From positions 1 through 45,091 of the forward strand of contig CANOFW010000026.1 in the NCBI GenBank assembly GCA_947565425.1: DNA of 45,091 bases, in the 5' to 3' direction. Of this stretch, positions 1-45,091 are shown piece by piece; position 1 is the stretch's first letter, and every line of letters starts with the position of its first letter. This stretch comes from an uncultured Lachnospiraceae bacterium. Its GTDB lineage: Bacteria > Bacillota > Clostridia > Lachnospirales > Lachnospiraceae. The position numbers and the translations under genes are program-made. A model generated the notes under the pieces. That model was not told where the DNA came from. It ran no database searches and saw only the letters and a list, made by a program, of their open reading frames with translations.

Positions 1-1
1 G

Positions 2-44
2 CCTTAGGACTCTTGCCGAAGCCACAGAAGTTGAAGTCCTAAGG
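2..44. repeat. Inverted repeat upstream of spoVAC
   Basis: A perfect 9-bp inverted repeat (CCTTAGGAC at 2-10, GTCCTAAGG at 36-44) encloses a 25-base loop. No T-run follows, so it is not a standard terminator. Its role is unknown. The AACTGGCA just downstream (53-60) also occurs in the repeat cluster before spoVAD, but that match is short. Confidence 0.4.
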
Positions 45-99
45 AGGGACCCAACTGGCATGAGGATAAAAAAATAACTATGGAAAGTGAGGAAGTAAC

Positions 100-582
100 A
101 TGGCGCAGCAAGAAACCATGGAGCAGAAGGAAAAAAAGAATCAGGAATATAACGAATACGTCAAGCAGGTGACGCCGACCCATTCCCTGCCGGCGAATAT
201 GGCGAAGGCATTCGTGGTGGGCGGGATTATCTGCACGATCGGGCAGTTTATTTTAAATATGGCAACAAACAATTTCGGGCTGGATAAAGAGACAGCCGGG
301 GGCTGGTGCAGTATGATATTGGTATTTACGAGCGTACTGCTCACCGGGCTCAATATCTATCCGGTCATCGCCAACTGGGGCGGCGCAGGCGCGCTGGTGC
401 CCATCACCGGGTTTGCCAATTCCGTGGCGGCACCAGCCATTGAATTTCAGAAAGAAGGGCAGGTATTTGGTATCGGCTGTAAGATTTTTACGATTGCCGG
501 ACCGGTCATTCTCTATGGAATTTTCACGAGCTGGCTGTTGGGGCTGATTTACTGGATATTGAAACTCATGGGAATATTATAG
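100..582 (+). CDS. spoVAC: Stage V sporulation protein AC (SpoVAC)
   Basis: This is a 160-residue integral membrane protein of the SpoVA channel, which moves dipicolinic acid into the forespore and releases it at germination. After a charged N-terminus there are several hydrophobic segments (about residues 36-56, 66-88, 92-110 and 125-158) and the family-like stretch VVGGIICTIGQF near residue 39. The start at 100 has a GAGGAAG ribosome site about 6 bases upstream. In most relatives spoVAC, spoVAD and spoVAE are contiguous. Here the next gene is a small unrelated protein, and spoVAD lies about 4.2 kb away, so the operon is broken after this gene. Its stop codon lies inside a short repeat that recurs before spoVAD. 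The family call is firm. Confidence 0.93.
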   Translation: MAQQETMEQKEKKNQEYNEYVKQVTPTHSLPANMAKAFVVGGIICTIGQFILNMATNNFGLDKETAGGWCSMILVFTSVLLTGLNIYPVIANWGGAGALVPITGFANSVAAPAIEFQKEGQVFGIGCKIFTIAGPVILYGIFTSWLLGLIYWILKLMGIL

Positions 583-610
583 GAGGAAGGCAAATGCCAA
601 GCAAAGGAGG
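579..610 (+). repeat. Short repeat copy at the spoVAC 3' end
   Basis: ATAGGAGGAAGGCAAATGC at 579-597 is identical over 19 bases to 4578-4596. The overlapping stretch 585-610 matches 4560-4585 at 23 of 26 positions. This copy includes the spoVAC stop codon and a good Shine-Dalgarno followed by ATG at 594, which opens only a 14-codon frame. The distant copies lie before spoVAD, so the repeat brackets the segment that separates spoVAC from spoVAD. Confidence 0.75.
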
Positions 611-618
611 AATCGCGT

Positions 619-816
619 ATGGATGGACAAGCAAGTAATAGTTATGATATGCCTATGGGCCTAAGCTTCCAGCTTGGGGCAAATCCCAAAGCGATGGATG
701 CGTATGCCAAATTGAATGATGAGGAAAAACGTCAGGTGGTAGAGGCGGCAAGGAATGTTACTACCAAGTCGGAAATGCACCAGATTGTGCGAGGGCTGGA
801 GCAGAACTTTTGCTGA
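619..816 (+). CDS. Small conserved protein, unknown function
   Basis: This 65-residue soluble protein has no signal peptide or membrane segment. The core reads as two short helices: one around LNDEEKRQVVEAARNV, then a second ending in EMHQIVRGL. Small proteins of this style (a Met/Gly-rich N-terminus, then an EEKRQ-type helix and a D/E-M-x-x-I/Y-V tail) are, as I remember, common in Lachnospiraceae and have no assigned role. The start at 619 has an AAGGAGG site about 9 bases upstream. It sits 36 bases after spoVAC, where spoVAD would be expected, and is followed by tandem terminator-like hairpins. I cannot assign a function. Confidence 0.7.
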   Translation: MDGQASNSYDMPMGLSFQLGANPKAMDAYAKLNDEEKRQVVEAARNVTTKSEMHQIVRGLEQNFC

Positions 817-834
817 TGACGTACGGGTTTGTCC

Positions 835-914
835 CGAGGATATTTGTTTTGCAGGTGTCCTCGAGATTTTTTGGCAGGGTAATGGACTTGAGGACTCGTT
901 GGCCTGCCTTTTTT
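835..914 (+). terminator. Tandem terminator-like hairpins with an alternative stem
   Basis: The first hairpin is CGAGGA (835-840) with TCCTCG (858-863), followed by six T at 867-872. The second is GGCAGG (873-878) with CCTGCC (903-908), followed by TTTTTT (909-914). A third pairing, GTCCTCGAG (857-865) with CTTGAGGAC (887-895), is nine pairs including one G-U. It uses bases of the first hairpin and interleaves with the second, so it cannot form together with either. Most simply this ends the spoVAC transcript. Confidence 0.6.
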
Positions 915-989
915 AAAAGAGGTGCAAAATTCTTACGAAGTTTAACAAGGGTGAAAGCGGATAAGGATAAAACTTTAAGAAAAAAGAGA

Positions 990-1018
990 TTGACAAAAGT
1001 TATAAATCAGCATATAAT
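990..1018 (+). promoter_or_regulatory. Consensus sigma-A promoter for the MATE gene
   Basis: A perfect TTGACA (990-995), a 17-base spacer and a perfect TATAAT (1013-1018). Transcription should start near 1025, six or so bases before the attenuator hairpin in the leader. An unregulated promoter this strong on an exporter gene is consistent with control by premature termination. Confidence 0.85.
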
Positions 1019-1030
1019 TTCAAGCACGAT

Positions 1031-1074
1031 AGAGAACCACATGGGTTATAAATAGTCTGGGTGGTTCTCTTTTT
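1031..1074 (+). terminator. Leader attenuator before the MATE gene, with a possible tetrapeptide ORF
   Basis: A perfect 10-bp stem (AGAGAACCAC at 1031-1040, GTGGTTCTCT at 1061-1070) is followed by TTTT. It lies between the consensus promoter and the MATE ribosome site, so it should stop most transcripts after about 50 bases. The loop contains ATG GGT TAT AAA TAG (1041-1055), an M-G-Y-K open frame without a clear ribosome site. The short terminated transcript could also act as a small RNA. Confidence 0.65.
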
Positions 1075-1104
1075 ATCCGAATTACTAGAAAAGAGGTGGC
1101 TGCT

Positions 1105-2490
1105 ATGGCTAAAAATGTGACAAAAGACATGACAGTGGGATCCCCGCTTCGCTTAATTTTACAGTTCTGCATACCGCTGTTTTTTGGAATGTTGTTCCAG
1201 CAATTTTACAATATGATGGACACATTGATTGTTGGTCAATTTTTGGGTGTTTCTGCATTGGCGTCTGTGGGAGCGACCGGTTCTATTAATTTTATGATTA
1301 TTGGTTTTTGCATGGGTGTGTGTAATGGGTTTGCGATTCCGGTGGCACAGCGTTTCGGGGCGGGAGATTACCACAGTCTCAGGAAATATGTAGCAAACTC
1401 TGTGTGGCTTTCCATTGCGTTTGCAGGGGTGATGACGGTAGCAGTCTGCGTGCTCTGTCGTCAAATTCTGCTGTGGATGAATACGCCATTGGATATTATA
1501 GACGGCTCATACAGCTACATATTTGTGATATTTTTGGGGATTCCTGCGGTGTATTTGTATAATCTGTTGTCCGGGGTGATACGCTCTTTGGGTGACAGCA
1601 AGAGCCCGTTGTTTTTTCTGGTATTTTCTTCCGTTTTAAATATTATATTAGATATTACGCTGATTCTCGCCTTTGATATGGGCGTGGCGGGCGCGGCTTG
1701 GGCGACAGTAATTGCTCAGCTTGTTTCAGGGCTTGCCTGCTTGGTTTATATTAAGAAACGGTTTGATATTTTAAGAATTACCAAAGATGAATGGCGATTA
1801 GATAGCAACTGTGTGGGGATTCTCTGTAATATGGGCATCCCCATGGGGCTGCAATATTCCATTACAGCCATTGGCAGCGTTATTTTGCAAACGGCGGTTA
1901 ATAGCCTTGGTTCCGTGTCTGTGGCGGCAGTCGCGGCGGGAAGTAAGATAAGTATGTTTTTTGCCTGTCCGTTTGACGCCATGGGCTCTACGATGGCGAC
2001 GTATGCAGGGCAGAATGTGGGCGCAGGGAAGCTTGACCGTGTGTCACAGGGTATAAAATCTACCTCTTTGCTGGGGCTTATCTATTCCGTTATTGCTTGC
2101 GTTGTGCTTGTGTGTTTTGGAGGGACGATTGCATTGCTGTTTGTAAATCCTTCCGAGGGCGAGATTATACGGCAGGTTTCTTGGTTTCTTGCCGCGAATT
2201 CAGCGTTTTTCTTTCCGCTTGCCCTGGTAAATATTGTGCGATTTACCATTCAGGGATTAGGGTTTAGCAAGTTTGCTATCTTAGCCGGAGTTTGTGAGAT
2301 GGCGGCGCGCAGCCTTGTGGCGATGACGCTGGTGCCGCTGTTTGGGTATGCGGCGATTTGTTTTGCGAGCCCGGCAGCATGGATTTTGGCAGATTTGTTC
2401 CTAGTGCCAGCGTATCTGTATGTGATGAAGAAATTGCGGCAAATGAGCAGTGGCAATCCTGAGCCTTGTCCTACTGATACTTTGGTATGA
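1105..2490 (+). CDS. MATE family multidrug/metabolite exporter
   Basis: This is a 461-residue polytopic membrane protein with about 12 hydrophobic segments in two similar halves, typical of MATE exporters, which use a Na+ or H+ gradient to expel drugs or metabolites. The N-terminal signature (MTVGSPLRLILQFCIPL, then QQFYNMMDTLIVGQFLG) is characteristic, and the second half opens with a similar GIPMGLQYS segment. I place the start at the ATG at 1105, which has AGAGGTGG at 1092-1099; an in-frame GTG at 1096 lies inside that site. The gene has its own consensus promoter and a terminator-like leader, suggesting induction by attenuation. The substrate cannot be read from the sequence. It interrupts the spoVA locus and has no obvious link to sporulation. 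Confidence 0.92.
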   Translation: MAKNVTKDMTVGSPLRLILQFCIPLFFGMLFQQFYNMMDTLIVGQFLGVSALASVGATGSINFMIIGFCMGVCNGFAIPVAQRFGAGDYHSLRKYVANSVWLSIAFAGVMTVAVCVLCRQILLWMNTPLDIIDGSYSYIFVIFLGIPAVYLYNLLSGVIRSLGDSKSPLFFLVFSSVLNIILDITLILAFDMGVAGAAWATVIAQLVSGLACLVYIKKRFDILRITKDEWRLDSNCVGILCNMGIPMGLQYSITAIGSVILQTAVNSLGSVSVAAVAAGSKISMFFACPFDAMGSTMATYAGQNVGAGKLDRVSQGIKSTSLLGLIYSVIACVVLVCFGGTIALLFVNPSEGEIIRQVSWFLAANSAFFFPLALVNIVRFTIQGLGFSKFAILAGVCEMAARSLVAMTLVPLFGYAAICFASPAAWILADLFLVPAYLYVMKKLRQMSSGNPEPCPTDTLV

Positions 2491-2715
2491 AAATATAAGT
2501 ATGCAGATGCTTTTGGCAAAGAATTATGTCTGTGAACAGGAACATCTTAATAAATATTAATAAAAATTTTTACAAGAAAGGTTGATTTTTCCCCCTCATT
2601 CGTCATATGATAGACTATAGCTGTTAGAAGCTGCAAATGCATAGCATGGTTTTGGGTGTTGTGAGTGCAGTTTCAGCTTACCATAAAATTACTTTCGCAG
2701 TAAGGGAGAGATAAA

Positions 2716-4254
2716 ATGGAAAATCATCAGGATACTTCTAAGCAAAGAATAGATAAGGAAACGAGCAGAAAATACAGGCAGAAAAAAAGATACATGCAAA
2801 AGAGAATGATTCAGACGTTTGGCATTCTTCTGGCTATCACGGCAATTGGAGTGACGGCGGCGGCTCTTGTCCCTAAGGGTGATAAATCTACGAAACAGGG
2901 AGAGTCTATAGAGACAGGCGCGAAGCCGGTAACTAAGGATGAGGAATCCAAGGATTTGCAGCCAAAGGAGCCGCAAGAACAGGTGAAGCCGCAGGAACAG
3001 GAAGAGCAGGAAAATAAAACAGATGTGCGAGTAGCCGTGTTAGAACAGGCAGAACTTTTGGCAGCGGGCTATGATTATGACGGCGCGATCGAGACGGTTA
3101 AGAGCTACGAGGGATATGAGCGGGACTCTGAACTGACAGCAAAGATTACTGACTATGAGAATCAGAAAGCAGCCTGCGTTCCGGTGGAGATAGACAAAGT
3201 TACGCATGTATTTTACCATTCGCTGGTGGTAGACCCAGAGCTTTGCTTTGCCGACCAGGACACCAACCCGCAGGCGGTGGGAAATAACCAGTGGATGACA
3301 ACCATTGAGGAATTTAACAAGATAACCCAGATTATGTACGACAAGGGCTATGTGCTTGTAGATCTTCACGATATGGTGAAAGAGACTACGGATGAGAATG
3401 GCAATGTGCGTTTTGAGAAGGGGGAGATAATGCTCCCGCCGGATAAGAAAGCTTTTGTGCTCTCTGTGGATGATTTATCTTATTATCACAGTTATGACGG
3501 CTATGGTTATGCGTCTAAGATGGTTTTGGATGAAAATGGCAAGCCGAAATGCGAATACATACAACGGGATGGAACTACCGTTGTTGGAGATTATGATGTT
3601 GTTCCTTTGATGAATAAATTTATCGAAGAGCATCCGGATGCTTCCTATCATGGCGCGCGCGGAACGATTGCACTTACCGGATATAATGGAATTTTAGGTT
3701 ACCGGACAGATATCACTTACCAGACAGTGCCGGAGGACATTGATACAGATAAGCGTAAATGGTTAGAGAATCATCCAGATTTTGATTTAGAGAAGGAGCG
3801 TGCGGAAGCAAAGAAGGTGGCTGATGCGATAAAAGCGGAGGGCTGGAAGTTTGCCAGTCATACCTGGGGACATTTGAAAGTGGGCGAAGCGTCTTTAGAA
3901 CGTTTGAAAGCGGATACTCAGAAATGGAAGGAAAATGTGGAACCGCTGGTCGGAAGTACGGATACCATTATTTTTGCCCATGGGCAGGATTTGGCTGAGT
4001 GGACAGTAGGCTATACGCCCGACAATGAGAAATATAACTATCTCAAAGACCAAGGCTTCCATATTTACTGTAATGTGGATTCCCAACAATATGCCGTGCA
4101 GATTACAGACACGTATTTCCGACAGGGAAGAAGGAATTTGGATGGTTACCGTATCTACTTTAACTCGATTGGTGAGATGGACAGTTTATCCGATTTGTTC
4201 AATGCTTCAGAGGTGATTGATGCCAAACGACCGCCGGTGCCGAGGCTGAAATAG
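2716..4254 (+). CDS. Membrane-anchored NodB-like polysaccharide deacetylase
   Basis: This 512-residue protein has a basic cytoplasmic N-terminus, one membrane segment (about residues 33-52), an acidic Glu/Gln/Lys-rich linker to about residue 105, a short helical region, and then an extracytoplasmic CE4/NodB-like domain from about 155. The putative metal ligands are visible: SVDD (Asp252, Asp253) and SHTWGH (His382, His386). CE4 enzymes remove N-acetyl groups from cell-wall or exopolysaccharide sugars. The first motif departs from the usual TFDDGP, and long insertions separate the motifs, so the substrate may not be peptidoglycan. The start at 2716 has AAGGGAGAG just upstream. It stands alone, with its own terminator at 4281-4324. 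Confidence 0.8.
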   Translation: MENHQDTSKQRIDKETSRKYRQKKRYMQKRMIQTFGILLAITAIGVTAAALVPKGDKSTKQGESIETGAKPVTKDEESKDLQPKEPQEQVKPQEQEEQENKTDVRVAVLEQAELLAAGYDYDGAIETVKSYEGYERDSELTAKITDYENQKAACVPVEIDKVTHVFYHSLVVDPELCFADQDTNPQAVGNNQWMTTIEEFNKITQIMYDKGYVLVDLHDMVKETTDENGNVRFEKGEIMLPPDKKAFVLSVDDLSYYHSYDGYGYASKMVLDENGKPKCEYIQRDGTTVVGDYDVVPLMNKFIEEHPDASYHGARGTIALTGYNGILGYRTDITYQTVPEDIDTDKRKWLENHPDFDLEKERAEAKKVADAIKAEGWKFASHTWGHLKVGEASLERLKADTQKWKENVEPLVGSTDTIIFAHGQDLAEWTVGYTPDNEKYNYLKDQGFHIYCNVDSQQYAVQITDTYFRQGRRNLDGYRIYFNSIGEMDSLSDLFNASEVIDAKRPPVPRLK

Positions 4255-4280
4255 TACAAGAAATAATTTCATATATTTAA

Positions 4281-4324
4281 AAACTGCTGCTTCTGTGAGC
4301 GATCAAGAGGCAGCAGTTTTTTCT
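4281..4324 (+). terminator. Rho-independent terminator of the deacetylase gene
   Basis: AAACTGCTGC (4281-4290) pairs with GCAGCAGTTT, extended by TCT/AGA in the arms, and a run of T follows. It lies 27 bases after the stop codon. Confidence 0.88.
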
Positions 4325-4380
4325 CTTATTGGAAACACCTTGTCACGCTAAAGCGTGAAAGAATATTTCCTATAAGAGAA
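4321..4380. repeat. 60-bp palindromic repeat, copy A
   Basis: TTCTCTTAT (4321-4329) and ATAAGAGAA (4372-4380) are perfect inverted arms, extended inward by GGAAA/TTTCC and capped by a TCACGC-TAAA-GCGTGA hairpin. A second copy at 32139-32189 matches about 39 of the first 49 positions, and its changes largely keep the hairpin. Both copies directly follow a terminator. This looks like a dispersed structured repeat of unknown role. Confidence 0.7.
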
Positions 4381-4386
4381 AAATAA

Positions 4387-4450
4387 TAATGCGCACTCGC
4401 CCAAGAGATAACGATTGCTTTGCAATGGCGCTCGGCGCAGCAAAGTGTGC
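4387..4450. other. GC-rich imperfect palindrome in the spoVAD upstream region
   Basis: Within the 484-base gap before spoVAD, this stretch has outer arms near GCGCACT and AGTGTGC and an inner ATTGC-TTT-GCAAT hairpin (4414-4426). It shares CACTCGCC and a nearby ATAACG/ATTGC arrangement with the palindrome at 6692-6759. I see no coding potential. Confidence 0.35.
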
Positions 4451-4513
4451 AAGCTCACGTTGTTCTTCCATTTTAGGATGCCGCCCTAATCTTTATGAAG
4501 AAAACTATTTTTA

Positions 4514-4542
4514 GAGTAAAAATTGGTATTTTGGGCACAATA
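4514..4542 (+). promoter_or_regulatory. Weak candidate forespore (sigma-G type) promoter for spoVAD
   Basis: GAGTA (4514-4518), a 17-base spacer and CACAATA (4536-4542) each differ by one base from the sigma-G pattern (GHATR, CATNHTA, usually 18 apart). It is offered because spoVAD, cut off from spoVAC, needs its own forespore-active promoter. The match may be chance. Confidence 0.25.
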
Positions 4543-4559
4543 ACAGCAGTAAAAAAGGC

Positions 4560-4716
4560 GGAAGGCAACTGCGAAGCATAGGAGGAAGGCAAATGCGCAG
4601 CATTTCTTAAATGCTTTCCGACGAACTGGCAGGTGGCGCAAAGCGGCGCGTGCCGCTACCCGAGAGAAATGCCTTCCTCCGAATTGGCAGGTGCCGCGAA
4701 GCGGTGCGTGGCGATA
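4560..4716. repeat. Nested direct and inverted repeat cluster before spoVAD
   Basis: Two 20-base units (4560-4579 and 4583-4602) match at 18 positions with a 23-base period. Two longer units beginning AAATGCYTTCC and continuing through GAAYTGGCAGG to about GTGSCG repeat about 57 bases apart (near 4609-4656 and 4667-4713). GGAGGAAGGCA (4581-4591) and TGCCTTCCTCC (4670-4680) form a perfect 11-bp inverted repeat around a perfect AGCATTT-CTT-AAATGCT hairpin (4599-4615). It resembles a REP- or MITE-like cluster. The 19-base core recurs at the end of spoVAC. Confidence 0.7.
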
Positions 4717-4738
4717 CATTAAAAAAGGAGGAAAGATT

Positions 4739-5752
4739 ATGTCACAGACAATTGGGAAGCAGAGCATTCAATTTGATGAGGCTCCCTATATTCTGGGCAG
4801 TGCCAGCATTGTAGGAACTAAGGAGGGCGAAGGGCCGCTGGGTGGATTGTTTGATCTAGTCGGAGAAGACGATAAGTTTGGAGAAGACACTTGGGAAGAA
4901 GCCGAGAGCACTCTGCAAAAAGAAGCTGCGACCATGGCAATCGGCAAAGCGGATATGGAAAAAGAAGATATACGCTATATTTTTGGCGGCGACCTGCTGG
5001 GACAGAACATTGCCACGACATTTGGCTTGATGGAGTTAAATATCCCGTTGTTCGGACTGTACGGAGCCTGTTCTACGGCAGGTGAGTCCTTGTCACTTGG
5101 CGCTATGGCAGTAGCGGCTGGCTATGGGGAACAGGTACTTGCCGTTACTTCCAGCCATTTTGCGAGCGCAGAAAAACAGTTTCGTTTTCCGCTGGAATAT
5201 GCAAACCAAAGACCATTGTCGTCCACTTGGACGGTTACGGGAAGCGGGGCGTTTGTGCTTGGCAAGAAACGAAGCAAGGTGCGGATTACTGGCATTACAA
5301 CCGGCAAAGTCGTAGACTATGGCGTGAAGGATTCCATGAACATGGGAGCGGCGATGGCGCCGGCAGCGTGTGACACCATTTACCAGAACATGAAGGACTT
5401 TGGGCGTAAGCCGGAGGACTATGATAAAATTATTACCGGGGATTTGGGTACAGTGGGACAGGAAATTCTTTTTGACCTTATGAAAGAAAAAGGGTTTGAT
5501 ATTTCCGGGGTGCATATGGATTGCGGGATTGAGATATTTGACAGTGAATCTCAGAATACCAATGCGGGCGGTAGTGGCTGCGGCTGTTCTGCCGTGACTT
5601 TGAGCGCTTATATTTTGCCTAAATTGGAGACAGGCACTTGGAAGCGGGTACTTTTCGTGCCAACCGGGGCGTTGTTGTCGACGGTAAGCTTTAATGAAGG
5701 GCAGAGTGTGCCTGGGATTGCCCATGGCGTAGTGATAGAGTATGCCGGATAA
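4739..5752 (+). CDS. spoVAD: Stage V sporulation protein AD (SpoVAD)
   Basis: This 337-residue thiolase-fold protein is the soluble, dipicolinate-binding component of the SpoVA system. The N-terminus (IGKQSIQF, then ILGSASIVGTKEGEGPLG) and the conserved GACSTAGESLSLGAMAVAAG segment are typical, as is the GGSGCGCSAV stretch near the C-terminus. I start it at the ATG at 4739, which has AAGGAGG at 4725-4731; the frame stays open upstream to 4691, but only through repeat DNA. spoVAE follows after 9 bases. Unlike the usual arrangement, spoVAC is about 4.2 kb upstream, so this gene must have its own promoter in the repeat-rich 484-base gap. Confidence 0.95.
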   Translation: MSQTIGKQSIQFDEAPYILGSASIVGTKEGEGPLGGLFDLVGEDDKFGEDTWEEAESTLQKEAATMAIGKADMEKEDIRYIFGGDLLGQNIATTFGLMELNIPLFGLYGACSTAGESLSLGAMAVAAGYGEQVLAVTSSHFASAEKQFRFPLEYANQRPLSSTWTVTGSGAFVLGKKRSKVRITGITTGKVVDYGVKDSMNMGAAMAPAACDTIYQNMKDFGRKPEDYDKIITGDLGTVGQEILFDLMKEKGFDISGVHMDCGIEIFDSESQNTNAGGSGCGCSAVTLSAYILPKLETGTWKRVLFVPTGALLSTVSFNEGQSVPGIAHGVVIEYAG

Positions 5753-5761
5753 GGAGAAGAT

Positions 5762-6121
5762 ATGATGGATTATGTGAATGCATTCTGGGTAGGCGGGCTG
5801 ATATGTGCGCTGGTACAGATTTTAATGGAAAAAACAAAGATGCTTCCAGGCAGAATTATGGTGCTTCTGGTATGTAGCGGCGCTGTGCTGGGAGCAATAC
5901 AGCTCTATGAGCCGTTTATGGAGTTTGCCGGGGCGGGCGCAAGTGTTCCGCTCTTAGGGTTTGGCAACACACTCTGGAAAGGAATTCAAAAAGCTGTGGA
6001 TTCCGATGGTTTTCTGGGAATATTTATGGGTGGCTTTACGGCAAGCGCCGTGGGCATTTCAGCGGCGTTGATTTTTGGATATTTGGCGAGCCTGGTCTTC
6101 CAGCCGAAGATGAAAAAATGA
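5762..6121 (+). CDS. spoVAE: Stage V sporulation protein AE (SpoVAE)
   Basis: This 119-residue protein with three or four membrane segments is a SpoVA channel subunit. It has the WVGGLICALVQILMEKTKM start and the FAGAGASVPLLGFGNTL segment typical of the family. The latter resembles the WGGAGALVPITGFANS segment of SpoVAC, the known internal relationship among SpoVA membrane subunits. Two ATGs (5762 and 5765) follow AAGGAGAAGA; the second has the more usual spacing. It sits 9 bases after spoVAD and should be co-transcribed with it. Confidence 0.93.
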   Translation: MMDYVNAFWVGGLICALVQILMEKTKMLPGRIMVLLVCSGAVLGAIQLYEPFMEFAGAGASVPLLGFGNTLWKGIQKAVDSDGFLGIFMGGFTASAVGISAALIFGYLASLVFQPKMKK

Positions 6122-6197
6122 AAAAATAAGTATAAACTAGAAAATTCTGTCCATAATGGATAGAGACAAGAAAATATTTTGCAAAGGAGATTTTATT

Positions 6198-6635
6198 ATG
6201 AAACAGTTAAAAAAAGTGCTTATGGGCTGTCTGCTCATCCTGGTATTAGGCAGTGTTACCGCATGTGGAAATAATGATAATGCGGACAACAACGATACAA
6301 CGAATGATGTGACAAACGGCACAGATAATAATGGTACGGGAAATGGGGTAAATGATACAAACAATAATGCCACAGATACCAACGATACGAATAACAATAC
6401 TAACAACAATACGACCAACGATGCTAACGATAAGGCAGACGGCATTGTGGACGAAGTTGGCGATGATATTGTGGATGGCGTAGAGGATATCGGTGACGAT
6501 GTGGAAAACGGCGTCGATGATATGACAGATAATAATGGAGCTACAGACGATAAGAATAACACAAACAATACCAACAATGCAGATACTACAACAAACAACA
6601 AGGGCAATGCAACCAAGGATACCCCGAATCCGTAA
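6198..6635 (+). CDS. Asn/Asp/Thr-rich low-complexity lipoprotein
   Basis: This 145-residue secreted lipoprotein has a signal peptide (MKQLKKVLMGCLLILVLG) and a lipobox ending VTAC, with Cys at residue 22. The mature part is almost entirely Asn, Asp, Thr and Gly, with a central acidic stretch of spaced Val-Asp pairs (about residues 78-112), and no recognisable domain. I chose ATG 6198, which has AAAGGAGAT upstream, rather than the in-frame ATG at 6156. Such tails may be spacers or hydrophilic surface tethers; the function is unknown. It follows spoVAE by 76 bases and could be a spore or sporulation lipoprotein, but only position suggests this. Confidence 0.7.
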   Translation: MKQLKKVLMGCLLILVLGSVTACGNNDNADNNDTTNDVTNGTDNNGTGNGVNDTNNNATDTNDTNNNTNNNTTNDANDKADGIVDEVGDDIVDGVEDIGDDVENGVDDMTDNNGATDDKNNTNNTNNADTTTNNKGNATKDTPNP

Positions 6636-6648
6636 TAATGAGTAAAAG

Positions 6649-6684
6649 GAATTCAAGACCTCGTGATGAGGCCTTGAATTCTTT
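6649..6684. terminator. Terminator hairpin between the lipoprotein gene and guaB
   Basis: GAATTCAAGACCTC (6649-6662) and GAGGCCTTGAATTC (6668-6681) pair at 13 of 14 positions around a 5-base loop, followed by only TTT. It lies between convergent genes and may serve both. Confidence 0.75.
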
Positions 6685-6691
6685 ATGTACA

Positions 6692-6759
6692 CTCGCCGAG
6701 GGGTGTGTTATCGCTATTGCAGCTTGCAGGCTAAATAGCCCACAAAACGATAACGCGAG
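6692..6759. repeat. Nested palindrome downstream of guaB
   Basis: CTCGC (6692-6696) pairs with GCGAG (6755-6759), GTTATCG (6707-6713) with CGATAAC (6748-6754), and the centre holds GGCTA-AA-TAGCC (6729-6740). No T-run follows on either strand. It shares CACTCGCC and ATTGC elements with 4387-4450. The function is unknown; it may be an RNA 3'-end structure. Confidence 0.45.
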
Positions 6760-6767
6760 GCACATAC

Positions 6768-8231
<1,464 letters not shown>

Positions 8232-8264
8232 TCACTTTCTTAAATGTTTTTTGTTATTCCCACG

Positions 8265-8293
8265 ATTTTATCAAAAAAGATGAAAGCTGTCAA
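8265..8293 (-). promoter_or_regulatory. Sigma-A promoter of guaB
   Basis: Read on the minus strand: TTGACA (8293-8288), a 17-base spacer and TAAAAT (8270-8265). It leaves a leader of about 35 bases with no PurR box or riboswitch that I can recognise. Confidence 0.82.
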
Positions 8294-8362
8294 CGATTGG
8301 TGAATTTTTGTTCATAAATTTTACTACTGAGTAAATTAAGCAAAGCTAATAAAAGATTTGTG

Positions 8363-8391
8363 TTGTGCAATCGTAGGTTTTTGCTTATAAT
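8363..8391 (+). promoter_or_regulatory. Sigma-A promoter of the hisA-glnA-dap operon
   Basis: TTGTGC (8363-8368), a 17-base spacer and a perfect TATAAT (8386-8391). The leader to hisA is about 75 bases long. I found neither a T-box nor a clear ANTAR-type double hairpin in it. Confidence 0.7.
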
Positions 8392-8472
8392 GAAAACGAG
8401 GCTTTCAGAAGATAGAGCAAGAAATGTTCTCAATGTTTAGAGGTCGGCAAAAGAAGTATTAAGGAGGACGGG

Positions 8473-9255
8473 ATGGAGTTTCGACCGTGTATAGATATAC
8501 ATAATGGAAAGGTGAAGCAGATTGTCGGGGGCAGCTTGAAGGATGAAAATAATCAGGCGTCAGAGAATTTTGTTGCCCAACAGGATGCGGCGTTTTATGC
8601 TAGGTTATACCGGGAGCGTCGTATAAAAGGAGGCCATATCATTTTGCTGAATCCGGTGGAGAGTGAATTTTACAGTGCGACAAAGGCCCAGGCTATGCAG
8701 GCGTTGCAGGCTTATCCCGGCGGTATGCAAGTGGGAGGCGGCATTAACGCAGATAATGCGGGAGCGTTTTTAGACGCGGGGGCAAGCCATGTGATTGTTA
8801 CCTCTTATGTGTTTCGCGACGGCGTGGTGAATTATGAAAATTTAAAACGTCTTGTCTCTTTAGTAGGCAGACAACGGCTGGTGTTAGATTTGAGCTGCCG
8901 CAGGAAGGGCGATGATTATTATATTGTGACGGACCGCTGGCAGCGGTTTACACAAGAGAAGATAGACATTTCCCTGTTGGAACAGCTTGCCCAATACGCA
9001 GATGAGTTTCTCATTCATGCGGTTGATGTAGAAGGAAAGGCACAGGGGATTGAACAGGATTTAGTGAAGATATTAGGAGATTGGGGACAGATCCCCGTTA
9101 CTTATGCCGGAGGCGTAGGCAGCTTTGAAGATTTAAGGACTTTGCAAGAACTTTGCAGAGGTAGGTTGAATGTAACGATTGGCAGCGCCCTTGATTTATT
9201 CGGGGGTACAATGGAATTTGAAAAGGTCTGTAGATTTTGCCACGAATCAGAATAG
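8473..9255 (+). CDS. hisA: Eukaryote-type HisA (ProFAR isomerase)
   Basis: This 260-residue TIM-barrel enzyme isomerises ProFAR to PRFAR, the fourth step of histidine synthesis. It is the eukaryotic (yeast HIS6, plant APG10) form rather than the usual bacterial HisA. Diagnostic stretches are FRPCIDIHNGKVKQIVGG at the N-terminus, YPGGMQVGGGIN, GASHVIVTSYVF, LVLDLSCRRK, VTDRWQ, IPVTYAGGVGS and TIGSALDLFGG. The N-terminal catalytic Asp is at residue 8 (CIDIH), and the second is probably the Asp of LDLSCR. A GGAGG site precedes the ATG. It stands apart from other his genes, first in an operon with glnA and dap genes. The family call is firm; transfer versus old shared ancestry is undecided. Confidence 0.92.
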   Translation: MEFRPCIDIHNGKVKQIVGGSLKDENNQASENFVAQQDAAFYARLYRERRIKGGHIILLNPVESEFYSATKAQAMQALQAYPGGMQVGGGINADNAGAFLDAGASHVIVTSYVFRDGVVNYENLKRLVSLVGRQRLVLDLSCRRKGDDYYIVTDRWQRFTQEKIDISLLEQLAQYADEFLIHAVDVEGKAQGIEQDLVKILGDWGQIPVTYAGGVGSFEDLRTLQELCRGRLNVTIGSALDLFGGTMEFEKVCRFCHESE

Positions 9256-9331
9256 ATAGCAGCCCCCTCAAGCTTGGGTGGGCAGCGGTATGGAAGCAGA
9301 ATTGTACGCTTTGTCCAAGGGAGGATATGAT

Positions 9332-10585
9332 ATGAAGTTAAAAAAAGTAACAAAAAAGAGCATTAAGTTAAAGGCGGCAATGTTGGCAATATGTTTGTCA
9401 GTATCAGGACTTGCAGGCTGCGGAGGAGCTTCTTCTTACGATGAGTTTACGGCTGCGGCTGACGAAGAGATTGGCTTTGATACATATGAGGACACAGAGG
9501 AAATTACAGAAGCAAAGGAGGCTGCCGAGCCAGAGGAAGATGCGTCAGGGGCAGCGGAGGATGATTCTGCGAGTACAAAAGAAGAAATAGGCACATCTCC
9601 TCTGGAGGGGAAGGATAAAAAGTTAGTCTACGAAGGGTCGGTGGCTATCGACGCGATAGAATTTGAGACGGCAGTGGGCTCTTTTAAGGAAACTGTGCAG
9701 AAATTTGGCGGATTTTTGGAAAATGAGCAGAGTTACGGCGCGGGCGGTGATTATGCGCCGGAGAGTTCTTACGGCAAGGAAGAACCCAGAACGTTTCGTG
9801 CCACAGCAAGGATCCCTTCGGACTCCTATCAGGAATTTATGGAACAAACAGAAGGGCTTGGCAAGGTGACTGAGAGCAATTCACAAGTCACGAATATGAC
9901 GAGACAATACGGCACACTGAAAGCAGAATTAGAGATTTATGAAGCGGAATATGCGCGTTATTTAAAGATGTTTGACGAGGTATCAGAAGATAAGGCGATG
10001 CTTGCCATTCAGGAGAAGCTTACAGAATTATCTCTGAATATAGCGCGGACGAAGAGCGAAATGTCAGTGATTGATACAGACGCATCTTATAGTATTGTAA
10101 ATATTCGTATCAGTGAGGTTGCTGTGTATGAAGAAAGCGCTACCAGTTTCCCGCAAAGGCTCGGTGATGTGCTTGCCAAGAGTTGGAAGAATATGCTGAA
10201 ATTCTTTGAAAATCTCTTGTTCTTCTTTATTTTGCACTGGTATAAATTGTTGTTGCTGTTTTTGATTATCTGGCTGATTGTGAAGTTTGTGAAAAAGCAG
10301 CAGGCAAAATCTGAGCAAAGAAGGCAACAGATGATGCAGTCCTATCAGAATGGGCAAAGAAGGCAGGGAGGCGTGCAGCCGGGAACGAGCCCTGCGCCGC
10401 CCGTACAGTCGCAGATGGAAACGAACTCGGCACCATCTAGTCAGCCGCAGATGGAAATGAACCCGGCGCCATCTGAACAGCCGCAGGTGGGAACGACTCC
10501 CATACCGTCCAGTCAGTCACAGATAAAGGCAGAAGAAGTAAATTTGTCAGAAGCGCAGAAAGAAGAGGGCAGCCATCATGAGTAA
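9332..10585 (+). CDS. DUF4349 lipoprotein with a C-terminal membrane segment
   Basis: This 417-residue protein has a lipoprotein signal (the ATG at 9332, with GGGAGGAT upstream, ends in LAGCGG, Cys at about residue 29), an acidic linker, and a DUF4349-type domain from KLVYEGSVAIDAIEF to VNIRISEVAVYE. That domain includes a coiled-coil stretch (YGTLKAELEIYEAEYARYL). A strong membrane segment (about LLFFFILHWYKLLLLFLIIW) and a Pro/Gln/Met-rich cytoplasmic tail of imperfect PSSQPQM-type repeats follow. DUF4349 proteins are of unknown function, possibly envelope sensors. Its last 8 bases overlap the start of glnA, so the two are translationally coupled, an unusual pairing. The in-frame ATG at 9278 has no good ribosome site. 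Confidence 0.85.
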   Translation: MKLKKVTKKSIKLKAAMLAICLSVSGLAGCGGASSYDEFTAAADEEIGFDTYEDTEEITEAKEAAEPEEDASGAAEDDSASTKEEIGTSPLEGKDKKLVYEGSVAIDAIEFETAVGSFKETVQKFGGFLENEQSYGAGGDYAPESSYGKEEPRTFRATARIPSDSYQEFMEQTEGLGKVTESNSQVTNMTRQYGTLKAELEIYEAEYARYLKMFDEVSEDKAMLAIQEKLTELSLNIARTKSEMSVIDTDASYSIVNIRISEVAVYEESATSFPQRLGDVLAKSWKNMLKFFENLLFFFILHWYKLLLLFLIIWLIVKFVKKQQAKSEQRRQQMMQSYQNGQRRQGGVQPGTSPAPPVQSQMETNSAPSSQPQMEMNPAPSEQPQVGTTPIPSSQSQIKAEEVNLSEAQKEEGSHHE

Positions 10586-11909
10586 TTATACCAAACAAGA
10601 CATTATCCGCATGGTGGAGGAGGAAGACGTAGAGTTCATTCGCCTGCAATTTACTGATATGTTCGGAACATTTAAAAATGTGGCGATTACCAAGAGCCAG
10701 TTAGAGAAAGCGTTAGACAATCGTTGTATCTTTGATGCTTCTTCGATTGAGGGATTTGTGCGGATTGAGGCGTCGGATATGTATCTTTATCCCGACCTTG
10801 ACACGTTTACAATATTTCCCTGGCGTCCCCAGCAAGGGAAGGTGGCGCGTATTATTTGCGATATTTACCGCCCGGACCATACGCCCTTTGAAGGAGATCC
10901 CCGCTTTATTTTAAAGCGGGTGCTTGCCAAGGCTGCGGAACTTGGTTATCAGTTGGATGTGGGACCGGAATGTGAATTTTTCCTTTTTCATACGGATGAG
11001 GACGGAGCGCCCACTACCATCTCACATGAGCGGGCAGGCTTTTTTGATTTAGGTCCCATGGATTTGGGAGAGAACGCCAGGCGTGATATAGTGCTGACGT
11101 TAGAGGAGATGGGGTTTGAGATTGAGTCGTCCCACCACGAGGCGGCGCCTGCGCAGCACCGCATTGATTTTCGATATGACGAGGCGTTGAGGACGGCAGA
11201 CAATATTATGACTTTTAAGCTGGCGGTCAAGACGATTGCCAAACGGTTTGGCCTGTTTGCAAGTTTTATGCCCAAGCCGAAACACGGAATAAACGGTTCC
11301 GGTATGCATCTCAACATTTCAGTGACAAAAGACGGTAAAAATATATTTGCGGACCCTACAGATGCGCGTGGGCTCAGCCAGGAGGCGTATTATTTTATCG
11401 GCGGTCTGATGAAGCATATGCGTGGTATGACGGCGGTAACAAATCCGTTGGTAAATTCCTACAAACGACTTGTGCCGGGCTTTGAGGCGCCGATTCATAT
11501 TACCTGGTCGGATAGTCACAGGCGGCCGTTAATTCGCATACCGGTGGAGCGGGGAGAGTCAACAAGAATTGAGTTGAGAAGCCCGGACCCGGCAGCAAAT
11601 CCTTATCTCGCTTTTGCTGTTTGTCTTGCAGCGGGGCTTGACGGGCTTCAACATAAGATTATGCCGCCGAACCCTGTCAGCGCCAGCGTTATGGATATGA
11701 CAAAAGAAGAGCGGATGAAGTTAGAAATTGGCGCTTTGCCATTTGATATAAAGGAAGCCGTGGATGCGCTCGAAAAAGATTCCCTGCTCTGTCGTGTGCT
11801 GGGGAATCATATTTCGGAGAAATACGTAAAAGAGAAGCGCGCAGAATGGGCGGATTACTGCGAACAAGTAACGAATTGGGAAATTGACAATTATCTTTAC
11901 AAAATATAG
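10578..11909 (+). CDS. glnA: Type I-alpha glutamine synthetase
   Basis: This 443-residue enzyme makes glutamine from glutamate, ammonia and ATP. Visible signatures are QFTDMFGTFKNVAI, DASSIEGF, GPECEFFLF (metal-binding Glu), MPKPKHGINGSGMHLN (ATP loop and metal His) and the RIELRSPDPAANPYL region. The length and the absence of an adenylylation NLYDLP-type site place it in the GSI-alpha group, regulated by feedback and protein partners rather than AMP addition. The start overlaps the DUF4349 gene by 8 bases, and an ANTAR regulator begins 19 bases downstream. No promoter or leader of its own can be placed, so it depends on the hisA promoter or one inside the upstream gene. Confidence 0.97.
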   Translation: MSNYTKQDIIRMVEEEDVEFIRLQFTDMFGTFKNVAITKSQLEKALDNRCIFDASSIEGFVRIEASDMYLYPDLDTFTIFPWRPQQGKVARIICDIYRPDHTPFEGDPRFILKRVLAKAAELGYQLDVGPECEFFLFHTDEDGAPTTISHERAGFFDLGPMDLGENARRDIVLTLEEMGFEIESSHHEAAPAQHRIDFRYDEALRTADNIMTFKLAVKTIAKRFGLFASFMPKPKHGINGSGMHLNISVTKDGKNIFADPTDARGLSQEAYYFIGGLMKHMRGMTAVTNPLVNSYKRLVPGFEAPIHITWSDSHRRPLIRIPVERGESTRIELRSPDPAANPYLAFAVCLAAGLDGLQHKIMPPNPVSASVMDMTKEERMKLEIGALPFDIKEAVDALEKDSLLCRVLGNHISEKYVKEKRAEWADYCEQVTNWEIDNYLYKI

Positions 11910-11927
11910 TTCCATGGAGGAAATGTT

Positions 11928-12470
11928 TTGATTAATATTATTGTCGCATTCCCCAAAATGGAAAATGCCAAAAGTATAAAAAATATATTAGTGAAAAAAG
12001 GTTTTCCTGTAAATGCTGTGTGCACATCGGGCGCACAGGTATTGCAGCACGCGGATCTGCTGGAAGAGGGAATCGTTGTCTGTGCGGGGCGGCTGCAAGA
12101 CATGATGTACATACAGCTTCGGGAATATTTGCCGCCGCATTTTCAGATGCTTGTGGCTGCTTCTTGCAGTGTGTGGCAGGAGGGGACAGTTGAGAACATT
12201 GTCTCTTTGACAATGCCTTTTAAAGTGCATGAGCTTGTGGGTACAGTGGAGATGATGGCCAATGCTCCAACGCGCAGGCGCAAGAAGAAAAGCTCTCTAG
12301 CTGCGCGCAGCGAGGAAGACAAGCAGGTGATACAACAAGCCAAAGAAGTTTTGATGGCGCGCAACAATATGACAGAAGAGGAGGCGCACCGTTATATACA
12401 AAAAAGCAGTATGGACAGCGCAACTGGCCTAGCGGAGACGGCGCAGATGATTCTCAGCATATATCGGTAG
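11928..12470 (+). CDS. ANTAR-domain RNA-binding antiterminator with degenerate receiver
   Basis: This 180-residue protein starts at TTG 11928, 7 bases after GGAGG; a nearer ATG is closed at once. Residues 1-115 have the size and pattern of a response-regulator receiver (INIIVAFPKMENA, then EEGIVVCAGRLQDM). However, neither the paired acidic residues after beta-1 nor the phospho-acceptor Asp can be found, so it is probably not phosphorylated. A basic linker (RRRKKK) leads to an ANTAR helix bundle (QAKEVLMARNNMTEEEAHRYI, then SSMDSATGLAETAQMIL). ANTAR proteins bind double-hairpin RNA and prevent termination. Similar genes beside glnA in clostridia control nitrogen genes, which is probably its job here. 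Its RNA target was not found in the window. Confidence 0.88.
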   Translation: MINIIVAFPKMENAKSIKNILVKKGFPVNAVCTSGAQVLQHADLLEEGIVVCAGRLQDMMYIQLREYLPPHFQMLVAASCSVWQEGTVENIVSLTMPFKVHELVGTVEMMANAPTRRRKKKSSLAARSEEDKQVIQQAKEVLMARNNMTEEEAHRYIQKSSMDSATGLAETAQMILSIYR

Positions 12471-12498
12471 TCAGAATCGTAGTAGAAAGGAGTACCAT

Positions 12499-13350
12499 AT
12501 GAAATTTACAAAAATGCAAGGAGCAGGTAACGATTATATTTATATAAATTGTTTGGAAGAAGAAGTTGTGAATTCGTCGGAAGTGTCCAAATTTGTCAGT
12601 GACAGGCATTTTGGTATTGGGGCGGATGGGCTGATACTGATAAAACCCTCACAGCGCGCCGATTTTGAAATGGCAATGTATAATGCGGACGGTTCTCAGG
12701 GGGAGATGTGCGGCAATGCCATTCGCTGTGTGGCGAAATATGTCTACGACCGCGGTATGACAGATCAGACAGAGCTTAGCATAGATACGCTTGCCGGAAT
12801 CAAATACTTAGAATTGTCTTTGGAAGACGGTAAGGTAACGCGGGTAAAAGTTAATATGGGCGCCCCTTGCCTTACGGCGGCACAAATTCCGGTCAAAGCA
12901 GATAGCGACCAGGTAATAAGCCAGCCGATTGAGGTACAGGGCAAGACGTATGAAATGACTGCGGTGTCTATGGGCAATCCTCACTGTGTTGTCTTTCTTG
13001 AGGAAGATGTACGTGAACTTAATCTGGAGGCCATTGGGCCTGCTTTTGAGCATCATCCGCGGTTCCCCAAACGGATTAACACAGAATTTGTGAATGTGAT
13101 TGATAAGTCTACACTGCGTATGCGCGTGTGGGAGCGTGGCAGCGGCGAGACGCTTGCCTGTGGGACTGGCTCCTGTGCCACGGCAGTTGCCGCCATTTTA
13201 AATGGCAAGACGGAATCTGAGATTACCGTTCACCTTATGGGCGGCGAACTTGAGATTGCCTGGGCAGGTGGGGATGCGCCTGTCTATATGACTGGGCCGG
13301 CCGTCACTGTCTTTGATGGCGAAATCGAGCTGCCCAAGGATATACAGTAA
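12499..13350 (+). CDS. dapF: Diaminopimelate epimerase
   Basis: This 283-residue enzyme interconverts LL- and meso-diaminopimelate for lysine and peptidoglycan. It uses two cysteines as acid and base: one in GEMCGNAIRC (about residue 74) and the other in ETLACGTGSCATAV (about residue 221). The N-terminal MKFTKMQGAGNDYIYI and GADGLILI segments are typical. The ribosome site is AAAGGAG at 12486-12492. The gene lies 28 bases after the ANTAR gene and 74 before dapL. Confidence 0.97.
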   Translation: MKFTKMQGAGNDYIYINCLEEEVVNSSEVSKFVSDRHFGIGADGLILIKPSQRADFEMAMYNADGSQGEMCGNAIRCVAKYVYDRGMTDQTELSIDTLAGIKYLELSLEDGKVTRVKVNMGAPCLTAAQIPVKADSDQVISQPIEVQGKTYEMTAVSMGNPHCVVFLEEDVRELNLEAIGPAFEHHPRFPKRINTEFVNVIDKSTLRMRVWERGSGETLACGTGSCATAVAAILNGKTESEITVHLMGGELEIAWAGGDAPVYMTGPAVTVFDGEIELPKDIQ

Positions 13351-13424
13351 GAGGTACGAATTCCCATGTGAGAATGCCGAAGAAATAATAAAATGAAATT
13401 TTGTAAGCGAAAAAGGAGGATATT

Positions 13425-14639
13425 ATGTTTCAGATTAACGAGAATTACCAGAAATTACCAGGAAGCTATTTATTCAGCACGATAGGCAAGAAAGTGGCGG
13501 CATTTACCGAGGCGAACCCGGACAAAGACATCATTCGTCTGGGAATCGGCGATGTCACACAGCCCTTAGCTCCGGCAGTCATTGAAGCGATGCATAAAGC
13601 CGTAGATGAGATGGCGAAAGCGGAGACATTTCGCGGGTACGCTCCAGATTTGGGGTATGATTTCCTGCGCAATGCGATTGTGGAGCATGATTATAAATCT
13701 AGGGGATGCGATATTTCGGCAGATGAAATCTTTGTTTCCGACGGAGCAAAGAGCGATTCCGCCAATATTCAGGAAATTTTCGGACCGAAAAACCGTATTG
13801 CAGTCTGCGACCCGGTCTATCCGGTCTATGTAGACTCTAATGTGATGTCGGGAAGAACAGGCGTATACGATACGGCTTCCGAAACATGGAGCGACGTTAT
13901 CTACATGCCCTGCACGATGGAAAATCAGTTTGTGCCTGAGTTCCCCAAAGAGACGCCGGATATGATTTACCTGTGCTTGCCCAACAATCCTACCGGAACG
14001 ACGATTACGAAGTCGCAATTGCAGGAGTGGGTCGACTATGCCAATAAAGTGGGCGCTGTGATTATCTATGACGGAGCATATGAGGCGTACATTTCAGAAG
14101 ACGACGTGGCGCATTCCATTTATGAATGCGAGGGCGCCAGAACATGTGCGATCGAGCTCAAGAGCTTTTCCAAAAATGCTGGATTTACCGGCGTGCGTCT
14201 TGGCTATGCCGTAGTGCCCAAGGATTTGAAATGCAAGGAAGTTTCCTTGAACGCTATGTGGGCGCGCCGCCACGGGACGAAATTTAACGGCGCTCCTTAC
14301 ATAGTGCAGCGCGCTGGAGAGGCAACGTACAGTCCCGAGGGTAAAGCGCAGCTCAAAGAACAGGTTGCCTATTATATGAAGAATGCATCAACCATCAAGA
14401 AAGGCTTACAGGATGCTGGTTACACGGTATTTGGCGGCGTCAATGCGCCCTATATCTGGCTTAAGACGCCGGATAACATGACGTCCTGGGAGTTCTTTGA
14501 TTATCTTTTGGACAACGCCAATGTCGTAGGTACGCCCGGTTCCGGCTTCGGTCCCAGCGGGGAAGGATACTTCAGGCTGACCGCATTCGGCACTTATGAG
14601 AATACGCTTGCCGCATTGGCGCGCATACAAAAATTATAA
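13425..14639 (+). CDS. dapL: LL-diaminopimelate aminotransferase
   Basis: This 404-residue class I/II PLP aminotransferase makes LL-diaminopimelate directly from tetrahydrodipicolinate and glutamate. It begins FQINENYQKLPGSYLFSTIG, as DapL proteins do, has LGIGDVTQPLAPAVIEAM, LCLPNNPTGTTI and the PLP-lysine region SFSKNAGFTGVRLGY, and ends with a typical FRLTAFG segment. It uses glutamate, the product pool of the neighbouring nitrogen genes, and supplies the substrate of dapF. It is last in the operon and is followed by a strong terminator. Confidence 0.97.
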   Translation: MFQINENYQKLPGSYLFSTIGKKVAAFTEANPDKDIIRLGIGDVTQPLAPAVIEAMHKAVDEMAKAETFRGYAPDLGYDFLRNAIVEHDYKSRGCDISADEIFVSDGAKSDSANIQEIFGPKNRIAVCDPVYPVYVDSNVMSGRTGVYDTASETWSDVIYMPCTMENQFVPEFPKETPDMIYLCLPNNPTGTTITKSQLQEWVDYANKVGAVIIYDGAYEAYISEDDVAHSIYECEGARTCAIELKSFSKNAGFTGVRLGYAVVPKDLKCKEVSLNAMWARRHGTKFNGAPYIVQRAGEATYSPEGKAQLKEQVAYYMKNASTIKKGLQDAGYTVFGGVNAPYIWLKTPDNMTSWEFFDYLLDNANVVGTPGSGFGPSGEGYFRLTAFGTYENTLAALARIQKL

Positions 14640-14648
14640 AAAATAAAC

Positions 14649-14705
14649 ATACAAGCCAGGGGTGGCAGATTGCAAAATTTCCCCCCTGGTTTTTTGTATG
14701 TTTTT
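14649..14705 (+). terminator. Terminator of the hisA-dapL operon
   Basis: CATACAA and CCAGGGG on the left pair with CCCCTGG and TTGTATG on the right. The stem is long, with a loop of about 20 bases, and TTTTT follows. Confidence 0.88.
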
Positions 14706-14746
14706 ACTGAAAAATCGTTTTGCCACTTATCATTTTAGTAAATAGC

Positions 14747-14775
14747 TTGAAAAATTTACTAAAGAAATTTAAAAT
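14747..14775 (+). promoter_or_regulatory. Candidate promoter of the arabinogalactan operon
   Basis: TTGAAA (14747-14752), a 17-base spacer and TAAAAT (14770-14775) lie in an AT-rich stretch, leaving a leader of about 130 bases. I see no clear catabolite-control (cre) site near it. Confidence 0.5.
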
Positions 14776-14868
14776 ATAAGTTAATAGTAGCAGGGTGGGA
14801 CAATCTGAGCTTTTCTAAGTCCTTGCAGCTAATATGGGAATGACAGAACGATTTTGGAGGAGCGAAGC

Positions 14869-14892
14869 ATGGAAGGGAACGTCTTGCACTAA
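14869..14892 (+). other. Possible 7-residue leader ORF
   Basis: ATG at 14869 follows GGAGG by about 8 bases and encodes M-E-G-N-V-L-H then a stop, 23 bases before the start of the large GH30/GH43 gene. The ribosome site is good, but so short a frame can arise by chance. Confidence 0.3.
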
Positions 14893-14915
14893 AAATTAAT
14901 AAAGGAGAGAGAAAA

Positions 14916-17900
14916 ATGAAAGGATTGAAAAAAGGTATCAGCGCTGTCCTGGCAGCGGCTCTTGTTTTGACGGCATTGCCGGCAGATGGTTTAAGTCAGG
15001 CGAGAGCAGCGGGCAAAGCAAGAGATGCGGTAGTTGCCGATGCGACAGTCAAAGTACTCCCTGACAAAGCCTCGCCATTCAATGACACGAATGGAGATGG
15101 ATTAGGGGAGTTTGAGGGATGGGGTACCTCCCTTTGCTGGTGGGCGAACCGCTTAGGCTACGACGCCACAATGACACAGAAAGCGGCAACGGCTTTCTTT
15201 GACAAAGAAGCCGGGCTGGGCTTAAACATCGGCCGCTACAATGTGGGCGGCGGCGATAACACAGGCGAGATTACGGAAGTTCCTGCTAATCCCAAGGCTC
15301 AGGTCTTTGGCGTAGAGAAACAGGAAGGCGTCCTGGATTATGCAGGAACAAGCATGAAGGTAACGAAAGGCGAGAGTCGGTTTGAAACAGTGTCATACAG
15401 TGTTTCCGATGCAGACTTCGGTTATACAAAGGGCAAGCCAGTCGGCAAAATTGACTATGTAGGATATGTGAAACAATTAGATGGAAATGTGGGAAGCGGA
15501 GATAATTTGCATTATACAGTAAACGTAGAGAACGCAGCAGATTATACGGTAAAGATGATTCTGTACCACAATGCAAATTCAGACAGGGATGTAGTGATCC
15601 GTGTCAATGGAGAGACAGAGTTTGTTGTCTCCAACCAGGAGCTTCAGGCCAATAAAATAGCCTCTACCAGTACGCACGCATTATTTCAGGCAAATATTCG
15701 CAATGTGGCGCTGAAAGCGGGCGCCAATACGATTGAAGTTGCAGGAAAGGCGGGCTGGACCCTGGACTTTGTAAAAATGCTGGTGGTAAAGTCTGACGAG
15801 GAGGGCGTATTGCAGGAAGAGGATCCATTCCTGCATCCGTCGCACATCAAACGTTCCGATTCCGATATGCCGGGTTATTGGAAAGATGTGACGAAGATTC
15901 AGATCACCGAGGATAAACCTATCTCCTGGTGGGAAGCAAACTATACAAGAGTAGATGAAGAATGCGGTTATGCATGGAATTATGATTGGAACAAAGACGC
16001 CAATCAGAGGAATATCCTCACTGCGGCAAAGGCGGCAAGCAAAGATGAATTTATTGCGGAGGCATTTTCCAATTCCCCGCCCTATTTTATGACGAACAGC
16101 GGTTGTACCTCAGGAGCTACAGATTCTAGTAAGGACAATTTGCGCAAGGATTCTTACAATGCGTTTGCGGCATATATGGCGGATGTGATTGAGCATTATG
16201 CCGAGGCTGGCATCGTCAATTTCACGAGCGCGACGCCGATGAATGAGCCTTATACGAATTACTGGGGCGCAAACAGCGCGAAGCAGGAAGGATGCCATTT
16301 TGATCAGGGTGAATCAGAATCTACGATCATTGTTGCTTTCAAGAAAGAGCTGGCAAAGAAGGCAGCGGCGGCAACGAATGAGAATGTAAAGAATGTTTTG
16401 AACAATATCATTCTTTCCGGTACGGATGAGACGAGTATTGATACGGCGATTGATTCTTATAACGCGTTATCGAATGAAGCGAAAAATGCGATTGCAAGGA
16501 TTGACACCCATACATATAGCGGTTCTAAACGTGCAGAGCTGTCGGCATTAGCGCAGAAAGAAAAGAAAAATTTGTGGATGTCTGAGATTGACGGCGCCTC
16601 AAGAGCCGGCACAGACGCCGGAGAGATGGCAGCCGGGTTGGGATTTGCCCAGAGGATTATCACCGACGTCAATGGTTTGAAATGTTCTGCCTGGATTATG
16701 TGGAACGCCGTTGACCTCAATGTGGACGCCAACAATGAATTTGACGCGGATTCCATCGAAGACTTAAAAAGCATGACAAATGATAGCGGTGAAATCATGT
16801 TTGACCCGGAGAATAAAGGCTGGTGGGGAATCGCGATCGGTGATCATAACAATAAAGAACTTGTGCTCACAAGGAAATATTATGCATATGGGCAGTTCTC
16901 CAAATATATCCGCCCAGGATATACGATTATGGGAACCAGCGACAATGCCAATACCCTGGTAGCTTACGATTCCGTCGGCAAGAAGGCTGTCATTGTGGCG
17001 GTCAACACAGCGGGAACGGATAAGACTTGGAAATTTGATTTAAGCAGATTTGAGACAATGGGCGATCAGATTACGGCAAACCGTACCAGCGGCGCGTCGG
17101 AAGGCGGCGAGAACTGGGCGGATGTATCATCGTCTGTAAATGTTGCTGCCGATACGGCGAACAGAGCGTTTACGGCTACTGTTAAAGCAAATTCGATCAC
17201 CACTTTTGTGGTAGACGGCGTGGAATTTGATAAAGAGAAAGACGACGAGCGCACAAAGCGTGAGGAAAACTTAAAGAAGATGCAGACGGAAGTTATGAGC
17301 GCTCTGGATGTAAGTAACTTGGATCTGGAAAACCTCAACATTCCGCTGACTACCGACATGGTAAGCGGTAGCGCGCCGTGGAACAATGGAACGGTAAATA
17401 CTGTCGATAAAGTAATAGACAATGATTATCGAACCTTCTTTGACGGCGTGTCAAACGGTTATGTGCAGATTGATTTAGGCGAGGCAAAAGCAATTGCAGC
17501 TTATGGCTATGCGCCGCGGTATGACGGCAGCGATAAACAGTATCTCGGCAGGTGCGTAGGCGCGTCTTTCTATGGCTCTAATGACGGAAGTACTTGGGAA
17601 TTGCTGCATACGATTACCAAGACGCCGGAAGCTGACAAGATTACCTGCGCTTATATCAATGAGTTTACTTCTATGTCCGTGATGGGCAAGCCCTACCGCT
17701 ATTATAAATATGCGGTAGGAGATACGGGCAATTGTAACATTTCAGAGTTGAGGATTTATGAGAAGCCGGAGAGCCTTACGGTTCCGGAAATGCCTGATAC
17801 TTTGGAAAAATGGGTTGCACACTGTGAAGAAAAAGTAAAAGGACACAGATATACTCCCCAAACAAAAACTGCATACGAGAATGCGCTTGCAGCGGCGAAA

Positions 17901-20900
17901 GCATTAAATGCTTCCCAGGATGAGAAGGCAAGGGAAGACGCACAGTATGCGTTGTTTGACGCTTATCTGAACTTAAAGGAAATCTATAATTATGAAACAT
18001 TCTCCGGCGTGAACGGCGATGCGATTTACGATAACAGCGGAGAGCTTATACAGGCGCATGGCGGCCAGGTACAGAAAATTCAATACGATTATGATTTTGA
18101 CGAAAACGGACAGATCGATGCGGATGAGCACGAATTTTGGTACTGGATTGGCGAGGATAAGACGAATGACTACCGTCCATGTCCCGGCGTTCATGTATAC
18201 ATTTCCAAAGACCTGCTCAATTGGAAGGATATGGGATGCGTACTTCGGACCGTTGATAACTGGGAGACATTTACCACGGATAAGTATTTTACCGATTTGT
18301 ATAGTGATTTGACACAAGAGCAGAAAAGAGCGGTTTATGCCGATATCTGGACCGCTGACGGCGCCAGCGATTCCGGGTGCGTGATTGAGCGGCCGAAAAT
18401 GATTTACAACGACAAGACGAAACAGTATGTGATTTGGTTCCATGCAGATGGACAGACGCCGGACAGCAGCGGCGGCAACTATGCCAAGGCGAAGGCGGGC
18501 GTGGCAGTTTCCAGCAGCCCGTTCGGACCGTTTAAGATGCAGGGTTCTTACTTGTTGAATTATGTCGAAAGTTTAGATCATGGTTTTGATGACGGAGGCA
18601 GTCTGGGCCATGTACGTGACATGAATGTGTTTAAGGATGACGACGGAACAGGATATATTATTTATTCCTCCGATGGAAACGCCAACATGTACATTGCGAA
18701 AATGAACGATTCTTATACGAATATTGCCAAGACGAATGACGAGGGAGCAGTCCAGGGCATAGACTTTTCCGTTAATTTTGTCGGAAGTTCCAGAGAAGCT
18801 CCGGCGATGTTCAAGTACAAGAACAAATATTATCTGATTACCTCTGGCTGTACTGGCTGGTCGCCGAATACGGCGCAGTACGCAGTGGCGGATCATCCGT
18901 TAGGGCCCTGGAAGGTTATGGGAGATCCCTGTATCGGAGAGGACGCGAATACCACGTTCTTTACCCAGAGTACGTGTGTGATTCCGGTAGACGCTCAAAA
19001 AGGCAGATTTATCTATATGGGCGACCGTTGGTATAATCCCGAGATTTCCGTGGGACCTGGGGCGGGCGGCAGTCTGCGCAATTCCAGATATGTATGGCTG
19101 CCCATTGAGTTTGCCGGTGACGGTACGATTGCACTGAGACGATACAGCGACTGGGATATGAGCGTATTTGACAGCATAGAGCCGTACGAACTGGTAACCA
19201 AACTGCCGGAACTGGTAAAATCTGCGGCAGAATTAGAGACGGCATTGCCGGGTAAGGTTACGGTTCAGTTTGCTTCAGAGGAGGCGCAGACAGAAGCGTC
19301 TGTTACCTGGGATACAGAAAGTTTTCCAGCAGATAAGAGCTTAGGGGAAGTAACCGTCTCGGGAACGATGGAATATACCAAAGGCGGCAAAGAATATACG
19401 CGGACAATCAGCCACAAAGTAACGTTGCTGGACACAAAACTGATTTATTTCTTTGACTGTGCGTCAGAGGATTCTGCATACCATGATTTGCTCAGCCTTG
19501 AATTGGCAGATAAGCTGCGTAACGAGGAGCCGGACAGAGAATATTCGGTAGAAAATCTTGCCGGATTTGCCGGAAAAAATGGCGGCGAGGGAATCGGCAG
19601 CAACGATACAGACTATGACGTCGGCGTGAAGTCTGAAGGCAGCAATATGTGGCAGCAGGGCTATTGGGCGACAAAAGGCAGCAGTATCGATTATGCATTT
19701 ATTTTAGAGGCAGGAACTTATACCGCAGCCACCGGATATCATGAATGGTGGAGCGGCGACAGGAAGACGAAGATTAATGTAATCTCCAACGGCAAGACGA
19801 TCGCTTCTTCGGAAGAGTTTGCCGTGGCAGGAAACAAGAGCCTGCAAAAGAACCTGCAATTTACAATTGAAGAGAATGCTAAGGTTACAGTGAGCATTAC
19901 CGGAAACGGCGCGGACCCGATTTTGAGCTGGATAGCGCTTTTCCAGGATCAAAAGACAGGCGAGTTCGGCAGTACAGATACCGAAGAACTCAAAGGGCTT
20001 ATCACGACTGCCGACAGTATGGAAAGAGGCAACTATACCGAGGCAAGCTGGGAGAAGTTCCAGGATGCATTGGAGAATGCAAAGTATGTTCAGAAATATG
20101 TACTTTCTACTGAAAAAGAAATTGAAGCGGCTACAGCGGAGCTGAGAGACGCTATGAATGCGCTGCAAACGCCCAAACAGTATTTGCAGGCGTCCATTGA
20201 CAAGATTGCGATTTCAGAATCAAATGCGGACAATTATGAGAAAGACGCTATGTGGGCGTACTATCAGGAAGTTCTGGCGAATGCACAGACGCTCCTGACA
20301 AAAGAAGATTTGACCGAAAAAGAGGCGGAAGAAGCGCTCAAAGATCTGCGCGACACCATCGACTTGTTGACGCCGAAAAAGACTACGCCGCCGACACCTC
20401 CAACGCAAACGGAAAAGAAAGACCAGGTAATCTCTGTCAAGTCCAAAGTGACGAAGGCTTATGGCGATAAAGCGTTCAGCCTGGGCGCAAAGGTTAAAGT
20501 CGGTAATGGCAAGTTGTCTTACAAGAGCACGAACAAAGCAGTTGCAGACTACAATGCCAAGACTGGTAAAATAACCATTAAGGGCGTTGGCGTCTGTATT
20601 ATCACGGTAACTGCGTCAGAGACGACAACTTATAAGGCAAAGACGGCGAAAGTGACCGTGAAGGTGAACCCGAAGAAAGCCAAAGTAAAGGCGGTGAAAC
20701 CGGGCAAAAAGAATTTGAAAGTAACCTGGGCGAAAGATGCGAAGGCAACCGGATACGAGGTACAGTGCTGTCTGAAGAAGAACTTTAAATCTGGCGTTAA
20801 GAAAGCGACGGTCAAGAAAGCAAAGATTACGTCTACGACCTTTAAAAAACTGAAAAAAGGTAAGAAATATTACGTGCGCGTCCGTGCATACAAGAATGTA

Positions 20901-20972
20901 AAAGTAAACGGCAAAACGACGAAGCTTACCGGCGCATGGAGTAAGGTAGCAGTGAGCAAAAAGGTAAAATAA
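14916..20972 (+). CDS. Secreted GH30/GH43 fusion, predicted arabinogalactan galactanase
   Basis: This is a 2018-residue exported enzyme. In order: signal peptide (1-32); GH30 barrel from about 50, holding GWGTSLCWWANRLGY, acid/base Glu444 (PMNEPY) and nucleophile Glu557 (LWMSEIDG); a beta-rich module of about 180 residues (116-300) inserted inside the barrel; CBM32-like F5/8C domain (about 806-948); helical FIVAR-like segment; GH43 domain (about 1030-1430) with QAHGG, Asp1235 (RDMNVF) and Glu1294 (REAPAMF); Ig-like domain; beta-sandwich (1508-1680); two FIVAR segments; Ig-like domain; lysine-rich Fn3 (1922-2018). The GH30 resembles subfamily 5 endo-beta-1,6-galactanases and the GH43 resembles subfamily 24 exo-beta-1,3-galactanases. 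Together they would degrade side chains and backbone of type II arabinogalactan. No LPXTG motif is present. Subfamilies are inferred by motif memory. Confidence 0.85.
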   Translation: MKGLKKGISAVLAAALVLTALPADGLSQARAAGKARDAVVADATVKVLPDKASPFNDTNGDGLGEFEGWGTSLCWWANRLGYDATMTQKAATAFFDKEAGLGLNIGRYNVGGGDNTGEITEVPANPKAQVFGVEKQEGVLDYAGTSMKVTKGESRFETVSYSVSDADFGYTKGKPVGKIDYVGYVKQLDGNVGSGDNLHYTVNVENAADYTVKMILYHNANSDRDVVIRVNGETEFVVSNQELQANKIASTSTHALFQANIRNVALKAGANTIEVAGKAGWTLDFVKMLVVKSDEEGVLQEEDPFLHPSHIKRSDSDMPGYWKDVTKIQITEDKPISWWEANYTRVDEECGYAWNYDWNKDANQRNILTAAKAASKDEFIAEAFSNSPPYFMTNSGCTSGATDSSKDNLRKDSYNAFAAYMADVIEHYAEAGIVNFTSATPMNEPYTNYWGANSAKQEGCHFDQGESESTIIVAFKKELAKKAAAATNENVKNVLNNIILSGTDETSIDTAIDSYNALSNEAKNAIARIDTHTYSGSKRAELSALAQKEKKNLWMSEIDGASRAGTDAGEMAAGLGFAQRIITDVNGLKCSAWIMWNAVDLNVDANNEFDADSIEDLKSMTNDSGEIMFDPENKGWWGIAIGDHNNKELVLTRKYYAYGQFSKYIRPGYTIMGTSDNANTLVAYDSVGKKAVIVAVNTAGTDKTWKFDLSRFETMGDQITANRTSGASEGGENWADVSSSVNVAADTANRAFTATVKANSITTFVVDGVEFDKEKDDERTKREENLKKMQTEVMSALDVSNLDLENLNIPLTTDMVSGSAPWNNGTVNTVDKVIDNDYRTFFDGVSNGYVQIDLGEAKAIAAYGYAPRYDGSDKQYLGRCVGASFYGSNDGSTWELLHTITKTPEADKITCAYINEFTSMSVMGKPYRYYKYAVGDTGNCNISELRIYEKPESLTVPEMPDTLEKWVAHCEEKVKGHRYTPQTKTAYENALAAAKALNASQDEKAREDAQYALFDAYLNLKEIYNYETFSGVNGDAIYDNSGELIQAHGGQVQKIQYDYDFDENGQIDADEHEFWYWIGEDKTNDYRPCPGVHVYISKDLLNWKDMGCVLRTVDNWETFTTDKYFTDLYSDLTQEQKRAVYADIWTADGASDSGCVIERPKMIYNDKTKQYVIWFHADGQTPDSSGGNYAKAKAGVAVSSSPFGPFKMQGSYLLNYVESLDHGFDDGGSLGHVRDMNVFKDDDGTGYIIYSSDGNANMYIAKMNDSYTNIAKTNDEGAVQGIDFSVNFVGSSREAPAMFKYKNKYYLITSGCTGWSPNTAQYAVADHPLGPWKVMGDPCIGEDANTTFFTQSTCVIPVDAQKGRFIYMGDRWYNPEISVGPGAGGSLRNSRYVWLPIEFAGDGTIALRRYSDWDMSVFDSIEPYELVTKLPELVKSAAELETALPGKVTVQFASEEAQTEASVTWDTESFPADKSLGEVTVSGTMEYTKGGKEYTRTISHKVTLLDTKLIYFFDCASEDSAYHDLLSLELADKLRNEEPDREYSVENLAGFAGKNGGEGIGSNDTDYDVGVKSEGSNMWQQGYWATKGSSIDYAFILEAGTYTAATGYHEWWSGDRKTKINVISNGKTIASSEEFAVAGNKSLQKNLQFTIEENAKVTVSITGNGADPILSWIALFQDQKTGEFGSTDTEELKGLITTADSMERGNYTEASWEKFQDALENAKYVQKYVLSTEKEIEAATAELRDAMNALQTPKQYLQASIDKIAISESNADNYEKDAMWAYYQEVLANAQTLLTKEDLTEKEAEEALKDLRDTIDLLTPKKTTPPTPPTQTEKKDQVISVKSKVTKAYGDKAFSLGAKVKVGNGKLSYKSTNKAVADYNAKTGKITIKGVGVCIITVTASETTTYKAKTAKVTVKVNPKKAKVKAVKPGKKNLKVTWAKDAKATGYEVQCCLKKNFKSGVKKATVKKAKITSTTFKKLKKGKKYYVRVRAYKNVKVNGKTTKLTGAWSKVAVSKKVK

Positions 20973-20988
20973 ATAAATGGAGGCAGAT

Positions 20989-23900
20989 ATGGGGAAAAGA
21001 ACATGGAAGTCTGGAATCTCCCTGTTTCTGACAGCAGCGCTTGCCATGACCAGTTTTGGCATGGCAAGCCCGCTGACAGCGGATGCAGCAAAAGACAGTG
21101 CAAAGGCAGCGTTGGAGGGAGAAATAAATCTGACGGCGGATGGCGATGCTGCAACGGGAGACAACAGTACATATTATATTGACGCGGTAAACGGAAACGA
21201 CAGCAACGACGGAAAGTCGGAGGCTAAGGCATGGAAATCTCTGCAAAAGGCGGCTTCTCTGAAACTCGGCGCGGGCGGCAAAGTGCTGTTAAAAGCCGGA
21301 TGTACCTGGAACGATCAGAAGCTGATGGTCAGGGAGGCAAGAGGTACGGCGGAGAACCCGGTTGTTATCGGCAAATACGGCGACGGCAAGAATCCCATCA
21401 TCAACGGCAACGGAAGCAATTGGCTTGATAATATGGACAGAAGCGCTTTGAATAAAGAGGATGTTGCAGCCGTGCATATTCAGAACTCTGAGTACATCAT
21501 CATAGAAAATCTCGAAGTGACAAACTGGGAGAGCGACAAGGCAGATCTGGAAGGAAAGCTGGGCAAGACAAACTCTAACAGTGACAGTCCGGGACGAAAG
21601 ATTCTCTTCGACCAGAGTAAATATATGCTGACGGGAATTCTCGTGGAGAACCGTGACGCCGGAGAACTCAAAGGCGTTACGATTCGCAACAACTACGTGC
21701 ATGACGTCAACGGTTATATGTCGACGAATGGCTCCGAGGGACACAAGAAAGGTTCTGGCGGAATTATGGTTCTCGTAACCGGTGGAGCGACGGAGTCTTA
21801 TTTCAAGGATTTGCAGATTCAAGGAAATGAAGTGAATAAGGTTTGTCATGAGGCCATCTATATGGAAAGCTGCTGGGCGGCGCGTACATTAGTCGGTGGC
21901 GCAGGCAGTCAGCAGGCAGGAAGCAAGCCATGGGTTGGCTGGCCGAATGTCCATGTAGAGAATAACTATGTGCATGATGTGGCAGGAGACGGTATTGTCT
22001 TAATCAATGCTGACGGCGGCGTGGCAGAGAATAACTTAGTGGTAAAGGCTGCCAGCGAGGATTGGTATTACTCCAGAAATCCGGCGCATGCGGCAATCTG
22101 GGCATGGGACAGCAACAATGTAACATTCCAGAACAATGAGGCGGCTTACACTGAGAGCACACAGGACGGTATGGCCTTCGATTCCGATTATGGCAATCAG
22201 AACATTTTATTCCAGTATAATTACAGCCACAATAACAAGGGTGGTTTCTGGATGGCATGTCCGGGACCTTATTATTCCATCAACTCTGTGGTCCGCTACA
22301 ATGTCAGTGTTAATGATGGCGGTTATGACGGTTCCCGTATTCTCTGGGTAGGAGAATCCGGAAGTATCGGCCATCAGGTGTATAACAATACGATGTATTG
22401 GGACGATAGCTATAAGAACATTCAAGCAGTGAAACAGGGTGCGTGGATATCTGGGAACGCAACAGCTCAGACGAGCGGGACCGATATTTACAATAACATT
22501 TTCTATGGAGATAGCCAGGAGTTTGTCAATCATGAAGGCGTGCATTATGACAATAACTGTGTCTGGGGCGGCGCCGAGAAAGCATATCCCTGGGAAGAGG
22601 ATAAGACCGGTATCGCGGCAGACCCAGGTCTCAAGGATTTGACGGCGGCAGGACATTCTGACGGAACCTTTGCCAATGGTACGGTTACGCTCGGTTCCAC
22701 AGCCGGCATGGAGCTGACGTCATCCTCACCGTGTATTGACGCCGGAAAAGCGTATATGGCAGTGCCAAATGAGTCTTTCGATGCGGTGGCAAATGAGAAG
22801 CTTCCCAATGATAAGACCCAGATTACACTGGAAAATAAAGATTACAAAGGCAATGTCGTTCCTTATGCGGCGGGAAAAGCGGATATAGGAGCGTTCGAGT
22901 TCCAGGGCGCTTATGCGGGCGCTTATGAAGCGCCAGAGGAAGATAAGGCATGGTTACAGGAGATGGTAACCCTGGCAAAAGGCGTTGACAAAACAAAATT
23001 TGAAGCGTTCAGCGTACAAGAGCTGGAGCAGACAGTAGCGAATGCAGAGACGGCATTACAGAGCAAACCAATTCAGGTAAGTGCGATGGTGCCAAGGCTT
23101 GAGTATGTGCTCATGAACATGGTGCGGGCAGGAGAAGGCGGAGCAGGAACAGAGAAAGACAATCTGCTCACAACAGAACAGTCTGGATTTGAGAGTGGCA
23201 CAAGCGGTTGGGGCCATTGGCCGGACGCAGTATCGGTGACGGCGTCCAATGAACAAAAGCGTACGGGCAGCCAGAGTTTGAAAATAGCTTATGAGAATGC
23301 AGCGAATGACACGGCATTTTCCGAGCTGGGCGGTATTTCCGTAGAGCCCAATACCAATTACGTCTTTGAGGCGTGGGTGTATTGCAGCAATGCCAGTGAC
23401 ACTGCTAAAGTAGGCGCGGAGGCAAAGCATCATAATAGCGTTACTGGCGGACAGGGCGATATTAAGTTGGCAAATGCTGCGGCAACCGAAGAACAAGACC
23501 CAGCGCATCCCGGCTGGTATAAGTTATCGCTGGCCTTTACTACCAAAGGGTACAATACGATTAGTATTGCGTTCAGCAGTAATATCCAAACAGTTTATGC
23601 CGATGATGCGGTGCTCTATCCGGCACAGAAAACAGCTACGAAATTGAACAGAACCAATTTAGAGAAGGCGCTGGCATTAGAACCGGAGTACGCACAGGCC
23701 GATTATCCGACGGCATTGTGGGATGCTTATCAGGAGGCGTATGCTTCAGCCAAAGTTGCACGTGTGAATCCGGCGTTAGAGCAAAAAGACATTGATGCGG
23801 CAACTTCCAAGCTCAATACGGCATACCGCAATCTAGCGAAGAAAGCAGAAAAAACCGGGCTTTTGCGCGCTTATTATACAACCCATGCTACGAAAAAGAA

Positions 23901-24633
23901 AGATGACTATACGGAAGCTAGCTGGGATCGTTTTGAGAAAGCATTGCAGGCGGCAAAAGCAGTATTAGATCAGGGAGATCAAGCTACGCAGACGGCAGTG
24001 GATAAAGCATTGTCTGACTTGAAGACAGCAGTAAACAGATTGGAAGAAAAGGAGCCGGTTGTAAATCCTCCGGCAGCCAAGAAAAACCAGACGATCAGTG
24101 TGAAATCTGCTATCACGAAAGCATATGGTGATAAAGCGTTCAGCCTGGGCGCAAAGGTAACCGTGGGCAATGGTAAGCTTTCTTATAAGAGTTCCGATTC
24201 CAAAGTGGCAGTCGCAGATAATAACGGTAAGATAACCATTAAGGGAATTGGAAAATGCGTGATCACAGTAACAGCGTCAGGGACTACCACGTATAACGCT
24301 AAGACGGCGAAAGTGACTGTGACAGTCAATCCGGGGAAAGCAGTTGTAAAGAAGCTGACGCCCGGAAAGAAGACTTTGAAAGTGAGCTGGGCAAAGGATG
24401 CGAAGGCCACCGGCTATGAGGTTCAGTGCTGCTTAAAGAAGAATTTCAAATCAGGCGTCAAGAAAGCAACGATCAAGAAAGCAAAGACCACCACAACTAC
24501 ATTTAAGAAGCTCAAGAATGGCAAAAAGTATTATGTGCGTGTTCGTGCCTACAAGACAGTCAAAGTAAACGGCAAGTCGATAAAACTTAACGGTGCATGG
24601 AGCAATGTTAAACTAAGTAAAAAAGTTAAGTAA
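20989..24633 (+). CDS. Secreted parallel beta-helix protein, probable polysaccharide-active enzyme
   Basis: This is a 1214-residue exported protein. I start it at ATG 20989, because GGAGG at 20979-20983 is its ribosome site and the in-frame ATG at 20977 overlaps that site. After a signal peptide (to about residue 33) comes a right-handed parallel beta-helix (about 60-650) opening with YYIDAVNGNDSNDGKSEAKA and full of NNYVHDV- and NNIFYGD-type turns. Then come a helical piece, a CBM4/9-like domain (about 715-880, FESGTSGWGHW), two FIVAR-like segments, an Ig-like domain and the lysine-rich Fn3 shared with its neighbours. Beta-helix folds occur in lyases and several GH families, so the reaction is unknown; its neighbours suggest an arabinogalactan decoration. 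The gap to the preceding gene is 16 bases. Confidence 0.8.
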   Translation: MGKRTWKSGISLFLTAALAMTSFGMASPLTADAAKDSAKAALEGEINLTADGDAATGDNSTYYIDAVNGNDSNDGKSEAKAWKSLQKAASLKLGAGGKVLLKAGCTWNDQKLMVREARGTAENPVVIGKYGDGKNPIINGNGSNWLDNMDRSALNKEDVAAVHIQNSEYIIIENLEVTNWESDKADLEGKLGKTNSNSDSPGRKILFDQSKYMLTGILVENRDAGELKGVTIRNNYVHDVNGYMSTNGSEGHKKGSGGIMVLVTGGATESYFKDLQIQGNEVNKVCHEAIYMESCWAARTLVGGAGSQQAGSKPWVGWPNVHVENNYVHDVAGDGIVLINADGGVAENNLVVKAASEDWYYSRNPAHAAIWAWDSNNVTFQNNEAAYTESTQDGMAFDSDYGNQNILFQYNYSHNNKGGFWMACPGPYYSINSVVRYNVSVNDGGYDGSRILWVGESGSIGHQVYNNTMYWDDSYKNIQAVKQGAWISGNATAQTSGTDIYNNIFYGDSQEFVNHEGVHYDNNCVWGGAEKAYPWEEDKTGIAADPGLKDLTAAGHSDGTFANGTVTLGSTAGMELTSSSPCIDAGKAYMAVPNESFDAVANEKLPNDKTQITLENKDYKGNVVPYAAGKADIGAFEFQGAYAGAYEAPEEDKAWLQEMVTLAKGVDKTKFEAFSVQELEQTVANAETALQSKPIQVSAMVPRLEYVLMNMVRAGEGGAGTEKDNLLTTEQSGFESGTSGWGHWPDAVSVTASNEQKRTGSQSLKIAYENAANDTAFSELGGISVEPNTNYVFEAWVYCSNASDTAKVGAEAKHHNSVTGGQGDIKLANAAATEEQDPAHPGWYKLSLAFTTKGYNTISIAFSSNIQTVYADDAVLYPAQKTATKLNRTNLEKALALEPEYAQADYPTALWDAYQEAYASAKVARVNPALEQKDIDAATSKLNTAYRNLAKKAEKTGLLRAYYTTHATKKKDDYTEASWDRFEKALQAAKAVLDQGDQATQTAVDKALSDLKTAVNRLEEKEPVVNPPAAKKNQTISVKSAITKAYGDKAFSLGAKVTVGNGKLSYKSSDSKVAVADNNGKITIKGIGKCVITVTASGTTTYNAKTAKVTVTVNPGKAVVKKLTPGKKTLKVSWAKDAKATGYEVQCCLKKNFKSGVKKATIKKAKTTTTTFKKLKNGKKYYVRVRAYKTVKVNGKSIKLNGAWSNVKLSKKVK

Positions 24634-24680
24634 GGAGCGGACAATTAACATATGTTCGGGAGAGAAAAGGAGATGAGAGA

Positions 24681-27600
24681 GTGAGAGGATGGAAGAAAGG
24701 CATCAGCGCTGCGCTTGCAGCAGCGCTGATTGTAACGGCATTACCGGCAGATGGAGTTCATCAGGTAAATGCGGCAGAAAGGGCCGCGGTCGATGCAACC
24801 GTAGAGATGATTCCCGGCAAAGCATCCACATTCAATGATACGAACTTGGACGGGCTCGGCGAGTTCCAGGGCTGGGGCACTTCCCTGTGCTGGTGGGCAA
24901 ACCGCCTGGGCTACAGTGAGAAATTGACGAGCGAGGCGGCGGCGAAATTCTATAGCGACGACGGATTGGATATGAATATTGGACGTTATAATGTGGGCGG
25001 CGGCGACAATGTAGTTGGCGGCGAGTATGCGGAGGAGAATGAATTTCTCCATGACGCGCACATTGAGCGTTCCGATTCAGCGGTTCCCGGATATTGTCAG
25101 GATGTAACTAAGATGAATTTGCAGGAGCATGATCTTGCCTACTATACGGCAAATTACGACCGGGCGGATGAAACCAGCGGCTACGCGTGGAATTATAACT
25201 GGACGGCGGATAAGCGCCAGTTGGCAATTCTTAGCGCCGCCATGAGAGCAAGCGGAAAGGATTTTATTGCAGAGGCATTTTCCAATTCCCCGCCTTATTT
25301 TATGACGAACAGCGGATGCAGTTCAGGAGCAGAAGATGCAAGCAAAGATAACCTGAGGTCCGATTGCTACAAGGCGTTTGCCGCTTATATGGCGGATGTG
25401 ATTGTACATTGGGCGAAAGAAGGGCTGGTGGACTTCACAAGCACGACGCCGATGAACGAGCCTTATACAAGTTATTGGGGCGCGAACAGCCCCAAACAGG
25501 AAGGGTGTCATTTTGACCAGGGAAATTCCGAATCCACGATTCTTGTGGAATACAATGCGGAGCTGCAAAGACAGCTTGCCTCGACGACGGATGCGAATGT
25601 GAAGAGAGTGCTCAGCAATCTTATCATCTGCGGTACGGACGAGACCAGTATCGACACAGCGATTAGTTCTTATAATAAACTGTCGACAGATGCAAAGAAA
25701 GCCATCCAGAGGATTGATACCCATACCTATGGCGGTTCTAAACGTGCTGAATTGTGTGCTCTGGCAGAAAGAGAAGGCAAAAACTTGTGGATGTCTGAGA
25801 TAGATTTAGGCTCCAAAGCAGGGACCAATGCAGGCGAGATGGCCCCGGCGCTGGCGTTTGCGCAGAGGATTATCACAGATTTGAACGAACTGAAAGCTTC
25901 TGCATGGATTATGTGGAACGCCATCGACATTCATGTAGACAGAAACAGTACTTCCCGATACGACGCTAAAGAAAGCCTGGAAGAATTGAAGAGCATGACG
26001 TACGATGACGGTACCGTCATGTATGATCCTGCAAAAGCAGGCTATTGGGGCATTGCGATTGCCGACCATAATAACGAGGGAATCATCCTCACAAAGAAGT
26101 ATTATGCGTACGGACAGTTCTCAAGATATATTCGTCCAGGTTATACCATTATGGGTACCAGTGATGAGGCAAATACATTGATTGCCTATGATCCTCAAGG
26201 GAAGAAAACGGTGATCGTGGCTGTCAATACCTCAGATTCCTCAAAGACCTGGGAGTTTGACCTTAGCAAGTTTGATTCTATGGGAACATCGGTAAAGGCG
26301 TACCGTACCAGCGGCGTGCTCGATGGCGGAGAGAATTGGCAAGACGTAACCGCGGAGGCGTCTATCGTTGCAGATACGGTCAACCGACAGCTTCAAGTCG
26401 GTTTAGCGGCAAATTCCATCACCACATTTATTGTTGAGGGAACGGAATATAATGTAGAACAGAATTATGAGATACCGGAGAAAGCCATCGCAAACCAAAT
26501 TTTGCCTGGAATCTATGCAGAAAATGACGCTGTGATGGAGGCGAATAAGGGCAACGTGGAGTCAGTGGCATTAAATGAGGATATGGTTACCGGAAGCGCG
26601 CCTTGGAACAATGGCACAACGGACGTTCCGCAGAATGTGGTAGACGGTAAATTTGATACTTTCTTTGACGGCGTGGCGGACGGCTGGGTGCAGATTGACC
26701 TGGGTATGCAGGAGAATATTGCGGGCTTTGGCTATGCTCCGCGAAGCGGCTATGCAGACAGGTGTGTGGGAGCCTCCTTCTACGGCTCGATTGATGGACA
26801 GAATTGGACGAAGCTTTATACAATTTCAGACAATCCTGCGGAGAATGTTTTGACAAACGTGTATGCTTCTAAGTTTGAAGCGCCCAACAATAGTTATTAT
26901 CAGTACATTAAATATGCGGTTCCAGAAGGGGACAGCAGCGCAGGCTGCAATGTTTCTGAGATTGCAGTGTATCGTTGGAAATCGGGCGTCAATGTAATGT
27001 TTAAAGAACCGCAAACTCCCGAAGATTTGCGGGGCTGGACGGCATTTTATAAGACCCAGACAGCGGGCAATACTTATTCCAAAGAAAGCTGGGCAACTTT
27101 CCAGGCAGCATTGGCGAAAGCGGAGGCGCTGCTCAAAGACGGCAGTACGAATACAGCCGAATTGAACAAAGCGCGCCGGGCGTTGGCGATGGCTTATCTG
27201 GGACTTACGCCGGGAAGCGGGGAAGAAACACCAAAGCCGCCAGTAAAACCGGTAAAACGTAATCAGACGATTACATTTACCAAGAGTTATACCAAGGCGT
27301 ACGGTGATAAGGCGTTTAAACTGAATGCGAAAGTAAAAACCGGAGATGGCAAGCTTTCTTACAAGAGTTCTAACACAAAAGTAGCCAATTATAACAAGAA
27401 AACCGGTAAGGTGGAAGTCAAAGGCATCGGTCAATGTACGATCACGATTACGGCGTCGGAGACTGCGAACTATAACAAGAAGACGGCAAGTGTTACCATT
27501 ACTGTGAATCCCAAAAAGGCTTCCCTGGTTAAGAGTAAGTTAAAACCGGCAAAGAAGAGCCTGAAGGTGGGCTGGAAAAAAGACGCCAAGGCGGACGGAT

Positions 27601-27818
27601 ATCAAATACAGTGCTGTTTAAAGAAGAACTTTAAGTCAGGGGTTAAGAAGGTAACCGTTAAGAAAGCGAAAACTACCTCTGCAACGATTAAGAAGCTGAA
27701 AAAAGGCAAGAAGTATTATGTACGTGTCCGCGCCTATAAGAAAGTCAAAGTAAATGGGAAAACTAAGACCTTGAATGGGGCGTGGAGTAAGGTAATTCAG
27801 AGTAAAGCGATTAAGTAA
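24681..27818 (+). CDS. Secreted GH30 enzyme, predicted endo-beta-1,6-galactanase
   Basis: This is a 1045-residue exported enzyme starting at GTG 24681 after AAAGGAGAT. Its signal peptide (RGWKKGISAALAAALIVTAL) mirrors that of the first enzyme. The GH30 domain is uninterrupted: GWGTSLCWWANRLGY, NIGRYNVGGGDN, acid/base Glu260 (TPMNEPY) and nucleophile Glu373 (LWMSEID). A CBM32-like domain (about 627-770, TGSAPWNNGT), one FIVAR-like segment, an Ig-like domain and the shared lysine-rich Fn3 tail follow. It is a paralogue of the GH30 part of the first gene but lacks its inserted module and GH43 half. Endo-beta-1,6-galactanase activity on arabinogalactan side chains is inferred from subfamily-5-like motifs. 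An upstream 11-codon frame ends in the TGA that overlaps the GTG start. Confidence 0.85.
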   Translation: MRGWKKGISAALAAALIVTALPADGVHQVNAAERAAVDATVEMIPGKASTFNDTNLDGLGEFQGWGTSLCWWANRLGYSEKLTSEAAAKFYSDDGLDMNIGRYNVGGGDNVVGGEYAEENEFLHDAHIERSDSAVPGYCQDVTKMNLQEHDLAYYTANYDRADETSGYAWNYNWTADKRQLAILSAAMRASGKDFIAEAFSNSPPYFMTNSGCSSGAEDASKDNLRSDCYKAFAAYMADVIVHWAKEGLVDFTSTTPMNEPYTSYWGANSPKQEGCHFDQGNSESTILVEYNAELQRQLASTTDANVKRVLSNLIICGTDETSIDTAISSYNKLSTDAKKAIQRIDTHTYGGSKRAELCALAEREGKNLWMSEIDLGSKAGTNAGEMAPALAFAQRIITDLNELKASAWIMWNAIDIHVDRNSTSRYDAKESLEELKSMTYDDGTVMYDPAKAGYWGIAIADHNNEGIILTKKYYAYGQFSRYIRPGYTIMGTSDEANTLIAYDPQGKKTVIVAVNTSDSSKTWEFDLSKFDSMGTSVKAYRTSGVLDGGENWQDVTAEASIVADTVNRQLQVGLAANSITTFIVEGTEYNVEQNYEIPEKAIANQILPGIYAENDAVMEANKGNVESVALNEDMVTGSAPWNNGTTDVPQNVVDGKFDTFFDGVADGWVQIDLGMQENIAGFGYAPRSGYADRCVGASFYGSIDGQNWTKLYTISDNPAENVLTNVYASKFEAPNNSYYQYIKYAVPEGDSSAGCNVSEIAVYRWKSGVNVMFKEPQTPEDLRGWTAFYKTQTAGNTYSKESWATFQAALAKAEALLKDGSTNTAELNKARRALAMAYLGLTPGSGEETPKPPVKPVKRNQTITFTKSYTKAYGDKAFKLNAKVKTGDGKLSYKSSNTKVANYNKKTGKVEVKGIGQCTITITASETANYNKKTASVTITVNPKKASLVKSKLKPAKKSLKVGWKKDAKADGYQIQCCLKKNFKSGVKKVTVKKAKTTSATIKKLKKGKKYYVRVRAYKKVKVNGKTKTLNGAWSKVIQSKAIK

Positions 27819-27830
27819 GGAAGAGTCAGT

Positions 27831-28934
27831 ATGCGAAACAGGTATATGAAAAAGATCCTGTGCATGACGACCGTTTTTTGTGCCGCAGCATGGATAGGCT
27901 GCGGCACAAAAACTGTAGAGGACAGCGACACCGTCATGGAGATTGCAGGACAAAGCGTTGTGAAAGCAGAATACCAGATGATTCTTGGCGATTACGAATC
28001 AGAGGTTAAGCGGCAGTATGACACGGACACGGCAAACCGCAAAGATTTCTGGACAAGCGAGCAGAAGGGGCGGCGGCCTGTGGATGAAATTATGCAGCTT
28101 GCTGAGGAGGAGTTGGCGCAAAAAAAGACGGTTATCTGGCTTGCCGCAGATTTGGGCATAGAGGCTCAGGCGGATTATCTGACGCTTGCTGCGCAGATGG
28201 AGCGTGAAAATGACAATCGCGAGGGAGCGGATGAATCCGGAGAACTTATATATGGAATGAACGCGTTTCAGATGCGTGAGTATTACGATTATATATACAC
28301 ACAATTGGAATATGAAGTGATAGAATCGCTAAAAGAAAACGATGAAGTCTCACAAGAAGAGCTAGAGAGGATGTATCAGGAGAATCAGGAAGCTTATACG
28401 AGCGATGTGAGCGTGAAAATGCTGGTTGCCGAGGCGATTGCAGACGCAGGGAATGCGCCGTCCTCCCAGGAGGCAGATGCAAGAAATGAGCAGCCGTCCC
28501 AGGAGGAAGATGCAGGGAATGCGCAGTTATTACAGGCGGCAGAAGACATGAAAGAGCATACAGACTTGGCGTATTTTACTGAGCGATACCCATTTGTCAG
28601 CTTTTATGAACTCACGATGTCTTCGCTGAATATGCAGGAGGGAAAGAGTGGCGCTTATATGCAGCGTTGGCTGACGGCCTCCGCCATGCAGCCGGGGGAA
28701 GTGTGCGAACCTTTTGCCATCGGACAAAACCTCATGGTTATGCGCTGTCTCGAGCGCTCTGAACATGAGGTGCTGCCGTTGGAAGAGGTGAAAGGCGTGT
28801 TGAAAGATGACGTCCAGTCCAGCCGGGCGTATGAAGAGATAGAATCTCGGCAGGAAGAGGCGGAAACCAAAGTGACAGTCACGCAGGAACAGTTGGAAGA
28901 AATTGCGCTGGAAGCATTGCAAACGCCAGACTGA
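27831..28934 (+). CDS. PrsA/SurA-like lipoprotein, putative extracytoplasmic foldase
   Basis: This 367-residue protein has a lipoprotein signal; the lipobox ends AAWIGC, Cys at residue 24. After the anchor comes a SurA/PrsA-type helical chaperone region (VMEIAGQSVVKAEYQMIL, a typical SurA_N opening). A degenerate parvulin-like segment follows, including MQPGEVCEPFAIGQNLMVMRCLER, which matches the end of a rotamase domain. A Gln/Glu/Ala-rich repeat (about residues 206-232) lies between them. PrsA-type lipoproteins fold exported proteins at the outer face of the membrane. It begins 12 bases after the second GH30 gene, so a job in folding these unusually large enzymes is likely but inferred. An alternative start is ATG 27846. 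Confidence 0.75.
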   Translation: MRNRYMKKILCMTTVFCAAAWIGCGTKTVEDSDTVMEIAGQSVVKAEYQMILGDYESEVKRQYDTDTANRKDFWTSEQKGRRPVDEIMQLAEEELAQKKTVIWLAADLGIEAQADYLTLAAQMERENDNREGADESGELIYGMNAFQMREYYDYIYTQLEYEVIESLKENDEVSQEELERMYQENQEAYTSDVSVKMLVAEAIADAGNAPSSQEADARNEQPSQEEDAGNAQLLQAAEDMKEHTDLAYFTERYPFVSFYELTMSSLNMQEGKSGAYMQRWLTASAMQPGEVCEPFAIGQNLMVMRCLERSEHEVLPLEEVKGVLKDDVQSSRAYEEIESRQEEAETKVTVTQEQLEEIALEALQTPD

Positions 28935-28972
28935 TAAAAGGCGTCTTCTCTGATGAGATAAATTGCACACAT

Positions 28973-29034
28973 AAAAAGGCTCCTATTGGCTCAGAAATGT
29001 CTCACATATTCTCAACCAAGAGGAGCTATTTTTA
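28973..29034. terminator. Terminator of the arabinogalactan operon
   Basis: AAAAA plus GCTCCT and TTGG on the left pair with CCAA, AGGAGC and TTTTT on the right, around a loop of about 26 bases. The A and T runs at both ends would let it work in both directions between the convergent genes. Confidence 0.75.
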
Positions 29035-29134
29035 TTTCCGCGAGCAATGAGCCAGGCAGCCGCGCTTGTGCGGATATTTGGCGAATGCCGCGAGGGTAAG
29101 TGCCCTGCGGGCGGAAAGAACAAGCTAGGTCATG

Positions 29135-29163
29135 CCCCGTAGCTTGCTACGGGGTATTTTACT
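29135..29163 (+). terminator. Second terminator hairpin before the typA 3' end
   Basis: CCCCGTAGC-TT-GCTACGGGG is a perfect 9-bp stem followed by TATTTTACTT, which overlaps the typA stop codon. The T-rich side faces plus-strand transcription. Between the two hairpins (29035-29134) is GC-rich, non-coding sequence with small hairpins. Confidence 0.75.
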
Positions 29164-30988
29164 TCTTAAATCCTGCCCGTTTGCGCAAGGTTGGGTCTAA
29201 GATCCGTTTGCGGATACGCAGGCTTTCCGGCGTGACTTCTAAGAGCTCGTCCGCCTCAATAAATTCCAAAGCCTGTTCGAGGCTGAGAATCTTAGGCGGC
29301 GTTAAAGTCAGCGCTTCGTCAGCGCTCGAAGAGCGGGTATTGGTGAGATGCTTTTTCTTGCACACGTTAATCTCGATGTCTTCCGGCTTGGCGCTCTGTC
29401 CAATGACCATTCCGGCATAGACCTTCTGTCCTGGGCCGATGAACAAGGTACCGCGGTCCTGCGCCCCGAACAGCCCATAAGTTACGGATTCGCCAGTTTC
29501 AAAGGCAATCAGGGAGCCTTGCTTGCGGTAAGAGATATCTCCCTTATACGGTTCATAGCCGTTGAAAATCGTGTTGATAATGCCGTTGCCCTTCGTGTCT
29601 GTCATAAACTCATTGCGGTAGCCGATCAGCCCCCGGGAAGGAATGTTAAATTCCAGACGTGTGTAGCCGCCGCTGATAGGGCCCATATTGCGCAGTTCCC
29701 CTTTGCGCTGGCTTAATTTTTCAATAACGGAACCGGTAAATTCATCCGGCACATCGACGTAGGCAAGTTCCATAGGCTCCGTGCGTTTACCTTTCTCGTC
29801 TGCGTGATACAATACTTCTGCCTTGCTGACAGCAAATTCATATCCTTCACGGCGCATATTCTCAATCAGCACGGAGAGATGCAGTTCTCCCCTTCCGGAA
29901 ACTTTCAGGCAGTCTGGGCTGTCTGTCTCCTCCACGCGCAGAGAAACGTCTGTATTGAGCTCACGGAATAGGCGGTCACGGATATGGCGTGAAGTTACGA
30001 ATTTTCCTTCCTGTCCGGCAAGTGGGCTGTCGTTGACGACAAAATTCATGGAAATTGTCGGTTCAGAAATTTTCTGAAAATCTATGGCAGTTGGATTTTC
30101 CGGGGAGCAGATCGTATCGCCGATATGAATATCTGCAATACCAGAAATAGCAACAATGGAGCCGATTTTGGCTTCGCTCACATCCACTTTATTCAGTCCG
30201 TCAAATTCATATAATTTGCTGATACGTACCTTTTGCAGCTTGTCCGGCTCATGATGGTTTACTACTACGGCTTCCTGATTAATTTTCAGACATCCGTTGT
30301 CCACCTTGCCGACGCCGATACGACCGACATACTCATTGTAGTCGATGGTACTGATTAACACCTGAGTGCTGGCGTCCGGGTCGCCCTCCGGCGCGGGAAT
30401 ATATTCTAAAATAGTTTCAAAAAGCGCCGTCATGTCTTTCTTCTCGTCGTTCAAATCTTTTACAGCATAGCCGTCTCTCGCCGAGGCATAAATGAAGGGA
30501 CAGTCTAATTGCTCATCCGAAGCATCTAAATCCATGAATAGTTCCAGTACTTCATCAATTACTTCATCCGGGCGTGCCTCTGGGCGGTCAATCTTATTGA
30601 TACACACAATTACCGGGAGATTTAAGGCAAGCGCTTTCATGAGGACGAATTTTGTCTGCGGCATAGCGCCCTCGAACGCGTCTACAACCAGGACGACGCC
30701 GTTGACCATTTTAAGGACGCGCTCCACCTCGCCGCCGAAATCGGCATGTCCCGGGGTGTCGATAATATTGATTTTTGTATCTTTATAGAAGACGGCTGTA
30801 TTCTTAGAGAGAATGGTAATTCCGCGTTCCCTCTCAATATCGTTGGAATCCATCACGCGCTCTTGTACTTCCTGGTTGGCGCGGAATACACCGCTTTGTT
30901 TCAGAAGCTCATCCACCAGCGTTGTCTTGCCGTGATCTACATGAGCAATGATGGCAATGTTGCGTATATCTTCACGTTTCGTTTTCAT
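29159..30988 (-). CDS. typA: Ribosome-associated GTPase TypA/BipA
   Basis: This 609-residue translational GTPase is related to EF-G and helps ribosome assembly and stress growth. The G motifs are complete: [20 protein letters not shown] (P-loop), [20 protein letters not shown] and NKIDRP. They are followed by the EF-G-like beta-barrel, domain V and the TypA-specific C-terminus ([17 protein letters not shown]). Length is normal. It is transcribed leftward from a good promoter at 31045-31073. Confidence 0.97.
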
Positions 30989-31044
30989 AAAAAATATCCC
31001 TCTTTCTCAAATCGGTAATTACTTAATATTCGTTGTACTAGCGT

Positions 31045-31073
31045 ATTATACTGCCCGCGACGCTATTTGGCAA
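31045..31073 (-). promoter_or_regulatory. Sigma-A promoter of typA
   Basis: Minus strand: TTGCCA (31073-31068), a 17-base spacer and a perfect TATAAT (31050-31045). The leader is about 50 bases. Confidence 0.78.
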
Positions 31074-31097
31074 GTCCCGGTTTATAGTAGGACGTAA

Positions 31098-31220
31098 GAA
31101 CATGATTCTGTGACTATTCAGCCTTAATTTTTATATAACAGCCTTATTCCATAATATAAAAGTTCTATGGAATAGGGCTGTACAAAAATTAGGGCTGAAT
31201 AGTTATTGCTATCCATGTTC
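31098..31220. repeat. Long palindrome between divergent promoters, MITE-like
   Basis: The outer arms GAACATG (31098-31104) and CATGTTC (31214-31220) enclose a near-continuous hairpin: ACTATTCAGCC (31113-31123) with GGCTGAATAGT (31193-31203), then TAATTTTT/AAAAATTA, CAGCC/GGCTG and ATTCCATA/TATGGAAT. The stem exceeds 40 pairs with a 12-base loop. It contains no gene and lies upstream of both flanking genes, so it is not their terminator. A non-autonomous mobile element or a structured RNA is possible. Confidence 0.75.
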
Positions 31221-31235
31221 AGTAACGGATATTTC

Positions 31236-31264
31236 TTGTATTATAAAATCAGGTCTGTTATAAT
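31236..31264 (+). promoter_or_regulatory. Sigma-A promoter of the DUF4190 gene
   Basis: TTGTAT (31236-31241), a 17-base spacer and a perfect TATAAT (31259-31264), about 65 bases before the start codon. Confidence 0.7.
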
Positions 31265-31327
31265 TAGAATAATGATGCAGTACATTCGTGTAGAGTAAAC
31301 TGTGAAATAAGGGCAGGAGGATGTTAG

Positions 31328-32050
31328 ATGAGCGAAGAAAACAATATGTTTGAACATAATGGAGAGCAGGCTACGGAGCAGCAAACAGGCGTAAGTTTAC
31401 AGAAACAAGTGGAGCAGCCGTCAGACAATAGTGGGCAGCTTGGTTATGGTCAGCCGTCAGACAATAGTGGGCAGTCGTTTCAGCCGGCGGACAATGGTGG
31501 GCAGTCGGTATATGGTCAGCAGGCGGGCTACGGCGCCAATCAGCCAGGTTATGGCGGGCAGACTGGTTACAATCAACAGAATTATAATCAGCAAGGTTAT
31601 AGTGGCCAGCCGGGTTATGGCGGGCAATCTGGTTACAATCAATATTACGGCGGGCAGAATCAACAGACCCCGCTGTCCGGCTATGCGGAACCGGTTTACA
31701 GCCAATATGATGCGGGCAGACAAGATGAGAGCCAGGGATATGGCATTGCCTCTTTAATCTGCGGAATACTTTCTTTGGTTACTTGTTGCTGTTGTTTTCC
31801 GAGTATGCCGTTGGCTGTTGTTTCTATTGTTATGGGTATCTTACAGATTAAAAAGGGAACCGCGAAAGGCATGGCGATTGCCGGCATAGTTTGTTCTGCC
31901 ATCGGGCTGGTGTTAATGTTTATCTCCATAGCGATGGGATTCGTTATGGATACGAGCGGAGACTTTACCGATTATTATCGCAATTATTATCGTGATTATT
32001 ACGATATGTTGCAGGAGTTGGAAGATATGAACCATTATCAGACCTATTGA
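31328..32050 (+). CDS. DUF4190-type membrane protein with prion-like N-terminus
   Basis: This is a 240-residue protein. Residues 1-135 are disordered and rich in Gln, Gly, Tyr, Asn and Ser, with repeats of QPSDNSGQ and then GYGGQ/GYNQQ-type units. Residues about 137-205 form a DUF4190-like module with two membrane segments: GIASLICGILSLVTCCCCFP, then a LPLAVV-type stretch and KGTAKGMAIAGIVCSAIGLV. A short Tyr/Asp-rich tail follows (NYYRDYYD). Such proteins are common in Firmicutes and unexplained. The tail and head are likely cytoplasmic. The gene has its own promoter and terminator, and a GCAGGAGG ribosome site. No enzymatic function is suggested. Confidence 0.82.
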   Translation: MSEENNMFEHNGEQATEQQTGVSLQKQVEQPSDNSGQLGYGQPSDNSGQSFQPADNGGQSVYGQQAGYGANQPGYGGQTGYNQQNYNQQGYSGQPGYGGQSGYNQYYGGQNQQTPLSGYAEPVYSQYDAGRQDESQGYGIASLICGILSLVTCCCCFPSMPLAVVSIVMGILQIKKGTAKGMAIAGIVCSAIGLVLMFISIAMGFVMDTSGDFTDYYRNYYRDYYDMLQELEDMNHYQTY

Positions 32051-32096
32051 TATTTCTTAAATAAAGATAGGCATTCCTTTTAAAGAGTGTAAGTTT

Positions 32097-32137
32097 AAAA
32101 AGGCTGTTGTACCGTTTTTTGGTGCAACAGCCTTTTT
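32097..32137 (+). terminator. Terminator of the DUF4190 gene
   Basis: AAAAAGGCTGTTGTACC (32097-32113) pairs with GGTGCAACAGCCTTTTT (32121-32137), with one G-U pair and a 7-base loop. Confidence 0.9.
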
Positions 32138-32138
32138 A

Positions 32139-32189
32139 TCTTATCGGAGATACGTTGTCATGATAAAACGTGAAGGTATATTTCCTTAG
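32139..32189. repeat. Palindromic repeat, copy B
   Basis: This matches copy A (4321-4380) at about 39 of 49 positions from TCTTAT to ATATTTCCT. It keeps a TCATG/CGTGA core hairpin and gains ATAC/GTAT pairs not present in copy A. Like copy A it starts within a few bases of a terminator T-run. Confidence 0.65.
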
Positions 32190-32238
32190 AATTTTTTTCT
32201 TTTTGTGGACAAAATAGCTTTCTCAGGAGTTTTATATA

Positions 32239-32273
32239 TGTAAACGTTTACGAACCATACAGCGTGTGGTTCT
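32239..32273. promoter_or_regulatory. Operator-like palindrome and hairpin upstream of the ECF sigma gene
   Basis: GTAAACGTTTAC (32240-32251) is a perfect 12-bp palindrome. With its flanks (TGTAAACGTTTACG) it differs at one position from the catabolite-control consensus TGWAANCGNTNWCA. A 9-bp hairpin (GAACCATAC with GTGTGGTTC) follows at 32253-32273. A CcpA or other LacI-family site is plausible, but no promoter could be placed confidently beside it. Confidence 0.45.
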
Positions 32274-32330
32274 AATTCATAGCGAATAAATTAAAAAAGT
32301 AATATTCGGCAGGGGGAAGGAGTGAGAACT

Positions 32331-32864
32331 ATGCAGATGGAAAGAGCGGAGAAGTTATATCAGAAATATTTTGCAGCAGTGTATAGCGTCTGCTTTCTCT
32401 ATATGAAAAATCAGGCGGATGCTTGCGATATGGTTCAGGAAACCTTTCTGCGGCTGTTGCAGAGAGATTTCAATTATGATACGGAGGAGAAGGCAAAGGC
32501 ATGGCTGATAGTTACGGCGTCAAATTGCTGTAAGAGCCAGCTCAGAAGATGTTGGCGCAAGAAACAAGTTGCGTTCGATGCGGCTGTCCACGACAAAGGA
32601 AAAGAGCAGACAGACAATTTGCTGCTGCGGATGGTGGAGGAATTGGAGGAGAAATACCGTCTGCCGGTGTATCTGTATTATTTTGAGGGCTATCGCAGCG
32701 CAGAGATTGCCCAGATGCTTCATGTCAATACTTCCACAGTCAGGAGCCGCTTGGCAAAGGCGCGCAAGATTCTGCGTCTGCAATTGGAAGCAGAAGAGGC
32801 GGCCGATGAGGAATTCGGGGAACGAAGTGGAAATGCGCAGAGAAATATAAGAAAGGCGTGGTGA
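32331..32864 (+). CDS. ECF-family RNA polymerase sigma factor
   Basis: This 177-residue sigma factor has region 2 (YSVCFLYMKNQADACDMVQETFLRL) and region 4 (YYFEGYRSAEIAQMLHVNTSTVRSRLAKARKILRL, the helix-turn-helix). ECF sigmas redirect RNA polymerase to envelope or stress genes when an anti-sigma releases them. I start it at ATG 32331, 8 bases after AAGGAG; the GTG at 32322 overlaps that site, and ATG 32337 is also possible. The probable anti-sigma gene starts 2 bases after its stop. The C-terminus after about residue 150 is acidic and variable. Its target promoters cannot be named. Confidence 0.92.
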   Translation: MQMERAEKLYQKYFAAVYSVCFLYMKNQADACDMVQETFLRLLQRDFNYDTEEKAKAWLIVTASNCCKSQLRRCWRKKQVAFDAAVHDKGKEQTDNLLLRMVEELEEKYRLPVYLYYFEGYRSAEIAQMLHVNTSTVRSRLAKARKILRLQLEAEEAADEEFGERSGNAQRNIRKAW

Positions 32865-32866
32865 AT

Positions 32867-33955
32867 ATGAAAAAGGATTATAGGAGAATGCAGCAAGAGA
32901 TCATGCCCGGCAGGGAAACACAGGATTGGATGTGGGAAGAAATTGAAAAGAAAGCTGCTGCGGGAGAGAAACAACAAAACAGATGGGCAGGATTGAAAAT
33001 AACCGCCAGTATTGCGGCCGCTGTGCTACTGTTCGTGATTTTGCTTCCGCAGACCAGTTGGGCGGATCAGTTAAAGGGATTTTTCAAAGAGTTCTTCTAT
33101 GCCGGCGCGGGTGCAGATGTAAATCAGGAAATTGTGCAGAATGTATATGAGGATGAGGGAAAGTATGGGCATGTCAAAATGCAGATTCGCGAGATGCTCT
33201 CTGACGGTTCCTGCGTGTATTGTAATATCTGTTACCAAGCCTTAGACGCAGAAGGCGAGGAATGGCTCAAAGAGCAGGAATTTGATGTGGAAAGCATAAG
33301 ATTTCCGCATATTACCGGTGGATGGACGTTGCTGGAGCAAAAAGAGCAGGCAACAGAGAAGGAAAGATATTTTGCACTGTATTATGAAAATAATGATGGA
33401 AAATTTCAGCTCAAAGATCAACTGGTGACAATGTATTATCCCATGTATAAGAACCAGGGTATAGGCGCTGTCAAAATAGCCAGCAACCTTGAGACAGTTT
33501 CCTACCGGTTGGTTGGCGAAAACTCCCCAAGCCAATATTATGAGCCCAGATACCTGGTGGTTTCCAGGCTTTCCTTCGCAATCTTTGGGAAAGATCATGG
33601 AATTAACGCTGATTGGATAGAGAAGGACGGAATGCTGCATTACCAGTACAGTAAGGGATTTTTAGCGGAAAAGGGGGATGAAAAGATGGAAGGATACGTA
33701 TATTTTGATGGGGTTCCACTGTCATTTACCATGAAAGAGGGAGCGAAAATGGATATAGGGTTCGCACCGCCGTTTTTCAGCGATACAGAGGGTTCTTATG
33801 CTTCAGATCTGCTAATCTGTGCGGGACAGTTTAATGTGGACAGGGAGGAGTGGGATAAAATTGCGCCGATAGACGACCCTGGCGCTTTGACGGAGGTGGA
33901 GATTGACGGCGTACATTATGATTTGGTGAAAGAAGAAACTTTGGATGAAAAATAG
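32867..33955 (+). CDS. Putative membrane-bound anti-sigma factor
   Basis: This 362-residue protein has a short charged cytoplasmic N-terminus (about 1-42), one membrane segment (about residues 44-63, ITASIAAAVLLFVILLPQ) and a long extracytoplasmic part of about 290 residues resembling DUF4179-type sensor domains. Gene order immediately after an ECF sigma, and this topology, mark it as the partner that holds the sigma factor at the membrane until an external signal arrives. The cytoplasmic part is too short to show a zinc-binding anti-sigma motif. The start is ATG 32867, after GAAAGGCG, rather than the GTGs at 32858 and 32861. The signal is unknown. Confidence 0.75.
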   Translation: MKKDYRRMQQEIMPGRETQDWMWEEIEKKAAAGEKQQNRWAGLKITASIAAAVLLFVILLPQTSWADQLKGFFKEFFYAGAGADVNQEIVQNVYEDEGKYGHVKMQIREMLSDGSCVYCNICYQALDAEGEEWLKEQEFDVESIRFPHITGGWTLLEQKEQATEKERYFALYYENNDGKFQLKDQLVTMYYPMYKNQGIGAVKIASNLETVSYRLVGENSPSQYYEPRYLVVSRLSFAIFGKDHGINADWIEKDGMLHYQYSKGFLAEKGDEKMEGYVYFDGVPLSFTMKEGAKMDIGFAPPFFSDTEGSYASDLLICAGQFNVDREEWDKIAPIDDPGALTEVEIDGVHYDLVKEETLDEK

Positions 33956-33996
33956 CGGCTATTTACAGTAGAGGATAAATCTATAGCTGGAAGCGA

Positions 33997-34042
33997 AAAA
34001 AGCCTGCCTCCCTTGACAAAAGGGAACGGCAGGCTTTATATT
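33997..34042 (+). promoter_or_regulatory. Hairpin with embedded promoter, copy 1
   Basis: AAAGCCTGCC and TCCCTT pair with AAGGGA and GGCAGGCTTT, forming a strong hairpin that should terminate the anti-sigma transcript. Its loop holds TTGACA (34013-34018), and TATATT lies 18 bases further on (34037-34042). It may therefore act both as terminator and as promoter of the DUF3990 remnant operon. It is almost identical to 34707-34752. Confidence 0.65.
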
Positions 34043-34100
34043 ATAATAAATTTAGTAAAAGTATATTTCTCATTAAGAAATATATTATAGGAGAAAATAA

Positions 34101-34212
34101 ATGATTTTATATCATGGAAGTAACATAGTTGTATAATCAGTTAGTGATAACAACGGACAAGGCGCTTGCTTATTTGAAATTTTCCGGTATTATACCAGAG
34201 GAGGAATTATAA
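34101..34212 (+). pseudogene. Remnant of a DUF3990-type gene (internal deletion)
   Basis: After ATAGGAG comes ATG ATT TTA TAT CAT GGA AGT AAC, encoding MILYHGSNIVV and then a stop (34101-34136). MILYHGSN is the usual beginning of DUF3990 proteins. In the next frame, from 34138, QLVITTDKALAYLKFSG continues to EEEL and a TAA at 34210-34212, which resembles the C-terminal end of the same family. The whole middle is missing. The final TAA overlaps the ATG of the next gene (TAATG), and the RBS of that gene lies within the remnant, as expected for a former operon partner. The identification rests on two short stretches. Confidence 0.55.
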
Positions 34213-34451
34213 TGGATAATAAGAAATTTGAAGCGGTATTGATTCTTCTCGTGCCGCAGGTTATACAACTAATTTCTGAAAATGACAGGCATGATGAAGT
34301 GAAAGCTGCGAAAATATTTTATGCTTCCGAGGTATATGCCCTTTTGGAGCAGGAGGACACAAAGTTATGGCATTTTAGTGCATTAACATTATATCATATG
34401 TTTTTAGAAGAGCGGAGGACAGGGAGAATTTTACTCCCGGAGGAGACATGA
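34212..34451 (+). CDS. Small conserved protein, partner of a DUF3990/DUF3791 cassette
   Basis: This 79-residue soluble, mostly helical protein begins KKFEAVLILLVPQVIQLI and ends with the pattern LWHFSALTLYHMFLEERRTG and a PEE tail. From memory, proteins of this pattern often lie beside DUF3791 and DUF3990 genes in clostridia; the function is unknown. It has AGAGGAGG upstream and overlaps the stop of the DUF3990 remnant. The next gene starts 1 base after its stop. An accessory or antitoxin-like role is a guess from context. Confidence 0.7.
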   Translation: MDNKKFEAVLILLVPQVIQLISENDRHDEVKAAKIFYASEVYALLEQEDTKLWHFSALTLYHMFLEERRTGRILLPEET

Positions 34452-34452
34452 T

Positions 34453-34665
34453 ATGAGCAGAGAAGGTAATTTTTTAGTATATTGTATAGAGCAGTACAAG
34501 GCAGCCAAGAATCTGACAGGGAAGCAAGTATCGGAATTGTTTGAACATTATAACGTGTGGGAGTATATATATTCCTGTTTTGAGGCATTGCATACTACTG
34601 GGGAGAATTATATTATTGCAGATATAGACTCTTTTATTGAGAATCGTGCAATAGATAGAAAGTAA
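34453..34665 (+). CDS. DUF3791 family protein
   Basis: This 70-residue protein carries the pattern FLVYCIEQYKAAKNLTGKQV, then ELFEHYNVWEYIYSCFEALHTTG and a final IADIDSFI, which I recognise as DUF3791. Such proteins usually sit next to DUF3990 genes; the pair has been suggested to behave like a toxin-antitoxin unit, but I know of no firm assignment. It is tightly coupled to the preceding gene (CCGGAGGAGACATGATATG). With the DUF3990 gene destroyed, both small genes are intact but apparently orphaned. Confidence 0.75.
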   Translation: MSREGNFLVYCIEQYKAAKNLTGKQVSELFEHYNVWEYIYSCFEALHTTGENYIIADIDSFIENRAIDRK

Positions 34666-34706
34666 TTGTAATTCCTTGTGGTGGTAAAACAATTCTTTTC
34701 CAGGAT

Positions 34707-34752
34707 AAAAGCCTGCCTTCCCTTGACAAAAGGGAAGGGCAGGCTTTATAAT
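34707..34752 (+). promoter_or_regulatory. Hairpin with embedded promoter, copy 2, upstream of ileS
   Basis: GCCTGCC and TTCCCTT pair with AAGGGAA and GGCAGGC (one bulged G), flanked by AAA/TTT. TTGACA (34723-34728) lies in the loop and a perfect TATAAT follows 18 bases later (34747-34752), a near-consensus promoter for ileS. Melting or folding of the hairpin would link termination of the upstream transcript with initiation of the next. It is nearly identical to 33997-34042. Confidence 0.7.
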
Positions 34753-34781
34753 TTGAACAATCGCACGAAAGGAGAATCACA

Positions 34782-37700
34782 ATGTATAGCAAAGTCGAGA
34801 CGAATTTAAACTTTGTGGAAAGAGAGAAGCAGACAGAACAGTTCTGGAAAGAGAATGATATTTTTGGCAAGAGCATGGAGAACCGCAAGGAAGGAGAGAC
34901 TTACACATTCTATGACGGACCGCCAACAGCGAACGGCAAACCGCATATCGGACATGTATTGACACGCGTGATTAAGGACATGATACCGAGATACCAGACC
35001 ATGAAGGGCAAGATGGTTCCGCGTAAAGCGGGCTGGGACACGCATGGCCTTCCGGTAGAGTTGGAAGTTGAGAAGCTCTTGGGACTTGACGGCAAGGAGC
35101 AGATTGAAGAGTATGGTTTGGAACCGTTTATAGATAAATGTAAAGAGAGCGTTTGGAAATACAAGGGCATGTGGGAAGATTTCTCCGGCACGGTCGGTTT
35201 CTGGGCGGACATGGAGAATCCCTATGTCACTTACCACAATGATTTTATTGAGTCCGAGTGGTGGGCGCTGAAAGAAATCTGGAACAAGAAGTTACTGTAC
35301 AAAGGGTTTAAGATTGTACCGTATTGCCCGCGCTGTGGCACGCCGCTCTCTGCACAGGAAGTGGCGCAGGGATATAAGACTGTGAAAGAGCGTTCAGCGA
35401 TTGTCCGGTTTAAGGCGGTGGGTGAAGACGCTTACTTCCTTGCCTGGACGACCACGCCCTGGACGCTGCCCTCGAACCTTGCACTCTGTATGCATCCTGA
35501 GGAGACTTACTGCAAAGTAAAAGCAGCGGACGGCTATACGTATTATATGGCACAGGCGCTTTTGGACAAAGTGCTCTCCTCGTTGCTTGACAAGGAGCAG
35601 CAGGCTGCCGGCGAGAAAGCATATGAAGTCCTGGAGAATTATAAAGGAAAAGATTTGGAATACAGGGAGTATGAGCCTTTGTTTGCCTGTGCGGGCGAGG
35701 CGGCAGCAAAGCAGCACAAAAAAGCACACTTTGTTACCTGCAACACTTATGTTACGATGACGGACGGTACGGGAATTGTGCACATTGCGCCGGCATTCGG
35801 TGAGGATGACTCCAAGGTGGGCAGGGACTATGATTTACCTTTTGTGCAGTTTGTGAATGGCAAAGGAGAATTGACCGAGGGAACGCCCTATGCAGGTGTA
35901 TTCTGTAAGAAGGCGGACCTCATGATTTTACAGGATTTAGAAGACCAGAAGTTATTGTTTGACGCGCCCAAGTTTGAGCATGAATATCCCCACTGCTGGC
36001 GGTGCGACACGCCTCTTATCTATTATGCGAGGGAATCCTGGTTTATCAAGATGACGGAGGTTAAGGAAGACCTGATCCGCAATAACAATACAATTAACTG
36101 GATTCCTGAGAGCATCGGCAAGGGACGTTTCGGCGATTGGCTGGAAAATGTACAGGACTGGGGTATTTCCCGTAACCGTTACTGGGGAACGCCGTTAAAT
36201 ATCTGGGAGTGCGAGTGCGGACATATGCATTCCATCGGCAGCATTGCAGAGCTCAAAGAGATGTCTGACAACTGCCCGCAGGAGATTGAACTGCACCGTC
36301 CCTATATAGATGCAGTGACGATTAAGTGTCCACAGTGCGGCAAAGAGATGCATCGCGTACCGGAGGTAATCGACTGTTGGTTTGACTCCGGCGCTATGCC
36401 TTTTGCACAGCATCACTATCCATTTGAGAATAAAGAACTCTTTGAACAGCAGTTCCCGGCACAGTTTATCTCGGAGGCTGTGGATCAGACACGCGGGTGG
36501 TTCTACTCACTGCTGGCTGAGTCCACATTACTGTTTAACAAAGCGCCCTACGAGAACGTTATCGTCTTAGGGCATGTGCAGGATGAGAATGGTCAGAAGA
36601 TGAGTAAGTCCAAAGGCAATGCCGTAGACCCCTTTGAGGCATTGGAGACTTACGGCGCAGACGCTATCCGCTGGTATTTTTACATCAATTCTGCGCCCTG
36701 GCTGCCCAACCGTTTCCATGGTAAAGCTGTGCAGGAAGGACAGCGCAAGTTTATGGGAACGCTGTGGAATACCTACGCATTCTTCATTCTTTATGCAAAT
36801 ATTGATGAATTTGATGCTACAAAGTACAAATTAGAATATGATAAATTGTCTGTGATGGATAAATGGCTCCTGTCCAAGCTGAATACGTTGGTATCGGAAG
36901 TGGACAACGACTTGGGCAATTACCGGATTCCTGAGGCTGCAAGGGCTTTGCAGGAGTTCGTAGAAGATATGAGCAACTGGTATGTCAGAAGGAGCAGGGA
37001 GCGTTTCTGGGCGAAAGGCATGGAGCAGGATAAGATTAACGCTTACATGACCTTGTACACCGCACTGGTGACGGTCAGCAAGGCGGCTGCGCCTATGATT
37101 CCATTTATGACGGAAGATATTTACCGCAACCTGGTATGCAGCATTGACAAAAATGCGCCGGAGAGTGTGCATCTTTGCGATTTCCCGACGGCTGACGCGT
37201 CCATGGTGGATGAAGAGCTGGAAAAGAACATGGATGCGGTATTGAAGATTGTAGTCATGGGACGTGCCTGCCGCAACAATGCGAATATCAAAAATCGCCA
37301 GCCAATTGGACAAATGTTCGTCAAGGCCCCCTATGAGCTGCCAGAGTTCTTCCGGGAAATTATAGCAGACGAGCTGAATGTAAAGAAAGTCGACTTTACT
37401 GAGGACGTCAGCAGCTTTACCGATTACACCTTTAAGCCTCAATTGCGTACAGTAGGGCCCAAATACGGCAAATTCTTAAAACAGATTCAGCAGGCGCTCT
37501 CTGAACTTGACGGCAACAAAGCGTATGCGGAGCTGAAGGCGAAAGGAAGTCTTACACTTGACAGCGTAAATGCAGAAGTTGTATTATGTGAGGAGGACCT
37601 TTTGATTACCATGACGCAGCAGGAAGGTTATGTGACAGAGGGTGATAATGAGGTGACAGTGGTACTCGATACGAATCTGACGCCGGAATTGTTAGAGGAA

Positions 37701-37946
37701 GGCTTTGTGCGCGAGCTGATAAGCAAGATTCAGACGATGCGCAAGGAGGCTGGATTTGAGGTTATGGATAAAATTACTGTTTTCTACCGCGCGGGAGAGA
37801 AGATTGAGACAATCTTTGCCAAACATGGCGCGCAGATACAGTCAGAAGTACTTGCCGAGCAGATTGACAATGCGCAAATCAAAGGCTACGAGAAGGAATG
37901 GAACATTAACGGAGAACATGTTGTGCTCGGAGTAGAAAAAATATAA
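34782..37946 (+). CDS. ileS: Isoleucyl-tRNA synthetase, type 2
   Basis: This 1054-residue class I synthetase charges tRNA-Ile. Signatures are YDGPPTANGKPHIGHVLTR (HIGH motif at about residue 46), GWDTHGLPVE, the editing domain with TTTPWTLPSN, the QTRGWFYSL region and KMSKSKGN (KMSKS). It is longer than the usual 930-residue bacterial IleRS1 and has the N-terminus and extended C-terminus of the IleRS2 (eukaryote-like) class, which is often less sensitive to mupirocin. The AAAGGAG site precedes the start. No T-box leader is present in the 116 bases upstream, unlike many clostridial ileS genes. Confidence 0.96.
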   Translation: MYSKVETNLNFVEREKQTEQFWKENDIFGKSMENRKEGETYTFYDGPPTANGKPHIGHVLTRVIKDMIPRYQTMKGKMVPRKAGWDTHGLPVELEVEKLLGLDGKEQIEEYGLEPFIDKCKESVWKYKGMWEDFSGTVGFWADMENPYVTYHNDFIESEWWALKEIWNKKLLYKGFKIVPYCPRCGTPLSAQEVAQGYKTVKERSAIVRFKAVGEDAYFLAWTTTPWTLPSNLALCMHPEETYCKVKAADGYTYYMAQALLDKVLSSLLDKEQQAAGEKAYEVLENYKGKDLEYREYEPLFACAGEAAAKQHKKAHFVTCNTYVTMTDGTGIVHIAPAFGEDDSKVGRDYDLPFVQFVNGKGELTEGTPYAGVFCKKADLMILQDLEDQKLLFDAPKFEHEYPHCWRCDTPLIYYARESWFIKMTEVKEDLIRNNNTINWIPESIGKGRFGDWLENVQDWGISRNRYWGTPLNIWECECGHMHSIGSIAELKEMSDNCPQEIELHRPYIDAVTIKCPQCGKEMHRVPEVIDCWFDSGAMPFAQHHYPFENKELFEQQFPAQFISEAVDQTRGWFYSLLAESTLLFNKAPYENVIVLGHVQDENGQKMSKSKGNAVDPFEALETYGADAIRWYFYINSAPWLPNRFHGKAVQEGQRKFMGTLWNTYAFFILYANIDEFDATKYKLEYDKLSVMDKWLLSKLNTLVSEVDNDLGNYRIPEAARALQEFVEDMSNWYVRRSRERFWAKGMEQDKINAYMTLYTALVTVSKAAAPMIPFMTEDIYRNLVCSIDKNAPESVHLCDFPTADASMVDEELEKNMDAVLKIVVMGRACRNNANIKNRQPIGQMFVKAPYELPEFFREIIADELNVKKVDFTEDVSSFTDYTFKPQLRTVGPKYGKFLKQIQQALSELDGNKAYAELKAKGSLTLDSVNAEVVLCEEDLLITMTQQEGYVTEGDNEVTVVLDTNLTPELLEEGFVRELISKIQTMRKEAGFEVMDKITVFYRAGEKIETIFAKHGAQIQSEVLAEQIDNAQIKGYEKEWNINGEHVVLGVEKI

Positions 37947-38022
37947 AGAACAAGTGAAAACTGCCCTAAGGCAAAAGTTTCATAAGTCAAACATACAGGC
38001 ACCAGAGAAAAAGGAGATGGCA

Positions 38023-40491
38023 ATGAAAAGAATAATTGATAAGCAGAAATTTATTCAGGAGATTAAGAACAATGTAAAGAATCTCTACCGTAAGACTTTG
38101 GAGGAGGCTTCCCAGCAGGAAGTATATCAGGCGGTGTCCAATGCCGTTAAGAATGTGATTATCGACCAGTGGCTTGCCACACAGAAGACGTTTGATAAGG
38201 AAGATCCCAAGATTTTGTATTATATGTCCATGGAGTTTTTGATGGGAAGAGCGTTGGGCAATAACTTGATTAACATGACCGCCTATACAGAGGTTAAGGA
38301 AGCGTTGGAAGAAATCGGTTTTGATTTGAACGTAATTGAGGACGAGGAGCCCGATCCGGCGCTTGGAAATGGCGGTCTCGGCAGACTTGCAGCATGTTTT
38401 ATGGAATCCCTCTCTACGCTGGGATATCCGGCGTATGGCTGTGGAATCCGTTACCGTTATGGCTTGTTCCGTCAGAAGATTGAGAATGGTTTTCAGGTGG
38501 AAGTGCCGGACAACTGGCTGAAAGACGGCTATCCCTTTGAGCTGCGCCGCCCGGAGCATACCTTCCAGGTGAAGTTCGGCGGTTATGTGCGCTCGGAGAT
38601 GGCAGGCAACGGAAGAACGAAGTTTATTCATGAGGGTTACCAGTCCGTACGCGCCGTACCGTATGATATGCCGGTTCTCGGATATAACAATAATATGGTA
38701 AACGTGCTTATTGCCTGGGATGCAGAGCCGGAAGAATATTTTGAGCTGGATGCGTTTGACAAGGGTGATTATAAGAAGGCGGTAGAGCAGGAGAACCTTG
38801 CGCGCAACCTTGTGGAAGTATTATATCCTAACGATAATCATATCCAGGGTAAGGAACTGCGTCTGAAACAGCAGTATTTCTTCGTTTCAGCCAGCGTACA
38901 GCGTGCAGTTGCGCGTTATAAAAAGCATCATACCGATTTGCATAAGATGCCGCAGAAAGTGGCGATTCAGTTGAATGATACACATCCGACGGTAGCGGTG
39001 GCAGAGCTGATGCGCATCCTTTTGGATGAGGAAGGCATGGAATGGGATGAGGCATGGGAGATTACCACCCATACGTGTGCTTACACAAACCATACAATTA
39101 TGTCGGAAGCTTTGGAGAAATGGCCGATTGAGATTTTCTCCAGACTGTTGCCGAGAATTTACCAGATTGTAGAAGAAATTAACCGCCGCTTTATTCTGGA
39201 CATCGAAAAGAAGTTCCCTGGTGACCGCAGAAGAGTAGAAAAAATGGCGATCATTTATGACGGCCAGGTGAAAATGGCGCACCTTGCGATTGCCGCAGGC
39301 TGTTCTGTCAACGGTGTGGCAAGACTGCATACGGAGATTTTAAAGAACCAGGAGCTGCATGATTTCTATGAGATGTTCCCGGAGAAATTTAACAATAAGA
39401 CCAATGGTATTACACAGAGAAGATTCCTTTACCATGGGAATCCGCTGCTCGCTGAGTGGGTCAACAAATATATTGGCAACGATTGGGTAACAAATTTGCC
39501 GCATTTGCAGAAGCTTGCCGTATATGTGGATGATGAGAAGGCACAGCAGGAGTTTATGAACATCAAATATCAGAACAAGCTGCGTCTGGCAGATTACATT
39601 CAGAAACATAATGGCGTGAAGGTAGACCCGCGTTCCATTTTCGACGTACAGGTAAAACGTCTCCATGAATATAAACGTCAGCTTTTGAATATTCTGCATG
39701 TAATGTATCTTTATAACAAGATTAAGGAACACCCTGAGATGGAGTTTTACCCCAGGACATTTATCTTTGGCGCTAAGGCAGCGGCTGGTTATCGCATTGC
39801 CAAGTTGACGATTAAGTTAATCAACAGCGTGGCTGAGGTAATCAACAACGATGCTTCCATCAACGGTAAGATTAAGGTGGTATTTATTGAAGATTACAAG
39901 GTATCGACGGCAGAGTGGATTTTTGCAGCGGCAGACGTGTCGGAGCAGATTTCAACGGCCAGCAAAGAGGCGTCCGGTACTGGCAACATGAAGTTTATGT
40001 TAAACGGTGCGGTAACGCTGGGAACCATGGACGGTGCGAATGTGGAGATTGTAGAGGAAGTAGGAGAGGATAATGCGTTTATCTTTGGTATGAGCTCTCA
40101 GGAGGTCATTGAACATGAACAGAGACGCGACTATGATCCGATGCAGATTTTCAACAATGACCAGGATATCCGTCAGGTATTGATGCAGCTCATTAACGGA
40201 ATGTATTCTAAGAATGATTCCGAGCTGTTCCGTCCGCTGTACAACTCTCTGTTAAATACGAAGGAGACACAGTTTGCAGATACTTACTTTATTCTCAAAG
40301 ACTTCCGCTCTTATGTGGAAGCGCAGGAAAGAGTAGAGAAGGCGTATCGGGATGAGAAAGGCTGGGCAAGGATGGCTATGCTTAATGTGGCGCATTCCGG
40401 CAAGTTCACCTCAGACCGTACGATTCAGGAATACGTAGATGATATTTGGCATCTGGACAAAGTAAAAGTAGAAATGCCAGAATCAAATTAA
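38023..40491 (+). CDS. glgP: Glycogen/alpha-glucan phosphorylase
   Basis: This 822-residue GT35 enzyme releases glucose-1-phosphate from glycogen or maltodextrin. It shows PDPALGNGGLGRLAACF, NDTHPTVAV, QVKRLHEYKRQLLN and the PLP-lysine region EASGTGNMKFMLNGA, followed by TMDGANVEI. I chose ATG 38023 after AAGGAGATGG; the frame is open upstream to 37954, but the family begins about here (DKQKFIQEI). It lies 76 bases after ileS with only a weak hairpin between, so some read-through is possible. No other glycogen genes are nearby. A terminator follows. Confidence 0.96.
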   Translation: MKRIIDKQKFIQEIKNNVKNLYRKTLEEASQQEVYQAVSNAVKNVIIDQWLATQKTFDKEDPKILYYMSMEFLMGRALGNNLINMTAYTEVKEALEEIGFDLNVIEDEEPDPALGNGGLGRLAACFMESLSTLGYPAYGCGIRYRYGLFRQKIENGFQVEVPDNWLKDGYPFELRRPEHTFQVKFGGYVRSEMAGNGRTKFIHEGYQSVRAVPYDMPVLGYNNNMVNVLIAWDAEPEEYFELDAFDKGDYKKAVEQENLARNLVEVLYPNDNHIQGKELRLKQQYFFVSASVQRAVARYKKHHTDLHKMPQKVAIQLNDTHPTVAVAELMRILLDEEGMEWDEAWEITTHTCAYTNHTIMSEALEKWPIEIFSRLLPRIYQIVEEINRRFILDIEKKFPGDRRRVEKMAIIYDGQVKMAHLAIAAGCSVNGVARLHTEILKNQELHDFYEMFPEKFNNKTNGITQRRFLYHGNPLLAEWVNKYIGNDWVTNLPHLQKLAVYVDDEKAQQEFMNIKYQNKLRLADYIQKHNGVKVDPRSIFDVQVKRLHEYKRQLLNILHVMYLYNKIKEHPEMEFYPRTFIFGAKAAAGYRIAKLTIKLINSVAEVINNDASINGKIKVVFIEDYKVSTAEWIFAAADVSEQISTASKEASGTGNMKFMLNGAVTLGTMDGANVEIVEEVGEDNAFIFGMSSQEVIEHEQRRDYDPMQIFNNDQDIRQVLMQLINGMYSKNDSELFRPLYNSLLNTKETQFADTYFILKDFRSYVEAQERVEKAYRDEKGWARMAMLNVAHSGKFTSDRTIQEYVDDIWHLDKVKVEMPESN

Positions 40492-40506
40492 TAAAGGAAT
40501 ATTAGA

Positions 40507-40564
40507 GGCTGCCGCAAATACTATCAAAAGGCAAAGATTTGTCTGGGACTGTTTTGCGGCAGCC
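40507..40564 (+). terminator. Terminator-like hairpin of glgP
   Basis: GGCTGCCGCAAA (40507-40518) pairs with TTTTGCGGCAGCC (40552-40564) around a 33-base loop. Only GTTCTTG follows, so termination may be weak. Confidence 0.65.
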
Positions 40565-40590
40565 GTTCTTGAATTGATAGGATTAAGAAA

Positions 40591-41553
40591 ATGGATAAGA
40601 TGAAGATTAGAAATTCCCTGCTGCTGCTTTTAACCGCCACCATTTGGGGCGTGGCATTTGTAGCCCAGAGCGTGGGTATGGAGTATGTAGGGCCTCTGAC
40701 GTTTAACTGCGTGCGCTCTCTGATTGGCGGGGTGGTTTTGATTCCCTGTATCTGGTTTCTTGGCAGGTTGGAGAAACAGCGTGGGGAAAAAGATATAAGT
40801 CCTCAGGACAGAGTAAAGGAAGGCAAAGACTTGTTGATTGGCGGAACTTTGTGCGGTATTTTGCTCTGTGTGGCAAGTAATTTTCAGCAGATGGGGATTG
40901 TGTACACATCGGTGGGCAAGGCAGGCTTTATCACGGCGTGCTATATTATTATTGTGCCAGTGTTGGGGATTTTTTTACGCAGAAAATGTGGAGTGAGTGT
41001 GTGGGTTGGCGTGTTGTTTGCCTTGGCTGGACTGTATTTTCTTTGTATAAAAGGTAATACTTCTACGGTGGAGACAGAGAGGCTTATCTCCTGGCTGCCC
41101 GTTGGTAAGGGCGAACTCTTACTGATGATTTGCGCGCTGCTGTTTTCGCTGCATATTTTAGTCATTGATTATTTTACGGTGCGTGCAGACGGCGTGAAGA
41201 TGTCCTGTATTCAGTTTTTTGTGTGCGGGGTTTTATCTGGTCTGGGAATGCTGGTGGCAGAGGAGCCGCAAATCATAGATATTTTTCACGCGTGGCAGCC
41301 CATTTTATATGCGGGAATCATGTCTTGCGGCGTGGCTTATACGCTGCAAATTGTTGGACAAAAGGGTATGAATCCTACGGTTGCGTCTTTAATTCTCAGT
41401 CTGGAATCCGTGATTTCTGTGCTGGCAGGAATGGTACTTTTATCACAGAAATTAACGCCATGGGAGATTTTGGGCTGTGTGTTGATGTTTATTGCCATTA
41501 TTTTGGCGCAGCTTCCGCAGAGAGAGGGAGGAAAGCAACATGGACAATCATAA
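40591..41553 (+). CDS. EamA/DMT-family transporter
   Basis: This 320-residue membrane protein has ten hydrophobic segments in two EamA repeats. The first opens LLLLLTATIWGVAFVAQSVG and FNCVRSLIGG; the second has GVAYTLQIVGQKGMNPTVAS and LILSLESVISVLAGMVLL. DMT transporters export amino acids, nucleosides or other metabolites; the substrate is not readable. Its 3' end overlaps the next gene by 14 bases, so the two are coupled. Confidence 0.92.
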   Translation: MDKMKIRNSLLLLLTATIWGVAFVAQSVGMEYVGPLTFNCVRSLIGGVVLIPCIWFLGRLEKQRGEKDISPQDRVKEGKDLLIGGTLCGILLCVASNFQQMGIVYTSVGKAGFITACYIIIVPVLGIFLRRKCGVSVWVGVLFALAGLYFLCIKGNTSTVETERLISWLPVGKGELLLMICALLFSLHILVIDYFTVRADGVKMSCIQFFVCGVLSGLGMLVAEEPQIIDIFHAWQPILYAGIMSCGVAYTLQIVGQKGMNPTVASLILSLESVISVLAGMVLLSQKLTPWEILGCVLMFIAIILAQLPQREGGKQHGQS

Positions 41554-42529
41554 TGAGAGAAAATTATTTCAGGCAAAACTGAGGATGGCGCCGATTGTGC
41601 TGCTGGCGTGTCTTTGTCTTGCAGGTTGTCAGAATAACCAGCAGGCAATTGAGGACCAACAGGCATTTCGGCAGGTGGGTATCAATAAAATGAATGAGGG
41701 CGACTATGCCGGGGCGGTGGAGGCATTCCAGAAAGCCTTAGACAAGTCGCAGGCGGTGATTGGCGAGCTGGAACTTGATATCTGCTATTATAAGGCGACA
41801 GCTCAATACAATAATGAAGACACGAAAGGCGCCATCGCTACTTGTGATGCGCTGATAGATTATGATAAGAAGGACGCCAAAGCATATTTTATACGCGGCT
41901 GTGTGTATTTGAAAGAAGGAGATAGCGAAAATGCCAGGAAAGATTATGCCAAGGCATTGGAGCTTTCTGGTAACAATTATGCGCTCTATTTGTCGGTTTA
42001 TGAGAATCTTTCCGGCGCAGGATTTGTGGAAGAGGCGGAGGAGCTCATTGCTAAGGCTCTGGAGTTGGAGGGCGATTCGGCCGAAGATTACCGGGAAAGA
42101 GGACATGTTTATCTGATTCGCAAGGAATATGATAATGCCAGGAAGGAGCTGGATCAGGCTATCAAGATGGGTGATACCAAAGCGCTTCTTTATCTGGCGC
42201 AGGTCTATGACGCGCAGGATGACGGCAAGAAAGCGAAGTCCCTTTATGAGAGTTATTTAGAGAAAAACGGTTCTGACACGGACACGATGGTTGCGTTGGG
42301 AGAAATGCAGATGGAAGCCGGGAAATACAAGCGGGCGTTGGAGTTGTTTCAGCAGGCATTGGAGGCTGGCAGTCCGGAAAATGAGAAGAGCCTTAGAAGA
42401 AATGAAATTATCTGTTACGAGAATCTATACGATTTTGCCCATGCAAAGGAGAAGATGGCTTCCTATGTGAAGGATTACCCGGAGGATGAGGAGGCGCAGC
42501 GGGAGAATATATTTTTACAGACAAGATAA
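41540..42529 (+). CDS. TPR-repeat lipoprotein
   Basis: This 329-residue protein has a lipoprotein signal, MAPIVLLACLCLAGC, preceded by an unusually long basic N-terminus (Cys at about residue 31). At least six tetratricopeptide-like repeats follow: NEGDYAGAVEAFQKALDKS, KEGDSENARKDYAKALELS and EAGKYKRALELFQQALEAG are clear. TPR lipoproteins are extracytoplasmic scaffolds. I start it at ATG 41540, which has GGGAGG upstream; the frame remains open to 41492 within the transporter gene. The overlap with the transporter and the 48-base gap to the deacetylase suggest one transcript for envelope functions. Confidence 0.9.
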   Translation: MDNHNERKLFQAKLRMAPIVLLACLCLAGCQNNQQAIEDQQAFRQVGINKMNEGDYAGAVEAFQKALDKSQAVIGELELDICYYKATAQYNNEDTKGAIATCDALIDYDKKDAKAYFIRGCVYLKEGDSENARKDYAKALELSGNNYALYLSVYENLSGAGFVEEAEELIAKALELEGDSAEDYRERGHVYLIRKEYDNARKELDQAIKMGDTKALLYLAQVYDAQDDGKKAKSLYESYLEKNGSDTDTMVALGEMQMEAGKYKRALELFQQALEAGSPENEKSLRRNEIICYENLYDFAHAKEKMASYVKDYPEDEEAQRENIFLQTR

Positions 42530-42577
42530 ATATCCGCCAAAATCCGGCGGCGATGACAGAAAGAGGTAATGAGGATT

Positions 42578-44311
42578 ATGAACACAACAAGAGAGAAGCT
42601 TTACAAATTGGGAAAGGTGGGAGTGGTTACACTGTTGCTGTTGACATTGCTGTTCCAGTCTCTTGCAGTCGATATACAGGCGGCGGGGATGATTTCAGAA
42701 AGTATTGTCGAAGGAACAACCGGAAATGAGCAGGAATCTAGAATTGTAAGTCCCGGAGACGGGCAGCAGAATGTTACGGTGAAAAAGGACATATGCAAGC
42801 TGAGTGATGGAAAGTATTATTACTTTGATGCGAAAGGGGTAAAAGTTACGCAAAAAGGCTTTCACAAAGCATCCTCACAAAAGTATATACAAGTTGGCAA
42901 GGGTGGTTATGTGGTCGCAAAAATGGAGAAAACCGGGCAGATTTGGAGATTTTTTCAATACAATTATCAGACTGCTCGCTGGGAAAAGCAGAAAAATGTC
43001 TGGAAGTTGGTAGACAATTGCCAATATTATTTTAATAAAAGAGGAAATTGTATCAGGACTTACCATATCAAAAGCCAGAAGTGCAAGGAATACAAAAACG
43101 GCAAGATGCGTCCTGTCAAAAAGGAAGTGCGCAGATTGCGCAACGGAAGATATTATTATTTTAACAGTAAGGGTGTGCGGGCGACAAAGAAAGGCTGGAA
43201 GAAAGCCTCCCGTAAAACTTATTTTTACGTTGGAAAAGCCAAATGGGTGACGGCAAAGATGCAAAACACCAAAAGCGGCTGGAAATACCATAAATATGAT
43301 TATCATAAGAAAAAGTGGGTAAGACAGAAAAAGACATGGCTTACATTGGAAAAGAAAAAATATTATTTTAGTGGTTCTGGAAAATGTATACGAATGTACA
43401 ATACGGTTACTAGAAAATGTTATGATTATCACAAGGGAAAGCCCAAACTGGTGAAAAATGATGTTCGCGAAGTATCCGGCAAAGCATATTACTTTGGTGA
43501 GAATGGTGTAAGAGTGCGTGAAGCGGGAATGTATCTGACCGGCAAAGGCAGCCTTATCTATGCGGCGGCAAATGGGTCCGTGACCAAGAGAATTTCCGGT
43601 CAGATTTTATCGTGTGCGATTGTGAATGGCAAAGTTGCAAGCTGCCGGGTAAAGGATGGCGTTTACATGTGTTATTACAATGGAAATGCAGAACCCCGAA
43701 GGAGAATTGATACCAGCAGGCCGATGGTGGCGCTCACTTACGATGATGGTCCTTCTCAGTATACATGGGAAATCCTTGATGTGCTAAGGCAGTACAGCAG
43801 TGTGGCGACATTTTTTGTGCTGGGAGAGCGGGTGCCTGGACATGCAGACATCGTCAGGAGTGCATATGAGATGGGGTGTGAAATCGGCAATCATACATAC
43901 AGTCACCAAATCCTCACAAAAGTAAATGTTCCGCAGATACAGAGCCAAATCGGAGCCACGAATAGCGCGGTGCAAAATGTGACGGGAACCTCACCGGTTG
44001 TTATGCGTCCTCCGGGAGGCGGGCAGAATGCGACTGTCCGGGGAGCCGTAGGCATGCCTTTGATTATGTGGTCCATTGACACGCTTGACTGGAAGACAAG
44101 AAACGCTGCTTCCACGCAGGCGGCTGTTTTGGGAAATGTGAGAGATGGCGACATTGTGCTGATGCATGACCTTTACAGCCAGACGGCGGCGGCATCGCGG
44201 GTTATCATACCGGAATTACTGCAAAGAGGTTACCAGCTTGTGACAGTTAGTGAGCTGTCCGATTGCCGTGGGGCAATGGTAAGTGGAGGTGTGTACAGCG
44301 CATTTCGCTAA
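42578..44311 (+). CDS. Secreted peptidoglycan N-acetylglucosamine deacetylase with wall-binding-like repeats
   Basis: This 577-residue exported protein has a signal peptide ending near QAAG (about residue 36). Then come two basic, Tyr/Lys-rich repeats of about 110 residues (each from a GKYYYF- or GRYYYF-type start to a PVKKEV-type end) and a degenerate third, resembling choline-binding or glucan-binding wall repeats. A complete CE4 domain follows from about residue 378: TYDDGP (Asp389, Asp390), HTYSH (His439, His443), RPPGG, DTLDW and LMHD. CE4 enzymes of the PgdA type deacetylate peptidoglycan and give lysozyme resistance. ATG 42569 is also in frame but lies only 2 bases from AGAGG. It probably shares a transcript with the TPR gene and the following acyltransferase. 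Confidence 0.9.
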   Translation: MNTTREKLYKLGKVGVVTLLLLTLLFQSLAVDIQAAGMISESIVEGTTGNEQESRIVSPGDGQQNVTVKKDICKLSDGKYYYFDAKGVKVTQKGFHKASSQKYIQVGKGGYVVAKMEKTGQIWRFFQYNYQTARWEKQKNVWKLVDNCQYYFNKRGNCIRTYHIKSQKCKEYKNGKMRPVKKEVRRLRNGRYYYFNSKGVRATKKGWKKASRKTYFYVGKAKWVTAKMQNTKSGWKYHKYDYHKKKWVRQKKTWLTLEKKKYYFSGSGKCIRMYNTVTRKCYDYHKGKPKLVKNDVREVSGKAYYFGENGVRVREAGMYLTGKGSLIYAAANGSVTKRISGQILSCAIVNGKVASCRVKDGVYMCYYNGNAEPRRRIDTSRPMVALTYDDGPSQYTWEILDVLRQYSSVATFFVLGERVPGHADIVRSAYEMGCEIGNHTYSHQILTKVNVPQIQSQIGATNSAVQNVTGTSPVVMRPPGGGQNATVRGAVGMPLIMWSIDTLDWKTRNAASTQAAVLGNVRDGDIVLMHDLYSQTAAASRVIIPELLQRGYQLVTVSELSDCRGAMVSGGVYSAFR

Positions 44312-44345
44312 AGAAATTTTTAAATATAGTTGATGAGGTGATAAG

Positions 44346-45091
44346 ATGATTATATTCTTTGCAACGGCAGTTTTTCTAGCAGTCATTGGATTGCGCAGAG
44401 AAGATGGTGCAGAGCGGGAGTATATGTCTGTTAACATGACGAATAGTATCAGAGGTTTTTTTTCTGCTTTTGGTATTTATCAGCCATATTTTTGGCTATC
44501 GTGAATTTACAAGTCCAACGTTTGATGTACCCTATCTTTTTATGAGAAAATTAGGACAATGTATCGTAACTATGTTTCTGTTTTATTCCGGGTATGGTGT
44601 TATGGAGTCTGTAAAGAAGAAAGGACAGGCATATGTAACAGGTATTCCGATGCAGCGAGTTTTAAAAGTACTGCTAATGTTTGACTCTGCGGTTTTTCTA
44701 TTTTGGCTATATAGATTTTTTACGGATTACAAATATAGTCTTACAGACTTGCTGCTGGCGTTTACCGGATGGAAGTCGTTAGGTAATAGCAATTGGTATA
44801 TTTTTAGTGTTTTATGGCTTTACGTATTTTCCTACATTGCTTTTATGGCTTTTAAAGACAATTATAAAAAGGCGGTCATAGGCGTTTTTCTGTTGTCAAT
44901 TCTTTACATGGCGGTTTTGCTTATTGTAGGCAGACCTGGTTACTGTTACAATACGACGTTGTGTTATGTCTGGGGAATGGCGTTTTCATTGTATCGCGAG
45001 AAAATACAATGTTATCTCAATGAGAATTTCCAGTCATGGTTATTCTTTTTGTTCATAGCAGTAGTAGGATTTTTATCAAGTTATTTTTTTA
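44346..45091 (+). pseudogene. Acyltransferase family 3 membrane protein, frameshifted at a T8 tract, partial
   Basis: The frame from ATG 44346 (GAGGTGAT upstream) encodes a membrane start, then MSVNMTNSIRGFF, and stops at 44502-44504. From 44464 the next frame continues the same family, LLLVFISHIFGYREF, then MFLFYSGYGVMESVKKKG, and stays open to the window end. The break lies in a run of eight T (44456-44463); seven T would restore one frame reading RGFFLLLVFISH. The MFLFYSGYG segment and multiple membrane helices point to acyltransferase_3 (O-acetylation of wall or surface glycans). It may be a pseudogene, a phase-variable gene or a sequencing error. The 3' end is outside the window. Confidence 0.75.

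Follow-up and report, generated by a model that had tools for sequence, protein, structure and literature searches.

The questions raised by this locus are which polymer its large secreted proteins degrade, and what a GH136-type protein contributes to that degradation. The window, which is the whole stretch of DNA analyzed (45,091 nucleotides), is contig C26 of a 3.36-Mb assembly that is 92.9% complete, the closest named relative being an uncultured Lachnospiraceae MAG (88% identity in the gene 2 domain). Domain identities, kept catalytic residues, gene order and fusions, a separate GH136 clade, and shared half-site pairs were computed. The operon consists of four ORFs, all on the + strand, separated by 16, 47, and 12 bases, where the first gap presumes that gene 2 starts at the ATG at 20989 (1214 aa) rather than at 20977 (1218 aa).

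14648–14706, + strand: upstream terminator-like hairpin with a T-rich tail, after the aminotransferase gene (fold z-score −5.1)
14916–20972, + strand: gene 1, 2018 aa, secreted, GH30_5 + F5/8 + GH43_24, with FIVAR, Ig-like, and Fn3 at the C-terminus
20977–24633 (likely start 20989), + strand: gene 2, secreted GH136-type β-helix protein (P0002)
24681–27818, + strand: gene 3, 1045 aa, GTG start, another GH30_5 protein, paralogous to the barrel of gene 1
27831–28934, + strand: gene 4, 367-aa lipoprotein with an LnbY/GH136I-like part and a PPIC/parvulin domain
29132–29157, + strand: downstream terminator-like hairpin, found by the simple scan

The first-pass annotation had reported four same-strand genes with these gaps and terminators on both sides, encoding three large secreted proteins and a lipoprotein. 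The coordinates match, hairpins are present at both ends, and, as judged by eye, genes 1–3 open with signal-peptide-like segments and gene 4 with a lipobox-like Cys. The upstream hairpin was missed by the simple terminator scan, and none of 200 shuffles was equally stable. In that type of scan, neither terminator-like sites (15 found, 17.3 expected) nor promoter-like sites (21 found, 22.8 expected) were in excess in the region; therefore, the hairpin calls rest on position and stability. Rfam gave no match at the operon at the gathering threshold. The operon is flanked by housekeeping genes, an aminotransferase gene upstream and BipA. The window also encodes an ECF-type sigma factor, an ANTAR protein, and transporters of the MATE (exporter) and EamA types. 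At 9 kb downstream of the operon there is a gene of the glycogen-phosphorylase type.

The Pfam domains found in the operon are GH43, CBM35-like, F5/8, FIVAR, Fn3, β-helix, and PPIC. The GH30 barrels received no Pfam call at E 0.01 and were found by comparison with PDB sequences, which places both domains nearer to GH30_5 than to the remaining GH30 structures. The best GH30 match of each is PDB 24td, with E 4e-36 for gene 3 (next GH30 entry 1e-11) and 5.6e-33 for gene 1 (next 2.8e-10). A search of the own genome with PF02055 (GH30) was discarded, as its match lies on another contig and not in the operon. The NCBIfam match of gene 3 is a GH30 xylanase model, confined to the C-terminal sandwich with 56 of 650 bits.

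The substrate-site residues of Sa16Gal30A, the GH30_5 enzyme of Streptomyces avermitilis (PDB 24td), are named in the accessible text of PMC13431644; they were placed via the chain numbering with an offset of 20 worked out by hand, and in gene 1 via the alignment with gene 3. Both GH30 domains retain all seven alignable residues (N216, E217, Q229, Y294, E320, W350, and D354), so that the catalytic Glu pair and the Gln229-type galactose recognition are common to genes 1 and 3 and Sa16Gal30A. K114 and W359 fell in unaligned stretches. Unlike in Sa16Gal30A, P355 is replaced by Ile or Leu, and gene 1 carries a CBM35-like insert in its barrel, which the alignment shows to be absent from gene 3. Among the loci examined, gene 3 itself is confined to the window and the nearest relative (L025, the same locus as L033), and thus looks like a recent duplicate inserted between genes 2 and 4.

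15453–15761, + strand: CBM35-like module inside the gene 1 GH30 barrel (E 9.6e-6, 26.4 bits against a Pfam cut-off of 28)
17976–19235, + strand: GH43_24 domain of gene 1, matching 3vsf, 6eug, 6euf, and 7bys

For GH43_24, the accessible text of PMC7939473 gives the subsite −1 residues of Phanerochaete Pc1,3Gal43A as E57, E102, R103, Y126, D158, E208, W229, and Q263. The GH43 domain of gene 1 keeps all eight, including the Glu acid and the Gln, not Asp, base. A CBM35 is also present in both proteins, whereas the window domain is fused to GH30_5 in a far larger protein. The sequence comparisons support the GH30_5 and GH43_24 assignments of genes 1 and 3, as the subfamilies had been named beforehand. 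The two activities together point to type II arabinogalactan, in which the GH30_5 domains would cut the β-1,6-galactan side chains and the GH43_24 domain would degrade the β-1,3-galactan backbone from the terminus inward, passing over side chains; the proposed target is thus supported by this pair.

The closest Gram-positive precedent, as far as the available text of the sources goes, is the arabinogalactan-protein cluster of B. longum, a gut bacterium in which GH43_24 (BLLJ_1840) and GH30_5 (BLLJ_1841) genes are likewise clustered (PMC10850190). The GH30_5 enzyme is called an exo-β-1,6-galactobiohydrolase there, and the two enzymes are described, in the portion consulted of PMC11186840, as yielding β-1,6-galactobiose together with a GH43_22 arabinofuranosidase. 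The earlier statement that no Gram-positive operon of this composition had been described therefore fails for the pairing itself; the fusion and GH136 were not found in those texts: the window operon fuses both domains and adds a GH136/LnbY-like pair.

Gene 2 is, from its alignment, a GH136-type (lacto-N-biosidase family) right-handed β-helix protein with a retained catalytic Asp pair, seven residues apart.

21112–22929, + strand: GH136II-like catalytic domain of gene 2, by alignment to ErLnb136

In this alignment, D397 (acid/base), D404 (nucleophile), and W377 of gene 2 correspond to D568, D575, and W548 of ErLnb136, whose Trp stacks on galactose (PMC7335108, accessible text). Gene 2 scores 132 bits against the LnbX equivalog NF047897, below its cut-off of 2500 for a full-length model of 1498 positions. 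In VIA, ErLnb136 chains score 25.5, and unrelated β-helices score at least as well. The structure alignment A3 took 35 of 39 GH136 domain references.

The distribution of the operon was followed in congeners and in named genomes (23 loci, 10 of which are contigs of operon-bearing congeners). At least 10 of 28 congeners have the GH136-like catalytic gene, and a GH30_5-GH43_24 gene lies upstream of it in nine of these ten. The contig of the tenth congener, G007, stops at that point, and the GH43_24 gene is found on another contig with a half-site pair nearby. GH43_24 at ≥55% identity is present in the own genome and in all 10 operon-bearing congeners, versus one of the 18 others. The core unit of GH30_5-GH43_24, GH136, and an LnbY-like gene recurs in Lachnospiraceae. 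In a divergent group with 45–48% identity, GH136 and GH43_24 share one ORF in eight of nine cases, the ninth being cut by a contig end, and L046 (57% identity) has the same arrangement. In L049 (3006 aa) and in Eubacterium ramulus ATCC 29099 (L051, 2913 aa), GH30_5 is also part of this single ORF.

In a GH136 tree of 66 rows, the 24 operon-type rows form one side of a 100/100 branch, and LnbX, TnX, and ErLnb136 belong to a separate 100/100 group of 17. The tree includes these three characterized enzymes and not RhLnb136, RiLea/b136, or BsaX; its deeper order is not settled, with long branches for several outside rows. GH43_24 is fused (9) or adjacent (12) to GH136 in 21 of the 24 clade rows; the rows without it in the locus are L024 and L055, both at contig ends, and Blautia parvula, whose clade GH136 gene has neither GH30_5 nor GH43_24 in its locus and whose genome carries GH43_24 elsewhere. 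GH30_5 occurs in 17 of the 24 rows. Among the other GH136 rows, GH30_5 occurs in none of 40, and a GH43_24-like match in one (L125, a 306-aa ORF on the opposite strand about 5.5 kb away). These counts were obtained with profiles built from few sequences, at E 1e-5, and the stretches searched were no longer than 20 kb. For comparison, the 40 rows were drawn from a context-blind search of 392 genomes of the order, from follow-on searching of 13 of the 23 named loci, which gave seven stretches including one clade row (L142), and from L032. The 32 stretches from the 392-genome search were hand-picked from the stronger matches and do not represent all 41 genomes matched; among the matches listed in that search, none but that of the own genome reached operon-type scores.

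That GH136 is repeatedly fused to GH30_5 and GH43_24, and forms a separate clade, makes a galactan-derived substrate likelier than lacto-N-biose, and we infer a corresponding substrate shift. Genes 2 and 4 could instead form a conventional lacto-N-biosidase acting outside the cell on milk or mucin glycans, placed with arabinogalactan enzymes by coincidence, as would fit the family match, the kept catalytic residues, and the GH112 gene in the genome. This is improbable given the clade's separation from the three characterized lacto-N-biosidases, the fusion to GH43_24 in nine of its 24 rows, and the presence in E. ramulus of a separate ErLnb136. Several positions are also fixed differently between the operon-type and lacto-N-biosidase clades (e.g., E292/W458, N344/Y508, D378/K549, and F401/W572). 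GH112 (LNB/GNB phosphorylase) occurs in the own genome, in every one of the 10 operon-bearing congeners, and in 14 of the 18 others; its co-occurrence was rejected as a discriminator because it is present in 36 of 42 genomes. Its presence in the own genome and the operon-bearing congeners suggests that the cells may also use lacto-N-biose.

All 24 rows of the operon-type clade retain the Trp whose ErLnb136 counterpart stacks on galactose, which favors galactose at subsite −2. The enzyme would most likely be a retaining exo-enzyme releasing a galactose-ended disaccharide, namely galactobiose instead of lacto-N-biose. It is possible, though doubtful, that GH136 removes another cap or side-chain disaccharide of arabinogalactan-proteins, e.g., one bearing arabinose or glucuronate: the evidence from linkage to GH43_24 and GH30_5 would apply equally and the clade-specific residues leave the −1 sugar open, but the conserved Trp (PMC7335108, in the text available) speaks against it. 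A description of GH136 acting on arabinogalactan was not found in the accessible parts of the open-access literature consulted, nor was exo-galactobiosidase activity recorded for GH136 there. A paper on acacia-gum enrichment was rejected as support, as E. ramulus is only background in its accessible text.

Gene 4 resembles LnbY, the GH136 partner protein, in an LnbY/GH136I-like part at about residues 30–190, followed by a PPIC/parvulin domain at 191–313. Its best NCBIfam match is NF047894 LnbY, but with 39 bits against a cut-off of 400. An LnbY-like profile match lies downstream in 22 of the 24 clade loci (the misses are L026, at a contig end, and L046, which is not at one), and genes next to GH136 of other lineages are likewise detected by the gene 4 profile, which links gene 4 to other LnbY-like genes. 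These profile results argue against gene 4 being only a general PrsA-like foldase for large secreted proteins, a reading that we consider unlikely although the fold matches are of the SurA/PrsA type with a PPIC domain, PRK00059 is matched, and ErLnb136I is matched directly only at a weak E of 0.074. ErLnb136 is not among the 50 fold matches listed for gene 4, which is not evidence of absence. Against PDB sequences, the gene 4 profile gave nothing credible (best E 0.032), and alignment A4 took 29 of 46 LnbY-like references. The characterized GH136 systems LnbX/LnbY and ErLnb136 (PMC7335108, accessible text) share with the window proteins the β-helix, the Asp pair, the galactose-stacking Trp, and, putatively, a partner in the locus, whereas the window GH136 belongs to a deep separate clade linked to galactanases. 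Its putative partner has 367 aa with a PPIC domain, versus 253 aa for the LnbY-like neighbor of the E. ramulus LnbX-like gene. As a subunit of GH136, gene 4 would be needed for the folding or activity of gene 2. The composition first given for the operon is therefore correct for GH30 and GH43 and incomplete as a set: with a GH136-type gene 2 and an LnbY-like gene 4, both overlooked at that time, the operon goes beyond a GH30/GH43 pair.

The control of the operon was addressed through a dyad that was noticed first and traced through genomes afterwards.

14734–14763, no strand assigned: paired half-sites TTTAGTAAA-N12-TTTACTAAA, overlapping the putative −35 (TTGAAA at 14747)
14747–14775, + strand: promoter-like site TTGAAA-17-TAAAAT, a consensus match only, of a kind not above chance

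The pattern TTTAGTAAAN{9,15}TTACTAAA has a single occurrence in the own assembly and likewise in six of the 10 operon-bearing congeners (control 0). It also occurs in two of the 18 congeners without the operon, at three sites, where the reversed control matches one genome. Of these three sites, two were examined, and each is located in the region that separates a divergent LacI-family gene from galK-galT. This layout recurs in the own genome at L189 (LacI-type gene 81%, galK 76%, and galT 87% identical), where TTTAGTAAATTTACTAAA precedes the regulator and a half-site pair precedes galK. Pairs of TTTASTAAA with a gap of 0–15 occur four times in the own assembly (control 0): at galK, at the regulator, at the operon, and at a locus of divergent secreted proteins with a weak GH32-type hint. 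The 11 operon genomes hold 41 such pairs (control 1), of which 23 are at galK or the regulator, 10 before operon gene 1, and eight elsewhere; two pairs of G016 and one of G021 were sorted by sequence likeness or contig position, and the operon pair of G007 is estimated. Within 400 bases upstream, the 10 genus loci with gene 1 have three to four half-sites with at most one mismatch (shuffle mean 0.26), and in G021 two half-sites precede the operon, one of them exact and the other with one mismatch. Beyond these loci, L041 has one half-site, L044 two, and E. ramulus L051 and L049 one imperfect each; the pair was not seen at the operon-type locus of E. ramulus.

From these sites, the operon appears to share the operator of a galactose regulator in the window's genus, and this sharing may not hold outside it. 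We infer the name GalR for the regulator because its neighbors are galK-galT; a joint mention of GalR and TTTACTAAA was not found in the open-access literature consulted. A galactose-responsive regulator would suit lacto-N-biose equally. The first-pass annotation had stated that no transporter or regulator adjoins the operon and had proposed a secretion-only locus feeding other uptake systems or species. No sugar-specific transporter or sugar regulator was indeed recognized among the 20 further ORFs of the window (three without a family), but the half-site pair in the promoter is shared with galK and the LacI-type gene, so that the proposal was overstated. A public-good locus feeding other species would be consistent with the lack of a recognized sugar transporter among the window ORFs scanned; we regard it as quite unlikely, because galK in the same genome has the same pair and because the lipoprotein and the basic C-termini suggest retention. 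The last 180–188 residues of genes 1–3 are similar to each other and very basic (pI 10.4, 42–50 Lys), and they contain no LPXTG motif.

The locus is thus probably a galactose-regulated, surface-acting operon for type II arabinogalactan, in which a two-part GH136, formed by the gene 2 β-helix and the gene 4 LnbY-like lipoprotein, would act on the same polymer as the galactanases. Retention of the enzyme set at the cell surface would come from the lysine-rich C-termini of genes 1–3 and from the gene 4 lipid anchor, and galactose or galactobiose may be imported and enter the Leloir pathway, whose galK shares the operator of the operon. For the more specific reading, a plant-arabinogalactan GH136 subfamily of LnbY-assisted exo-galactobiosidases, under a galactose regulator in the window's genus, the chances appear about even.

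The point of interest is the GH136 branch, which had not been recognized in the earlier reading of this DNA. The characterized GH136 members act on human-milk-type sugars, and the window enzyme suggests an unrecognized branch for plant fiber. According to the accessible text of PMC7335108, the combination of GH136 genes with GH112, an ABC transporter, and a regulator has served as a human-milk-sugar signature in gut Clostridia. A plant-glycan branch, which in E. ramulus stands beside a true lacto-N-biosidase, would, if real, change such annotation. It would also provide a new testable enzyme activity, show how a partner-dependent fold has been redeployed, and, in the species where GH136 is built into single polypeptides with GH30_5 and GH43_24, give a one-protein degrader of arabinogalactan.

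Across the loci L106-L144, GH136 in the order Lachnospirales is broader than the characterised lacto-N-biosidases and comprises several further deep lineages, in many of which an LnbY-like gene adjoins the GH136 gene. A single strain, E. ramulus ATCC 29099 (loci L051, L138 and L139), carries three GH136-type genes:

663-aa open reading frame, matching ErLnb136
1350 aa, LnbX-like protein
2913 aa, fusion of the arabinogalactan type

Blautia parvula (L043 / L142) has a member of the GH136 clade with CBM4_9-type modules, and its GH43_24 gene is separate from the gene of this clade member.

The window also contains an RNA element, which is located upstream of SpoVAD:

4577-4664, GA-cis RNA (RF02987), 39.7 bits

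Pairs of the TTTASTAAA half-site were found at other genes of the genus. In the congener G016 (contig C42), a pair and a LacI-type paralogue adjoin a gene for a second GH43_24 protein of 2256 aa (position 7277 of L222), the domain of which is 56% identical. In the congener G001 (contig C96), a pair lies at the start of a gene (position 3852 of L223), which we take from its sequence to encode L-arabinose isomerase; this pair may be a chance occurrence.

The genome under study itself has a fourth pair:

C50:5569 (position 4070 of L220), half-site pair

Sites resembling this pair are present in G011, G016 and G004. As seen in L220 and L221, the pair sits between divergent genes for two large secreted proteins, one of which showed LamG and a weak GH32-type match in the domain scan of L220, while the N-terminal part of the other has no family assignment. 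The galactose regulon may extend to these two secreted proteins.
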